Source of the DNA: Gracilaria domingensis
Lineage: Eukaryota > Rhodophyta > Florideophyceae > Gracilariales > Gracilariaceae
NCBI GenBank assembly: GCA_022539475.1
Contig: VCMS01000015.1
Span: 62,001 to 126,000 of the forward strand
Direction of reading: 5' to 3'
Length of the DNA stretch: 64,000 nt
The position numbers were made by a program, and so were the translations under genes. Of this stretch, positions 1 to 64,000 are shown piece by piece. Numbering within the stretch: the first letter of the stretch is position 1; each line of letters begins with the position of its first letter. The notes below the pieces were generated by a model that was not told where the DNA came from, did not search any database, and saw only the letters and a list, made by a program, of their open reading frames with translations.

Positions 1-239
1 ATGCGCGGAGTGAACACTCCGTTGCTTGCGCCTCTCAAGGAGTAATTCCCGACGCCCCAAGGCACATGATCGAAGGTTCCGTATAAGCCCTCGTAGGCAA
101 ACTCACAATGTCTGGCCGCAGTTACTTCGCACCATTCGTATGTCACGTACTGCTTCCTTCCGAGCGTAACAGTTTGTGCAAGGGTTGATAGCGTTGCAGC
201 GTATAATGCGAGGAATAAAACGCAGATTGCGAGCGTCAT
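1..239 (-). CDS. Small secreted protein, 3' end beyond window
   Basis: The frame is open from an ATG at 239 to the window edge (79 codons, no stop). The first ~22 residues (MTLAICVLFLALYAATLSTLAQ) form a clear hydrophobic signal peptide ending in small residues, so the product is probably secreted. The mature part seen so far has two cysteines and many aromatic residues (WCEV, HCEFAYEGLYG, HVPWGVGNYS). I do not recognise a family. It is not clearly homologous to the cysteine-rich protein at 10029, although both are short secreted proteins with a similar promoter layout. A TATA box lies about 60 bases upstream of the ATG. The unseen C-terminus prevents a firmer call. Confidence 0.6.
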   Translation of the reverse strand, partial: MTLAICVLFLALYAATLSTLAQTVTLGRKQYVTYEWCEVTAARHCEFAYEGLYGTFDHVPWGVGNYSLRGASNGVFTPR

Positions 240-298
240 GATTGCGATGTCAACTGTAGCTTGTTTCCTCGAGGTCGGTGAGGATGTGCATCTCAGGT

Positions 299-306
299 CT
301 TTTATA
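299..306 (-). promoter_or_regulatory. TATA box of the gene at 1-239
   Basis: TATAAAAG reads on the minus strand about 60 bases upstream of the ATG at 239. The same octamer occurs upstream of the genes at 10029 and 43221. Confidence 0.5.
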
Positions 307-801
307 CGTACAGGTACACAGCCTTCCACTCGCAGTGACCTCTGAGAACATACATGTTTCTCAGAGCCTGAGGAGGAACCAAAGTGAAATGACCGTGGTG
401 ACATTCCCAGGAAGCCGTCGAGCTTTTGAGTAACCTCGTAACTTGAACTTCGATTCCGAAAAAAAAGTCCTCGTAGGAATTTCATGATACAAGAAAGCTG
501 AATTCTGTTCCAGCAATGCGAACCAGTCACTCTCAAAACATAATATCGCGTCCAACAGGATCAAAATGCTCGAAAGGTAAGGGTACAGCCAGGTGACTCT
601 CCTCCCCTTCCTCGGCAAAGAACTCCACGATGGTCACAGCGAATCTTAGAGGAGATACCGTTTTGTTGCAAAAGAAAAAAAAAAGACTTTCAAACCTCGT
701 TCCCGTGTTCGCAAGCCGGAAATTCTTGTGTGAAAAGTCTTATAGACTGAGTTCAAATGTGTGCAGTGGAATAATGCTACGCAACAGATCTTCTCCAGAA
801 C
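307..801. other. Intergenic, no gene recognised
   Basis: Only short overlapping ORFs on both strands (for example 361-618 minus), with no recognisable motif. Probably the upstream region of the leftmost gene. Confidence 0.4.
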
Positions 802-1213
802 CAGGGCCGTATTTGTGACTAGATTTTTGAGCAAGTCCAAAAGTCAAAGTTACTCAAAAAAATCATTTTGAGTCATATTTGGGCACATTTTCCTTGATTC
901 TTTTTCTAAGCGTGATTGCATAGAAATTGGAACTACTCTTCTCTTGCTTTGAGATATATAAGTATATATGTCAACTTGGTAAGGCTTTAACAACATAAAT
1001 TCTCTACAAAGAATGTTAATATCAAACTTCAAGAATTTTAAAAAGTTTTTAAGAATGATCGAAAATTTGAAAACAAAGGCAAAATTAATCAAACAAAGCG
1101 ACATCTTAACAAATTATTAGCTACATATACTATTTATAGCGAAGATAAAACTTGAGACTTAATTTGAAAACCAATTAACGTATCATTTTACAAAAGAGTA
1201 GGAATATTAGTAC
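802..1213 (+). mobile_element. Truncated hAT-like MITE, long subfamily
   Basis: Starts with CAGGGCCGTATTTGTGACTA, the left terminal repeat of the MITE family also found at 6784, 13252 and 37981. It shares their AT-rich interior, including the ATATATAAGTATATATGTCAA stretch. Homology stops near 1213, just after AGGAATATTAGT, and the right terminal repeat is missing, so this copy has lost its 3' quarter. It encodes no protein. Confidence 0.75.
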
Positions 1214-2283
1214 TCACCGGCAGATTACAGACCATCAGTAGCAAGTCGATGCGCGATCCAGAAGAACAAAATTTAGAAAGGCAGAGCTTCGTATGGCCAC
1301 AGGTACCTAATTTCTGTTCTGATGAGTGTGCCACACGTATACCAAAATCACAGAGCAACTTTCAACTTTTGCGCGAAAATTTTGATTCTACATCGGATAC
1401 CTTCCAAAAATGTACGTGTACATGGGCACGTGGACAACTTTTCGGACATGCTTGTCAGAAGTTTTGCCTCCTTCCCACTCCCGCTTCCTGATGTCCGCAC
1501 GTAAACGTACCAGCGGTAACTGCTTGTCATATTAATCGTACCAAAATATATTAATCGAAGTTTCATAAACGGCGCAATGATGGCCGATTTTCAGGAGCCT
1601 AGCCATCTTGGAGCCAAAACCTTCTAGCACAACTCTTGCTGCGCTGGAAGTTCTCAACAGATTTCCTTCAACTTCACGTAGTTGCGAGCAGCATGAATCA
1701 GCTTTCTAATGAAAAAAAACAGAGACGAAACGCCTCATACGAAACAGAGTTAGAGAGAAAAGCGACAACTGCGAAAGGTTTTGGCTTTGGGCGCGAAAAC
1801 CAAAACACCAAAACACCTGGATGTTGAGAACCGAATCAGTTACATCATCTTGACAATCTCGTTGCCACAACATCAAACAGTACTGTAAAAGTCAGCACAT
1901 CTCGACAGCGCCTGAATTCACCACAGAAGCGGCGCTGCCAGAAAAACCATTAGCCCCGATTCGTTCGCTAAGCTCAAGCTTTATCGCAGATGCAAATCCA
2001 TCCTGCATTACTGACTAAGAACGTAGTAAAACATTGATGAACAACGTTGTAGACTACAATGTTGCAGCGTTCTTTGAATCACAAACAGACTCACACAATT
2101 CACTGTCCTGTACTGTGAGACGTTCATGAGTGTGAATCGAAGTAAAGTATTTGGTAAACAAACAAAAAGCTTGCCAGTCACAATCTGTTTGAAAGAATCT
2201 ACAATAACATTGAGACATACTAGCCTACTATACACTACAGACGTAAATAAACAGAGTGAATCAACTGTCATTTTGTAAAGAGA
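1214..2283. other. Region upstream of the pogo-like transposase
   Basis: No supported gene. This interval should contain the left end of the pogo-like element, but I could not identify a convincing terminal inverted repeat by eye. Confidence 0.35.
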
Positions 2284-4077
2284 ATGAAACATGAAGAAGA
2301 AGAACAGTTTGCGTTTATCATAATGAGCAGTATGAAAGCCAAGACAAAGTCACAAGCAGTACCTTACGTCCTTGATATGATAGCAGCGACCTGCGACACA
2401 TACTTGCTTTCTGCCCAACCTCCTTTAAGCTACACTGCCATGAGCTCCAATGTGGTCAACGACTTCTATCGCAAAATACAGCGGGCTTTGTTCGCCCGTT
2501 TCAAACTTGCAACAACGTACGAGAGGCTCGCTGAAAAGTACAATTTCCCCACAAACAGACTGCGTCGCTGGTATTTAAGCTGGTTGTCTCGACACGGTAC
2601 TGAAGATCCACTGAAGCCATGTGACATGATAATCTCAGTCAAAACAAGGGGCCGCCCCACGGCACTCTCTGAGAGTGAAGAGAAGCGGCTTGTAGACGCC
2701 ATCAATTACTTTGTGTCACACAATACACCCCTGAGCAAGCAGGGATTGCTCGATCTTGTGCAACACTTCGTACACTCGCTGCCAGAGACACGCAGAATGG
2801 AAATTCGATTCAAGGATGACCGTCCGTCAATGCAGTGGATTCGTTCCTTCATATCCTGCCATAACCTGAACTACCTGCCTCTGAGGGTAATGGAAAATGA
2901 CCGTATTGAAGCCGTGACCGCCGAAAATGTTGCGAGGTATAACGCGTTGGTCAAAACTGCGATGATCAAGTACAACATCAATGAAGCCAAGTTTGTCTTC
3001 AATGTAGACGAATCTGGTGCGTCGCTTGGTCGCATGCTTGGGCGGAGTCTTCGGTGTGGAATTGGATCTGATCAGTCCATTCTGGTTCAACGCAGTGCAC
3101 GCGTTAGAGGAGCAAGCGATCGCGTGACAATTATGCCAGTCATTTCTGCAGATGTTGCCTTGTACAAGCCGGTGGTTGTGTTCTGGGGCAAACAGGCTCA
3201 TTATTGTTTCGTGAATGGAAACGTACAGACACTCCACAACTTTCTTCCACCATGCTATTTATTCCAGCGTGAAGTCCCCGGGGTTGACAGCGCAATCTTC
3301 TATGAATGGGCCCGAGAGTTTTTGAGTGAAACCCAACATCTGCGAGCTGGGAATCGTAAGCTTCGTCTTGTTCTAGACGGCTACTCCTGCCACATTCAGT
3401 TTCCCGTTCTCAACTTGTTCAAGACAAACGGAGTCATCGTCATAGCGCTGCCGTCACATACTAGCCACGTTCTTCAACCGTTCGATGTTTCGGTGTTCTC
3501 ACCTTTCAAATCGCAGCTCGAACGTGAGGTACATAGGGTGAGCCGAAACAAAACAGTTATTGATGCCTTTGATGTAGCTGAATGCCTGACGATTGCAATG
3601 TCGGAAGCATTAACTGCTCGCAATATTCGAAGTGGCTTCGCCCGCACGGGATTGTGGTTGTTCGCAGAAAACGGCCCTTCCGCTACTCCCCTTCAAAATG
3701 TTTTGGATTTCGAAGAGAATGAGAATAGTTCTGGGCTTCACCTTGATGAACTTGTTACTGAGTTTACGACACCTGGACGATCACTCATCGACGCCCGTCA
3801 AGTGCAGAGGAGCGGTACAGTTCGAATAGATACGTCGCGGGGACTGCGCCTCCCCGCGGATGCTGTGTTAGAAGCTTTGCAGCGTCGCGCAAGAAACGGG
3901 CGTTTCACGGAGAATGCGGCTGAGCTGCGTCGTCTCGTTGATCTGGCTCCGAGACGCGCAACTCTTCGCGAGCATCTTAGAGCCACTCGTGAGGTCCGTA
4001 GGGAACGCCGCCGTCTGCGATCGTCTGCTAGCCTTTCTCAGGCTGCGATCGGTCAGAGCGATCACTCACAGAGCTAG
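2284..4077 (+). CDS. pogo-like (DDE_1) transposase, intact
   Basis: A 597-residue uninterrupted ORF. Residues ~60-125 hold a helix-turn-helix segment (YERLAEKYNFPTNRLRRWY) followed by a basic GRP motif, as in the DNA-binding half of pogo/Tigger/jerky-like transposases. A second CENP-B-like helical region follows (~127-205). The catalytic DDE_1 domain shows D242 (FNVDESG), D365 (LVLDGYSCH) and D401 in TSHVLQPFDVSVF. The last two aspartates are 35 residues apart, the usual pogo spacing. The C-terminal ~60 residues are very rich in Arg. Family knowledge: such enzymes cut and paste their element at TA dinucleotides. All three acidic residues and the full length are present, so the gene looks intact. 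A shorter start at Met14 or Met17 is possible. Its terminal repeats were not found, so autonomy is unproven. Confidence 0.9.
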   Translation: MKHEEEEQFAFIIMSSMKAKTKSQAVPYVLDMIAATCDTYLLSAQPPLSYTAMSSNVVNDFYRKIQRALFARFKLATTYERLAEKYNFPTNRLRRWYLSWLSRHGTEDPLKPCDMIISVKTRGRPTALSESEEKRLVDAINYFVSHNTPLSKQGLLDLVQHFVHSLPETRRMEIRFKDDRPSMQWIRSFISCHNLNYLPLRVMENDRIEAVTAENVARYNALVKTAMIKYNINEAKFVFNVDESGASLGRMLGRSLRCGIGSDQSILVQRSARVRGASDRVTIMPVISADVALYKPVVVFWGKQAHYCFVNGNVQTLHNFLPPCYLFQREVPGVDSAIFYEWAREFLSETQHLRAGNRKLRLVLDGYSCHIQFPVLNLFKTNGVIVIALPSHTSHVLQPFDVSVFSPFKSQLEREVHRVSRNKTVIDAFDVAECLTIAMSEALTARNIRSGFARTGLWLFAENGPSATPLQNVLDFEENENSSGLHLDELVTEFTTPGRSLIDARQVQRSGTVRIDTSRGLRLPADAVLEALQRRARNGRFTENAAELRRLVDLAPRRATLREHLRATREVRRERRRLRSSASLSQAAIGQSDHSQS

Positions 4078-4587
4078 TTAACTCAGAACGAGTGCAATGT
4101 TTTTGCGTAGTGCTTCGCTTAACGAAGTACACTTGAAGGCGATGTCGCAGCGACATCTGAATGCTCTTCTCGTACCTTGATGATCTTTTTTAGGCTTTAT
4201 TTTTGAGTAAATGTTTGAGGTTTTGTGTTCTCTAGCGCGTGCATGACACGAGTTACCATTTATATACATCGCTCTTTTTGAGGGCTTTTGACGAGGTGCA
4301 CTTTTGTTGGCCTATCTCTGCAGTACTTCCACGAACTCCGCTCAAACTCTGGTTGTATAAAGCCAAGAGTGAGCGCTTTCGAACGGATCTAGTTTGGTAA
4401 GAATTGGGGAAAGATTGATGAAGATTGTCCGTCTTCAATCCGCAAATAGTGGAGTTTAAGAAAAGGTTTTCGATTTATATTGCAAACAGTTACCAAGGGT
4501 ACTCGAATTGGCTTCGTGTTTCGATTCGGTTGATCGTTTGTCGGCACAGCATCGTGTGCATTGCAGTCTTTGTTTGACGTATGTCTA
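4078..4587. other. Downstream of transposase, no gene
   Basis: No coding signal stands out. A small inverted repeat, GTGCTTCGCTTAACGAAGTACAC, lies just after the transposase stop and could act as a 3' hairpin. The right end of the pogo-like element should be in this stretch. Confidence 0.3.
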
Positions 4588-4860
4588 GATTTTCGAGGAT
4601 CAAAGAAGTGGATTTATTTGAACGAGAGTGAGCGGAAGGATGATCTAATCAGCGATGACTTGGGCTATCAGCATGCACTGGATTTATCACTGCTTGGCCG
4701 CCATCGCTCGGCGTCGTCGCCTTCGGTCGCGTCGTGCTCCGCTCTCGCATGGCGCGATCGTCGAAGACGGATATCTCTTTTCAATTTTTCTTCTCACCCG
4801 GATCAGGGAATCTCGCGTCTCAATCTCTTTTCCCCAAAACTAAATATCAACTAAGGGCGG
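4588..4860 (+). repeat. Repeated module, copy A (unclassified)
   Basis: Begins GATTTTCGAGGATCAAAGAAG and runs through GGATTTATTTGAACGAGAGTGAG into a GC-rich stretch with CGTC/TCGTCG triplets. The same order of blocks occurs at 7388 and 49325. In one frame it can be read as a coding start (FRGSKKWIYLNESE), but the copies do not keep a common frame. It may be the decayed 5' part of a gene family or transposon gene, or an unclassified dispersed repeat. The block is followed at 5161 by the unknown gene. Confidence 0.45.
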
Positions 4861-5160
4861 TTCTTGCCTTGCTTTTGCGCCACGTCATCCCAAAGGTCGT
4901 GTTGCCATGGAGCAACCAAGCGAGACACGCACCGGCTTCCTGCGTGCGTCTTTGCATTAAAAAACTTTGCACGGTGCAGGCGTGCACCGACACACCACCG
5001 CCCATCACTCGCCACCCAAGCCATCAGCACAATGTAACGACCGCTATCAAAGCGATGCCACCAGTTTCTAAACGTGTGCCGCTCGCAGGACTTTGTGAAA
5101 GCTCTCAAAATCCATGAGAAGCGGCACAGCCTGGGGTAGTTCCTATCCAGGAAAGAGCAG

Positions 5161-6696
5161 ATGAATCTGTACGTTGGCCGCCATGGAATGGACATTAAGG
5201 AAACCGTACACTGGCGTTACAACATTGAAAACTGCAAACGACAATACGGCATCGATTTATACCCGTTAGTGAAAGACGGCCTCACCGACATCTTCATCGC
5301 CGGAAATCGTCAACATAATCTCAACATCGCCGCACAGACACTTGAGGGAATTCGCATCTTTATCTCTAGCTTTGATTACCTCGCTCGAGAAAAAATTATA
5401 CCCATTGCCTTTTCGTAACAGCATGGAGCGGATGAGCAGCTGGGACTACAAAGACTTTTCGACCGACTCTGCGCCTTAGACTACATTTTGCAACCGGGTA
5501 CCAGATATGTGCTGTGGATAGATCTAGTCGCTTCCAGGGGTCCCATCAGGCGCAGGCGACCACAAGACGCGTCGTGGTTGAAACGCGGGCTGCTTCTCTA
5601 CCAGCTTTTCGTCGTACTGTGTTTGGACAATTCCAATTCGGGCCCCCCGCGAGAAGATTATGCCAACAGCTTCTGGCTCAATATCGAGGGCGTGCTCGCC
5701 ACGCTTGGGTCTGGCATGGTCATGGTTGGCCCTAATCTCAAAAGAAACGCTGTGGCTTCATGGCTATTTCAAGACCGCACATCCGACATTCCCATCGAGT
5801 ACGCGCAGATTGTGGCAAATGACGGAGAAATGCAAGTGGAATTTCGCCCGGGCAACACCATGGATTGTGAAGAAGCGCTTAAGTTTTTTCTGCAAAAAGC
5901 GGTTAAAGGAGCTTACGACAACACGACTGCGAGGTATGAAGAGGACAAGGATGACCTGAATTGCATGGCTAACTCCATATTTCACATTGCATCTGGTGAG
6001 GACTTTGGCAAAGTTGCTTATGATCTCGACTACTCAGACTATGATCAACTCTTTCAAACACTTTCTACTGGCAGAAATCCAGAGAGTGTTTGGCTCCCGC
6101 TATACAGATCAGAACGCACCTACGACAGCACTATGCCTGGAGTGCATACGATGTACCCAACGTACATATCGTCATTTGTCGACCCAGAATCAAGTACTTG
6201 CGCCATTCAATGGCTGCCGAAGCATTGTCGCTACTTCCGTACTCCTTCTGAGCCAGCTGGAGGTTACGACATTTGGATCCATTTTGAGAGCCATGGAACG
6301 TTCGTTGCCGTCATTGCGATGGCTGTCATAATCCCCAGACCTTGTGATACAGAGAAATCCAGTTCGCATGGAAGACTTTACGTCAAAATTTTGCAAACAA
6401 AAGAAATCGCTAGCGGAACTGAGTACACGAAAGCTTACGGTGTGGATCGAGTGATTGATCTTTGGGACTGCAGAGTGCCGATCCTACTGAGAGATGTGTT
6501 AAGGATGCTGGAAGGATAGGCGTTGAACTTGATAGGGGTGAGGCGGTTTTTGAAGCATAGCGGTTTAGAATGCGCCGAGCTCACTAGTTTCTTTGTTTCA
6601 GAGAAGTCTGAGTGCATTGTAAGTGATAGCTGGCAAGAATATGTCATAGGGACACCCGAAGACATGGAAGGCACGTCTGATAACGATTACGAGTAA
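5161..6696 (+). pseudogene. Unrecognised protein gene, one frame with two in-frame stops
   Basis: Three open stretches (5161-5415, 5419-6516, 6520-6693) lie in exactly the same frame, separated only by TAA at 5416 and TAG at 6517, and end at TAA 6694-6696. Together they would make about 510 residues. Conceptual segments include HWRYNIENCKRQYGIDLYP, RYVLWIDLV, YANSFWLNIEGVLATLGSG and an acidic tail (TPEDMEGTSDNDYE). No signal peptide, membrane span or known domain was recognised. The same frame is also open from 5038 apart from TAG at 5137, and there reads like half a C2H2 finger (DFVKALKIHEKRH). Both internal stops could come from CAA/CAG by one C-to-T change. The absence of frameshifts over 1.5 kb implies recent loss of function, readthrough, or base errors. 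Confidence 0.55.
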
Positions 6697-6783
6697 GGCA
6701 TGCGTCACTCTTTTTAGCGCTGGAAGCAGCCTTCTAACGTGGTATAAAAGAGACGGTAAGAATCTGAAATGCTAGGTCTGAGG

Positions 6784-7339
6784 CAGGGCCGTATTTTTGA
6801 CTCGAGTTTTGACCAAATCCAAAAGTCAAATTCATTAAAAACTTTCATAGTTAGTCACATTTAGTCATACTTTTTAGTTGCTTTTTTTCGGGTGTTTGCT
6901 ACAAAACTGAACTTTTTTGTTTTTTTTAAGACATGTAAGTAAGTATTATAATTTGCAAAGCCTCTTTCGAAGTCAATTGGTTCTAAAGAATCTTAATATC
7001 AAACTTCAAAGGTTGTAAAAAGTTTTTAAAAATGAACAGAAAAATGAAAACATATGTAAAATTAATCAAACAAAAAGACATCTTAACAAATAATTAACGA
7101 GGTATACCATTTATAGTGAAAAGTAAACTTGAGACTTAATTTGAAAATCCTTTAAGCTATCATATAAGACAAGTGTAGAAATATTAGTGGTTGTAAATGT
7201 GCCACGTGTTTTTGTGGCCATTTTACTGTAAATGACTAAATGCGACTAAGCTTTCATTGCATATGCTAGTCAGTTAGTCATTAGTCAATTATTAGTCTAA
7301 TTGTTTCTATCAAGTCAGTCAGTCACAAATACGGCCCTG
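6784..7339 (+). mobile_element. hAT-like MITE, long subfamily (556 bp)
   Basis: Ends are CAGGGCCGTATTTTTGACT and, inverted, CAGGGCCGTATTTGTGACTG. The interior is AT-rich, has no ORF, and matches the copies at 802, 13252 and 37981. The 8-base flanks (GTCTGAGG and TCCTGAGC) match at 5 of 8 positions, so the target duplication is worn. Confidence 0.8.
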
Positions 7340-7387
7340 TCCTGAGCGGAGCAGAGCCGACGACGACCTGACTTCTCAGCAGTTTCA

Positions 7388-7745
7388 ATGGATTTTCCAG
7401 GCACGAAGAAGAGGATTTATTTGAGCGAATTGAGACGCGTCGGACTCATGATGCTCTACAAATTCTACACTGGCGGTCCGAGCGATTGCGCTGCCGTCGG
7501 GTTCTGCTCGATCTTCGTCGTCCCCACGATCGCATTTCGGGGAGTAGATCTACGTCGATCCTGGTTGTTTTGTTTTCCCAACTCTCGCAACCCCTGGGAA
7601 GCAGCACGTTCCTTCTAGGAACGTGGTGTGTGCTTTGGAAGGTTTCCATTCGCACGACGGGAACGAGGTCCGTTCCCGTCACCCCCTCCTTTCTCCGAAA
7701 CATTAAAGATCTTGAGGCAACAATAACAAAACTGTATTCCTCCAC
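7388..7745 (+). repeat. Repeated module, copy B (unclassified)
   Basis: Opens with ATGGATTTTCCAGGCACGAA and GAAGAGGATTTATTTGAGCG, matching copies A (4588) and C (49325). Its end (AACATTAAAGATCTTGAGGC) matches copy C near 49662 (AACACCAAAGATCTACAAGA), so B and C share about 350-400 bases. Copy B stops where the minus-strand cysteine-rich gene at 7746 loses its homology to the intact paralogue. This suggests the module inserted into, or recombined with, that gene. In copy B a 76-codon ORF starts at the ATG, but it is not conserved in the other copies. Confidence 0.45.
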
Positions 7746-7934
7746 CTACCGTATTAGACTTAGTGCTCGACTACCTTCATTACGGCACCAGTGTACCTCG
7801 TGCTCACAAAACTGGACAGCGCTTCGTCCGCTCTCATGGCATTTATCTGGTCTCCATCCGTGAGCAGAGCTTACCCATGTCAGCGCAAGTAGAACAATAA
7901 TCGTGGTCCGGAATGGAATACCTGTCGTACTCAT
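7746..7934 (-). pseudogene. Truncated cysteine-rich secreted protein, paralogue of 10029
   Basis: ATG at 7934 opens a 62-codon ORF with a signal peptide (TTIIVLLALTWVSSAHG) and a mature start, WRPDKCHESGRSAVQFCEHE, then VHWCRN. This aligns with the intact protein at 10029 (WAPGECHKAGATAARCCVHE): W, P, the CH pair, G, A, C, HE and WC are kept at equal spacing. After WCRNE the match is lost and a stop follows. A few residues resembling the next block (FCYCCLK) occur shortly downstream in another frame. The 3' half is therefore degenerate or was replaced by repeat copy B. It may still be expressed as a short peptide. Confidence 0.6.
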
Positions 7935-9894
7935 GCTTTCGGGGGAGAATTGAAGTGTAGTTAGAAACAGCGAAGAGTTGTTTCTCAGATGCGAAGCAGT
8001 CTGATGTCTGAAAGATTTCAGTACAGGTGTTGTAGGACCAGGGAAGACTGAAGAGCGTTCTGCCTCCTTTCGTATCAGTCATTGTTCTGTGTATGGATAC
8101 CGGGTGCCCTTCTTGACCAAATGATGTTTCCAGCTCTCTCCCAGAAATACTTCAAAGAGCAGTCATCCTACCTGAATCACAAACACTGTGTTGTTCTGCT
8201 CAATTGTGAATTTCTGGTGTCCTTCCCTACCTCTCATACAATTCAAATGACACTTTAAGCTTGAGAAATTCCTGGCTGTCGAGTTCGAAATGGAACAAGG
8301 AGATTATTCTTATAAAGCGTAGCTCGCAGAAGTTGGACCATGTTCCTCTCCGTGGGATGTCTTTAAGAACAAACTGGGTGCTTCTTCTGCAAAGGGTTTG
8401 ATTTGATAAAGAAGTTTGGTAGGATTGGGAGAGATCCTTGGATTTTCTCCAGATGCGGGAAGGGTGTTTAGATCAGGCAATGCTCTCCCCATGGGACTCC
8501 ATGCTGTCATTATAGAAATTCATTATTCAAAGCAGTCATACGTCCATCTATTGAAACGTTGTAGGAAGGATTGGGGAATGTCAATTATCGGACATCTCGC
8601 AAACACTTTACACACTCCAAATGACCGTTTTGTGCCAGGGGATGACCTCTCTACGATCTCGTGGCCGTCATCATTTAGAGATATCAAAGCGACTCCAAGG
8701 TTGTCGTAGTGATGGCGTTCTGATTGGAACTTCGTGTCAAGCCCTTGTTTCTTTCTACAAAGCTTTACTTCTGAGAATATACCCCTCGGACGCAGATCCA
8801 CCGAGAGGAACTGAACTGCAGCCAAAGTTTTCGGCCCTCTGAATGTCATGCACGTTATGTTCATGACATTCTGCATAGTGAATAAAGGGGGTCAACTTTC
8901 ACGGAGAATCAACACTCAGTGAAGTCATAATGACGTTACATCATGACCATGCAGTAGACTGATCTAGCTCTCCTGATATCTCGAGGACCATCGTAGCTTA
9001 CAATCTGCAGGCTTAAGACTGGAAAAGGCACCCGAAAAAAGGCAAGATCTTCGAGATCTGTTCGCTTGCACTTGTGCTACGATTGGATGGTTCGGTTTCC
9101 GTCATATAATAATAGAGAATCTATTATTTATTACCTAAGGGATAGACAGGGTAATTGGTTTTATGAAGGGCAATTGCTATAGATTCCAACGTATCCGAAA
9201 TATTTGGACCGTTTTCATCGATGTGAGATAACTTTTTGCCTTCCATTATTTCGCTGTTGTCCCCCACATAGTAATCGCAAGGATAGCTTTATTCGAACCA
9301 ATGTAGTACTAAGAACCACGAGTCTGTATCTGCATAACGGCTCCCATTCCACCACCTTCCAGTAGTGATCATCAAAAAGCCCAATACTTCTGGCTCTCAG
9401 TTTCGCTCCAATTGAACCCCATCCAGATTCAACCATTACTGTCCACTTTCTGATGGATATTTAGGTGGGAGAAAGTATTAGGATAAGAAGTATCAGATTC
9501 CCATGGAGCTAGTAGTCCGTACAAAATGCTCGCATCAGAAGTCCAATTACATTAGCTCTACCCGGGGATGGGATTCAGAGCGCAGATGCCATGGATCGGG
9601 AGTCGTTCGCACGAGTAGTCGACTGACGGCCAATCGACACCATGACATTCACTTGTCCTCCAAACGTCCGATCCAAATAAATTCTCTTCTCTGGTATCTT
9701 TGAAATAACATGAGTGGGATGTCAGACACGGGCCTGTTTGTCTTACTCCTCCATAGTCTACAGGCTCTTGAGTAGGAAAAAAGGCTCCAACATTTTCAGT
9801 TATTTCTTTGTCCAAAAAGCATTTCATAGTCCCCTTGATCCTCCTTTTTCTCCCCTTGAGAGCAACCAGAGAGGCTCAAGACCAGAAGCATGAC
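7935..9894. other. Intergenic with weak minus-strand ORFs
   Basis: Contains three short minus-strand ORFs of uncertain meaning: 7843-8082 (79 codons), 8523-8876 (117 codons) and 9558-9827 (89 codons, six cysteines, beginning MKCFLDKEITENVGAF). None matches a family I know. The last has a cysteine pattern (GPCLTSHSCYF, SECHGVDW, YSCERLPIHGICA) that could belong to a decayed secreted protein related to the neighbouring ones, but the frame is not continuous further downstream. Confidence 0.3.
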
Positions 9895-9902
9895 TATAAA
9901 AG
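9895..9902 (+). promoter_or_regulatory. TATA box of the gene at 10029
   Basis: TATAAAAG lies 134 bases upstream of the ATG and is followed by a CT/CA-rich leader without an upstream ATG. Confidence 0.55.
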
Positions 9903-10028
9903 CAGAGCTTCCTTTCTAACTTTGCTTCCCTCTCCCCCAATCAAGCAAATCAAAGAGATAACCACGACGAGACTCAACCACTCTACCTCTCGATTGAGCA
10001 ACTGCAATCGACACTCATCCTCCGCAAA

Positions 10029-10385
10029 ATGGTCGTCTATCATGCCAAGGCAATCTTGATGGCTGCAATCTCTCTCATTTCGATTCACTCCGTCTGTGCG
10101 TGGGCACCAGGAGAATGTCACAAGGCAGGAGCAACTGCTGCCCGTTGTTGTGTGCATGAGGCATATTGGTGTCACAATGGAAACCAAAACGGGCGTAATC
10201 ACTGCCATTACTGTCAGGAGGAGTGCATCAAGGTTCCCTCAGGTAATATATGCGTCTTGGGAGGCATTTGGCCTTCCAGATATGACAAGTGCTTCCCTGG
10301 TATCGAATGGTTCAAGACCTGCTCACTGATCAATAACGACCCTTCCCTAGGGGGTGTTCCATGGAGCGAAATCGATAGACAGTAA
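10029..10385 (+). CDS. Small secreted cysteine-rich protein
   Basis: An intact 118-codon ORF. Residues ~1-24 are a signal peptide (AKAILMAAISLISIHSVCA). The mature protein of ~94 residues has eleven cysteines: GECHKAGATAARCCVHEAYW, then CHN, NHCHYCQEEC, NICVLGG, YDKCFPG and FKTCSLI. The density fits a disulphide-stabilised extracellular protein. The CxxC/CxxxC cluster with several His residues could also bind metal, but secretion favours disulphides. A truncated paralogue lies 2.1 kb away at 7746-7934 on the other strand, so this is a small local family. A TATA box sits at 9895. No named family is recognised; an antimicrobial-like, effector-like or wall-associated role would be speculation. 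Confidence 0.75.
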   Translation: MVVYHAKAILMAAISLISIHSVCAWAPGECHKAGATAARCCVHEAYWCHNGNQNGRNHCHYCQEECIKVPSGNICVLGGIWPSRYDKCFPGIEWFKTCSLINNDPSLGGVPWSEIDRQ

Positions 10386-10820
10386 ACCGCGCGGTCTATC
10401 AGTCCATCATCGGCTGCGAAAGGTCCTGCAGTCGCGCCAGTGAAGTTTTGGATGCTGTCGCAGCTCGCTTGCTAGGCAGTAATCGATAAAATAGGACGAT
10501 CATTTTGGACGCAGGGAGAAATAGCTTTGAACGGATATGTATCATTCCGAAGTTTCACCGGTGACTGGGAACCATGGGACCCAGCCGCATGTGAGCCTTC
10601 GGACGCACTCTGTGAATAAGTAATTTGCTAAGGGCGAAGCGCCCAAGTTTAGTTAGAGCTGTCAGAGCTACTTGTGATTTTTCCTACATGATCTATAAGA
10701 ATGACTTCGTTGAAGAATCGTTAAACTTATGCCCCCTTGGCTCAAGCAGAGCTGAACCTTGTACGACACTTTGCCATTCCGAACAAAGCCTGATTTCCAA
10801 AAATCAAAGGGAGGTAAGGG

Positions 10821-11003
10821 CAGGGCCGTATTTGTGATAGCTATTTTGCCAAATAATAGAGATTGACTGACTGCTTTAGCAGAACGAATAGTCATCATCC
10901 TATTTGTTTCTTATTTTTAGAGCGTTGTGACTAGTCGAGTTGCCATTTTTGTTGACTAATGACTACTCAATTTACTATTTTGATAGTCACAAATACGCCC
11001 CTG
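10821..11003 (+). mobile_element. hAT-like MITE, short subfamily (183 bp)
   Basis: CAGGGCCGTATTTGTGATAG at the left and, inverted, CAGGGGCGTATTTGTGACTA at the right. The interior (TTATTTTTAGAGCGTTGTGA) is shared with copies at 14224, 14623 and 15118. No target duplication is visible in the flanks of this copy. Confidence 0.8.
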
Positions 11004-11326
11004 ATCTTGATGCTCGTAACAGTAGTTTCTGTCTTCTTCTTGAACACAAGATCACAAATTAAGAAACCCCCAGTGGTGGGGACCACAAATACGAAAGAGG
11101 ATTCTGCGATGAGTGCTGTTCCGTGAATACTAACCAAAACATTTTTAAATATCGGGAAGTAATAAAAAAAGGTTTAAAGGTGTAACCACGAAAATAAAAA
11201 TAATTCATAACCGAAATATAAAACCAAAAAGCTTTCAGAACTACTATACTATACTTTCCCAAATACATGACAGAACCCCAGCCAGGAGTAATAAGAAGAA
11301 CAAAAATCCATGGAACACGTACTTGC

Positions 11327-12438
11327 CTAACGTCTCCGATTATTCATCATCCTGTCACGCATCCTCCTCATTCGATCCCGCATCCTCTTGACTGCGCTGT
11401 TTTTCCTGTTGCCGTGATCAAGAACAGACCAAGTAGAGAGTCAGAATTTTGCTGCGAGCATTTTTTAGATAATACAAAAGTTCAAGGCGTCATTACTTAC
11501 AATTGCCAGGTGCGAATGTACATCACCTCGAAGTCGTCAAACGGATCATTGCGAAGGGGGTCTCCAATCCATTTGAAGTACTCTCGATCGAACTGAACAC
11601 GCATCTTCGCGTTTCGAAACTCGCCACCATGATCAAACTCTCTCACCAGCGTGTCGTTAAGATACCAACACACCTTGTCCTTGGTCCATAGTAGTCCGGT
11701 CTTGATATACTGCTGCCTGCTCAAATCTTGATCCAACACCACGGATTTCTCATTTTTATGATCGGTTTTCTGATTACCGCGTCGTCTCTCAAACGTATGT
11801 ACGTTCATGAGAAACTGATTGGCCAAAGGTAGGCGTCGGCTTCCGTCAAGGTTCGTGCTCGTGCTGTACTCAAACACGTCTATCTCACGTTCTCTTCCTC
11901 CTCGTTCCTTGAGCCAGAATGCACTAGAAAGCCCCGAGTCTCCCAGTTTAACCACGGCCTCAAAGTAACCGTACGTGATCTCTTCTTTGCTTCTCACAAA
12001 GGAGCCGGTATAGAAGCGGCGATCTGTTCTCATTCTCTCTTCGATCTCTCTTCGGTGGCTTTCACCAAACTCTGCAAGAAAGCCTGACGTGGGAGTGTTG
12101 TGCTGACGCGCCCTTAGAACCATGGACCTGCCGTCGTACGTGACATTGTTCTTATCAAACACGGCAGGGAAGCGGCCTTGCCAATGATTATCGGTTGTCC
12201 ATCGATCAAGCTGATCCATTGGAACTCTCTCGCGGGCGCTCTCTGTGTTGAACTCGGAGGAAAAATTGTATTGCTTCACCCATTGCATATTAGCCGGCGC
12301 CTGCCTCACAATATAGCTCGGTGGCGGATCTTCATGTCCACTAATAAGATCCGGAACCACAGTAACTTCTGGGAGAGTTGTTACTGGAAATTCTCTCCTA
12401 TCTCTCCATCTAGGAGGAAATGGTCGTCTTGCATTCAT
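11327..12438 (-). CDS. Glycoside hydrolase family 16 enzyme
   Basis: A 312-codon first exon (12438 down to 11501) encodes a GH16 beta-jelly-roll enzyme. The signature EIDVFE is at residues 185-190, with nucleophile E185, D187 and acid/base E190. It is preceded by GYFEAVVKLGDSGLSSAFWL and followed by the late strand motif KVCWYLNDTLVREF. GH16 enzymes cleave or transfer beta-1,3/1,4-linked glucans or galactans; in red algae, agar or carrageenan remodelling is the natural guess, but substrate is not provable here. No signal peptide is evident. The unspliced frame stops at 11497, inside a perfect donor (GTAAGT at 11500-11495). Splicing to an acceptor ending at 11406 removes 95 bases and adds 25 residues, a basic RMRDRMRRMRDRM-like tail ending at 11327, giving 338 residues. 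The intron is inferred; without it the protein is 313 residues. Confidence 0.85.
11406..11500 (-). other. Probable 95-base intron in the GH16 gene
   Basis: Consensus donor GTAAGT, possible branch site TTCTGAC, and acceptor GGCAACAG. Splicing joins codons in phase and replaces an immediate stop with an open 25-residue tail. Confidence 0.45.
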
Positions 12439-12534
12439 TGGGAGATTTAGGTGAAACTTGACGAGAAATTATGAGTTACAGCACCGCACATTGAGATGAC
12501 ACAGATTAACCGCTCATCAGAGAGGAACCAAAGG

Positions 12535-12542
12535 TTTATATA
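12535..12542 (-). promoter_or_regulatory. TATA box of the GH16 gene
   Basis: TATATAAA reads on the minus strand, 97 bases upstream of the ATG at 12438. Confidence 0.5.
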
Positions 12543-12545
12543 CTA

Positions 12546-13251
12546 ATGCATCGCGGTCATAAGGATTTGAATAAACGACGTGACTGGGCCGTGGATTGTG
12601 GTGCTAACATGCGGCAAACTGAGCTCATTTGTAATGCTCTACATGATGTGTATGGTCGAATGACCAATCTTTCATTACATTCTTGTTAAGGGACCCTGAA
12701 ACTCGATAAGTCTACAGGGTCTCTGAAGGGACATGCTGATTCTTGGGTTCCACGGTTACGCAAGTATTAACTCGGTTCCAGGAGAAATTGGAATTTTGGG
12801 CCAAATGAGCTCGAGTTTTTCCAATTCATATTGCCCTTTGTGCTGGTCTTTGTGCTCTCACGACAACTGCCTTATTACCTCGGAGGTAGAAACTAGACTT
12901 GACGAAAGTACAGTGCGTATACACCATATTTCTCCATTTGCCCCGACCAAATCAAGAAATTCAGATTCTGTCCCGAGAACAAAGCAACCGAAAAGGGCAT
13001 TCATGACGCAATACAACGGCTCTTACGTGAGCTATTCCCGGGCCGAACGCTTGGCGCATGACAATCGTTAATCGAGTAATGGGTGATGACGCACATGGAC
13101 CGCCTCATTTGAATGCTCTGCAGAGAAGACATCAAGACGCACAACAATAGGCTTTCGACATAATCTACATGTACTGCATATTGCGCATAAGCTAACTCTT
13201 GCCGTTTGGATGTCGACGTGTGGAAATAGCGGTTCCGAAGAGCGCTGGGAG
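12546..13251. other. Intergenic, no gene recognised
   Basis: The longest ORFs here (12733-13071 plus, 13001-13303 minus) show no motif and overlap on opposite strands. Probably promoter and spacer. Confidence 0.35.
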
Positions 13252-13791
13252 CAGGCCCGTATTTGTTACTAGATTTTCGAGCAAGTCCAAAAGTCAAAGT
13301 CACTCAAAAAAATTCGTAGTCAGTCACATTTTCGTTGGTTCTTTCTCTAAACGCGTTTGCTTAGAAATTAAATTGCGCTGCTCTTGGTCGGAGATATATA
13401 AGTATATATGTCAATTTCCTTAGGCTCTAAGAAGGTATATTCGTTCTAAAGAATGTTATTATCAAACTTCAAGTTTTAGAAAAGTTTTTAAAATGAGCAA
13501 AACATTGAAAAAAACAGCAAAATTAATCAATCAAAGAGATATCTTAACAAATTGATAACTATGCTTACTATTTATAGTCAAAAATAAACTTAAGACTTAA
13601 TTTGAAATCCATTTGGGCTATTATATTTCACACGTGTAGGAAAATTAGTGGTTATGAATGTGACACGTATGTTAGTGGCCACGTGTACTGTAAATGACTA
13701 AATGTGACTAGAATTTTATTGCATTTGCTAGTCAGTCAGTCACTAGTCACTTATTTTTCTATCAAGTCAGTCAGTCACAAATACGGGCCTG
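13252..13791 (+). mobile_element. hAT-like MITE, long subfamily (540 bp)
   Basis: Ends CAGGCCCGTATTTGTTACTA and, inverted, CAGGCCCGTATTTGTGACTG. Flanked by GCTGGGAG and GCTTGGAG, a 7-of-8 target site duplication. The interior is homologous to copies at 802, 6784 and 37981. No coding capacity. Confidence 0.85.
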
Positions 13792-14223
13792 GCTTGGAGC
13801 TCCGTCCCATGGGACAGAATGGCCCTTTTCGATCGCTTGTCCAACCTGCTTGTACTTTCTAGTGCGTTTTTGCGTACAACATAGCCAAGGTCTTTTGATC
13901 CCGGCTATCTTAGAGGTGACCAAGACAAACCCATATCTTACATACACATTTTCACGTCATTTTCACATTGGCTCTTCTCCTATGTCTGGACTCAAAACGC
14001 AGCAATTGCTGATTTGCACGTTGCCTGGGAAGTTCGGGAAATGGTACGAATTGCAATATAATAGATCTTCGCCACATATAACTCATAGATTCTCATAGAC
14101 ATATAGAATGTTTGTTACAGCTACATATAACAGAAAAAAAACACAATCTATTTAGATCATAAAAGAATTATCGTTTTCTAAAAGCAAATATATGGAGTCC
14201 TTTGACTGCAGTCGACATAAAAT

Positions 14224-14407
14224 CAGGGCCGTATTTGTGACTGACTATTTTGTCAAATAATAGAGATTGATTGACTACTTTAGCTGAACGAATAGTCATA
14301 ATCCTATTTGTTTCTTATTTTTAGAGCGTTGTGACTAGTCGATTTTCCTTTTTTGTTGACTAATGACTACTCAATTTACTATTTTGATAGTCACAAATAT
14401 GCCCCTG
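14224..14407 (+). mobile_element. hAT-like MITE, short subfamily, perfect 8-bp duplication
   Basis: Ends CAGGGCCGTATTTGTGACTG and, inverted, CAGGGGCATATTTGTGACTA. CATAAAAT flanks both sides exactly, an intact 8-base target duplication that fixes the element's boundaries and supports assignment to the hAT superfamily. Confidence 0.9.
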
Positions 14408-14622
14408 CATAAAATACGGGATCAGCATTAGACGACGAAGCTCATGTGGACGGTAGTTCCGAAGTACTCATCGAATCCGGGTTCCTACCTACAATTTCCA
14501 TGTTGTCATGATTCAGGTTGGAGTCATTACCATCATATTTTGCAAATATATAGCCAGATTCTTTAGCGTATAGTACCATAGAAATGCTGAGACTGAGAAA
14601 GACTGGAGCTCGGAGCGTTTTT

Positions 14623-14806
14623 CAGGGCCATACTTGTCACTGACTATTTTGCCGAATAGTGGAGATTGATTAACTACTTTAGTAGAACGACTAGTGATCA
14701 TCATATCTTTTTCTTGTTTTTAGAGCGTTGTGGCTAGTCGATTTGCCATTTTTGCTGACTACTGACTACTCAATTTACTTATTTTATAGTCACAAATATG
14801 CCGATG
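14623..14806 (+). mobile_element. hAT-like MITE, short subfamily, older copy
   Basis: CAGGGCCATACTTGTCACTG at the left and a diverged right end (CATCGGCATATTTGTGACTA, inverted). The interior matches the other short copies. The 8-base flanks no longer match, so this copy looks older than those at 14224 and 15118. Confidence 0.75.
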
Positions 14807-15117
14807 CACTTTTCCTTCGGCTTGGAAGGAAAAACGCCAGCGCCGTTCTCTACCACATTAAATATGTGATCCTTTCATTATTCTCCCAATATCGTGCTCC
14901 CAGTTTCCGTATCTGAGGATCCAATCTATCCACGAACGGGGAACCTTTCTATACCAACGAATGATTATTGCACCAGCGGCGTAGAAACGTATTCTAATGT
15001 GCCTTAAAAGCTGTTTCCCTTTCTCTCGAACGTTGTTTTGTACTTCTCGGGCCTAACGTAGCTCTTTTGGAACGCATTAGCAGTAGCCTATTACCTTCGA
15101 AGGTAATGTAACCCTCC

Positions 15118-15301
15118 CAGGGGCGTATTTCTGACTACGAAAATAGTAAATTTAGTAGTCTCTAGTCAACAAAAATGGCAAATCGACTAGTCACAACCCT
15201 CTAAAAACAAGAAAAAAATATGATGATCACTAGTCGTTCTGGTAAAGTAGTCAATCAATCTCTATTATTTGGCAAAATATTCAGTCACAAATACGGCCCC
15301 G
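15118..15301 (-). mobile_element. hAT-like MITE, short subfamily, perfect 8-bp duplication
   Basis: Inverted relative to the copies at 10821, 14224 and 14623. It is flanked on both sides by AACCCTCC (15110-15117 and 15302-15309), a perfect 8-base duplication. Third short copy within 1.1 kb. Confidence 0.9.
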
Positions 15302-16639
15302 AACCCTCCAGGTCATCATTTGACTTTTGGTACAGAGACTCATGAACTTCCTAGGATAGAATTAAACTTATCTTCTTCTGAATCTTTTAGGAAATGCGGA
15401 AGGGCTATAAACGCCCCTTCGTACTCAGATGGTGCCTAATATTCTAAATGGATAAGTGTTATTTCGTTTAGTTAGTAACTATATTGCGTCTTTGCATTTG
15501 TAGCCTTTTTTTAGAAGGTTGAAAACTTCATATGATCGGTCGCAAAAATCCACCGTAATGTCTTGGCAAAAAATATCTTACGGGCACCTCCTTTGAACTA
15601 TTATCGATTAATATCCCATATGCAGGATAGTGTATTTGAGTAATTGATTACTACGTTTGCGTTTCTATGCCTTACAACAACCTTACGTGCTTGCCCGTCT
15701 TATGAGAGCACTGCCTTACGTAGAGAGTAACTTACTACCGTTCGTATTACCTCCGCTGTAAAGTACAATCGAATACTGAGTCCCCGAGGCACTAGTGTAA
15801 TCAACAAGCTTTACTAGAGCTCTGGTTCGAATATCGCTGTCGATGTAAAGAAATGATGCTGAACAACATTTTGTTTCAAACCGGAATTTGTCCGCTGGGT
15901 TTTGTTCGAGTGACTACGAACGTCTCCCGCAAAACTCGGGCTTGTTTTCGGAGTATCCGATCATCTTCTGTTCGTAACTTTCCTCCCAATGCATTCTAAG
16001 AAGTCTATAGGTTTGAATTTGCTGACGAATATATATGTTGAACCCCGGAATTTGCGTGTAGCTGCAATTCGTTTCTACTTTTCGTTTTCTGTTTTATGAT
16101 GATCAGAAAATAATGTTTTTGTTCTTTTTTTTCCTTATTCAAGGATGTTTTGCTGGTAGGTGCCGAACATATGAATACTACTAGCATAATAGTAACACAT
16201 GACGATCATATGTGTGTGGATTTAAGCACGTGTACATGTACGGGGATTTTCTGTACTTGAAATTAATTCTACTGGCCGTTCACGTGTCGCACTTGGCGCG
16301 CGATGAAAGTTGGAGAAAGTTAGAAAGCAACAGACGCCTTAAAACAATTGTTAAGTCATCTCTACACCCAGGGAGATGCAGGAAAGCCAATTGTTGCGCA
16401 CTTTACAGTAGATAGTCAAAGTTGTCAGTAGGTAGTTACAATTTTACATTCATTAACGATATTATACACCAACTATGCATTTGCAGACTAGTTCTGCAGT
16501 TAGTAAATATCTCTGATTTTGCTATCATCGATATTAAGTTAATGAAAAATTCAGAAATATAACTGAAAGTGCAGTACTCTCCTGAATTGCTCAGTTTATT
16601 TCAGTATACTATATGATCTCACGGTGGGAGCGTTTCTTT
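15302..16639. other. AT-rich intergenic, no gene recognised
   Basis: No ORF above about 70 codons on either strand and no recognised repeat. The right part leads into the 3' end of the Harbinger-like remnant. Confidence 0.4.
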
Positions 16640-17960
16640 TTAGCTCTCACCAAAACGGTTAAACGTCTGATTTAAAGGGCGTCGTTTGTTTTGACGGTAT
16701 TTCTGCTGCGCTTTGTGCCATTTCTCACACATAAACTCTCCAATATGACGCAGGCGATTTTCTACGGGCTGAAAATATTTTCTATCGTCGTCTGTAAAGG
16801 ATTCATTTGATATGCAAATTGGTTAGAGCCATTTTAAAAGTGAATAATTTTTTGTAATTTTTTTCCGACAAGCGATACCTTGTATCGAACAATGAACACA
16901 TATTACAAAAACGATAGAACTAGTTCCCCACAATAATACTTATCGGAGGAAACACCCCTAATTCTGAGTTTTTCTTCTGCACTAAGTAGCTGCTTTTGCG
17001 GTCTTTTTTGTAGAATAAATTAAACGCACATGACCCTCAACCCCTTGATATCCTTTGTCAGCTAGTACTGCCCACGGATTTTTTTACGTCGAACACAATT
17101 CTCCAATATCAACAATTGATTTTTGGTTGTCTCTTTTTTCCAGCGCCAGATTATTAAAGTTTAAATTTTCATAAAAATTACGCACATCCGATTTAGATAC
17201 GGCAAAATCAATGGAACAATTAATGGCAAAACCATTTGATAAAACTAAAATTTCTGTCTTAAATCCATGTAGCTTATGTTTGCCACTGAAATATATTTTC
17301 CCTTCCTGCGAATTTTTCGACGGGCAATTCGAATGATGAAAAAAAAAAATCTGTGGCGTATCCTGCATACGCGAAAATTTTGCTTTTCTTCCATCGCACG
17401 AGAAAGTATATATTTTAGTTCATATTTAAAAACAAAACATGGCACCATTTCATGAGAGAGAAATAAAAAAAATTTCGTGATCATCCGCTCGAAAAAGTAC
17501 CTTTAATGCGAAGCATATGCGCCAAAAATTCCCGCTGCTGGCCATGGCGCATCTTTGTGAGAGCCATAGAAAGTACGTCTTTTGGCGCATGTGCGCAACG
17601 GCTGCCTCTTCATACATCCCAGTTCGTCTTCATAAAACTTTCCAATTTCCCCCAAATTCGTTGGAATTCATGAGCTTCAGAATTTGTCATATTCCGAATG
17701 CTCTCTGTGTTATCCTCGGAATAAAAGGAATGATAAATACGGTAGTTTGAATCATTCTTCAAATCGGAATCATCAACATCTGGAGTAGTGAAAATTTTTT
17801 CTAGCTCTAAGCGCTGCTCTAGTCGTGCGTTAGAGAGCAGTTCGAGAGCGTTGCTGGTATCATCACGCGCTAAGGAAGGCGGGGTAGACATTTTGCGGAC
17901 GGCGGCTGCGCAAGACTGAAAAGCTGCAAAACTACTGAGTAACCTAAAATATTTACTCAT
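16640..17960 (-). pseudogene. Harbinger-like DDE transposase, decayed
   Basis: The minus strand carries the pieces of one DDE_Tnp_4 (PIF/Harbinger) transposase in order but in several frames. They are: an N-terminal acidic/helical region (ATG at 17960; residues to FQRIWGKLESFMKTNWDV); GQQREFLAHMLRIKGT; FERMITKFFLFLSHEMVPCF; RAMEEKQNFRV; GKIYFSGKHKLHGFKTE; the second-Asp motif VLADKGYQG; and the tail ENIFSPVENRLRHIGEFMCE to a stop at 16640. At least four frame changes and several stops are present, so it is dead. It is related to, but not a close copy of, the transposase at 35484, with which it shares SGKHKL-G and DKGY-G. Confidence 0.75.
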
Positions 17961-18146
17961 ATGTGTGTCGTTCCACTCTTATTACTATTTATTGCGAATA
18001 CGCGGAACTGGAGAAAGACGCAAAATACTGTTCCTGGACCGATGTGGGCGTCGAAACGACTTGCCTAAACCATGTCTAACGCAACAAGAAAATAATTTAC
18101 ACGACTCAAATTGGCACAAGCGTTGCGGAGATATGCCCGAAACAAC

Positions 18147-19946
18147 TTAAGGCCCTTCGGTCCAATTAGCTCCGCTATCGAAATAAGAAGAGCGAAGCTC
18201 CGCGTTGTGCGGAGAGTAGCGAACCAGTATATTCTTAACGAGATAACTCTCTCTATTCCCCTCCTTAGGCGACGGTAAGTCTATAAGTTTTGCAAGAGTG
18301 CATTTAAAATCGCGCAAGCTAGAGTGCGACGAAGCAGTTCGGATAGCTTCGAGCGTAGTTCCTGTCTTCAACAGCTTAACTTTTGACCCCTGGCAACTGT
18401 TCGAGAACGCTTTTATAGTGACCAACTCAGGATCGTCTACAGAAAACTCAAATACATGGTACTTTGTAATCCGAAAAGAAGTCGGAACATTAAAGAAACC
18501 ACAGAAAAAGTCCTTCTAGTTAGTCCAATCAATACTATTCCCGCAAACGACGTGATTCATAGACGAACTTTTATCAATCGCCTTCATCATGTGGGACGGA
18601 GAGAAAACATTTCGCTGCTTCAAACGCCTCTTCACCAATCCAAAAGAACCGTCACAGACGTTCTTCGTGTGACCAGCAATCAAAAACTGCAGTACAATAG
18701 AATCCTCATATCCCATAATCACTCTCCATAGAAGATAAAAAAGAACATATCGATTTTTGTTCTGTCCGCTGCAGTTGTCAGCGTGAAGTCGAATGCTTCG
18801 AACTGAATACCTGAGTTCCTTGTAAACCCTTATCGTATTGCATAGCATAGAGCATACTTCATTCGCAGTCTTATGGCCTGGCCAACGGCCTTCGGGAAGC
18901 CCGTAGATATCCGTGATTCCAGTATTGCTGACATGACAGCCGAAAAAGTCAAACTTCAGCCCTGTAACAAAATGCAATTGGCCTGGCTGCCGAAGTAAGT
19001 ATGGTAAAAGAACCTTCTCGGCGAAATCAAATACGATGTGGAGAGGGCTCTGCTGATCGTGGGCGGCTGCTTGGACGGTCTTATAATTTTTAAATTCGTG
19101 CGCTGCCTCTGCTCGATGCTTCATCCTAGCCTCGAGCAATGCTCTCCGGGTCGTTATGTTTGAAACAACGTTAGCTTCATTCTGCAGAGTCATACATGTA
19201 TCACAGAAACCGCTACCCGATTTCATTATCCTTAAAGTTGGCATATGCTCAGGCCATACTTTTCGGAACGCGTTCTGGGTTAAAGGACATTGGAGTTTGC
19301 TTTGAGAACATGTAGTCGTTTCGAAATGCGCATCCATCACCGCTTTCCATTCTTGTTGGTAGCCGTCGTATACTGCTGCAATTGTTGTAGCGCTCGGTAG
19401 CAACATTAGGGGCATGTCCTCCCTAGAGCCGCTTCCTGTGGAACATGCCATCGCGTTTACATCGGAGTACCTTTGAAGAAAATAAAGAGCAATGAGAGAC
19501 TGCACAGAAAGTGAACCTCTTCTTCTTCTGTTTTCATACGTTCTGTGCACCAGAAAGTCGCTCGAAGTCACCACACGGTTGCTGTAGTCACTCACGGTCT
19601 TTGGGTGCATCTAAACTATGGCAGCGAACGCATTGTTACATAACGAGATACCTCGTATTGCGTACCTTGTGGAACCTCTTCCAGGTTTTTTGCCTGCACT
19701 GCGGGAGCGTTTTCGGCACTGCGCGTACGAGGCGGGCGTGACCATTAGCTCGTTAGCTGCGTCTGGCGGTGCGAATAGTGCTAAGAGAATGCAACGAACT
19801 GCATGAGTTCGTTCGGTTTCACTCATTAAAGAGAAAGAGTGAGAGAGATAGCGATCTCCTTCAAAGCCGCAGCGCGTTAAACATCGACAACGATCCATGA
19901 AAGACTGGAAGGTCGCATCTGCGTACTGCTTTCGTTGCTGTGGCAA
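18147..19946 (-). pseudogene. DUF7869-like transposon-derived protein, one frame with two in-frame stops
   Basis: From 19946 to 18147 a single reading frame of about 600 codons is broken only by TAG at 19611-19613 and TAG at 18516-18518. The N-terminal part has cysteines and a basic stretch (KRSRSAGKKPGRGSTRY) followed by ISLCNNAFAAI. The middle has paired cysteines (GSGFCDTCMTLQNE) and the hallmark RLHADNCSGQNKNRYVLFYL, then IAGHTKNVCDGSFGLVKRRL. The C-terminus has ESYLVKNILVRYSP and SSYFDSG. The family is known from transposon-rich genomes of algae, oomycetes and animals. The D-N-GQNKN motif suggests an RNase H-like nuclease fold (inference). The frame stays open to about 20010 without an ATG, so the true start may lie in an upstream exon. 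Confidence 0.7.
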
Positions 19947-21666
19947 CCGATCTAATACGGATGTAGAGTGAAAGTCATCGTCGCTAACATAGAGCTGAGC
20001 GGATTGGAGCCGTCCCTCTTCGTCGGATCCGTTTCAGTCTCGTGGTTCTGAGTATTCTTCCTGGTTAGCAGTGGCGAGATCTGTAGCTTGGAGCGATTCG
20101 ATATCGCAGAGGGAGTGACTTACATCCATGTCAACGAGGAGATGCTTTTTGGTGCAGATGGTGCCTCAAAAGGTCCCGAATACGTGTACCGGGCGGCGAT
20201 GTGGTATCTCTTTGCACTTGTAACTCCAGAATGGAGTGCATTTATTTTTGGAGCAAGAAAACTCGCATTTGACGGTTGGTTCCATTTCTTCTTTCCTGGA
20301 CATCCATTTAATTTCATTTTCTGCTGGTTAGATGCCATTTAATGAGAGCTTTCGGGCGATGTGGGCAGCTTCTGGTACCGTAAATTTGCAACAAGGAGTT
20401 TTAAAAGTGGAACCGTACACATATACACTTAATAAATCAACGAACATTTAATCTTCTTAGTCTTATAAATTGTTACTGACTCGCTGCTTTGTAGAAAAAG
20501 AGACTGCATTGGTCAAAGTACGACAGCAAGATAGTTTACAACTGTGTTTTTGTTGATATTCTTCATAAAAATAATATGTAACTTAGTATTTCACCTTGCA
20601 ACAACAATGCTTTAAGGTAACTGAGATGGAGGTCTACTAGAGCGTGAATGCTATATAGCAATATATAATGGCTGCGTTCATTTGTTTTGATGGCGTCTGC
20701 AAGTAGGGCATTGCTGTAACAGTACAAAAATGTACTACGTTAAAGTAGTTCTGCACGTTTAGGTCATTCGCTTACAATATAAGCTTGGTAAGAATCTTTC
20801 GTTATCACGAGCTTTCAAGTCTCAAATTTTGCGTTTTGGTCGTGATTATTTGGAGAAAACTTCAGGTTGCTATAAAAAGAGAGACGGAAAGTCTAGACAG
20901 AAACCTTTATATAACGCTGAAGAGCAGAAAATGTACTAGAGATATAGCAGAAACTATGTGTAAAATCTACTTAAATAAAACTTCTTATGGCGTAGCACCA
21001 AGTGATATTTCTCCTAAAGTGGGCTACTTTTTTAGACTTACAATAGCGAAAAAACGTTTTGTGTTTAAAAGTTCTCAACATTCTTTGTATGCCTCAACAC
21101 ATTACCTCAAGATCCCTAACGCTACCTCTAAACTAACCTTCTTGTCGTATCGACGAGGGACTTTATCTCTTAATGCGTTTTACGTTTTTCTCAACATGAT
21201 AAAAATTTCAACTTGTTCTCATAGTGAGGATTTCCAACCTACTTGTAAGTTTATGATGGAACATGTATACTGTCGCCTCTCGTTGCCAACGTGGACACCC
21301 CGAGGCAATTATTTACTTCAAACGCGCAGCGAGAACAGTATATGCCCCATGTTCAGGACGCATCACATTTTAAAACCTCGTGTAGTAATCGATCACTATT
21401 TTGCACAAATTGTGTTTTCCAGCATCTCCCGGTGGCCGTAAATAAAGTGGGCCAAATTATATCTGCTCTCTTTCTCAGCGTCGTCCACATCCATTATAGT
21501 GTAGCCCGCAAGTTTCAAGGTACCTACATATTTGAGGTACGAGCAAATATAACGTGGGCCACTTCAAAGAAATCACACAGAAATAGTAGGGCCAAAACCG
21601 CCTTTACTGCAGCGCTGCTGGTACTCCTGCGCTAGCACTTGCGACCGGTTCCTCCGCATCCGATCT
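19947..21666. other. Intergenic with one long unassigned ORF
   Basis: Contains an open frame at 20785-21441 (218 codons from TTG; first ATG about 58 codons in). It has no recognised motif and a composition close to the AT-rich background, and I do not call it a gene. A shorter ORF at 20088-20342 is also unassigned. Confidence 0.3.
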
Positions 21667-23833
21667 CTACTCATTGACATCATCACTCTCTGAAGCGCCT
21701 ACTTCTTCTCCCTCAAAATAGTTTCGGTGCTTCGAGATAATTGCTTGAAGCTTTGGAAGAAGCTGCTTCTCTTCCCAAAGCCCGTTCACGTTTAAGTCCA
21801 TTCCAGTCCAAATTAAAGCTTTTCGCGCAAACGTCGACCCCTCCACATTGCGTCACTCATTTTCGTCGTTAACAACCAACTGTGCCAGGTTTAAAAAGTA
21901 ATGCTGACCAGGATTAACGATTTTACCGGAAGAAGACCACCTCCTTTTTGCGATCTTGTCCTTTTTGTAGGCCTCCCAGCGTTTGCTCAACGCTTGTTTG
22001 ATATTCTGATTGATGAACGAATCGGCAGGTTTTACCAAGTGAGTCGGAATCTTCGGAAAATATCTAATTTTCTTTTTTATGTCATTCGCGTCGTTCGCAA
22101 ACGGTTCTGTCATGTTATGGTCACTGTATTTGCCCATAAAGACCACTCTTGTGCGGTCGTTGGGCAAATTTCGAATCAACTTTTGCTCGGAAAGCCATTG
22201 CGGCATCACCGTGGTATCCATCCAACCCTTTGGTCCCGATCGGTAGGACACTTTAGAAACATCGCCTGATACGCCTCTGATTGGATATCTCCTCCTTTTT
22301 TTTAAAACACCATGAATGTTAGTTCAATTCTCACCTCCCGTCCGCCCCTTATGCGAACTGTAGAGCAAAATGCCCTTGTTGGGGATGCACTCAGGTGTTT
22401 TTCATATTTCGTTGATCCGTTACCGGCTTCGACACCTCATGTTATGAGAGGCTACTGTAGCAATGCCCCTATTTTGGGATATGCCTAGAAAGGGTAGTGT
22501 TTCTGCACACGTGTGCTTAGTTGACCAGATGCTGCCAGCGCCCTGGCAAACCGGTCACGGTTTCACACGTGTAGAGTGTTGGCCGGCAGCGCCGGATGGT
22601 TGGATATTTTAGCTCGATAAGTTTAAGTGCCGTATATAGGTGGCAGCACTTGCCGCCACAGTACAGAATGTAAATTTCAAGGATGCCTTTGGCTGCAGCT
22701 TTCTGCCGCGTGCGAACGGTTCTTCGTCCCTAATAGAGCTATACCGCCACATCTTTGGAGTCGCTACCCGCCTCTACCATTGAAGAGTCCTAGACCGTCG
22801 TTACGGCACCTTTTCTATTGTTTTATCATTATCATTTCCGTCATAAGGCTTGATATACTCTGCCCTGTTATACAAGTTTGGCCCAAACTGTCCGCGAATA
22901 GTTCCTGATCTCGCGAGTCAGCGCACCGCTGCGCGGCTCGTCTGACGTTATTTTCGCCCAACACCATTGGCCTGGATATTACTATTCGCTGTGGCTCGCC
23001 GTGATCATCCGGATGTAGTGCCGGTTCTACCCCATCCTACCTCCGACTGCACGCCCGGAATGGGGCTGCCCCGATTTACACCCGGCTGGTGTCAGCCCTA
23101 TCTGATGGTTCTACCATTTTCCCTACCCCTATAGAGAGCAGGACTTGAACACCCTGTGGGTGCCTTTCCGTGATGCGGCTGTTGCTTTCCCGCAGGCGGG
23201 TTTGCACCACACGAACAACCATTGTCATTCCTTCACCTACCGAAACGACATCTGCATACTTCACATGAGCATCGCCACAGAATCCCAGGGTCTTTCCATT
23301 GTGTATGTTGATAGCAAAAAATGAGTCTCATCGGCGTTCTAGACATCATCGTCTTCTAAACCTTTTAAATCAAACGCTTGCTTCAGATGCCCTAAATGAG
23401 TTGCAACTTTTTTGTGTATTTGTTCCTCTTTTGCTGGAGAGAGAAGATATTTCCCGGTGTGAGACCTGCTCACAATTCGAAAGCGATCAGTGAACTGATG
23501 AATTCATCTCCGCATCACAAGTAGTTCTTTGTTCTCGTTAGAACTTTCATCGACCAGATGTACATGATACGCGTCATACTTAGACGTTTCGATCATGTGA
23601 AAGGCTAACGCATGCAGCGTTTTCCAGTTAAAGTTATCTCCCAACTTTTGCAAACGATCAAACTGAAGCAGCATGTTCTTCTGCAAAGCGAAAACCCACG
23701 GCTTGACTTTGAGACAACGCCCAGATAATGATTTCAAATTGAGGCGCTTTAGTCCCACCACCGTGTCCCTCTTTATCGTAGTGCAAATTGAAGAACATAT
23801 TTTGCCTTCTGCGTCGACGTTTTGTGCTCCCAC
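21667..23833 (-). pseudogene. pogo-like DDE_1 transposase, decayed and split by an LTR insertion
   Basis: The 5' part (23833 to about 23217) carries the family's N-terminal region (KSLSGRCLKVKPWVFALQ, KLHALAFHMIETS), then in shifted frames NADETHF (first Asp) and GKTLGFCGDAHVKYADVVSV. A solo LTR occupies 22359-23211. The 3' part resumes with SYRSGPKGWMDTTVMPQWLS, RTRVVFMGKYSDHN (second Asp region) and THLVKPADSFINQNIKQALS (third Asp region). It continues past an in-frame TGA at about 21853 with KALIWTGMDLNVNGLWEEKQ to TAG at 21667. Frame changes and stops show it is inactive. It belongs to a different DDE_1 branch from the intact transposase at 2284. Confidence 0.75.
22359..23211 (-). mobile_element. 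Solo LTR, 5-bp target duplication
   Basis: An 853-bp sequence that in its own orientation starts TGTGGTGCAAAC and ends TTTTGCTCTACA, with CGAAC on both sides (22354-22358 and 23212-23216). It is homologous to the LTR at 33988-34669 through most of its length. No internal retroelement sequence is attached, so this is the scar left by LTR-LTR recombination. It interrupts a pogo-like transposase remnant. Confidence 0.85.
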
Positions 23834-26800
23834 CCTCTATATGCTGCTCGCTTTCTGAGGGTTATCCTTTTCGTTGCCTCAGAACAATTTTTGAAATGGA
23901 TTTACAGCTTTGGAAGGAATCTTCTTGAGGCCCTCAGACTGTAAGGTAGTAGCTTATATCTTACGATTTTGAGCCTATCATTGATGGTCAGCACGTAATG
24001 CAGTCTGTGATGCTTTGGGGGCGGTGCAGATGAACTATGGGCGGTAGACCTGGTGGTGATTGATGTAGATTCTGGTTTTCGTGCTGTCCCCGTGCTTGTT
24101 GTGGCTTGAGTGGAGCGCTGTTGTGTTCTTTGGAAGGCCGCACGATCGAAGAGCCAGAGGTTAGAATGACCGTTGAAACCTTTCCGTTAGATTTAGGAAA
24201 CAAGATGTCCAACAATAATGGTAGGAACCAAAGCTGTTCCCTGGTGGTCTATGTTTCTACCGTTCAGTTTTGACGCATATAAAAGCCTCTGAAATGGCTA
24301 CATTAATCCCAGTTGAGGCAATTATAATGTGGGTCACACTATATCTTTTTCTCTCTCAGGTTAAGCTACGTTCAATAGTGTGCGCACCAATACTAAGGCT
24401 ATTCACACTATTGTTGAAATCACTTTAATTGCGGTAACTGGGTGTAGTCACCTCAATTCGTCTAAATCCGTTTGAAGACTACTAGAGATGATCATTTTAT
24501 TGTGCCATAAACTTTAGCTTGTTTTATTAGATATCCCAATTTCTTTCATATTTGTAGCCCTATACGCACTCGATATGAAACTAAGCCAAAAGCATTTTAC
24601 TAATCATGATTGATTCGGAGTTTATGGCATACAAAAATTGTAAAAATTGCACTTTTAAGCAAAAATACTGATTCTTTTATTCAATACATTTCTTGATTTT
24701 CGTAGATTTTTCCCTCTCAATACACATGACTATCTATAACTAAGTTAAGAGCATGAAGATATTTAAAAATATTGCACTTGTAACATTAAATCTCTGAGTT
24801 TGTGGCGCACAAAGATTGTAATGGAAACGTAAGTTAGGAAGTTGTTTCGATGAGATTTGGTGTCGTTTTGTCAGTGATATCAACGCTATGATGTCGAGTT
24901 GCGCGTGCAAATTACTACTTCTGCCGTAATGTTTGTACACGCTTGTAGTAACAGAGTATTAAATATTTATCGCGGCATTGATTTGGTGTACAACGTGACA
25001 GAAGTGAGTTTAACAAAAACGGCTTGCACTATATTACTGCCAGAACTGCCGTTTCTAGTAGTTCCCTACCATTAATCCGTCACTTTTATCATTGCCTTTT
25101 TGGATTCATTTTTCAGTTTCTTTGTAGCCCTTTGATTGAGCTCCAAATATTTAAAGGTTTGTGAACACACACGTTATTTGCCACCAAATGGGCGTCCACA
25201 TATAGGTTTTGATTTGTTGATACCTCTTTTTTTACATAACTTTTTCTTTGTTTCAAAAATTTTGCTTCCTTTAAAAAAGGGTGTGGGACTCTTACCCCTT
25301 GTCAAAAAGACATGGAATAGGTCAAAATGGTCTATGTTGGATCTAGCGCAGGTCTATAAATCTTGAAGACTACCACCTAAACGTTTGCTCATTAAAAGAT
25401 GCTAGTCTTCTCTTCTTTATGGTCCCTTTTCATATTATAAAACCATATAGATTTTGAGATGTGTTCTTGACATGTCATGTCACCAAACGCTGCGCATTCG
25501 AACCAAATGGCAGCATTCTTGTCCAATGTTTTGGAATAGCACCTTATCCAAGTGGAAGAGCCCCTCTTCCATGGACAAGGTGCTATTCCATGTGCACAGT
25601 ACAGTACAGCATGACATTGTTGTACACATAATTCTCTCCGAGAACCATGATTTCTTTGTTCTTGTCGCAAAACAAAACACAACCGCAAGAACTTATGGCT
25701 ACATTGCTCAGTGTGAGATGTAATCTGAGTTCTAAAATTCTGCTTCCTGAAGCACGTTACTTGAAATATTGCACATTTAGTTGCATTGCTCCTCACAAAA
25801 CTAAGTTACTGAGAAGTTTCCAAAGCAAACTAGCAAATAAAAACATCTCCACTATCACATCCGCAAAAGATATTTATCAAACACACTTGCAACATTTACA
25901 TTTTTTTAAGTTGCAAATAACCAGTACAATTGCTGAGCAAAAAGTTATACCTTTAACAAGATTCAAGAAAAATTAGAATGTATCTGTTATACTCGATTTC
26001 GATGTAGTATCTCGAATAAAAATCACTACTACGACCAGCAGTTTCGGCAAAGCAAACAGTTGATCTAACCGCACTAATGCAGATAAAAAAATACTGAAAA
26101 CTCTCATTTCTCTTTTTCAGATTAGAAAAGACCCCCATGAAACCAACCACTAGGAGGGCATACAGATTTGTAACTGAAATGTTTTTTGCCCGAATTAATT
26201 GGACATGATGAACTGCAGAAAGTTAATGTTTTTATGTGCTTAGCTTCTAACGTTTTTTGAAACTCTTTTGTCATCAGTTGTATATACTGCGGGACATTAG
26301 GATTCTTTTGGAGCTCTTTTTTTCGTTTACGTTTTCTACGACTTCCTTAGCTCCCAGCATGATCCTTTTTTAAGTGTTCTACTGCTTTTAAAGCCCGTGC
26401 AAAATTTTTTTTTTAAAATTTTCTCCATCCTGACAAAAATAGAATTATTTAAGCACGCACAGTTTTCAACGACTGCTTCATCGCGTTCATCGTCTTATTA
26501 TTATATATTCTACCTCTTCTGAATTTTTTGTTCTCTATTGGTGGGTCTTCTATATAGAATCTATTCTATTTTTTTCTTTAGCAGCAAATTTGAAACGACG
26601 CAGTGGACCCATTATGCCAGCAAGGCGCAATAAATACTTATTTTTGTTTATTTTTATGTACATTGGACAAGGAAGAGCTAATCTAGGACAAGGAAAAGCT
26701 TGTCTATCTCTTTATTCCAGGGACTTGCGGGGAAAGCTCATACTTTTGAAATGTTTTTGGCAATCAATAATTTTTTGACATAAGCTAATTAATGTTCCTT

Positions 26801-27257
26801 CTAAGAAAGCAAAAGAGGATCCTCAACACTCTGGAACGAACATTTTTGATTTCAAAAAGTTACGAAAGGTAAGACCAAATTGAGATCTAATGTGGCATGT
26901 TTGGAATTTAGAAAATCCATAATAAGAAGCGATATTATTTACAAAAAGAAGCTTCCAAAACATTTTTCATTATGAAAACTTTGTGCTTGAAAAGTTACAT
27001 CGAACGTAAAAGTTCAGTATAAAACAAATTTAAATACTTTTAAGAAAACCCTAAGCAGTATCCAATTATACAGTTACGAATGCAAAAGTAATCTCAGCAG
27101 ATTTCTTTGTACAAGATATTATGATGTTGATGATGTATTTCAGAACATTTTGTTGCCCAAATTCTTCGAAAATGAAAACTAGGTGTCATTTGCAGAGCAT
27201 TCTTTAACGAAAATTATTATTCGCTCTGAGTCAAAAGAACATTTATAGTAAATAATA
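23834..27257. other. AT-rich gene-poor stretch
   Basis: About 3.4 kb without a supported gene. ORFs are short and overlap on both strands. A long imperfect hairpin lies at 25532-25590. From about 26200 the sequence is strongly AT-rich. It may include the 3' flank of the transposon whose transposase ends at 27258. Confidence 0.4.
25532..25590. repeat. Imperfect inverted repeat (hairpin)
   Basis: TGGAATAGCACCTTATCCAA and, inverted from the other side, TGGAATAGCACCTTGTCCAT, continue into GGAAGAG on both arms, giving arms of about 27 bases and a loop of a few bases. Confidence 0.6.
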
Positions 27258-28335
27258 TTATATCAAAAATAAAGTTCCACCACAGAGTAATTGTAGCTGC
27301 ACTAAAACGCACAAAGCATGAAAGCAATGTGAATGATAAGCCAAGGTATGCCTAAGCCGATGTTCCAGAACAAAGAACTTTTTCAATCGTTCATTCATAG
27401 TCTCATGACGAGCCCGCAGAGCACTGGAATCTGTTGAACATGTATTGTATTCTCTGTCCTCCGGACACAAGCATTTCTCATCTCGATACCCTTTATCTGT
27501 TAATACCTTCTCCTTTGGGGGCAAAATTGTTTTTAACGCAGATCGGAATATTTTCAAGTCCGTGTAGCTTCCACATGGATACGGTCCATTGACCCACACT
27601 ATATTTCCCGTTGGAACGGAAATGCCAATTTCGTATCTCAGTCCTGCACCATTGAACTTGTACGAGTACCATTTTTTATCAAATGGTTCCGGTTCAGAAA
27701 TTCTGCAATCCGTACAATCCACTGAAACTTTAACATAACTCTTAGGGAAACTATTTCTAGAACTCCATTTGATCTGCAAAACCACTGTTATAATCGAAGC
27801 ATGAGATAAAAGAATGGAGAAAAGTACTTACAATATCTATTTGTTCTATGTGATAAATGATACAACGAACCCACTTTCTTAATGTCATCTCGTCTGCCCC
27901 ACACAACTCTCGTAGAACTGCCTCAGTGGGATATAACTTCAGAAACATTAATGTCCAAAACAGATGATCTTTTTTAGCCCCTTCAGGAAGTTTATGTTTG
28001 AGTAGTATCCACAAGTGGGCCATTTGCAACAAAGAGACCCCAAACAATGATCGATAACGTCTTTTATATGTCCCATAAGACAATCCGGGAGCGTATGTAA
28101 AGTACTTTCGTGCGGTTGTTTCGAATGATTTGACAACACCAAAAACGTTTGCGGAGGAGAGTTCATCTTGCTCGCCTGGTTCTTTCCTTGAACATTTGTG
28201 AAGGTGTACTATGCTTTTGGCTCCTTTAGCTTTATAACGCAATGCAACTACAATGGTTGTGTAAACAATCTCGATCTCCGCAAGAAACCTAAATTGAATT
28301 GCTAAATTTGGGTAACATGCCGATGACATCTTCAT
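27258..28335 (-). CDS. DDE_Tnp_4 (Harbinger/IS5-like) transposase with one intron
   Basis: Exon 1 runs from ATG 28335 to 27832 (168 codons) and exon 2 from 27773 to 27258, giving 339 residues. The 58-base intron has donor GTAAGT and acceptor TTTTGCAG and joins IYHIEQIDI to IKWSSRNSF in phase. Exon 1 holds the helical N-terminus (SYGTYKRRYRSLFGVSLLQM, LRELCGADEMTLRKWVR). Exon 2 is the catalytic domain: VSVDCTDCRI (D187), YKFNGAGLRYEIGISVPTGN, NGPYPCGSYTDLKIFR, VLTDKGYRD (D261) and ARHETMNERLKKF (E292). All elements of the acidic triad are present and no stop or frameshift is visible, so it may be active. A divergent accessory gene lies 850 bases upstream at 29187. Terminal repeats were not identified. 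Confidence 0.85.
27774..27831 (-). other. 58-base intron in the DDE_Tnp_4 transposase
   Basis: GTAAGTACTTTTC donor and TGGTTTTGCAG acceptor. Removal restores one continuous transposase frame across the conserved helix before the first catalytic Asp. Confidence 0.75.
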
Positions 28336-29186
28336 TGAAATCTTATACCATATTTTGTAAGACAATCTGAATTTGAATTCAAAACGTGTTACCTGACATA
28401 ACGGGTTACGGAAATGAACCGTTCTTTGAACTTAAACTTGAAGTTATTAACACTTATTATTCAATTATCAACTTTTGATTTTCGGCGATAGTTTGAAAAC
28501 TATTCCTTCAATTCCCCTTTCTCCAAAGATCTAGAACGTTTAAACCTACATCTGCAACGGAGTAAACAAGATCAAGCCTGAAAACGAAAGAAATTTGAAT
28601 TACATTGGAAGCAAAACTGACATTATTGACTTCATTATGTCATTAGTATGTTTTTGTTTCAGCCTTTATTTCTTTTACTTTTGAATATCTTCACAGAATA
28701 AGACTTGGGCTAAGTAGAACTTTCTTTGTACTATGTGACTAGCATCTTTTTGCGCTGTATATGCAAATCATCGAGTAGATTTCGGCCATTAGAGGACGCT
28801 GGATGAACTTAATTTCGAAAGAATGAAAGAGAATCAATGTGTCCTACTATAAAAGCTTTTGAAGAGTGCGTACGCTTAGTGTTCTAATGGAAGGTGGTAG
28901 TACATCTTACACATAAGAACATACGCGCAATGAAAACCATGGCAAGAGAGAACATGACCTCCCCACATCAGTTGTAATGCACGTTGTCCTATCCTTGCTG
29001 CGCGTCAGCCCGAACGTTCGCTCTGAATTTCGAGTTTCTACGCTACCAAAAATATAGTCCAAAGTCCGTTGCTTGTACATTGCAATAGCTGCACATCTTT
29101 CGACCGCTGTATGCACATTGCGTACTTAACAACGGTGTCAGAGATGTGATCTTGGCCATCGTTTCACGTTAACGTTGTACACCATC
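28336..29186. other. Spacer between divergent transposon genes
   Basis: No gene recognised. If the transposase at 27258 and the accessory gene at 29187 belong to one element, this is their shared divergent promoter region. Confidence 0.35.
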
Positions 29187-30044
29187 ATGGCACGTTTAAC
29201 AAGAAACCCAGCGGCAATAAAACTTCTACGTGAAAAATTCGAAAGCGAGGAGCTCGATGGCTCTGAGAAACCGAAAGAAGTGTGGGAATCTGAAGACATA
29301 ATTAAGCAACACAAGCTAACCAACTTCCGTGTCCAGTAAAATGCAATGTGTCGTGAATATGCAGTAAAACGATGGAAGTACACTGGAATAAGAATATTAT
29401 TAATTTGAAGTTTCTGACAAGAAAATCTCAAAGCTGAAGATCTCGTTGGATTAGACAGTCGTGTGGCGGAAATAAAGCGCGCAAGAGATCCAGTAAGCCA
29501 CGAAAATGAGTTGGAGGAGAGCTGTCAGGAAAATGATTTCAACACGGCCGAAGAAGTTTTATTAGGACCCAAGATTTTCAAGCCCCTCTTTTTACTTTCC
29601 GTTTGGACGGATACGAAATCTTTGAGGAAAAAGCTGAATGTTGCTGTGACATTGCCTTCTGGTATTGGGAAAAGTTCGTTCGGTGTCTATGTCGTGGATG
29701 GTGGCGAATATTTAGAGATTTCGGTTTCGTGGCCCGAACCCTTACTGGATATTGAACTCCTGCATAAGACCTTTCTTGAAGATCCAAATGATAATTTTCA
29801 AATGGACCATCCGAAGGTGAGCAGATTTTGTAATGCTCTGAAGTATCTAAGGAAGCATCAGTCGGAGAAGGTGCATTCAGTCGCCAGAATCCCCTTACCG
29901 TTTCAGGTTCAGACGCATATTGACAGCCAAGATAATCTTGCTTGGATTGACGACACAACTCGTGTTGTATATGTTGAGTTCACAGAAGCTAGAAGTGATG
30001 ATTATCCCAAGGTCCATAACACTCAGGATTTTCGCGCTTCGTGA
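29187..30044 (+). pseudogene. Transposon accessory protein gene, interrupted
   Basis: The first part (ATG 29187 to 29336, 50 codons) reads MARLTRNPAAIKLLREKFES and GSEKPKEVWESEDIIKQHKL, a short domain seen in accessory ORFs of IS5/Harbinger-type elements in algae, oomycetes and corals (recognised from memory). The second part (29463-30044, same frame) has KPLFLLSVWTDTKSLRKKLN, VAVTLPSGIGKSSFGVYVVD and ISVSWPEPLLDIELLHKTFL, a beta-rich domain of the same ORF type. In-frame stops at 29337 and in the AT-rich gap 29400-29420 separate them. The gap may be an intron with a weakened donor (a TCTGACAAG acceptor is possible) or decay. The decayed paralogue at 32180-33073 has a clear GTAAGC...TTTGTCCAG intron at the same place. 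It lies divergent to the transposase at 27258, as expected for a two-gene element. Confidence 0.6.
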
Positions 30045-30879
30045 ACGTGAAAATACCTACTATTGTTTTTTCATAATTGATACTTTGCTTTAAAATATCT
30101 CTTTGATTGCATTCTTATAAACATAATTTTTTATAATTATTACGTTGTATCTAATAATCATCATACTTGGTTTCAATGATGCTATTTAGCTCTTCTGAAG
30201 ATGTAACGTCCATGTCTACTACGACTCAGTACAACGATTCTTGCTAGTTTTGGCTTTTTATTTTGATTGTACATTTATGGTTTCTACGAGCAAATTGCAC
30301 ATTTTATTATCGAAGGTAAAAGTACACCAAGTCAAAAAAGCAAATCTGTAATGTCTGGTTATGTATTTCTAGGTTTTAATCTAGCAAAAGAATAAGAATC
30401 CATCCCTTTTTTATTTCAAAAGTAAATAGATTTATATGAAAGTCTATATGAAACGTTTCATGCTCTGTTTTTCTTAAAGGGTTTCCAGTATTTCTTTTAC
30501 ACGTTTTCATGCTGAAACACGCAATGAAGGAAATATTCCACATTTCCCGCAACTCCCAGGAGAATCTCCACATGGATTAGACCTTTTCCATGTGTCTGAC
30601 AAGGGTTAAAGTTTGAGGTTGACATTTTTCATAATGAACTTGACTTGTTAGCAGGTTGACATATATATTTTGTTATCTCAAGGCAAGGGATTTGTAGTTC
30701 ACTTTAGAATCAATTACGCTTAGAAAAAGAGCCAAGCAAAATGGGACTAAATGTGACTGACTATGAATTTTTAGGAGTGACTTTGGTTTTTTGGTTTGTT
30801 TTAAAATCTAATCAAAAATGAGCCCCAATATGCAGAAGTGACAGTGACGTGAACCAGCTGCTTGCGGAAGCATAAGTAC
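30045..30879. other. AT-rich intergenic
   Basis: No ORF of note. It may contain the right end of the transposon that carries the accessory gene. Confidence 0.35.
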
Positions 30880-31371
30880 CAGGGCCGTATTTGTCACTGA
30901 CTGATTACGCTAAAAAATGAGGGACCAATGTCTGACTGACTACGACGGTAAAAAATAATTAGTCATCTTGGTCATAGGAAAGCTCAGGTCCTTCACGATG
31001 GTGTATTAAACGCGGACGTCTACCGTGATACTGAATCACGAGCATATGCACAAAAATTAGAGGTTAGGTATGCTCTCCTTCACGAAAATATGCTCAATGA
31101 TTTTTAAAAAAATGTTTGAAAACTTCCAATTTATTTCGATTTTTTGTCACAAGTGAGCTTAGAAGGAATTATGTAGCGCAGACTAGACTTCTATACCCTT
31201 GCTGAAGGCACTGAAGGTACTTTGGTGGACGCAAGTGCGTCTAAAGTTCATAAAAGTGGGCTGAAAAAATATTTTAAAGCTTTCTATGACTAACGCGACA
31301 GACTACATGATTTTTTGTGGTGACTAGTGACTAAGGGAATTACAATTTAGTCAGTCACAAATACGCCCCTG
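30880..31371 (+). mobile_element. hAT-like MITE, distinct 492-bp form
   Basis: Ends CAGGGCCGTATTTGTCACTG and, inverted, CAGGGGCGTATTTGTGACTG. Flanks ATAAGTAC and ATAAGAAC match at 7 of 8. Its interior differs from both the 183-bp and the ~550-bp forms, so a third non-autonomous lineage uses the same ends. Confidence 0.8.
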
Positions 31372-32179
31372 ATAAGAACTGCATTTTTCGTGTCCTTGTC
31401 TATCTTTCTTGTTTGTTTGCACTCACGGGGTTTTATGGCGGCCAAACTCGCCATGCTAATCGCTTCAAATCAATATCGGCCCTGCAACGTGGTCAAGAAA
31501 AGTAAGGTCTACGTTGGCAGCGTTGAGGGATAATATGACGAACCAGGAGACTTTCCAATCGCCTCATAGTTCATCGGACATGATTGTGAACTCGCTTGCG
31601 ACGTTGAAAGAGCGCGCTGGATTTGCGGTTACATGTGCCGTTACATGCGGGAGCTTGCGGGAATATACAGAAGTACTGCGCTACCAATCTCAGCTAAGAG
31701 ATCTTTCTGTACCATGGCGATCTTCAATCTTTAAATACCTAAGTGACATATTCAAGTCTAAACTTATTCCAAAAGAGAAAATGAAAGCAACTGTGACAGT
31801 GTAAAACGGTAGAGAGCTTTAGTAAAAGCTATGTGATTCACATATAGAATACACGGGTATGTTGTAAGACAAAAATAATAACACTTTTATAACAGAATGT
31901 AGTACATAATATCTTCTATACCCATCTGAGAAGTATAATACGAACGAAAAACAGAAAATCATTTCGAAATCAAAACAAGCTTCTCTTTCGTAATTTACAC
32001 GTTAACATACCAAACATTTTAATACATAATATGGCCAAGCGCAATAGGTTTCTTTTCATATATACAAACTTATATGAAATCAGAGCAATTGATAATCAAT
32101 ATGCCCATCAAGGGATGCTGTGAATATTGTGACAAGCTTAGAAGCATAAACTTTTAATAAAAGCCCTCCTACATCTCAG
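31372..32179. other. Intergenic, one short unassigned ORF
   Basis: A 96-codon ORF at 31514-31804 (TTG start) has no recognised motif. The rest is AT-rich with nothing recognisable. Confidence 0.3.
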
Positions 32180-33073
32180 TTATATGAATAATTCAAACTC
32201 ATCCATATTTTGGGCGCCATAGGCATACGATTCGTTGAACGCCTTAAGCCGGACATAATAAATAATTATTCCACATGTAAACCGTATGTTGTCAGACAAA
32301 ATCTGAGATTCGACAGCAAAAGGGAGAACTATTTTTGTAGTTGATAGCACTCGGTCTTTGCTGTGTTCCCTGAAGTCTTTCAATCCCAACTCAAAACCAG
32401 TGAGTTCTGAGTGATGGTCAGTATATTTTTCTCCTCTCTAGTTCAGCCATTTCGAATGCAGAATCTTTGGATGAATCATGGGTCTAGGTCAGTTAACTTT
32501 GATTTGTAAGCACTTGTTGTCATCCACAACTTGGACGTAAAAGTCCCCACGCTGCAGACCTGAAGGCATAACGACTCCAAGACTGAGACGTTTAGTTGTG
32601 GTCTCCGCTTCTTTCCATTCCGAGATTAGATAGAATGGACGCCAATCGAGCTGGTCAAATAAAAACCACTTATTACGATCCCCCTCAGCTACACTCTGCT
32701 CCCGGTATGGCTTATCTTCTTCATGAGACGACGATGCATCTAAGTCAACTGCTTCATAGTCGCGTCGAGCAACCAGGGTATTTCGAGGCACGAGATGTAA
32801 AGCTGGATCTGGACAAAAACTGTTAGCACTTCTATGTTTCTTCCATAGAGATTGGTAGTGAAGTTGCTTACCTTTCAGTGGCAATTACATATCCTTTCTA
32901 ATCCGCTTGTAGCATGCTCTGAACGTGTCAAGTTTGTGCTCCTGAAGTAATGCTTCAGAGCGCCACACCTTCTCAGCCTTCTCGGTTCCATCTAGCTCTC
33001 CACTTGACAACTTCATTCGTAACAGTTTAGCTGCATGCGAGTTGGATGTGACCCGCTTGCCCTTCGGCTTCAT
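32180..33073 (-). pseudogene. Decayed paralogue of the transposon accessory gene
   Basis: Pieces in order on the minus strand match the gene at 29187. From ATG 33073: SNSHAAKLLRMKLSSGELDG and TEKAEKVWRSEALLQEHKLD. After an intron-like GTAAGC...TTTGTCCAG: WRPFYLISEWKEAETTTKRL and SLGVVMPSGLQRGDFYVQVV. Then in another frame: LKDFREHSKDRVLSTTKIVL, to a stop at 32180. A stop precedes the donor and the frame changes after QIKVN, so this copy is probably dead. No transposase partner is visible beside it. Confidence 0.65.
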
Positions 33074-33987
33074 ACGTAACAACAGGGTGACGAAGTCAGT
33101 TTGCGGAACGCTCTAAGGATTTTAAAAGGAAAGAACGCTTTCCTTCTCAAGTACGAAAATTCTATATTGGTGGTTGGGGAGTAGGCATTTTTACAATGTT
33201 ATGTGACACTAAGATTTTTGAACGTGTCAAAAGTTTGAAATCGTTTGTTATGTTCGGGAAAGAACATATGGATGTGTAATCTCACCATGAAAGACATACC
33301 TCGTTTCCTCCATGTAGGGATACTCTGAATACAAATTCCTCTCGCACATGACACAGAGATATGACCTGAAGCCTACGATACGTTTGAGTTGTTGTGCATC
33401 AATTTAGGTGTTTCTATGTGGTTTCTTTATTGCGAGTGTCGCTTTCTAATTTGTAGAATGGCAAGATTGTAAATTTATTACGTTCGGTTACATACCTACG
33501 TCGTTGTTCGCGAGAGGTCTTTCATGTTATAAAAGCATCTTCTAATGAGCACAAACTGTCTTTTCGCGAAGCATCTGTGCTTTTACTTTGAGGAATATAA
33601 GCTCGCACCAACGAAAATTTGGCGAATGTTCGCGAACATATTACAAACATATTAGAGTTGAAACGAAGATCAAGTTTTCTGTTCAGCGAATTTTCGGTGC
33701 CAAGACGAAATATATAATTTCCAAATCATGTAAAGAAACAAACTGAATGTTATCTCTGAGATCCCTTACGTTCATTGAATTCACACGTCCAATATTGACA
33801 CATTCAATGAGTTAAAAAGGTGAATATTTTATTCTTTTGCGAACATTAGGAAATTAAACTGTTTTGAATTCATTATTGCTTTCGAAGTCACCTTTAATGG
33901 AACTGGTGTTCGAGAAAGAACCCGAATTCATTCATTTGAGAAATGTTCTGAACGCTGACTCCCTTCAATAAAAGATGGAAAGCTAAC
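33074..33987. other. Intergenic, no gene recognised
   Basis: AT-rich spacer between the accessory pseudogene and a solo LTR. No ORF or repeat supported. Confidence 0.4.
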
Positions 33988-34669
33988 TGTGGTGTAAATC
34001 CGCGTGCAGGAAAACAACAGCCGCTTCGAGGAAAGGCACCGACAGGGTGTTGCCCTGCTCCGTATAGGGGTAGGGACAGTGCTGGAACCCTCCAATAAGG
34101 CTGACAGGAGCGTGGTGTAAATCCGGCCAGCTCCCTTCTGGGCGTGCAGTTGGAGGTAGGGGTGGGCAGAATCAGCGTATGCTTCCGATGATTTCGGCGA
34201 GCCACAGGGAGTGGAGATATCCAGGCCAACGGTGTTGGGCAAAACGAACAAAAACCGAGCCGCGCAGCGGTGCACTGACTAGCAAGATCGGGAAATATTC
34301 CCAGACAATGTGGGCCAAACCTGTATAACAGGGCAGAGTTACAAGAGCCGTATGACAGAAATAATAACAGTAAAACAATCGAAAAGATGCCGTAACGACG
34401 GTCTAGGACTCTTCAGTGGTAGAGGTTGGATGACTAGCCCGGGGTTGCGGCAGTTTGTTCGGCTAGGGACGAAGACCGTTCGGAAGCGGCAAGAAAGTGA
34501 GAGCCAGAAGCCTCTACGAGGTTTACTTCTCGTACAGTGGCGGCGGGTGTCCCCAACCATATACGGCACTTATTAGTCTCTCATAACATGAGGTGTCGAA
34601 GCCGGTAACGGGTCAACAAAATATGAAATGCACCTCAGTGCATCCCTCTCGATAGCTTTTTGCTCTACA
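33988..34669 (+). mobile_element. Solo LTR, 5-bp target duplication
   Basis: A 682-bp sequence starting TGTGGTGTAAATCC and ending TTTTGCTCTACA, with CTAAC exactly on both sides (33983-33987 and 34670-34674). Homologous, in the opposite orientation, to the LTR at 22359-23211; the length difference is due to indels. No internal domain remains. Confidence 0.85.
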
Positions 34670-35483
34670 CTAACTTATGGATTGCGAAACAGAAAGTGTT
34701 CCATAACATCTAGGAGTTCTTTCAGAGACCTCTTTGAATTATACATGTGAAGGAAAACTTGCAGAACAGCACATTGTATGCGTCCGTGTCTCTAAAATCA
34801 TTTTAAATCTACCCTACGTTTGTAACAGAGATTGTACTGTTGCTGAGATACAAGCATGTTTTAATGCCGAGGTGAAGTAAAGGTGAGGCGACCTTATGCG
34901 AATGTTCGCCAATATTCGCGAACGAACTGCATAATTTCCGAATGCTTGTCGGCATGTAGTTATATGCATGTCCGTATTGAAACAAATTAAGCATCCTTCC
35001 TTCTCGTAATGAATTTAGGGTACATAAGATATTTCAACGGTAGTAACAAAAGACACAAAATGTTACAATCATTCTGCTCAGAAGGTGTGGGCTACTAAAT
35101 TTTAACCGTAATAGACAACCCTTCTTTAATCTCACATACCTGAGCCGTTAACTAAAACGCATCCCTCATCATCACGACGAAGCTGAATTTGCATTGATCT
35201 CCATTAGACCGAATTACTTTTATGTAATTTTCCTCTCAATAGTAACCCTATCTTGCGAATGGTGTACGCTTTTCTTTGCCCTAGCTCTAATTGACGTAAT
35301 ACAAAATATCTCGTTAAGAGTACGAAACTCATGAGATTGTTACGTATAGTGTAAGTGTAATGAAAACATGACAATGTCAGCAATTCATCAAAACGTCTCT
35401 TTCTATCAAACGCGTTGCTTTCTATAGAAATGATAGACTTTGACAGAACCAGAAGACAGAGTGGCTATGGCTGATGTGGCTTG
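34670..35483. other. AT-rich intergenic
   Basis: No gene recognised. It may include the left end of the Harbinger-like element whose transposase starts at 35484. Confidence 0.35.
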
Positions 35484-37674
35484 ATGCTCACTGCCTATGA
35501 CAACATGCAGCCCTCCCACGCCAAAGCAACTCTAGATAACATCACAGAGAGTCAACAGGCTCTGCAGAACGAAATAGAGCAGCTCTCGGAAGACGCCTAC
35601 AGCGATACAGATGAAGAACAAGGATCAGACCGTCCTCTTTTTGACTATTTTTACGAAGTTGGAGGCAATCAGGCCATTAATAAGATGACCAACTTCAGCA
35701 AAGAACATTTGTTTGAGCTTTACAACCGGTCAGAAAAATTCGTTTCTCGAGATTGGAAAGAAGGAAGAGGTCGTAAGTTTGATTTGTCATGTTTTGATAT
35801 TTTGTTCGTCACTCTCACCGTGTGTAAAATTGGTGGAATATAGGATAGTCTTGGAAGAATGTTTCGAATCAAGCCCAACACTTTGCAAAAAGCTGTCACA
35901 AACTTTATCAAATACTTGGATACTGAGCTTTATGTAGATTTTGTTATGGAATTGGAGCAGCGAGTTTCAGTTGCTTACATGAATGGAAAGAAGCGCGCTT
36001 TCTCGAACTTCCTCTTCGCTCGATATGCAACGGATGTGCTCTTTCTGCACACAAATCGTCCACGCGGTTCTATGAAAGAGGTCAAAGACTACTACAGTTG
36101 TAGAGCAACGCGTTTCGCGGAACTTTGTAGCTTATGCGATTCATACTAATCGCTCCGGTACGGAGGTGAGGTATGGCTCTTTATGAGTTGTACGTCGATT
36201 TGCAAATTACTTGGGGATGGTCACAATGGGAATTGGTCACGGTCGTGTACACAGCCTTGCTGAATTCTTCACACACGTGTAGTGCTTGCCACGTCCATTC
36301 ATAGGGAGAACTAGTATTATTTCTAACGTTTTAGATATTTAGAATATTCTACAAATTTTCACCGTGACAGTGGGGTCGGCCACCCTACTTAGGTAGGTGA
36401 GCTCGACCCACACTGGGCAGGTACACGCACCAAGCAAGTGTTGGCTCTGACTCAGGAACCCCTGGTGCGTGATAGCCTCCTCGCGGAGAGTCACTACCTG
36501 GTGAGGGACTACTCATCCACCTTGTGGAGCTTTCCGCCGCTACTGTGTGCATTGCTTTACTTGTTTCTTTTGTTTGTGTCACTGTTTAACAGGTACGCAC
36601 GACCCGTGTGCTGGTGTTTCTTTCTGCCCCGTCTTTTTGATCTGGTGGCTCGCCCCGCTCGTCGCGGCCCGTGCCACATCAGTGTGTGTGTGTCTGTCTC
36701 GTGAAATCTCACGCCCGGCATCGCCGTTGTCTACACAACACCCCTGACTTCTAGCCCGACTCTCTCGAGCTCTCGAAGCCCGTCGTGAAGGTTTGGCCTG
36801 GGCTTACACCCGACTCGTTGCACCATTCCTGGGAGCGCTCTATCCGCTGTGCTTACCTCTTTTAGGGAAGGTCCCGAACGCCTATCGTGTCTTCTCCCTT
36901 TGCAGGGTTTTGCACCACAACAGTGGAAAACATAAACTCTACGGCATGACAGTAGAAGCTTCTGTGCTCCCGTGTGCTATCGCTGTGAACTGTACAGATC
37001 CAATTCCTGCTAGCACCGCAGATTGTACTATCTTTCAAAGAAATGTATCTTTTCACAAGAAAGCGCTGAAAAAGACGTCGGAAGAGATGCATATTTAGGA
37101 TAATGGGGCTTTGAAAGATGAACATCCTGGTTATTGGGCACTTCTTATGGACAAAGGGTATACTGGAATGCAAGAGCATGCTCGTGCAATTGTACCGAAG
37201 AAGAAACCTCAGAGAGATATTTTACCTTTTGCAGAAAACAGGCGGAATAAATCTATCGCTCGTGACCTAATCCTCGTAGAGAACTATTTTGGTCATCTTC
37301 AGCAATGCTGGGGTATATTTTATAAAAAGTGGACTTGGGACAGAGCAAATATGGGCCTCTGCGTTCACGTCTGTTTGGCCATGACAAACTTTCACGTATT
37401 GAAAAACCCTCTGAGGTATGAGGATGGGGCATTCGTTCGGAGAAACAAGAAAAGATTGTACGCGGTGGGTGCTGTTGCTCAAAAGAGGGCAAGAGAAGAG
37501 AAGGAGAAGCAGTATCAGAAGAAAAAAGCGAGAAGTGCCGGTGTCAATGATGACATATCTGCTGATTTCAACAACGAAAACAGTGCAAAGCTGTTGAATG
37601 GCTTAGACGCAACACCTGCGACGCAGTTCTCTTCTTCCGCAGATAGCACTGTTCCGCCTCCAAACATTATTTAG
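35484..37674 (+). pseudogene. Harbinger-like transposase with two in-frame stops, split by an LTR
   Basis: ATG 35484 opens a frame with an acidic N-terminus (SDTDEEQGSDRPLFDYF), then NFSKEHLFELYNRSEKF and RIKPNTLQKAVTNFIKYL, to RGSMKEVKDYYS at 36098. An 821-bp LTR follows. After its target duplication the same frame continues at 36925 with GKHKLYGMTVEASVLPCAIA, LLMDKGYTGM (second Asp), LVENYFGHLQQCWGIF (catalytic Glu) and a Lys-rich tail to 37674. Without the LTR the frame is 454 residues with two stops, TAG at 35841 and TAG at 37096, and no frameshift. This is the DDE_Tnp_4/HARBI1 family. Its core is well conserved, which points to recent inactivation. Confidence 0.8.
36099..36919 (-). mobile_element. 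LTR insertion with 5-bp target duplication
   Basis: An 821-bp sequence with ends TGTGGTGCAAAA and GTTGCTCTACA in its own orientation, flanked by ACAGT on both sides (36094-36098 and 36920-36924). The ends match the LTRs at 22359 and 33988, but most of the interior is diverged, so it is a related LTR family. No coding retroelement sequence is attached. It lies inside the Harbinger-like transposase gene. Confidence 0.8.
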
Positions 37675-37980
37675 GCTACTAATTCTACATGTATGCTACA
37701 GAGGAAACATGTCAGAATTGCTCAATTCTAAAGTAAACTATGAATATGTCGTCTTTCTAGCATTGAGTACTTTATCTCCAGAAGATCTCTGTCTCTACAA
37801 AATACTGCGCTTCTCTTGAAGAGTCAAAGATCTGCAGAACCTCTTGCAAACTGTCATCTTCTTTCAGTTTGAGTAATAGGTAGCTATTAATTACTTCGGC
37901 CTATTGATGAATCTACTGCAAAACTCGAAAGGTTTGGCATTTCAAATGAGGATAAGAACCATATAAATATGTAGGAGGAG

Positions 37981-38531
37981 CGGGCCCGTATATGTGACTG
38001 ACTGACTTGATAAAAATACAAGTGACTAGTGACTGACTGATAGCAATTGCAATAAAATTCTAGTCAAGTTTAGTCATTTACAGTACACGTGGCCACTAAC
38101 ATACGTGTCACATTGATAACCACTAATTGTTTTACACGTGTGTAATATAATAGCCGAAATGGTTTTCAAATTAAGTCTTAAGTTTATTTTTGACTATAAA
38201 TAGTAAACATAGTTATCAATTTGTTAAGATATCCCTTTGTTTGATTGATTTTGCTGTTTTCTCAATGTTTCGCTCATTTTTAAAAACTTTTATAAAACTT
38301 GAAGTTTGATAATAACATTCTTTAGAACGAATATAGCTTGTTAGAGCCTAAGCAAATTGACGTATATACTTATATATCTCCGACCAAAAGCAGCGCAATT
38401 TAATTTCTAAGCCAACGTGCTTAGAGAAAGAACCAAGGAAAATGTGACTAAATGTGACTGACTACGAATTGTTTTGAGTGACTTTGACTTTTGCACTTGC
38501 TCGAAAATCTAGACACAAATACGGGCCTGAG
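37981..38531 (-). mobile_element. hAT-like MITE, long subfamily (551 bp), inverted
   Basis: Carries the interior of the copies at 802, 6784 and 13252 in reverse orientation. Ends are CGGGCCCGTATATGTGACTG and, inverted, CAGGCCCGTATTTGTGTCTA. Flanks AGGAGGAG and AGGATGAG match at 7 of 8. Confidence 0.85.
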
Positions 38532-41039
38532 GATGAGCTCCACTCGTTCACTCAGGTCACATTATTTACTTTCAAAGGGTGCCATGTCAGTTCATCCAGG
38601 CAAATCGGTAAAGCCTCGATTTCTACGTAAAGCTTTAAGTATTTTAGGTCGCTCACAGTGTGAAATAACCAATACACTCTCCGCGTAAGATTGAGAGGAA
38701 TTTTTGGAGTGTGTTCTGAAGTTGTCTTCAATCTATCGCTACTAATAAAATCAACACTTCCTTCAGACGCAGGGATTAAACACTTGTTATGAGAACTGAT
38801 GTTTCTGAAGTTATATAGTACGGAGCACGCAAATTCAAAAATATGTGGTGTTCACGAAAAAACCTTCCGAAAATGGGCATTTGCAATTGTGAAATCTGTT
38901 CGTAATCTAGAAACGGAAGGTTGTTAAAATCACAATAGAATGGAAATATTGCTATTGGTAACATATATAAGATTGATTTTAAAAATTGATTTCTTCCACA
39001 TACATTTGAAATCGCTACATGAGTGTTGATGAAGTTGACTTTCTTCTTTGTGAACCAAAGTCTTTCAGTAGTGCTTAGTCCTTTCAATAATGCTTGATTT
39101 TCTTAGAAATTTAATTCTGCAAGTCTATGATACGATGTGGGATTCAGATTATTCCAAGACGAAGTTTCATGGGTCACCGGGCCGTTTAGCGGTGGCGAAA
39201 ATCCTGACAGCAAATTATTTAGCTCAAAACTTACTTAGCGCTTATTGGAAGATGAACGCATTGTAACGAGCAATGACTACGAATAAAAGAAATGTGTCAG
39301 TCCTGACATTGTTTCGCTCAAAGTCAAGCAGCAGCATTTTTGGCATTGGGCTTCTCACGAGAAACGTTTTGCTCGATTTAAGCAGTTTTTGGAGTTGTAA
39401 CAACGATTTCGCCACCGTCTTCAAAAACATATATATATTTTGTTTGCAATAATCAATATTATTAGAGTTGCTTTTATGCCTGAAGAGATTAATGAATTTT
39501 TAAGGATGTCTGCGTGAAAGCTAGGATGAACAGACCTACACTGCTGCCTTTAATAAATACAAATTAAGTTGCTAACTGTTCTGCTTTTACAATTATATTC
39601 TTTATCATCTTAAGATAAATTTAATCACTTTTATTCAAATGCTTAAGTTGTTGAGTGAGTTCTTGGTGTTGCTTACTTGTTTTGGAACGAGAAGAAAGTA
39701 GAAAATGTGAAAACGTGCTTCAATCATAAAAGGCAATAGACAACCAAAATGTCTTTTGAACTTTATAGATGATTACTTAGCCTGTCATGGTCAGCCGAAA
39801 GAAAGGTTATCTTCAGAAACATTGAGGATCCAGAGAACATGGAAAGTTTTCGAAATTTTTACATATTTTATTTTGGCTAAAAACCGTTTCATGCAAACAT
39901 AATGTGCATTGCAAGTAGCGGTGTATGAAAATGAATAAGTAGGTATATATCGTTATTTTGGCACTTGTTGTCAATCCCGCAGGCTCCTGGACAGGTGTAA
40001 GGGGAACAGGCCAACCAATGACGCGAGGACAAATGTGAACGTGGATATGTAAGCTTGACCATGACCTCGGAAATGCGGGAAATGAAGAAAATCGTAGAAA
40101 TTGAAAATAAGACGTCTGTTTCTTAGTAGAAGTAAATTCAGCGCTAAAATACAATTTGCATTGAGGCAATGTGACAATGTAAGTTACAACAATTTTGATG
40201 TTACGAAATACGAAAATGTGCACAATACAGTAAACGTCTAAAAGGACAATGACCTTGACAATCCCATTAATTTTACTTTAATGATAACTACCAAGTTATC
40301 ACAAGATTACATCAAAGTTATCATGTTATGTTGTGGTGATAAGTTGGATAACATCAATGTTTTGGGGCCCAAGCTTCGGATAATACGTGGAGGCAGTCAT
40401 AGATATGTTACTTACTTGTTAATCTGGTGAAGTTCTTTCATGAGCTTCACAATTTAAGGTTCTTACATGAACCAAATTTAAAGCTCAAGAGTTACAAAAC
40501 TGAAACCTTTGGGCTTTTTTTGCAAACTTGGCAGGGAGAGACTTTAAATATCTTTTATTCAGCACTTTAAATTTATTAGTGTATACAAACGAAACAGTCT
40601 CATAGACCTATTCTAGCTTTATTTGAAGTTTGAACCGGAATAGAGTTCCACTTCCATGTTCAAACGAAGTTGACATTAGTTATCAAACCCAACATAACAC
40701 ACATCATGATGTGATGCATGATGTGTTAATGAAGAGAATAATGTCATCAACCGGTACTGTAATTCAGATATTTTAGGTAATGTGTCCCTAACGAAAGGGA
40801 GGTGTTCGCCGTTACAATACAAGAGAAATTCTTATAAAGGGTTTCTCTTACACCATAACTTAATTCTGTTTTTTGTGAAATGTTCGCACTCTTGCAAAGA
40901 GAACCAAAGCGTAAATGTGTTACATTTTTTGTGTTACATGTTTAGATTTCTATGCTTTTTCCGCACTTCCCTCGTGTGCTCACGCCCCCACGTGCCCACG
41001 GCGTAAGCAGACAACGTTTGTGAAAGCTCTCTGGGAAAA
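38532..41039. other. AT-rich stretch with small palindromes
   Basis: No supported gene; the minus ORFs at 38776-39087 and 39813-40223 lack motifs. Contains a palindrome near 40700 (ACACATCATG, 8 bases, CATGATGTGT) and imperfect GTTATCAC/GTGATAA repeats around 40280-40350. Confidence 0.35.
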
Positions 41040-41400
41040 ACATGCAAAAAGTAGTAAAAGGGCACCAAGGGTATAGGCTCTTACCACCACCACGAGTGGC
41101 ATGGGCTGCGGTGGGCAAAGGGAAAAAGGCGGCCATCGATCGAACACCACCTTTGGAAGCAAGCTACGCGCTGCAGATTTCGCCGCGTGCACAACCTTCT
41201 TTCGCCAGTTGGCCGCTGCGGCCTTTGATCTCGGGCCATCCGAAAGATGTCCTCCCTTCCAACACTTTGCCAGTTGATATATTAACCCGACAGTAGACCG
41301 AGTTTGACGCGCCACAGTGAGCTCGAACCACACGCCACGTGCTTGTGAGTCCGCGTCGATGGCCGCTTACACACTAAGCCGTAGCCTTACCCTGTAGGTG
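41040..41400 (-). repeat. Candidate tRNA-derived SINE
   Basis: Read on the minus strand from about 41390, the sequence begins like a tRNA. GGCTTAGTGTGTAAGCGG resembles a pol III A box, and about 45 bases later GTGGTTCGAGCTC resembles a B box. A body unrelated to tRNA follows, containing CATCTTTCGGATGGCCCGAG, which resembles the CTTTCGGATG core seen in many SINE families. The fold of a full tRNA is not convincing (weak anticodon stem), so it is not called a tRNA gene. Only one copy is visible here, and the 3' limit is uncertain. Confidence 0.4.
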
Positions 41401-41631
41401 AATTACATTTTTATTCTCCTCTTTGACAGACACCCCAAATTCACAACGCTGCGTCCCGCCAACCGCAGCCCCGTCTCGAAAATCTATGACTGCAGCTTCT
41501 GCACACTGTTCTCTTCAAATGCCGTTAACCAACTCCTCGGAACGAATCTTAGAAGGAACCATTCTCATTTGTTTGGCCCAAACATTGGACACATGTTCTA
41601 TCTTACGTCTGCAAACAAGTCAGCAGTTGTC

Positions 41632-42444
41632 CAGGGGAGCACGGGAAACGCAACATGTCCTCAAATGATACGTCCTAAGAAGAATGTCGGTTCGTCAAAT
41701 AAAGTGCTGTATGAGTATTTGTTTTTTTATTTTCATAGAATTCTTTTTCCTTGTGCCCTTGTCACGTTTCATGTAGGCACTGTAAAACGTAAGCTGTAAG
41801 ATGCAAACAACGGGACGCTTTAATAAAAGGTTGCAGGTTAATGTATCGTCGCATACTTCAAATATTTGCAGTGCGTGTTGAAGAACCTGCAATATGTCTT
41901 TGTCCATATTCAAGAACTGTAATCTATTTGTCCAATTCTGATGCTCATGTAAAGATACACATATGACAAAAGTATTGGCTTCAACCGCACAGCCAGTAAA
42001 ACGATAAACTAAAACAAACATTGTGCATTTTGCTCCAAAACAGCGTTTTTTGCATTATATACATTGGTATACTGCTTACCAAAGCGGTGGTAGTGGCACA
42101 ACTTCATGATATCTTTTTGGTACTACTTATATATAGTTTTGCTACACAATCAAAATTTAAACATAGACGTGGGCCTGCCCATAGAAATCAAAGAAACTTT
42201 TGTGTACTGAAATGTTCGGAGAAACATTTACGTCGTCTGCAATAATGTATTCATGAAACATTTCTTCCCGCTTTCAAAAATGTGCATTGTAGGCAAGTAT
42301 CTTGCAAACATTCAAACGCTAGCGAACATTTGAAATACAGCAATGCAATTCATTTTGATTCTACGTGACAAATACGATTGTCTTACCCATACAAACTTTA
42401 CAACAGAACATTTGAGAACTAAGCGGTTTTCCCGTGCTCCCCAG
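41632..42444. mobile_element. Possible non-autonomous DNA element with terminal inverted repeats
   Basis: The left end reads CAGGGGAGCACGGGAAAC and the inverted right end CTGGGGAGCACGGGAAAA. Both are followed about 12 bases later by CTCAAATG. The 813 bases between are AT-rich with no recognised gene. No convincing target duplication was found. The CAGGG start is reminiscent of hAT ends, but the family differs from the CAGGGCCGTATTT MITEs. Confidence 0.45.
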
Positions 42445-43114
42445 GTTGAAAGTGGCTGAACATAGAATCTTATTCCACGACAAACAACAAATCAAACGTC
42501 CTTGTCAACCAACCGTCGGACCCAGTATGTGCGGGAAAACTTCTCAATATTAGAACGCATTATTCCGAGGCAAAGCCTTCCCAAACGTACACGTATGTGT
42601 TGTGTATATGGTACAGAGAGCGCACATATGGCGGTGCTGCAATTCAGACAACAGGGTATCCGACTACATTTGAGAACTGCGCAAGAGCTTTGATCCCCAT
42701 TCCTACATAACTTCACTAGGGCAGTACTGGTATGATGATATCAGCTTCCTGGATACGGAAAAAATTGTTCGGAAGCCGCATGACACTTGATGGACAACTC
42801 AATCTCGCCTTTGGACGTGGTCCCTCTTTTCGTCCAGACAGCGGTAAGCAGCTCTAAACCATTTCAAACCGCAAAATCACCGAAGAAGCACACTATTCAA
42901 CAGCCCTAAAAGTTCTCTGACTCACCAAAATCTGATGGTTTCTTGCCACGGCGTATGAGACATTTTCGCCATATCTCCAACAAATTCCACCATGCAAGTC
43001 ACAACACTATACAGTAGAATGCAGTACAAATCCAGGCATAAAACCTTCCACCTTTTTGCATTCGAGTTTCAGTTCCCAACGCCCATATCTTATACACTTT
43101 CTTTCCATCTTCGT
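42445..43114. other. Upstream region of the split secreted-protein gene
   Basis: No gene recognised; short ORFs on both strands. Leads into the TATA box at 43115. Confidence 0.35.
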
Positions 43115-43122
43115 TATAAAAG
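43115..43122 (+). promoter_or_regulatory. TATA box of the split secreted-protein gene
   Basis: TATAAAAG lies 106 bases upstream of the ATG at 43221. Same octamer and similar spacing as for the genes at 1-239 and 10029. Confidence 0.5.
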
Positions 43123-43343
43123 CGGCGCAGCACAAGGGCGTTGATCAACTCAGCTCTGTTCATCTTACCATCCTCCCGGCAGAAAGCATCTGCAGCCAAG
43201 TCGTATATTAAATTGCCATCATGAATTGCTTTACGCTCATTCTCGTTCTCTCCTGCTCTGTTCTTGTTCTGTCCGCCCCAACAATCGAAAATGAAGCCGA
43301 GAAGCAGCTGAGAGTTGAAGTACCGGCGGTAGAAAGGGCTGGA

Positions 43344-43694
43344 AATGAAAGCTGGGTGTGTGGGAACGAACGACTGATAGACTAATAACAATACTTTTCT
43401 CACGGCGGCGGTGGAGTAGTGGATGGTCTGTGCTTGACCTCCTTCTGTTGTCCGTCGCGCCCTGAACAAGTGGTATTTATGCACTTCCAGAAGCGCTATA
43501 TCTCGTACGAACGCGCTCAGATAATATCTAGACAGCTCACCATCCGTGAGCTCACAAACAACAAAGAGCTGTAAACCCCGCATATGCGCAATTCAGTGTA
43601 GACACGCACGAGTTCACACACGTAAGAACCTCATACAGAATCTGACGTAATACAAGTACGTGTCACAATTGCGCAAACACACGCAATTCTAACA
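43344..43694 (-). repeat. LTR of the Copia element (3' LTR)
   Basis: 351 bp, starting TGTTAGAATTGCGTG in element orientation. No difference from the other LTR was seen. Confidence 0.9.
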
Positions 43695-43716
43695 CCAATC
43701 CATTTTCGAAAACCTA

Positions 43717-46700
43717 CTAGCCAGTAGACTTGTTGGAACTGTTGTAAAGTGCTGCTTCGAAATCAATCGAGATCTTTCCACAGTAGAGCAATAGTTGCAA
43801 AGCTTCCGCCAACGGACTGTCCGTTTTCGTCAGTGGATCACCGTAGTTGCATTTTCCAGGCACCCAGATCATGCGCTCAATCTTCTTTGTCTCGTAGTCA
43901 TATCGAATGACACTGATATCTCCGCGTATAGACCGATCCGTTGCATTACGGCAGGTAGACAGTGTAACGTATAAATCTTTGGAGTCGACAACGATCCATA
44001 ATCCAACTTGGATACCCAACAAAGTCTTGAACGCGTTACACAGAACCTTTCCTTGGTCGATAGCCTCACCGGCTGCAAGAGTTTCTGCCGATCCTATCGA
44101 CTTGACTGGTCTTCGAGACTTGTGTGAACTCCAGCAAATTGTATGAAAGATGGAGTCGATAGAAAGGTCACCAAATAAAAGTCCGGCCACAAATCCCAGT
44201 TGTCCATGATCAGAAGAGCGACTGGCGTCGCAAAACACTACAACGCGACATTCCTTCTGCCCACTTGGTCTTAGAAAACTCAGCAGGGAGCCACGTCTTT
44301 TCAATTCCTTCAAAAGGTTAATCTGAGTTATAAGATCTTTGACAAGCGGTTCAGGCCCTTTCTGTTGGAGGTAGCTCGCAGCATGTGCACAGAACGGAGA
44401 AGCGGCGATCCCTAACCAACCAATTGAGCTATTGACAGAACGAAATGCAGACGACTCAATAGCGTTTAGACACTTGTCAAGTTCCTTGCGGCGATTACGG
44501 CTGATCACGTAGCTTTCGAACGTTTGAAGCTTCTCCTCACCATCAATAGTAACGGTGTAATCTTCCTTCTGGTGCACGCGAAGTCCATAAAAATTGAACG
44601 ATCCAGGGCCATAGACAATTGTGCCAAGTTCATACTGCTTTCCAATTTCCATAATCAACTCAGTAAGCTTACTTCTCTCACCAGCAAATAGTATATCATC
44701 CACTACCTTCACTGCTAGAATGCATGTCCGGCCATTATGTGTGAGGTAGAAAAGTTGTGGGACGTATACTAACTGCATGAATCCAAAGCTGCGAAGAGCA
44801 TCATCACTCACTTGTTGCCATTTGGCACCAGCATTAACCAGACCATATGCCGCTGCCAGGAGCAACCAGTAGTGTTGGTTCCTCGTCGTGCACTCTCTTG
44901 GTGGTATAACATACACATCACGTTCGGCTTCTGTCTGAAGAAACGCACTTTTGAAGTCAATTTTTGCCAATGTCCACTTATGAATGACGGCCAAAGACAG
45001 TAAGATCCGAATTCCAACAGGCGGACAAGTTGCGGAATCAGTCTTGAGTACGTCTTTCTCTCTATCCTTATTACCATGAACAGCGATTCGGGCTTTGAGG
45101 GTAAAGGATTCATCGTCACACTTCTTCACTTTGTACAACACATGACTTGTGACAATGTTGGGGTGGCGAGGGACTTTGGATACAGGAACGACGTGAACTG
45201 TACGCATGAATGACTTCTGTTCTCTTTCGAACGCATTCTGGGTTGCATAAAGCGGCAGTCCTTGAGCTTGGTGAAGCATAAATTCCTGACTACCAAAGGC
45301 TTTAAAGTAGGTAGCAATTATCTCGCGCTCTTTGCTTTCCAACTCCTGGCCAGGGGAGAGTTGAACCTCGGCAGACTGTAAAGTCTCTTGGGCTTGGTTC
45401 TGAGATTCTGTTGCTGCGGTTGTTCCTGGATCCGTACCATTGCCATTATCTGACGCATACCTCCAGTTCTCTTCCTGAAGATTTAAAACTTCCTTATCCC
45501 CATCACGATAGTTCACGGAATACTTCTGCGTGCGTGAGTTGTGTCTGGCCACAGCTCCTGCGTAAAACTGCTTGTCATCCGGCCAATATACTTCGATTTG
45601 GTCACCTATACTGGGATATTGGGGTCCGATGCTTGCAGGTTCTATTTCTGTATCAGCTTGTTGTTCAGATATTCTTTCCGAAGAACTGTCAGCTTGCTCT
45701 CGTGTGTCTTCTTCAGAAGAATCTAGGTAGTCTGAAAGAGATTCTTCTAGCGTTCGGTCCATATCATCAATTGCCTGTTGCACAGCAGTTGCTAGTTCCC
45801 TTGTGCGAAGTGCCGGTCTGACATCTTCGATTGCTGCTGACACTGTTCGGCCTCCCTTACCTGGCACTGTGATAGTTCTACCTTCGAGGTCAAATGAAAG
45901 TATTGGCTTTGGTTCTGACCAACGTCCTCTCTTCTCGTGTTGGAGTTTGATGTAAACTTGTACGAGGTCACCAATAGACATTGGAAATTCTTTCAAGGCT
46001 TTAGAGCGTAGAATGAGAGTTAACTTTCGTTTGGCCAGGAGGTTCTCATGTGCATCTTCCAGTTCCTGAGGCAGTAATGTGGGGCCCTTACCGGCCTCGA
46101 TCGGGCGTGCGTACCCCTTGGCTAGCTCGTGTGCAGACATTACATCATTGCCATACAAATCGTTGGAGATGCGAATTGCCTGACTAATAACCAGGCGCGG
46201 ATGCTGTTGAAAGCCAATGGGAGAATTTTCCTTAAGACGAAGGAAAATATCTCTTATGACCCGATGCTTAGATTCCAGTACGTTCTTGTTATGCCTCCGT
46301 GGCGGTAGAGGCCGGGCTTCTATGTGATGGAACATTAGAAACTGCTTAAACAATGAGTTACTGAATGCTGGATCAAATGCGACGGTATGGGGGAACCAGA
46401 ATGGCGTAATCCAGTGTGCATCAAAAACGTAAATCGCACTCTCCATTGATGCGTTTTCAACGACGCATCCAGCAGAGTACCTTGTGGTGGAGTCCATAAT
46501 GTGCATTACACAGTACTGATCCAAGTACATATGGTCAACACACACCACCTCGTTGAAACTTCTACTCATGCTGCTGAGAGAAACCTTACGGGCTTTTTTT
46601 GGCCTGGCAGTTGTGAGGCAAACAGTACATTCTTCGAGAGTTTTCTCAAGGTAGTCTCGGACTTGTTCGTTCCAAAGACCATTCCTTTGCAGAAGTAACT

Positions 46701-48252
46701 TGATGTCCGTGTAGGTTGAATGTCCACAGATGTGTCTGTGAACTTTGTCGATAATTTTCTTCAACTCTTTCCAAGGCCTGTCGGCGAGACCTTCGTCAAA
46801 ATGAGCTGTAGCACAGAAGAGTGTAGACTTGTCGTGGGTGGTGAGTTGTAAAGGATCACAGGTAAACACGGAGTGTGGGATGTAAGTGTGCATATCCACG
46901 TCGACAAGAGAGATTGTGGGTGTTTCTCCACCTTCTTCGGTGTTGGGCAACTTTAGGAGATTCTCATTCATATGCAAAATGTCACAGCGGGTCGTGACGT
47001 TGCGTCCGACAACCCACTGCGATGACCCCTCCATAACGAGGTGACGGATCTTGACTTCTTCGCCTTGGTCTGTGCGGCCAGTGAGCATGATGGACCCTAA
47101 TAGAGGCCTCGTGTCGCTTCTGTGAGTCCCTGATCCATATTGCCAGTGCGTCTTGTCTGCCACAGGCGCAGGTAGCGGGTCAAGGTTTCCAGTCCATTTC
47201 GGTAGGACCAGGTCTTTGATCATGTGCAGCTCTTCCAAACCAATGCCACTGTATGGTGCTGCGTTGTCCAAAAGTGGACCGTCGGCTCCCAAGAGAGATG
47301 ATGAGGGATTAGCTACCTCGCGTAGCGTTGCCATGTTGAATGTCAGCACATTTTTGTTCTCTTTGGCACCGGTAGCGGGATTGTCCGTTGACTTGAATCC
47401 AGGCTTCAACGATCCATCTCGACGGTGATCGTTAGCCCAATGTCCGTACTTCCCGCATCTATTACACTTTGTCTTCTGTTTGAGGTCAATGATCTCCTCC
47501 GGTGTCATACGCTGACGTTGTGCGGCCTTGCGACCCCCAGAGCGAGATGATGAAGCGAAAGAGGCGTTGGTGGACAGGGTTGTCGCGGCAGAGGGCGATG
47601 ACTGGCTTCGAACTTTGTCACACTGTCGAAGAACGGAGGCAATAGATTCGTATGAAACGGCTTTGAGAAAGTCATCGGTACTAGACGTGGAGGTAAATGT
47701 GTGGTCCTTGGCTGAACAGTTCGCGAGAACGGACACACGCTGGTTGCTGTCCACATCCGAATTGGCCAACAAAGTGAAGGCCACTAGTGCTTCCGACAAT
47801 TTTGCCTCGGTACCATGGGCGTTCACACGAGATACATGCGCTTGGAACCGCGATTCGAAGTTCTTAAAGCTTTCGTTGGCATTCCTCTTAGTGTTAAGGA
47901 GCGCCAAAAAATCCTGATAGACATCAGAGACGACAGCCAGGGGGTCACGCTTGTACAAAGCGTCGACAATCGCTTGGGCTCCGGCCTCGGAGCGAATAGT
48001 ATCCGCAGGGATCGATTTGCAGATATCTCGTGCTCGACCAAACAGTTGAGACAGAAGCATGATGCCTTGAACAGCTGGTCTGATCTTGTTATCGTTGGTG
48101 TCGGCCAACGTCTGGTGAAAAGCCTGCCACAGTGAAACGGCGTTTGCATACTGCTCTTGGCTTCCCTTTCCATCCGTCCAAGGAACGTTTCGTATGTCCC
48201 AAGAAAACCGCGGGCGCGTCGGCAGATTGTTAGAGGAACTTTCTGGGCCCAT
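43717..48252 (-). CDS. Copia gag-pol polyprotein
   Basis: One ORF of about 1,511 residues from an ATG (MGPESSSNN) just inside the 5' LTR. Domains in order, with window positions: gag (about 47500-48250); CCHC zinc knuckle CNRCGKYGHWANDH (about 47430-47470); aspartic protease region (about 47220-47290); HHCC pre-integrase zinc domain (about 46600-46760); integrase core (about 46250-46580); a Tudor/chromo-like module, IGDQIEVYWPDDKQFYAGAV (about 45460-45620); reverse transcriptase with VVDDILFAG (about 44640-45150); and RNase H (about 43850-44270). The gag-protease-integrase-RT-RNase H order identifies Copia. The Tudor-like module between integrase and RT is unusual. Confidence 0.95.
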   Translation of the reverse strand: MGPESSSNNLPTRPRFSWDIRNVPWTDGKGSQEQYANAVSLWQAFHQTLADTNDNKIRPAVQGIMLLSQLFGRARDICKSIPADTIRSEAGAQAIVDALYKRDPLAVVSDVYQDFLALLNTKRNANESFKNFESRFQAHVSRVNAHGTEAKLSEALVAFTLLANSDVDSNQRVSVLANCSAKDHTFTSTSSTDDFLKAVSYESIASVLRQCDKVRSQSSPSAATTLSTNASFASSSRSGGRKAAQRQRMTPEEIIDLKQKTKCNRCGKYGHWANDHRRDGSLKPGFKSTDNPATGAKENKNVLTFNMATLREVANPSSSLLGADGPLLDNAAPYSGIGLEELHMIKDLVLPKWTGNLDPLPAPVADKTHWQYGSGTHRSDTRPLLGSIMLTGRTDQGEEVKIRHLVMEGSSQWVVGRNVTTRCDILHMNENLLKLPNTEEGGETPTISLVDVDMHTYIPHSVFTCDPLQLTTHDKSTLFCATAHFDEGLADRPWKELKKIIDKVHRHICGHSTYTDIKLLLQRNGLWNEQVRDYLEKTLEECTVCLTTARPKKARKVSLSSMSRSFNEVVCVDHMYLDQYCVMHIMDSTTRYSAGCVVENASMESAIYVFDAHWITPFWFPHTVAFDPAFSNSLFKQFLMFHHIEARPLPPRRHNKNVLESKHRVIRDIFLRLKENSPIGFQQHPRLVISQAIRISNDLYGNDVMSAHELAKGYARPIEAGKGPTLLPQELEDAHENLLAKRKLTLILRSKALKEFPMSIGDLVQVYIKLQHEKRGRWSEPKPILSFDLEGRTITVPGKGGRTVSAAIEDVRPALRTRELATAVQQAIDDMDRTLEESLSDYLDSSEEDTREQADSSSERISEQQADTEIEPASIGPQYPSIGDQIEVYWPDDKQFYAGAVARHNSRTQKYSVNYRDGDKEVLNLQEENWRYASDNGNGTDPGTTAATESQNQAQETLQSAEVQLSPGQELESKEREIIATYFKAFGSQEFMLHQAQGLPLYATQNAFEREQKSFMRTVHVVPVSKVPRHPNIVTSHVLYKVKKCDDESFTLKARIAVHGNKDREKDVLKTDSATCPPVGIRILLSLAVIHKWTLAKIDFKSAFLQTEAERDVYVIPPRECTTRNQHYWLLLAAAYGLVNAGAKWQQVSDDALRSFGFMQLVYVPQLFYLTHNGRTCILAVKVVDDILFAGERSKLTELIMEIGKQYELGTIVYGPGSFNFYGLRVHQKEDYTVTIDGEEKLQTFESYVISRNRRKELDKCLNAIESSAFRSVNSSIGWLGIAASPFCAHAASYLQQKGPEPLVKDLITQINLLKELKRRGSLLSFLRPSGQKECRVVVFCDASRSSDHGQLGFVAGLLFGDLSIDSIFHTICWSSHKSRRPVKSIGSAETLAAGEAIDQGKVLCNAFKTLLGIQVGLWIVVDSKDLYVTLSTCRNATDRSIRGDISVIRYDYETKKIERMIWVPGKCNYGDPLTKTDSPLAEALQLLLYCGKISIDFEAALYNSSNKSTG

Positions 48253-48255
48253 AAC

Positions 48256-48606
48256 AATGAAAGCTGGGTGTGTGGGAACGAACGACTGATAGACTAATAA
48301 CAATACTTTTCTCACGGCGGCGGTGGAGTAGTGGATGGTCTGTGCTTGACCTCCTTCTGTTGTCCGTCGCGCCCTGAACAAGTGGTATTTATGCACTTCC
48401 AGAAGCGCTATATCTCGTACGAACGCGCTCAGATAATATCTAGACAGCTCACCATCCGTGAGCTCACAAACAACAAAGAGCTGTAAACCCCGCATATGCG
48501 CAATTCAGTGTAGACACGCACGAGTTCACACACGTAAGAACCTCATACAGAATCTGACGTAATACAAGTACGTGTCACAATTGCGCAAACACACGCAATT
48601 CTAACA
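48256..48606 (-). repeat. LTR of the Copia element (5' LTR)
   Basis: 351 bp, the promoter-side LTR in element orientation. The polyprotein ATG follows four bases further inside. Confidence 0.9.
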
Positions 48607-48721
48607 CTGGAGAAGTGGATTTGCATGCTTCTGAACGTCAGGAAGGTTCAGGAGGGTCAGGAGGCTTTGCGAGATTTGGAGGATTTGGAGCTTGGGGCAA
48701 GAAGAAGTTCCCTACGAAACC

Positions 48722-48857
48722 GTTTCCTCCGAAATTTCCTCCAAGGAAGTTCCCTCCGAAGAAGTTCCCTCCGAGGAAGTTCCCTCCGAAGAATTTCCCT
48801 CCGAGGACGTTCCCTCCGAAGAATTTCGGGCCGAAGAAGTTCCCGCCGAAGAAGGTT
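48722..48857 (+). repeat. 15-bp tandem repeat coding FPPK/R-x pentapeptides
   Basis: Units of the type AAGTTCCCTCCGAAG repeat about nine times with small changes, inside the 3' part of the split secreted-protein gene. The array is prone to length change by slippage. Confidence 0.8.
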
Positions 48858-48878
48858 CTAGTAGAGAAGTACTATTAG

Positions 48879-49324
48879 TTCCCTAAAACTTTAAGATGGC
48901 GGTGTGTAAGTCAATAATCTGCTTGCTGTGTTGAGTGCGGGAGTTTTTGCCATCTTTAGCGCACCAGCTGCTGAGTGTTTAGTGCACTCAGTGAAGGCGC
49001 GGCATTCATAGTAAATGCCAAGACGGAAGTGTCGTTTGCTTTGACAAAAGATGATCAAATACCCATTGCTGAAACAAGCCGTTGTTATTGAAGATTGATC
49101 CCTGTCGCAAAATCCTTTCTTGTTTTTAACAGACTGTGTCCTTCTTCTTCGAATTCGCGAAGACTCCTGAGTAACTGAACAGCTACTACGTGTATCTCCC
49201 GGCATCTCCCCGCAGAATTCGTAAGGAAGAACGCAGACCTGCATCTCCCTCCCATGAAACGTGTTGTGTGAGAGTGTACACGTCATCATTCGCAAAGCGG
49301 CGAAGTTTCAAAATTTTAAATTCT
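48879..49324. other. Downstream of the secreted-protein gene
   Basis: No gene recognised; a 134-codon minus ORF (48891-49295) lacks motifs. Confidence 0.35.
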
Positions 49325-49750
49325 AGGATTTCGAGGAACGAAGAAGATGATTTATTTTGAACGGGAGTGAGTGGATTGAAGATCTAAAGAGCGCAGGCGG
49401 CGCTCTTGATAGAGAGGCAGCGCTTTTGACAATCGTCATGGCCAACGATCGTCATCGCCGTCGCTGCGCCGCAGAGCCCCGTCGTTCTCCTCTCGCGATG
49501 TGGGTCTCTGCGACGCTCTTTATGAATTTAGTTTTCCCTTCCCTCCCACCTGTGGAGCAGTGTTGTCTCCATGGGACTCACTGAACGCGTCCGGTTGTGC
49601 CGGAGGGTGCAGCAGAACCTTATGGGCGGGTGCCTGTTCTGTGTCTCCGAACTACCCAAACACCAAAGATCTACAAGAGACCGAAATGAGAGTGGTCAAT
49701 AAAACTATTTACAGCATCCAATCGAAGATTCATGAACTAGGTCAAATCCT
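49325..49750 (+). repeat. Repeated module, copy C (unclassified)
   Basis: Opens AGGATTTCGAGGAACGAAGA and GATGATTTATTTTGAACGGG, as in copies A (4588) and B (7388). It passes through a GC-rich CGTCATCGCCGTCGCTGC stretch and shares the AACACCAAAGATCTACAAGA block with the end of copy B. Frames such as EWIEDLKSAGGALDREAALL and RHRRRCAAEPRRSP look protein-like, so this may be the best-preserved copy of a coding exon, but no family is recognised. Confidence 0.45.
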
Positions 49751-50512
49751 CATCAAATTAGAAACAGAGAGAGAATCATTCGCCGGTCCTCCTTATCTTT
49801 GTCTTGAAGGAGCAATGTAATATAGCCTATGTTACTGAAATCAGTTACACGATGTCACAGTTAAAGCGCCTATCTCATGTGTTATCGTCAGCATTTCACA
49901 CTTGTTTCTGTAGACAACGACATATCTCAGTCACCCGGCGACCGGTCCTTGTCCTTGGGTACGATTGTGCTGCGGCTGACGAGGTACTCGCAGTGGCAGC
50001 CCTTCTGTAAGGAAGAGATGATTGAGTGAAGTCTGGCCTTCTCCGATGGAGAGGAAGGCCTGCTACTCTCCTTTAGTACAGATTTTGTAGGAGTCTAGAG
50101 ATATCTACGAATAACCTACAAGCTGTCTACTGTCTTGTGCTAGCTCGCAGTACGTGAGCTACAAGCCACGGACGGTGATCAAGCGTCACGGCTTGCTTGT
50201 AGACTGTCTTCTGCGTTACACTTTCGGTGGGCTGCGTGCGATGCCAATGGCGGCCTCTCGGCGAGGCTGGTTGACAGGGAGTGGTGTACACCAAAGAGTT
50301 GTTGTATATGCAAAGAAGATGGTAGCTCTATTCTTATGCTCAAGGTTCCGACTAGTGCTAAAGTATCTTGGAGACTCTGACAGTCGCCCACCAGCAAACG
50401 TCAATTACGTACTGGCGCACACGGCGTGTGCGCCATGTTCGACATGTTTCAAGTTACATTGTCAGTGTGACTACCATTCTCCCCAGTAATTGAACTCGTT
50501 TGAACCCCTTCG
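49751..50512. other. Intergenic, no gene recognised
   Basis: ORFs at 49804-50010 and 50154-50489 overlap antisense ORFs and lack motifs. This is the 3' flank of the cysteine-rich protein gene. Confidence 0.35.
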
Positions 50513-52333
50513 TCAGAGAGTATTGTACTCCCAAAAATCTGAGATTCTTTCAGACTCCACGTTCAAATCCAAAGGATGGTTGAACGGAGCGAACGTGCTC
50601 GGAGAACCAATTGCTAAGCACTCTGTGTCACCAATGCCGTAGCTAAAGGTTCCCGTCGGACACTGCTCGCAAAGTGTCGCACCATCATGTCGCGTCACGA
50701 AGCCAGCGTCACATTTTTGACAGGGTGCACTCTCCGTGCACCTACGGCACATCGAATTCAACATTCTCTCGTAGCTTGCAACCACCCGATACGTTCCTGC
50801 AGGGCATGCAACGCACTCGTGATGCTCTCCACTTGCAACCAAAGCACCATAGCTGCCAGCGGGGCACACAGAGCATGTCGCGTTTATGAGCCCCAAGTTT
50901 TGCGCAAGTGGTCCTCGGCAACCGCAAACATAGTCGTAACTTCTTACTTCATATCCAGGACAGGGCGGACAGTCGTCAAAATCAGCTGCACTGTAGAACG
51001 ACCCGGAGCAGGGACCACATGATATTGAGCCGTCCTCTGCCACCTTGCATTTTTTCGATAGACAATATTGCGAATGCGGATTACTGAAAAGCCGCGTACC
51101 AATAGGACAGTTGGTGAAGCGGTCCACGCAGCGAGTAGAATAATCGTTCGGTACCATTCCTTCAGGGCACACTTCACAGCTTGTTGCACCCTCTTCTGTG
51201 GAAAGTGTTCCGTTCGGGCAACGACGACACTCAGAAGAATTTGAAGCCGAGCTGAAGCTTCCAATGGGGCAGGGCTCACAGACGCGCGCATATTCTTCTT
51301 CACGCACAAAAGTTCCAGGAGCACAGGTTTGGTTTAGAGGAAGAACTATACGCGAATAATCCCATGAAACACAGTGAGATTTAAACACTCGCGCCGCAAT
51401 GACTTCCGAACATGGCGCACATTGCAGTGGCAGACCACCTACACTGCCTTCGCTAGCAGAGCATGGTACGCATCGTTCCTGTTCTCGGTCATACATTTCA
51501 TCGGTTTCGCATCGCTCACAGTCTCCAGTTGAAGTTTGGATGTAGCCGCGTGGACATGGTCCATCGATTCGTCGACAGAGTCTTCTACCACTGGTATAAG
51601 ACATTGTACCATTCGGGCAATCGATGCAGCTTGGGATATCGTAGTATCCCAGCGTTACCTTACCGTACTGACCGGGTTGACATGGAATGCAAGTTGTAGA
51701 ACCAAGAAACGTTTCTGCTGTCGAACCCGGCGGACATAACGTGCATTTTGCGGAAGATGCGGTACTGAACATATAAGGCCCACACTGGACACAGGGACTG
51801 TCGCCGGCAGAATCTGTACCGGCTGGGCATGGAGTGCATTGATCAATAGAAATGGCTCCAAGAGGTGCTGCAGATCCGGGAGGACAACGTTTGCACTTGA
51901 AAAGATTTTCCTCGTCGCCATATCCACCATTGCATGGACTACAACCATTCTCATTGCTACTCGGCGATGTCGTTAGTATGTGTGTTCCTTTCGGGCATGA
52001 TGCTACACACAGTGGCGAACGCTTTGTCGAGAACAGGCCTTCTGGGCATGGAGTACATGACGACGAGCCTCTCCCAGAAAACATTCCTGCTGGACAACTT
52101 CTGCAAACTTCAGAGCGTTGAGCTCCAGCATACGAAAGATACTGACCATAGTCACAGAGTTTGCAGCTGCTGGAGTTCTCCAAATTCTGGAATGATCCTG
52201 GAGGGCAGAGGCTACATTCAAATGTAGACGAGTTCCAGAAAGACCCTCTTGGGCAACCGTTAGCTAAGGCGGCACGATAGTATAGGAGGAGAATGGAGAA
52301 ACTCAGAAGCCTGGATAATATTTGATTCGCCAT
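50513..52333 (-). CDS. Secreted cysteine-rich GCC2/GCC3 (ephrin-receptor-like) repeat protein
   Basis: A 606-residue intact ORF from ATG 52333 (an upstream in-frame TTG is not needed). Residues ~1-25 are a signal peptide (LLSFSILLLYYRAALANG). The rest is a chain of CPPG-/CPAG-type modules, for example CSLCPPGSFQNLENSSSCKL, CPAGMFSGRGSSSCTPCPEG, CPIGSFSSASNSSECRRCPN and CPAGTYRVVASYERML, matching the Tyr-kinase ephrin A/B receptor-like (GCC2/GCC3) fold. No transmembrane helix or kinase domain follows; the C-terminus is a short acidic tail (NVESERISDFWEYNTL). Several NxS/T sites suit an extracellular glycoprotein. Red algae are known to have many such genes of unknown role; wall or matrix adhesion, or ligand binding, is likely. 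No introns are needed. Confidence 0.9.
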   Translation of the reverse strand: MANQILSRLLSFSILLLYYRAALANGCPRGSFWNSSTFECSLCPPGSFQNLENSSSCKLCDYGQYLSYAGAQRSEVCRSCPAGMFSGRGSSSCTPCPEGLFSTKRSPLCVASCPKGTHILTTSPSSNENGCSPCNGGYGDEENLFKCKRCPPGSAAPLGAISIDQCTPCPAGTDSAGDSPCVQCGPYMFSTASSAKCTLCPPGSTAETFLGSTTCIPCQPGQYGKVTLGYYDIPSCIDCPNGTMSYTSGRRLCRRIDGPCPRGYIQTSTGDCERCETDEMYDREQERCVPCSASEGSVGGLPLQCAPCSEVIAARVFKSHCVSWDYSRIVLPLNQTCAPGTFVREEEYARVCEPCPIGSFSSASNSSECRRCPNGTLSTEEGATSCEVCPEGMVPNDYSTRCVDRFTNCPIGTRLFSNPHSQYCLSKKCKVAEDGSISCGPCSGSFYSAADFDDCPPCPGYEVRSYDYVCGCRGPLAQNLGLINATCSVCPAGSYGALVASGEHHECVACPAGTYRVVASYERMLNSMCRRCTESAPCQKCDAGFVTRHDGATLCEQCPTGTFSYGIGDTECLAIGSPSTFAPFNHPLDLNVESERISDFWEYNTL

Positions 52334-52560
52334 CAAGGTTGTAGAGCGTTTGTACAGTTATTCTCCAATTTACTTCTTCCTGGCAGTCGAAAGCTGTGTG
52401 TTTTTCGGCTCCGATGGGTACTGCTAGTGGTTTGAGCGATCGTTGTGGGTCATATACGAGAAAGAACTTGTTCAGAGACTTGGAAAGATGCATGGGAGTG
52501 TCCAAAGAGTCCCCGTTTCGGTTACACAAGCCGAGATGCAATACAATGAGCTCCTACTAC

Positions 52561-52577
52561 TTTATATATATATATAT
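52561..52577 (-). promoter_or_regulatory. TA-rich TATA-like tract upstream of the cysteine-rich gene
   Basis: (TA)n run ending TATAAA on the minus strand, about 230 bases upstream of the ATG at 52333. It is farther away than the TATA boxes of the other genes, so a longer leader or a leader intron is possible. Confidence 0.35.
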
Positions 52578-52636
52578 CAGCGATGAGCTGACATGGAAAT
52601 TTTGCTATCAGCTCGAAATGTAAAGCCAATAATATT

Positions 52637-52693
52637 GATAGTATTTTTGCAATTTTAGCTAATATTATTAGCTAAAATTGCAAAAATACTATC
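52637..52693. repeat. Perfect 57-bp palindrome
   Basis: Two 28-base arms (outer end GATAGTATTTTTGCAA, centre AGCTAATA-T-TATTAGCT) are exact inverted copies around one base. It could form a cruciform or RNA hairpin, or be a fold-back insertion footprint. Confidence 0.9.
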
Positions 52694-52699
52694 AGATAA

Positions 52700-54898
52700 A
52701 GACATTTTGGTCATGTGCTTGGGTTGATGGTAGAGTGACGAAAAGTGTGCGCTTGTATATAGAACACATTCGATTTTATCCAAGAAATAACAACGATCAA
52801 ATAAAAATCTTTAAAAATTGCCCCGTGTCACACGGAGGCTTCTTTCTTATTGGATCATTAAACAAAGTCATATACCAACAAATTAGCTTCCGCAGAAAAG
52901 AAATTCCTCCCATGCGTAAACTTGCGAGAGCATGCGGGAAACGCAATAATTTGTAACTTTCGCAAATACTCTTGCGACGTGGCAATACTTTCCACAATCC
53001 TTACAACAGTTTCTCGCAATTTTAATGAAAAGTTTGAACACTTGTAAGATGACATGTTCTTTGGCAACCATACTAGTCCTTATCCGCCCGACTTTTCGCA
53101 GCTGTAATGCAATTTACACATTGCTAATATGACGCGTGTATAACGTGGGCTTTCATGTCGCTTGAATGACATTGTAAGTGTCATGCACCTTTCACGTCAG
53201 GGAAATGCGGGAAATCCTACAATTTGACACTTACTTGCCACTGTAAATGTCACACGTACGTGAGAAGCCATTACCATTTCGTGTGTGATGGCGTGTTTAT
53301 GTTAGGTTTAAAGAATACAGTAACCATGGTTTTAAATTTACGCTAAATACACATCCCTACCGTCGACATCTTCGTCACATGCCACTGGAAATGGAGCAAG
53401 CTGCAGTTGAACCAGAAGTGGTTTGCTTAGAGCTTCAAACAGCTTCAAATTAATGGAAATTATGTTCCTTATTTTACATGAGCTTCAGTATTAGAATAGG
53501 AGTACTCTAATTTAACTAGTTCTTGAGCTTTAAATGACGCCGAAACAAGCAGTGTAAATCTCGAAAAAAAGCGATATCAACGCTATATAGCCATCTTTGA
53601 TGCGGCGTACTTCTACAAACTATCACGTATTTTCAGTCGAAATTTGGTATACATGTAGTACTGCTACATGTTAAGGAAATTTTGCCTACTTTTAAAATAG
53701 AAGGGGAATGCTGGTTGCCTAACGAAGGTTTTCTTTTTGTTCGAAACGGTACTAGGACATAGCGAGATGTCGCCGTTTTTGAAGAACATTATGATGTGTA
53801 GCTGACAGAAAGGCTTTGGAACATGGCGCGCAGCGCACCAACAATGCAAAGCGTCCAGCACAAATTCAAAAAGTTTTGAAATAATTTTGTCACGATCAAA
53901 TAAAAACTCAAATATTTGACAATTGTTGTCACATGTTCGATTTCTCGCTTCCCCCAGTAACGTAACTGCACTATCGTCTCGCTTGCTGTAGTCACCGTTA
54001 TTGTCCCAAAAAAAGCACCAATCTGAAGGGTTGCGTGCGCTCTCCATTGCAACGCGCCACGTACTTTTGTGAGCACAATTGCGCGTGGTGGGATACCAGA
54101 ATATGTCCTCTGGGTATGTCCCAAGAAATATCTTCAGTTCACCACGTAACTTCATAATGCACATAGTGCAGCCTGCGCAGCGTCACAAGGCGCCCCGCAA
54201 GCCAACGTCAATGCGTCACCACCAGGCCACGCCTTCAAAAAGCGTTGCGCGTACGCGTTGACAGACGCTGTGCGCGTCATACGGCATGCAGCTGGCGTTG
54301 TGCACTTTCTGTGTGGTTTTCTGTTCTACCAGAAGGGCGAGTGCATGTTCTAAACTGTGTTGGAGTACCTGTTCCGGTCAACTGATAGCACTTGTCAATT
54401 CACGGCACCGTAGACGCTGATAAGCACCACCATGCCTTGACACGGCGCCGAGCAGTTTCGAACGTTGATGCCCTCTCAGTTTAGCAAGCGACTTGAATTA
54501 TAGTATTGCATTGATAAATTAACTATAGAGCCAAACTTGTTATGATTCACATCGAATTTTCCCTAAAGTCTTCTTTGTATCTGAGCAGCGAAAACAATCA
54601 TAATATCATCATAGGTTGCAATGTAGATAGACATGTTTCGCGTCCTTTCAACAATAATGTTGACATTGACCTTCCAACACTGTGCAATGTAAGACAGTTA
54701 CGGACTCGCAATTTGTTTACCAAATATAATCCTACGTTTCCAGTCTTAAAGGTAAAGGGTTTATTCATTTGACAAATTCGTGGCTACACAGTTATCATTG
54801 TAGTAAACGCAACGACTTTTGAAGTCGATCCTCGTTTGCCTCTCTCCTGTTCTTTACTTTCTCCATTGCATAACTCAAGCTAACAGCTTTTTGTCACA
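52700..54898. other. Intergenic, no gene recognised
   Basis: About 2.2 kb without a convincing gene. A minus ORF of 166 codons (53664-54164, beginning MCIMKLRGELKIFLGTYPED) is overlapped by an equally open ORF in another frame and has no motif. The right end should contain the left terminus of the MULE element. Confidence 0.35.
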
Positions 54899-55035
54899 AT
54901 GACGAATCCAAAAGTTCTCCTTCGACGGGTATATTCTCAGACATTTCCGACTTATGGAGATGTTCTGAGGACCCAAAACGCTGTCACCAAGACTGCGTCG
55001 TTCGGAACAAAAAGTAATTCTGTGAGCAACGAAAC

Positions 55036-55227
55036 TTCAACGAGAGAAGATATGTAATGGGAACTGGGTCGATGCCCTTCTTTACTGGGGCAAGCGCTCT
55101 ACTACAGGCGCTCAAATACTCCAAGACTGCGAGCGTTCTGCGTTCTTTCAACGTCTCGGCAGACACTCAATTCTTGTCATCGACCGTTTGCAATGCAAAA
55201 TGTGTCAGCCAAAGTGCACCTGTTGCA
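55036..55227 (-). repeat. LTR of the Gypsy element (3' LTR)
   Basis: 192 bp, TGCAACAGGTGC... to ...CTCGTTGAA in element orientation. Near-identical to 62313-62504. Confidence 0.9.
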
Positions 55228-55238
55228 CCATTGCCAAG

Positions 55239-57347
55239 TCACACAGAACCGAGCATCTCAGTGAAAGTGTGGCAACAAATTCTTTTGTACAATGTATTCA
55301 TGCAATGCCGCGGTGATGGTTCCATCCGCATCAATAAAATCACGAGTAGGCTGCCACTCTGCGAGTTTTTCATCAGAGTTAACCACTGATAACCACGACC
55401 GCGACAACAATGGGCGAGAATGCGGGACACTTGAAACAAAGGTGTGGCAGCCGTAGGATCGACAGGAGTAGGAGAACTACGGCTTGGTTGGGCCAGCTCG
55501 GGTGGCTGCGAGCGATGCGGTTTGGTATGGGAAACATGAACCACTGGATGCGTGCGGATATGGCGCGGAAAATCTAATCGCACGGCATTCTTCCCAACCA
55601 ACTCAAGTATGCTAAAAGAACCAAATCGGCGCGCAGAAAGCTTACCAGAAGACTGTACTTTGCTGTATGAATCCCTAAAAAGCTCTCGAGAAACCCAGAC
55701 TTCGTCTCCGACCTGATAGGTCGGTACTTTGTAGTGTACGCTAGATTCAGCGGTTTGCTTGGCCTTCGCAAGACGATGAGCGCACTGAGCATCCGACATG
55801 ACAGAAGCCAGTCTGTCACGAAAATCAGTGAGGCCCTCAGCTGGTGTGGCTGCATGAAACAACAGATCCACAGGAGCCCTCGGCTTTCAGCCCAGGTCAA
55901 TTTCAAAGGGAGAGAATCCCAGGTCTTCAGATACAGCAGAGTTGTACGCAAACTCAGCACTAGGTAGCAATTGATCCCAATCGTCCTGTTCAAACGTACA
56001 GAAACAACGAATGTAATTCTCCACCATTCGGTTCATGACCTCCGATGCTCCATCAGTCTGAGGATGACTGGAGGAGGCCATACGAAGATGTACACCACAC
56101 AATGACATCAGCGACTGCCAAAACTGAGAGATAAAACGAGGATCTCGGTCAGAGATAATAGAGTTAGGCAAGCCATGGTGAGGGAATATATGCTGGAAGA
56201 ACAAGCGAGCAGTGGCCATGGCATCGTCCGTCTCCTTACACGGGAGAAACCGAACGCGTCGCGAAAGTCGGTCGACCCATGTAGAGATCGCATCATAGCC
56301 GCGAGGCGTACGCGGCAACTTGACGATAAAATCCGTTGCCATCATGCCCCATCTGTGAGTGGGGACAGGAAGAGCCTGCGGGTCATTTACGGTCTGACAG
56401 TGAAAATCCTTGTGCTGTTGGCATGTACTACAGCCAGCACAATAACGCTCGACATCCCTGCTCTTGTGCCGCCAATGAAAGTTGGCCAATCGCGCCAACG
56501 TCTTGGCAAACGCGAAATGACCCCCCGCCGGGTTGTCATGGACTAGCGCCAGAACGGCACGCCGAGCCTTCGCTGGCACACATAGGCGACCTTGATACAA
56601 CAAACGCCAACCGTCCCGTCTGAATGAGGGCAAAAGAATCTCGACACGCTTACGTTGTTTCGGATCCGACGGCCACGTTCCCTTGAGCGCGGCGAGAATG
56701 GGGCCAAAGTGCTGATCGCTGGAGAAGTCAGCAAGCTCCTGCTGCAAAGACGAGAACGAAACAACCGAAGGCGTCAGTTGAGTTACTTCCACAGGAGGAG
56801 GAACACGAGACAGAGAGTCACCGAGGACATGGATTTTCCCTGGTTGTAGCGTGACAGTGCTGATATTAAACGACGCCAAAGTGTCCAGCCAACAAGCTTC
56901 CCTGCGATTTAGGTTCTTCTGTGTCAAAAAGTGCTCAACGACCTGGTTGTTGGTGATAACATCGAACAAAGTCCCTTCAAGATAACAGCGAAAACGGAGA
57001 AGGGCAAAAACGAGACCAAGAAGCTCTCGTTCGTTCGCCGTGTAGTTCTGCTCCGCAGAAGTCAATCGACGCGACATATACGCAATGACCCGTTCGTTAT
57101 TGTCCTCATCTAGTTGCGTGAGTGTAGCACCCACGGCGGTCTGGGAGGCATCGATATATACTCGAAAAGCTTTGTCCCAATTTGGAGGGACCAATACTGG
57201 AGCGTTCACCAAAGCAGACTTCAAATCTCGAAACGCGGCAGTAGAAACGTCATCCCAGTCTCGAATGCCCACACCTTTGGTAGAGATTAGCCTTTCCAAG
57301 ATCACAAACTGTACTGTAAGGTTATGGTCCCGCTCGCTTCCTCGCAT
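55239..57347 (-). pseudogene. Gypsy pol remnant (RNase H, integrase, C-terminal region)
   Basis: Recognisable in order on the minus strand: the end of the RT/RNase H part (FRVYIDASQTAVGATLTQLD, YTANERELLGLVFALLRFRC); the integrase zinc domain (YCAGCSTCQQHKDFHC); the integrase core (WGMMATDFIVKLPRTPRGYD, SIISDRDPRFISQFWQSLMS, SHPQTDGASEVMNRMVENYI); and the basic C-terminal segment with a chromo-like stretch (FGSFSILELVGKNAVRLDFP). Typical Ty3/Gypsy order. The remnant is broken. Confidence 0.9.
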
Positions 57348-57460
57348 CGCTAATTACTTCTACCTCAGTTTCTTCCCATTCCTTCTTTCCTCTATTCTTC
57401 CTTTGCTCCTTTCTATCCCTTCCTATCAATTATTCCGTTTGCCGAATCTCTCTTTTCAAA

Positions 57461-60400
57461 ATGGAAAGTGACAAAATTCGAATCAAACCATTTGAAGAGA
57501 AGGATGACTACAAGCTTTGGCGCATTCGCATCGAAGCTACGGGTGACGCCAAAGGAGTCGGAAACGCTCTTCTACTTTCGCGCAATCCCTTCAGCGCTGA
57601 TGATGAAAAGCGTGAAGAGTTCAATCGAGCCCAGAAGAAGGCAAGTGGCATAATCGTGTCTGCACTGTCGAATGAAGCATTAAGAGTGGTCTAAACAGAA
57701 ATTGGTAACCCCAACAAAATGCTGAAACGGCTAGACAATCGTTATGCTTCCACCTCTACTGCGTCTCGTTTATCCAAGATTTGTGAGCTTGTGACACTAA
57801 GATACACTGACGTCTCCAAAACTCTTGGTAAGCATGTTGATAAGATGGCCAGCTTAGTTGAACAACTCAACAACATGGACACGAAGCTACCTGAAGAACT
57901 CTCTCTTGCACTTCTTGTGGCATCTATAAAAGCACCAAATCTACATGCGGTGTGTGCTGCCATTAAGACCGTAACATCTGAGAATCTGACTTGGGATTTG
58001 GTTACATTGCGTCTACTCGATGAACACCGGGATCTGCCCAATAGCAGAACCGAACAAGCCCATGCAGCAAAGTCAAAGTGTGGCATCTGCCGACGTAAGA
58101 ATCACACTACTAGCAACTGCTTTTTGAACCCGAAGAACCCACACAACCGTCTCAATCTTCCTAATTCTGAAGACGACAACAAGAAACCTGCCAATTCTCG
58201 CTCGAACAGTAATGGCCGTTCTTCGCATGACAAACCTAAGGCGAACATCTCGTCGAATTCTGGACATCCCAGTCGTACTAGAGCTGCCGTAGCACGAGCA
58301 ATGACGGCCAGACCGCGCTCCGATGAGTTGTTGATGTTGGACTCAGGCACAACCACCTACCTCACTCCAGATCGTGCGGACGTCTCTAATATCGAGCCAT
58401 GCTCGATACCTATTGCGCTTGGCGACGACTCTCAAATTGTTGCCACTGAACAAGGTACTCGTACTGTGGAATGGAAATATGACAACGTGACCACGTCGGT
58501 GAACCTCAGCAATACTCGAGTATCGCCGAATATCGCTATGAGCCTTCTCTCTATCCCAGCCCTGATATCGAAACAGATTGCTGTTCTTTTTATGCCTGAA
58601 TCTGCCTTTCTAATCGATCTGCAGAATGAACTTCAAATTATTGGTACGGCCCCCAAACATCCTGATGGGCTCTACTACATTCCACCCATTTCGCATGGCA
58701 TTTTGCAATCTCCCACTGTCTCTAATTCAGCCCATACTGTCATGATGGCTACAATTCCAAAGGTATCCTCCAATCACAACTCCCTTGCCGTACTTTCCTC
58801 TCTAAGCGATAACGATAATGACTCCGTAACCTCTGAAACACTCACGGACGACTCCATATCCATGCCCGAAATCAGTTCTGACACTGTCGAGGATTCCAAC
58901 CTTGATGTATCTGCCGTAGACACCCTGAAGGATGAGATCGAAACTGCGCCCGATAACATCACGGATGAAGCCGATATTACTCTGACTGAACAACAAGTTG
59001 TCAACCTATGGCACCTTCGCCTTGCCCATGCCGGTTCCCACGAGGCCATTTATCGAATGCATCGGAAACACCTCCTGCCTTCCAGTCCAAAATTTGACAG
59101 TGACTGTCTTCCATGCACTAGTGGAAAATTTCGGAAGTCGTTCCCGGGTAGCCTTACCTCCAGTACGAAGCCAGGACACTTGCACGCAGACATCACTGAT
59201 GCTGGCACTCTATCTGATGAGGGTCATCGCTACTACCTTATTATCGTCGACGAATGCACCCGCTTCATGACAGCTGCTCCGTTACGTACTAAGGGCGAAG
59301 CGTCCAAACAGATCCTGATCTTTCTTGTGTGGTTCGAACGACAAACTGGCTTTCTTGTGCGTTCTCTACACACTGATGGCGGCTCTGAATTCTTCCGTGC
59401 TAAGTCCAAACTGTCTGAATTGGGAATTACCGTCACCGAGACGTCAGCTTACACTCCCTCTTCGAACGGTTTAGCAGAACGTCACATCGGTATTACCCTC
59501 GGACCAATTCGCGCTGCTCTCTCACATGCTCGTCTTCCCAAGACCTTTTGGCCATATGCTCTGCAGCAAGCTGTCGAAGCGCGTAACCTCATCCTCCATC
59601 GCAGCACGAACCAAATACCGTTTGTGGCTCTCTTCGGAGAATATCCGCGCTATGCCAAACACATGAAGGCTTTTGGTTGCCGTGCCTTAGTCTTGCACAG
59701 TGAGAACACACTAAGCAAGCTGGATCCTCGTCTTACTGAAGGAATCCATCTAGGGCATACTCATGGTGGTATGTATATCATCAAGACTGCAGAGGGTCTC
59801 ATTCGTACTAAGCATGTGAAGTTCATCGAATCCGAATTTCCCGGCTTTCCTGGTTCCTCCTTGTCTACACCTGGACTCCCCGAATCTCTCTCTCTGGATG
59901 ACCCGACTCCAACCTATGTTTATGTTGACTCCGACTCGAACTGCTCCGAAGCGCCCAATGATGAGGACGTCCCTGTCGATGCCCACGGCGACAACGCTTC
60001 TGTTTCATCAGTCTTGTCTACTTTGACGCATTACCCAGCGAAACCTTCTACCTACGACAACGGAAGGTACGCCTCTGATGACAGCCTTCTATCAACCCCT
60101 CAAACTCATGTGGCTCTTTCCCAGAGTATCACTACTACTGATGAGCCCACACTGAAGACCGCTCTCCGTTCTCCCGAGGCGAATTTATGGCTGAACGCAA
60201 TCAAAGAAGAATTAGCACCATCACCGCGCTGGGGACTTATCGTAATGCAGATCAGGACCACGGCCCACCTATTCCATCAGGAGTCATCTTACGTCTGAAA
60301 CGCGATCACAACGGCAAACTCTCACGCTTCAAAGCTCGATTGGTTGCTCGCGGCAATTTTCAAACGGATTGTGAGAAGGACAGCCTCTACACACCAGTTC

Positions 60401-61221
60401 TGAATTTCGAGTTGTTCCGCCTCCTCCTTGCCTACTCACAATCGCAGGGATGGGACCACCAACACGTGGACATCAAAGGCGCCTTCCTTCATGCCACCAT
60501 ACCATCCGACAACCCTATTTGGATACGGCTTCCCAAGATTCCTGGCATTGCCGAGGCTGACGGTCGCGTCGTTCAACTCGTGAAGTCCCTTTACGGCACC
60601 CGCGAAGCTCCTCGCCTCTGGTTTGAGAATCTCTCAACGTATCTTCGGTCAATTGGTCTCACCCAAGCCCAGTCTCATCCCTGTCTCTTTACGTACACCT
60701 GTTCGGACGGTATGCTTGTACTGTTGGCCTACGTTGATGATCTTCGCCTCTTTGGCCCTGCCAAATTGACAGCGTGGATGAAACAGAAGATCTCCGACAA
60801 CTACGACGTCAGTGATCTTGGAAAGGCTAATCTCTACCTTGGTGTCTCTATTGATGAATCGGTATCTGGGACTCGTCTGCATCAACAGCCGCTCATTGAC
60901 AAGATTATAACGCTTTCGTCTATGTCAGACGCAAAACCAGTTGCTGTTACACTCCCCGAAGGCCACTCTCTTTACGAAGCACGGCAGATACTGAGTACAG
61001 ATGAAGCCTTGGCTATGAGTAATGTTCCCTACAAGCAAGTCCATGGCTCCTTGTTGTTTCTCAGCACTCGCACTCGCCCAGACATTGCCACTGCAGTGTC
61101 TATGTTGGGGAAATTTGCTTCGCATCCACGCCCCGAACACTGGCAAGCCATGAAACATGTTGTTCGCTATCTGAAGGGAACTAGGACACTTGGCTTACTC
61201 ATTGTGAGAGCGAATGAGTAG
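57461..61221 (+). mobile_element. Copia gag-pol fragment nested in the Gypsy element, broken
   Basis: Plus-strand Copia sequence: gag start (MESDKIRIKPFEEKDDYKLW), zinc knuckle (CGICRRKNHTTSNC), protease region, pre-integrase (LWHLRLAHAGSHEAIYRMH), integrase core (HADITDAGTLSDEGHRYYLI, HTDGGSEFFRAKSKLSELGI), and reverse transcriptase (HQHVDIKGAFLHATIPSDNP, LLAYVDDLRLFG). It is from a different lineage than the element at 43344. No flanking LTR pair was recognised and the RNase H part is absent. A few breaks are visible. Confidence 0.85.
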
Positions 61222-61677
61222 TGAGGCGTTGGAGAACAAGACTGTGTGTCTGGTTCTCCTCAGCACTGCTCTAATAGTGAAAGAAGCAGATGCTTAAACG
61301 GGTGCTAATCTACGTAAATGGTTGCCACCTAATGTGCAGTACTACTGACACCCCCTTTCGATCGGTACGGGTTTAAAGTCGTAGGACTGTGAAGCGGTAG
61401 GCGGTCGAAATCTACAATAGGTGTGCCCCAGATTTGAACTTTTCTTTGTTGTGCTTTGTTCACCACACCATCCTTATGCTTCATGGTGGTCAACAATCAT
61501 CCGCATTGAAAGCGCTTCCAATAAGTACCGACATTAAAGGCGCTTGAAAAACTTGAATGGTGACCACGTAATTTGTCGCGGTAGTTATCCATTCAATTAA
61601 AGAAACCAAATCTCTTACTATCTTCTTCAGCCTCCGGCATCATTTCTATATTAATTTGTCAGGAACCGACTGCCATC
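61222..61677. other. Unassigned stretch between Copia fragment and Gypsy gag
   Basis: No ORF or repeat recognised. It could be the 3' non-coding part of the nested Copia fragment or diverged Gypsy sequence. Confidence 0.35.
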
Positions 61678-62277
61678 TTAAGTAGTGCTGCTCCTTTTGA
61701 AAAAGTTCAGCATAAGAAAATAAAGAAAAGATATGCTTAAATTGCGGTTACAGTTATGAAATGTGCGAAGAAGAAAGATTTGGGATAAAAGTGTACTCTG
61801 TTCATTGACTAGAGTACAATAGAAGCATCGTAGATGCGCAACAAACTTGTCCCATTTTTTACTCTGCGTCATGTCCGGAACTGTTAGGACAATATTCCTA
61901 AATCGGGAAAGGTACTCTGCCACAGTTGTCTTCTGTTTGCAGGAGCGCAACATATCCCTTGCTCGACGTTCGTGATCTTCAAGAACAAATTCCCGTCTGA
62001 TAGCTGTAGTAAACTCATCCCAAGTCTGAGGGACTGCGTTTCCCTTCAAGAGGGTGTACCACCAAATAGCAGCTGTACCCGTGAGCAGTGTAGTCGCAAA
62101 GGCGATGCGATTCTCGTCAGTCAAGATTACATTGCCATTTGCGAGTTGAATCAAATTGAAGTATTGAGTCTCTTTGTACAACCATGTGTTTACCACCAGA
62201 AAATCTCGAGTGCCCGTAAACACCTCCGGCTCATTTGGTTTCAGATTGATCGACCCAGGATTACCATCCGCCATCAC
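61678..62277 (-). pseudogene. Gypsy gag remnant
   Basis: Retrotrans_gag-type sequence: FATTLLTGTAAIWWYTLLKG and TWDEFTTAIRREFVLEDHER, then VAEYLSRFRNIVLTVPDMTQ. It starts 35 bases inside the 5' LTR, next to a TGGTAGCA stretch that resembles an initiator-tRNA primer-binding site. Incomplete at its 3' side. Confidence 0.85.
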
Positions 62278-62312
62278 AATTGGCTAATGCTTAACACAGC
62301 GATTGCTACCAG

Positions 62313-62504
62313 TTCAACGAGATAAGATATGTAATGGGAACTGGGTCGATGCCCTTCTTTACTGGGGCAAGCGCTCTACTACAGGCGCTCAAATACTCCA
62401 AGACTGCGAGCGTTCTGCGTCCTTTCAACGTCTCGGCAGACACTCAATTCTTGTCAGCGACCGTTTGCAATGCAAAAGGTGTCAGCCAAAGTGCACCTGT
62501 TGCA
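62313..62504 (-). repeat. LTR of the Gypsy element (5' LTR)
   Basis: 192 bp. Followed inward by the TGGTAGCA primer-binding-like stretch and gag. Confidence 0.9.
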
Positions 62505-64000
62505 GAAACGAGCTTTCAACTTCGTTTGACAGATGATCAATTTCGCTTCTTGGAACATACGATCATTGATGAAAACGTATTTACCGCTCTCATTGTTTAT
62601 TTTTCGGACGAAACAATTAGGAATGGAAGTTCAATCTCATCCCTAGTACTCTCCGAATGTTCACGGTGCAAGAAACAATGCTCCTCCTATTCATTCGTCA
62701 CATCGAAATCTATTAGTCGACTATGTAACAGTTGCCGTAACCAACCTTTGGAATCTTTACCGATTTCTTTCGTTTTCTTGAAGCTAGACTTTGTCTTCCG
62801 TAATAACTTCAACGATTACTTTGAGTATTCTTTTACTCTTATGTTGGAAACCAATGTCGCGGCGACTACAGAAATTGGAAGTGGCATCAAGGCTTGTATC
62901 AAGGTCACGAATATGCGGCGAGATGCTACTACTTTTGAAGAGTTTATATTAAGAATTATCAAGACGCGATTGAACTGGTCTTTAGCGTCCAGCAAGAAAC
63001 GAGTCAAATCGACTTTCTACGTATGCAGTCAAAGACGGAGAAACAGATCTCCATGCGATATAATGCCTGTTCGAAAACGTGTTCGGACATCTAAGCGAAT
63101 CTATGACTGAGATGGCTCCCTCTCCTGTTCTTATGAGCACGGAGATGTTGTGTATATTAGAATTATGCACAAAATCTGTCATGAATCGCAACCAGTTGGA
63201 TACATTCTCACTGTTGAAGATCGACAGAAGGTGAAAGAACTTTCTACAGTAGGCATGCCTCCTTTTCAGATTTTGCTTACCATGCGAAGAGAAAAGCAGC
63301 ATTACATTCGTTATCACTCTGTATATAACGCATGGATTAACACAATGGCTAGTGTTTCTAGATTGGACGATAACCCAAAGATCTCTCTGCAGAAATATAT
63401 TAATCGGGCTAAACATATACGACAAATCTATGCAAACGATGTTCCATTTTGTATCGGTTTTGTGACAAACTTGGCTGAAAAGGTGGTCAGAGATCGTAAC
63501 ATTGTCGAAGCTTATATAGACTTCACGTATAAAACGAATTCACAATCAATGGAACTCTTTGCTGTCATGGTATCTGTATTGGGAGTAGAGTTTCCAGTGG
63601 CATATCATATTGTGGAATCACCACCAACCGACAGAAAGGATCCAGGGTATCTTCGAAAGTTAATATCTGGTTTCTTCACAGCAGTCAAAGAAGCCTTACC
63701 AACATTCACACCAATATTCCTTTTTTTGACAAAGACAATGCTCAACTCGGCGCTATTCGTGACTGTTTTGGTATCTATCCTTCGCTGTGTCTCTGGCATA
63801 TGAAACGAGCAGTTAAACGCAAGCTTCAATCTCTAAAATCTGTGAAAGACTCTATACTGTCAGGTCTACTAGATACAATTGATTTGCACTTCTTCAGCCA
63901 TCAATTTATCAATAACTCTAGACTTCAACAGAAGAGTATCGTGAAGTTTGTCGAAGAGATATTACATCATTGTGCAGTTCTAACGAAGATTTGAAAACCT

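Follow-up and report, generated by a model that had tools for sequence, protein, structure and literature searches.

A young Copia element interrupts a gene for a repeat protein with a signal-peptide-like start in the red alga Gracilaria domingensis

In the window, i.e., the whole 64,000-nucleotide stretch of the Gracilaria domingensis genome that was analyzed, a young Copia element interrupts a gene for a repeat protein whose start resembles a signal peptide. The initial annotation had described a Copia element with identical LTRs between two in-phase gene halves and a CTGGA duplication, and this description was borne out. The element measures 5,263 bp, is oriented antisense to the host gene and is flanked by two 351-bp LTRs on the minus strand, at 43344-43694 (downstream in element orientation) and 48256-48606 (upstream), which are identical at 351/351 positions, with 0 mismatches, and whose ends read TG...TT in element orientation. 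Perfect 5-bp copies of CTGGA are found on the plus strand at 43339-43343 and 48607-48611. Paired LTRs and a short target-site duplication, by which Ty1/copia elements are recognized, are thus both present. The borders of the element are well fixed, because the 5-bp duplication is perfect at seven of the eight insertions of its family that were compared and contains one mismatch in the eighth (C326). It is very probable that a Copia retrotransposon inserted into one of two paralogues and disrupted the host gene.

With no difference between the LTRs (0/351), the insertion may be as old as about 0.3-4 My, a limit that varies with the substitution rate assumed. Identical LTRs provide an age bound only, from which polymorphism does not follow. 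The earlier suggestion that the insertion is probably polymorphic was not upheld, as a search of the assembly revealed no empty allele; probes from the 5' flank matched nothing besides the filled site and a single diverged paralogue.

The 5' half of the host gene (43221-43343, plus strand) comprises 41 codons from the ATG at 43221 and encodes a start that resembles a signal peptide, as judged by eye, followed by an acidic segment. The 3' half (48612-48878, plus strand) encodes a Gly-rich linker and basic F-P-P-K/R repeats in 88 codons (48612-48875), followed by a stop codon at 48876-48878. When the flanks are joined at the insertion site, which is located between codons 41 and 42, a single open frame of 129 codons results in the phase that had been claimed, and the other two frames contain stops. 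A TATAAAAG box at 43115-43122 (plus strand), within a block that is conserved with the paralogue discussed below, is a possible core promoter of the gene. The Pro/Lys/Phe pentapeptide repeat reported previously is indeed present: nine overlapping 60-nt copies follow each other at a spacing of 15 nt, with 60-92% identity to the reference copy, and a pattern that was itself drawn from the array yielded seven matches with up to two mismatches vs. a mean of 0.01 in shuffled sequences. The net charge is -5 in the 38 residues of the acidic segment and +18 in the 59 residues of the basic tail. In the present configuration, the frame that starts at the old ATG ends after 54 codons, 42 nt inside the LTR, and its last 13 residues are LTR-encoded.

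A paralogue of the gene is located elsewhere in the same assembly (G000:C102:153997-154293, minus strand). It encodes a protein of 98 amino acids and runs uninterrupted through the exact insertion point, with both halves in one frame and with a single CTGGA. At the nucleotide level, the two copies agree at 106/123 positions of the 5' coding half and at 121/153 of the alignable part of the 3' half, compared with 227/317 in the upstream region and 217/291 in the 3' UTR. The gaps in the coding halves (12, 3, 3, 3, 42, 12, and 60 nt) all have lengths that are multiples of three; those in the upstream region measure 11 (at the end), 7, 3, 7, 2, and 1 nt, and those in the 3' UTR 13, 1, 1, 4, 2, 8, 7, and 4 nt. 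The charge layout is similar in the paralogue, with a net charge of -6 in the 43 residues of the acidic segment and +19 in the 37 residues of the basic tail, and the junction WGKKKFP is conserved while the number of repeats differs. A search for more family members with a degenerate 23-nt pattern for EVPAVERA, which would miss diverged ones, found only these two copies. A third protein match, at C176, was weak (E 0.57, 30%). On another contig of the assembly, C680, eight near full-length matches to phycobilisome subunits were seen, which is in keeping with a red algal host.

The in-phase join is in itself weak evidence for a single gene, because stop-to-stop frames of at least 100 codons also span the joined empty site at seven of the eight family insertions (80 codons at the remaining one, C297), and it was therefore rejected as sufficient proof. 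That two unrelated frames came to lie in phase merely by chance is nevertheless extremely improbable: the paralogue carries both halves in one frame, together with homologous upstream DNA and a homologous 3' UTR, which lifts the split-gene reading above chance. Thus, the earlier claim that Copia split a host gene could be confirmed, and an ORF joining the two flanks does exist, in the paralogue of the same genome. As far as could be seen, the 3' ORF does not have a start of its own, as no in-frame ATG was found in the repeat half. The latter observation also speaks against the idea that the split gene still functions, either because the element is removed like an intron by splicing or because the repeat half is expressed from a new start. 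Transposable elements that are exonised or spliced are known in general, but the present data offer no support for such an event here; element and gene are oriented in opposite directions, and the frame from the ATG terminates within the LTR. Hence, continued function is very unlikely. A more serious possibility, albeit one we consider rather less probable than its opposite, is that this copy was a relaxed duplicate already losing its function and that the insertion was therefore neutral. A paralogue is present, and dN/dS between the two copies, calculated over 57 aligned codons, was 0.72 with a bootstrap range of 0.28-2.48 (71% of the replicates below 1); as this range spans 1, the protein might have lacked selection when the gene was hit. 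Against this stand the 129 codons without a stop or a frame-changing gap relative to the paralogue and the better conservation of the coding halves compared with their flanks. The proposal that the host gene was working recently is, accordingly, weakly backed by the stop-free halves and by gap lengths divisible by three, but not by the dN/dS value.

The initial annotation knew of no family for the host protein, and the searches agree with this. Pfam yielded 0 families at E 0.01 for either piece of the gene in the window and 0 at E 1 for the paralogue, neither the paralogue nor the 3' half had a match in the prokaryotic NCBIfam library, and no match to any curated secreted repeat-protein family was found. 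Matches of the repeat half in the PDB (CATSPER2, the best, at E 0.041 and p300-NUT at E 0.15) were rejected as weak and compositional, and so were two matches of the paralogue's product in bacterial sequences (L077 and L078, among the genome contigs), as they cover only residues 58-88, i.e., the basic repeat. No match to the latter product was found among the viral contigs, and no title among the literature matches listed concerned a red-algal protein of the FPPK-repeat kind. The host protein is probably exported and might have a wall or adhesive function. As a polycation, the basic FPPK/R tail could bind to sulfated galactans in the wall, with the acidic segment offsetting its charge during export, a proposal to which we assign somewhat less than an even chance. 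Plant proline-rich proteins and extensins are secreted proteins with repeats such as PPVYK or Ser-Pro4. The host protein resembles them in its basic character and its short repeats, which combine Pro and Lys with an aromatic residue, and presumably in being secreted, but its repeats read KFPPK/R, and it does not match any family. The main alternative to a wall polycation is a proline-rich defence peptide. The protein would then be a secreted antimicrobial precursor, consisting of a signal peptide, an acidic pro-segment, and a cationic proline-rich peptide that is freed near WGKKKFP. The bactenecins and other proline-rich antimicrobial precursors have a comparable layout, and the shared arrangement of charges in both paralogues and the preserved junction next to a variable number of repeats would fit this option. 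However, Arg-Pro motifs are typical of such peptides, whereas the repeats here are mostly Lys-Phe-Pro-Pro; also, no curated family matched, and the layout is a predicted one, including the signal peptide. On balance, an antimicrobial role seems unlikely, though worth bearing in mind beside the wall-polycation reading.

A preference of this Copia family for genes was not borne out at the eight sites compared. One insertion, at C70, is located inside the pol frame of a Gypsy element (RVT_1, E 4.8e-34). Pfam searches on ten ORFs, hand-picked from the 14 flank stretches fetched, otherwise gave one match to hAT, a weak one, near C206, and one to a caspase domain, near C297; seven of the ten yielded nothing.

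The element contains a single long frame of 1595 codons from stop to stop (43717-48504, minus strand), which opens inside the LTR and was searched against Pfam in three pieces. It encodes a Copia-type reverse transcriptase (RVT_2; 44563-45183, minus strand; E 5.7e-20, 72.4 bits with a cut-off of 31.6) and, in the gag part, a putative CCHC zinc knuckle (47428-47469, minus strand), the latter as a weak match (E 0.0045) that, with 17.5 bits, stays below the curated cut-off of 20.8. No integrase domain (rve) was detected at E 0.01 in the pieces of this element; in two other elements, L070, where RVT_2 follows, and L081, an rve match below the curated cut-off precedes the Tudor-like domain discussed below. 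A probable primer binding site at 48243-48255 (minus strand) is complementary over 13 nt to nt 27-39 of the genome's tRNA-Met genes, four of which contain its complement, so that the anticodon arm of tRNA-Met is its presumed partner. Drosophila copia is primed by a 5' fragment of tRNA-Met. Its site is likewise complementary to the anticodon arm and ends at nt 39; for the element described here, the likeness lies in the complementarity. Ty1/copia elements of red algae include PyRE10G of Porphyra yezoensis and CoPorcru of Porphyridium, as far as described in the available part of the source (PMC3587641). Compared by description rather than by sequence, the element shares with Ty1/copia elements, including the red algal ones, two LTRs, 5-bp duplications, a weak match to the CCHC motif, RVT_2, and one long frame, but it differs in its Tudor-like domain before the reverse transcriptase, in LTR ends that read TG...TT, and in a presumed primer site directed at the anticodon arm. 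Primer sites are not treated in PMC2806351, and PMC12502185 mentions neither retrotransposons (copia, LTR) nor signal peptides.

The Tudor-like domain (45460-45612, minus strand) matches PF21743 and, in the PDB, 7de9_A (E 4.3e-9). The PF21743 score depends on the segment searched: it passes the cut-off of 27.2 bits marginally in a 102-residue piece (28.1), reaches 29.0 in the genome search, and falls below the cut-off inside a 500-residue piece (25.1). The domain is common to other Copia elements of the genome, in frames of several sequence types. The residues W, Y, and Y, which make up the aromatic cage of a methyl-lysine reader, are present in the domain in the window and are all retained in 18 of 20 domains that were inspected among 27 places; both exceptions concern the Trp, which is replaced by Arg in L081 and by a stop in L088. 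A single-sequence structure model had a mean pLDDT of 53.5, too low to be used. The best PDB match, the Tudor domain of Arabidopsis RDM15, is a reader of H3K4me1 according to the accessible part of its report (7DE9; PMC8184781). Its residues W616, Y623, Y641, D643, D645, and E647 are all kept here, but the present domain is part of a retrotransposon polyprotein, is identical at 19/51 residues, and has Glu at the position aligned with Q654. Gypsy-10_Ec32 of Ectocarpus was described in the available text, to its authors' knowledge, as the first reported transposable element with a Tudor domain (PMC12477816). It is likewise an LTR element whose polyprotein contains such a domain; however, as described there, it belongs to Gypsy and has its Tudor at the C-terminus, whereas the element in the window is a Copia element with the domain before the reverse transcriptase. 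The available part of PMC9998398 reports Tudor domains in DNA methyltransferases and none in Copia elements, and no Tudor-bearing Copia element was seen among the literature matches listed, insofar as their text was available. Tentatively, and judging from sequence, a red-algal Copia lineage may have taken a Tudor histone reader into pol that binds H3K4 methylation and steers integration to active chromatin, with the split gene as one product, although we regard this as unlikely.

The course of events was very probably as follows. A small, probably secreted red-algal protein is encoded by two diverged paralogues, one of which received a Copia element, in antisense direction, directly after codon 41, with duplication of CTGGA. 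This left a residual frame of 54 codons, the last 13 of them supplied by the LTR, for the signal-peptide-like start and the acidic segment, and deprived the repeat half of any in-frame start, while the sister copy is still open. The product of the disrupted copy has presumably been lost. The insertion itself is an ordinary Copia event. If the Tudor-like domain reads H3K4 methylation, the element would be another retrotransposon with an acquired chromatin reader, here a Copia element, where the available text of PMC12477816 reports Gypsy only. One member of a pair of genes has here been cleanly disrupted in nature, with the intact sister copy as a control, and the function of a red-algal basic FPPK-repeat protein thereby becomes testable.

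The small repeat-protein gene on contig C15, with halves at window positions 43221-43343 and 48612-48878, is split by a 5,263-bp LTR element on the reverse strand (43344-48606), antisense to the gene. As the initial annotation had proposed, this is a Copia element with identical LTRs: the two reverse-strand LTRs of 351 bp each (43344-43694 and 48256-48606) agree at 351 of 351 positions, CTGGA is repeated in both flanks, and the frame of the element contains a Copia-type reverse transcriptase domain (RVT_2, E 5.7e-20) besides a weak CCHC-knuckle match in Pfam. The halves had also been described as in phase across CTGGA, encoding about 129 residues. Joined at a single CTGGA, they indeed give an open frame of 129 codons. 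Since stop-to-stop frames of at least 100 codons crossed seven of the eight sites of the element family when their flanks were joined in the same way, phase by itself is weak evidence. The proof that the split gene is real is an uninterrupted paralogue on contig C102 (C102:153997-154293, reverse strand, 98 codons), which shares with it a closely similar start, the segment EVPAVERAG|EVDL at the insertion point and the WGKKKFP junction, and which contains fewer KFPPKR-type repeats. The original observation is confirmed, and its main interpretation stands, now with stronger support than was first offered.

The homology between the two loci extends, in patches, approximately 2 kb upstream, and the pair is read as a segmental duplication. 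The 5' coding half (106/123 identical positions) is closer between the copies than are the upstream DNA (227/317) and the 3' UTR (217/291); identity in the alignable part of the 3' half is 121/153. In both coding halves, every gap length is divisible by three (12, 3, 3, 3, 42, 12, and 60), which holds for only a minority of the gaps upstream and in the 3' UTR. The dN/dS ratio, computed on 57 aligned non-repeat codons, was 0.72, with a 2.5-97.5% bootstrap range of 0.28-2.48; of the 1,999 finite replicates, 71% fell below 1. These values are compatible both with selection at the protein level and with its absence. Genome searches revealed no clear member beyond these two.

After the insertion, the frame from the old ATG comprises 54 codons and stops at 43383-43385 within the LTR, and the frame of the repeat half opens at 48558 and has no in-frame ATG. 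The sequence TATAAAAG at 43115 lies inside a block kept between the C15 copy and its paralogue. The simplest reading is that the C15 copy would have been lost and the C102 copy remains. The adjoining reverse-strand frame at 50513-52357 (614 codons, Cys-rich, with Ephrin_rec_like and NCD3G-type matches) likely encodes a surface or secreted protein. A short dispersed repeat is located at 49324-49400, and at least 37 other matches to about that stretch, with 80-95% identity, are found in the assembly.

The protein combines a signal-peptide-like start, as judged by eye, with an acidic segment and a basic tail, the net charge of which is +18 in 59 residues in the C15 copy and +19 in 37 residues in the C102 copy. 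It was said to resemble no known family, and neither Pfam nor the prokaryotic library NCBIfam yielded a match. Its composition and layout make it a plausible, if tentative, candidate for a wall polycation binding sulfated galactans. The same properties might suit a proline-rich defence peptide, which appears rather unlikely, and the variation in repeat number alongside a conserved insertion-point segment and junction fits either role. We think that a function as a wall polycation would be somewhat likelier.

The assembly searched comprises 77.9 Mb in 680 contigs, with the window at C15:62001-126000. One contig (C680) contains eight near full-length and two partial matches to phycobilisome subunits, as would a red algal plastid. 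The LTR probe gave at least 15 matches at eight places, with a perfect 5-bp target-site duplication at seven and one mismatch at the eighth (C326); with so small and heterogeneous a set of sites, targeting cannot be shown. On C206, one LTR was matched across just 84 of 327 probe bases. A single LTR match on C297 is read as a solo LTR; this apparent solo LTR (G000:C297:71568-71918) has a perfect CTCAC duplication, and an ORF with a caspase domain starts ~0.5 kb away. In the six elements with both LTRs full, the LTRs differ per 351 bp at no position (C15, C174, C119), one (C70, C21) or four (C326), and recent activity of the family is likely. For the C15 element, zero differences have a 95% upper limit of 3/351, corresponding to a maximum age of 0.33 My if the rate is 1.3e-8, 0.85 My if it is 5e-9, and 4.3 My if it is 1e-9; all three rates are assumed values, none measured in red algae. 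That the insertion is probably polymorphic, as had been suggested, does not follow from this, since identical LTRs set a bound on its age. When the 5' flank was used as a probe, at the DNA and at the protein level, it matched the window locus and a single diverged copy, and thus no empty allele was found in the assembly.

Directly next to the LTR is the presumed primer site GTTATGGGCCCAG (48243-48255, reverse strand), a perfect complement to nucleotides 27-39 of four tRNA-Met genes in the same genome. Drosophila copia uses a half-tRNA primer, which the site recalls, the complementarity being what was seen here. An ATG of the gag frame falls within this site, and the long frame is already open inside the LTR.

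A more unusual feature of the element is a Tudor-like domain ahead of the reverse transcriptase (45460-45612, reverse strand). It matches PF21743 with 28.1 bits (cut-off 27.2), or with 25.1 bits, below the cut-off, within a longer piece, and its PDB match is 7de9_A (E 4.3e-9), the Tudor domain of Arabidopsis RDM15, described as a reader of H3K4me1 (PMC8184781). The window domain keeps all six of W616, Y623, Y641, D643, D645, and E647, listed there as cage and hydrogen-bond partners (PMC8184781), and has Glu instead of Q654. A single-sequence structural model was too poor for use. Among 20 domains compared (the window and 19 loci out of 27 places, including host protein L067), W616 is kept in 18, Y623, Y641, and E647 in 20, D643 in 19, and D645 in 12. 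All six are kept in 11, and all three cage residues in 18; the W616 position is taken by Arg in L081 and by a stop in L088. By these counts, the two residues credited with monomethyl specificity are less conserved than the cage.

PF21743 matched at 27 places in the assembly, 20 of them above the cut-off, and nowhere among 14 control genomes. One ORF each from 15 places, including a copy of the window's family (L074), was scanned with Pfam; the other 12 places include five more copies of that family. RVT_2 was present in the same frame in nine ORFs (eight above its cut-off). The remaining six comprise one with a weak integrase match alone, four without RVT_2 or integrase, the frames of which end shortly after or begin shortly before the Tudor domain, and one host protein with SET and PWWP domains. 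Thus, the domain belongs here to Copia elements of several sequence types and to a host chromatin protein. The domains at the window locus, L068-L076 and L081-L089 are mostly parts of Copia polyproteins, in which they precede the reverse transcriptase. Four matches with identical scores and a spacing of 5,253-5,255 bp at G000:C13:126087-141944, the first with RVT_2 in frame, suggest a tandem array of a single Copia element. In L067 (G000:C227:65690-65809), the Tudor domain is C-terminal to PWWP and SET domains, and it is conceivable that the retrotransposon domain was captured from such a chromatin protein. A Tudor-bearing element of Ectocarpus, presented in a 2025 paper as, to its authors' knowledge, the first transposable element with a Tudor domain (PMC12477816), is a Gypsy element, whereas that of the window is Copia. 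A limited literature search, which is no proof of absence, retrieved no Tudor-bearing Copia element. The insertion event itself is ordinary; worth following are the pair of orphan genes and the Copia elements that bear a Tudor domain.
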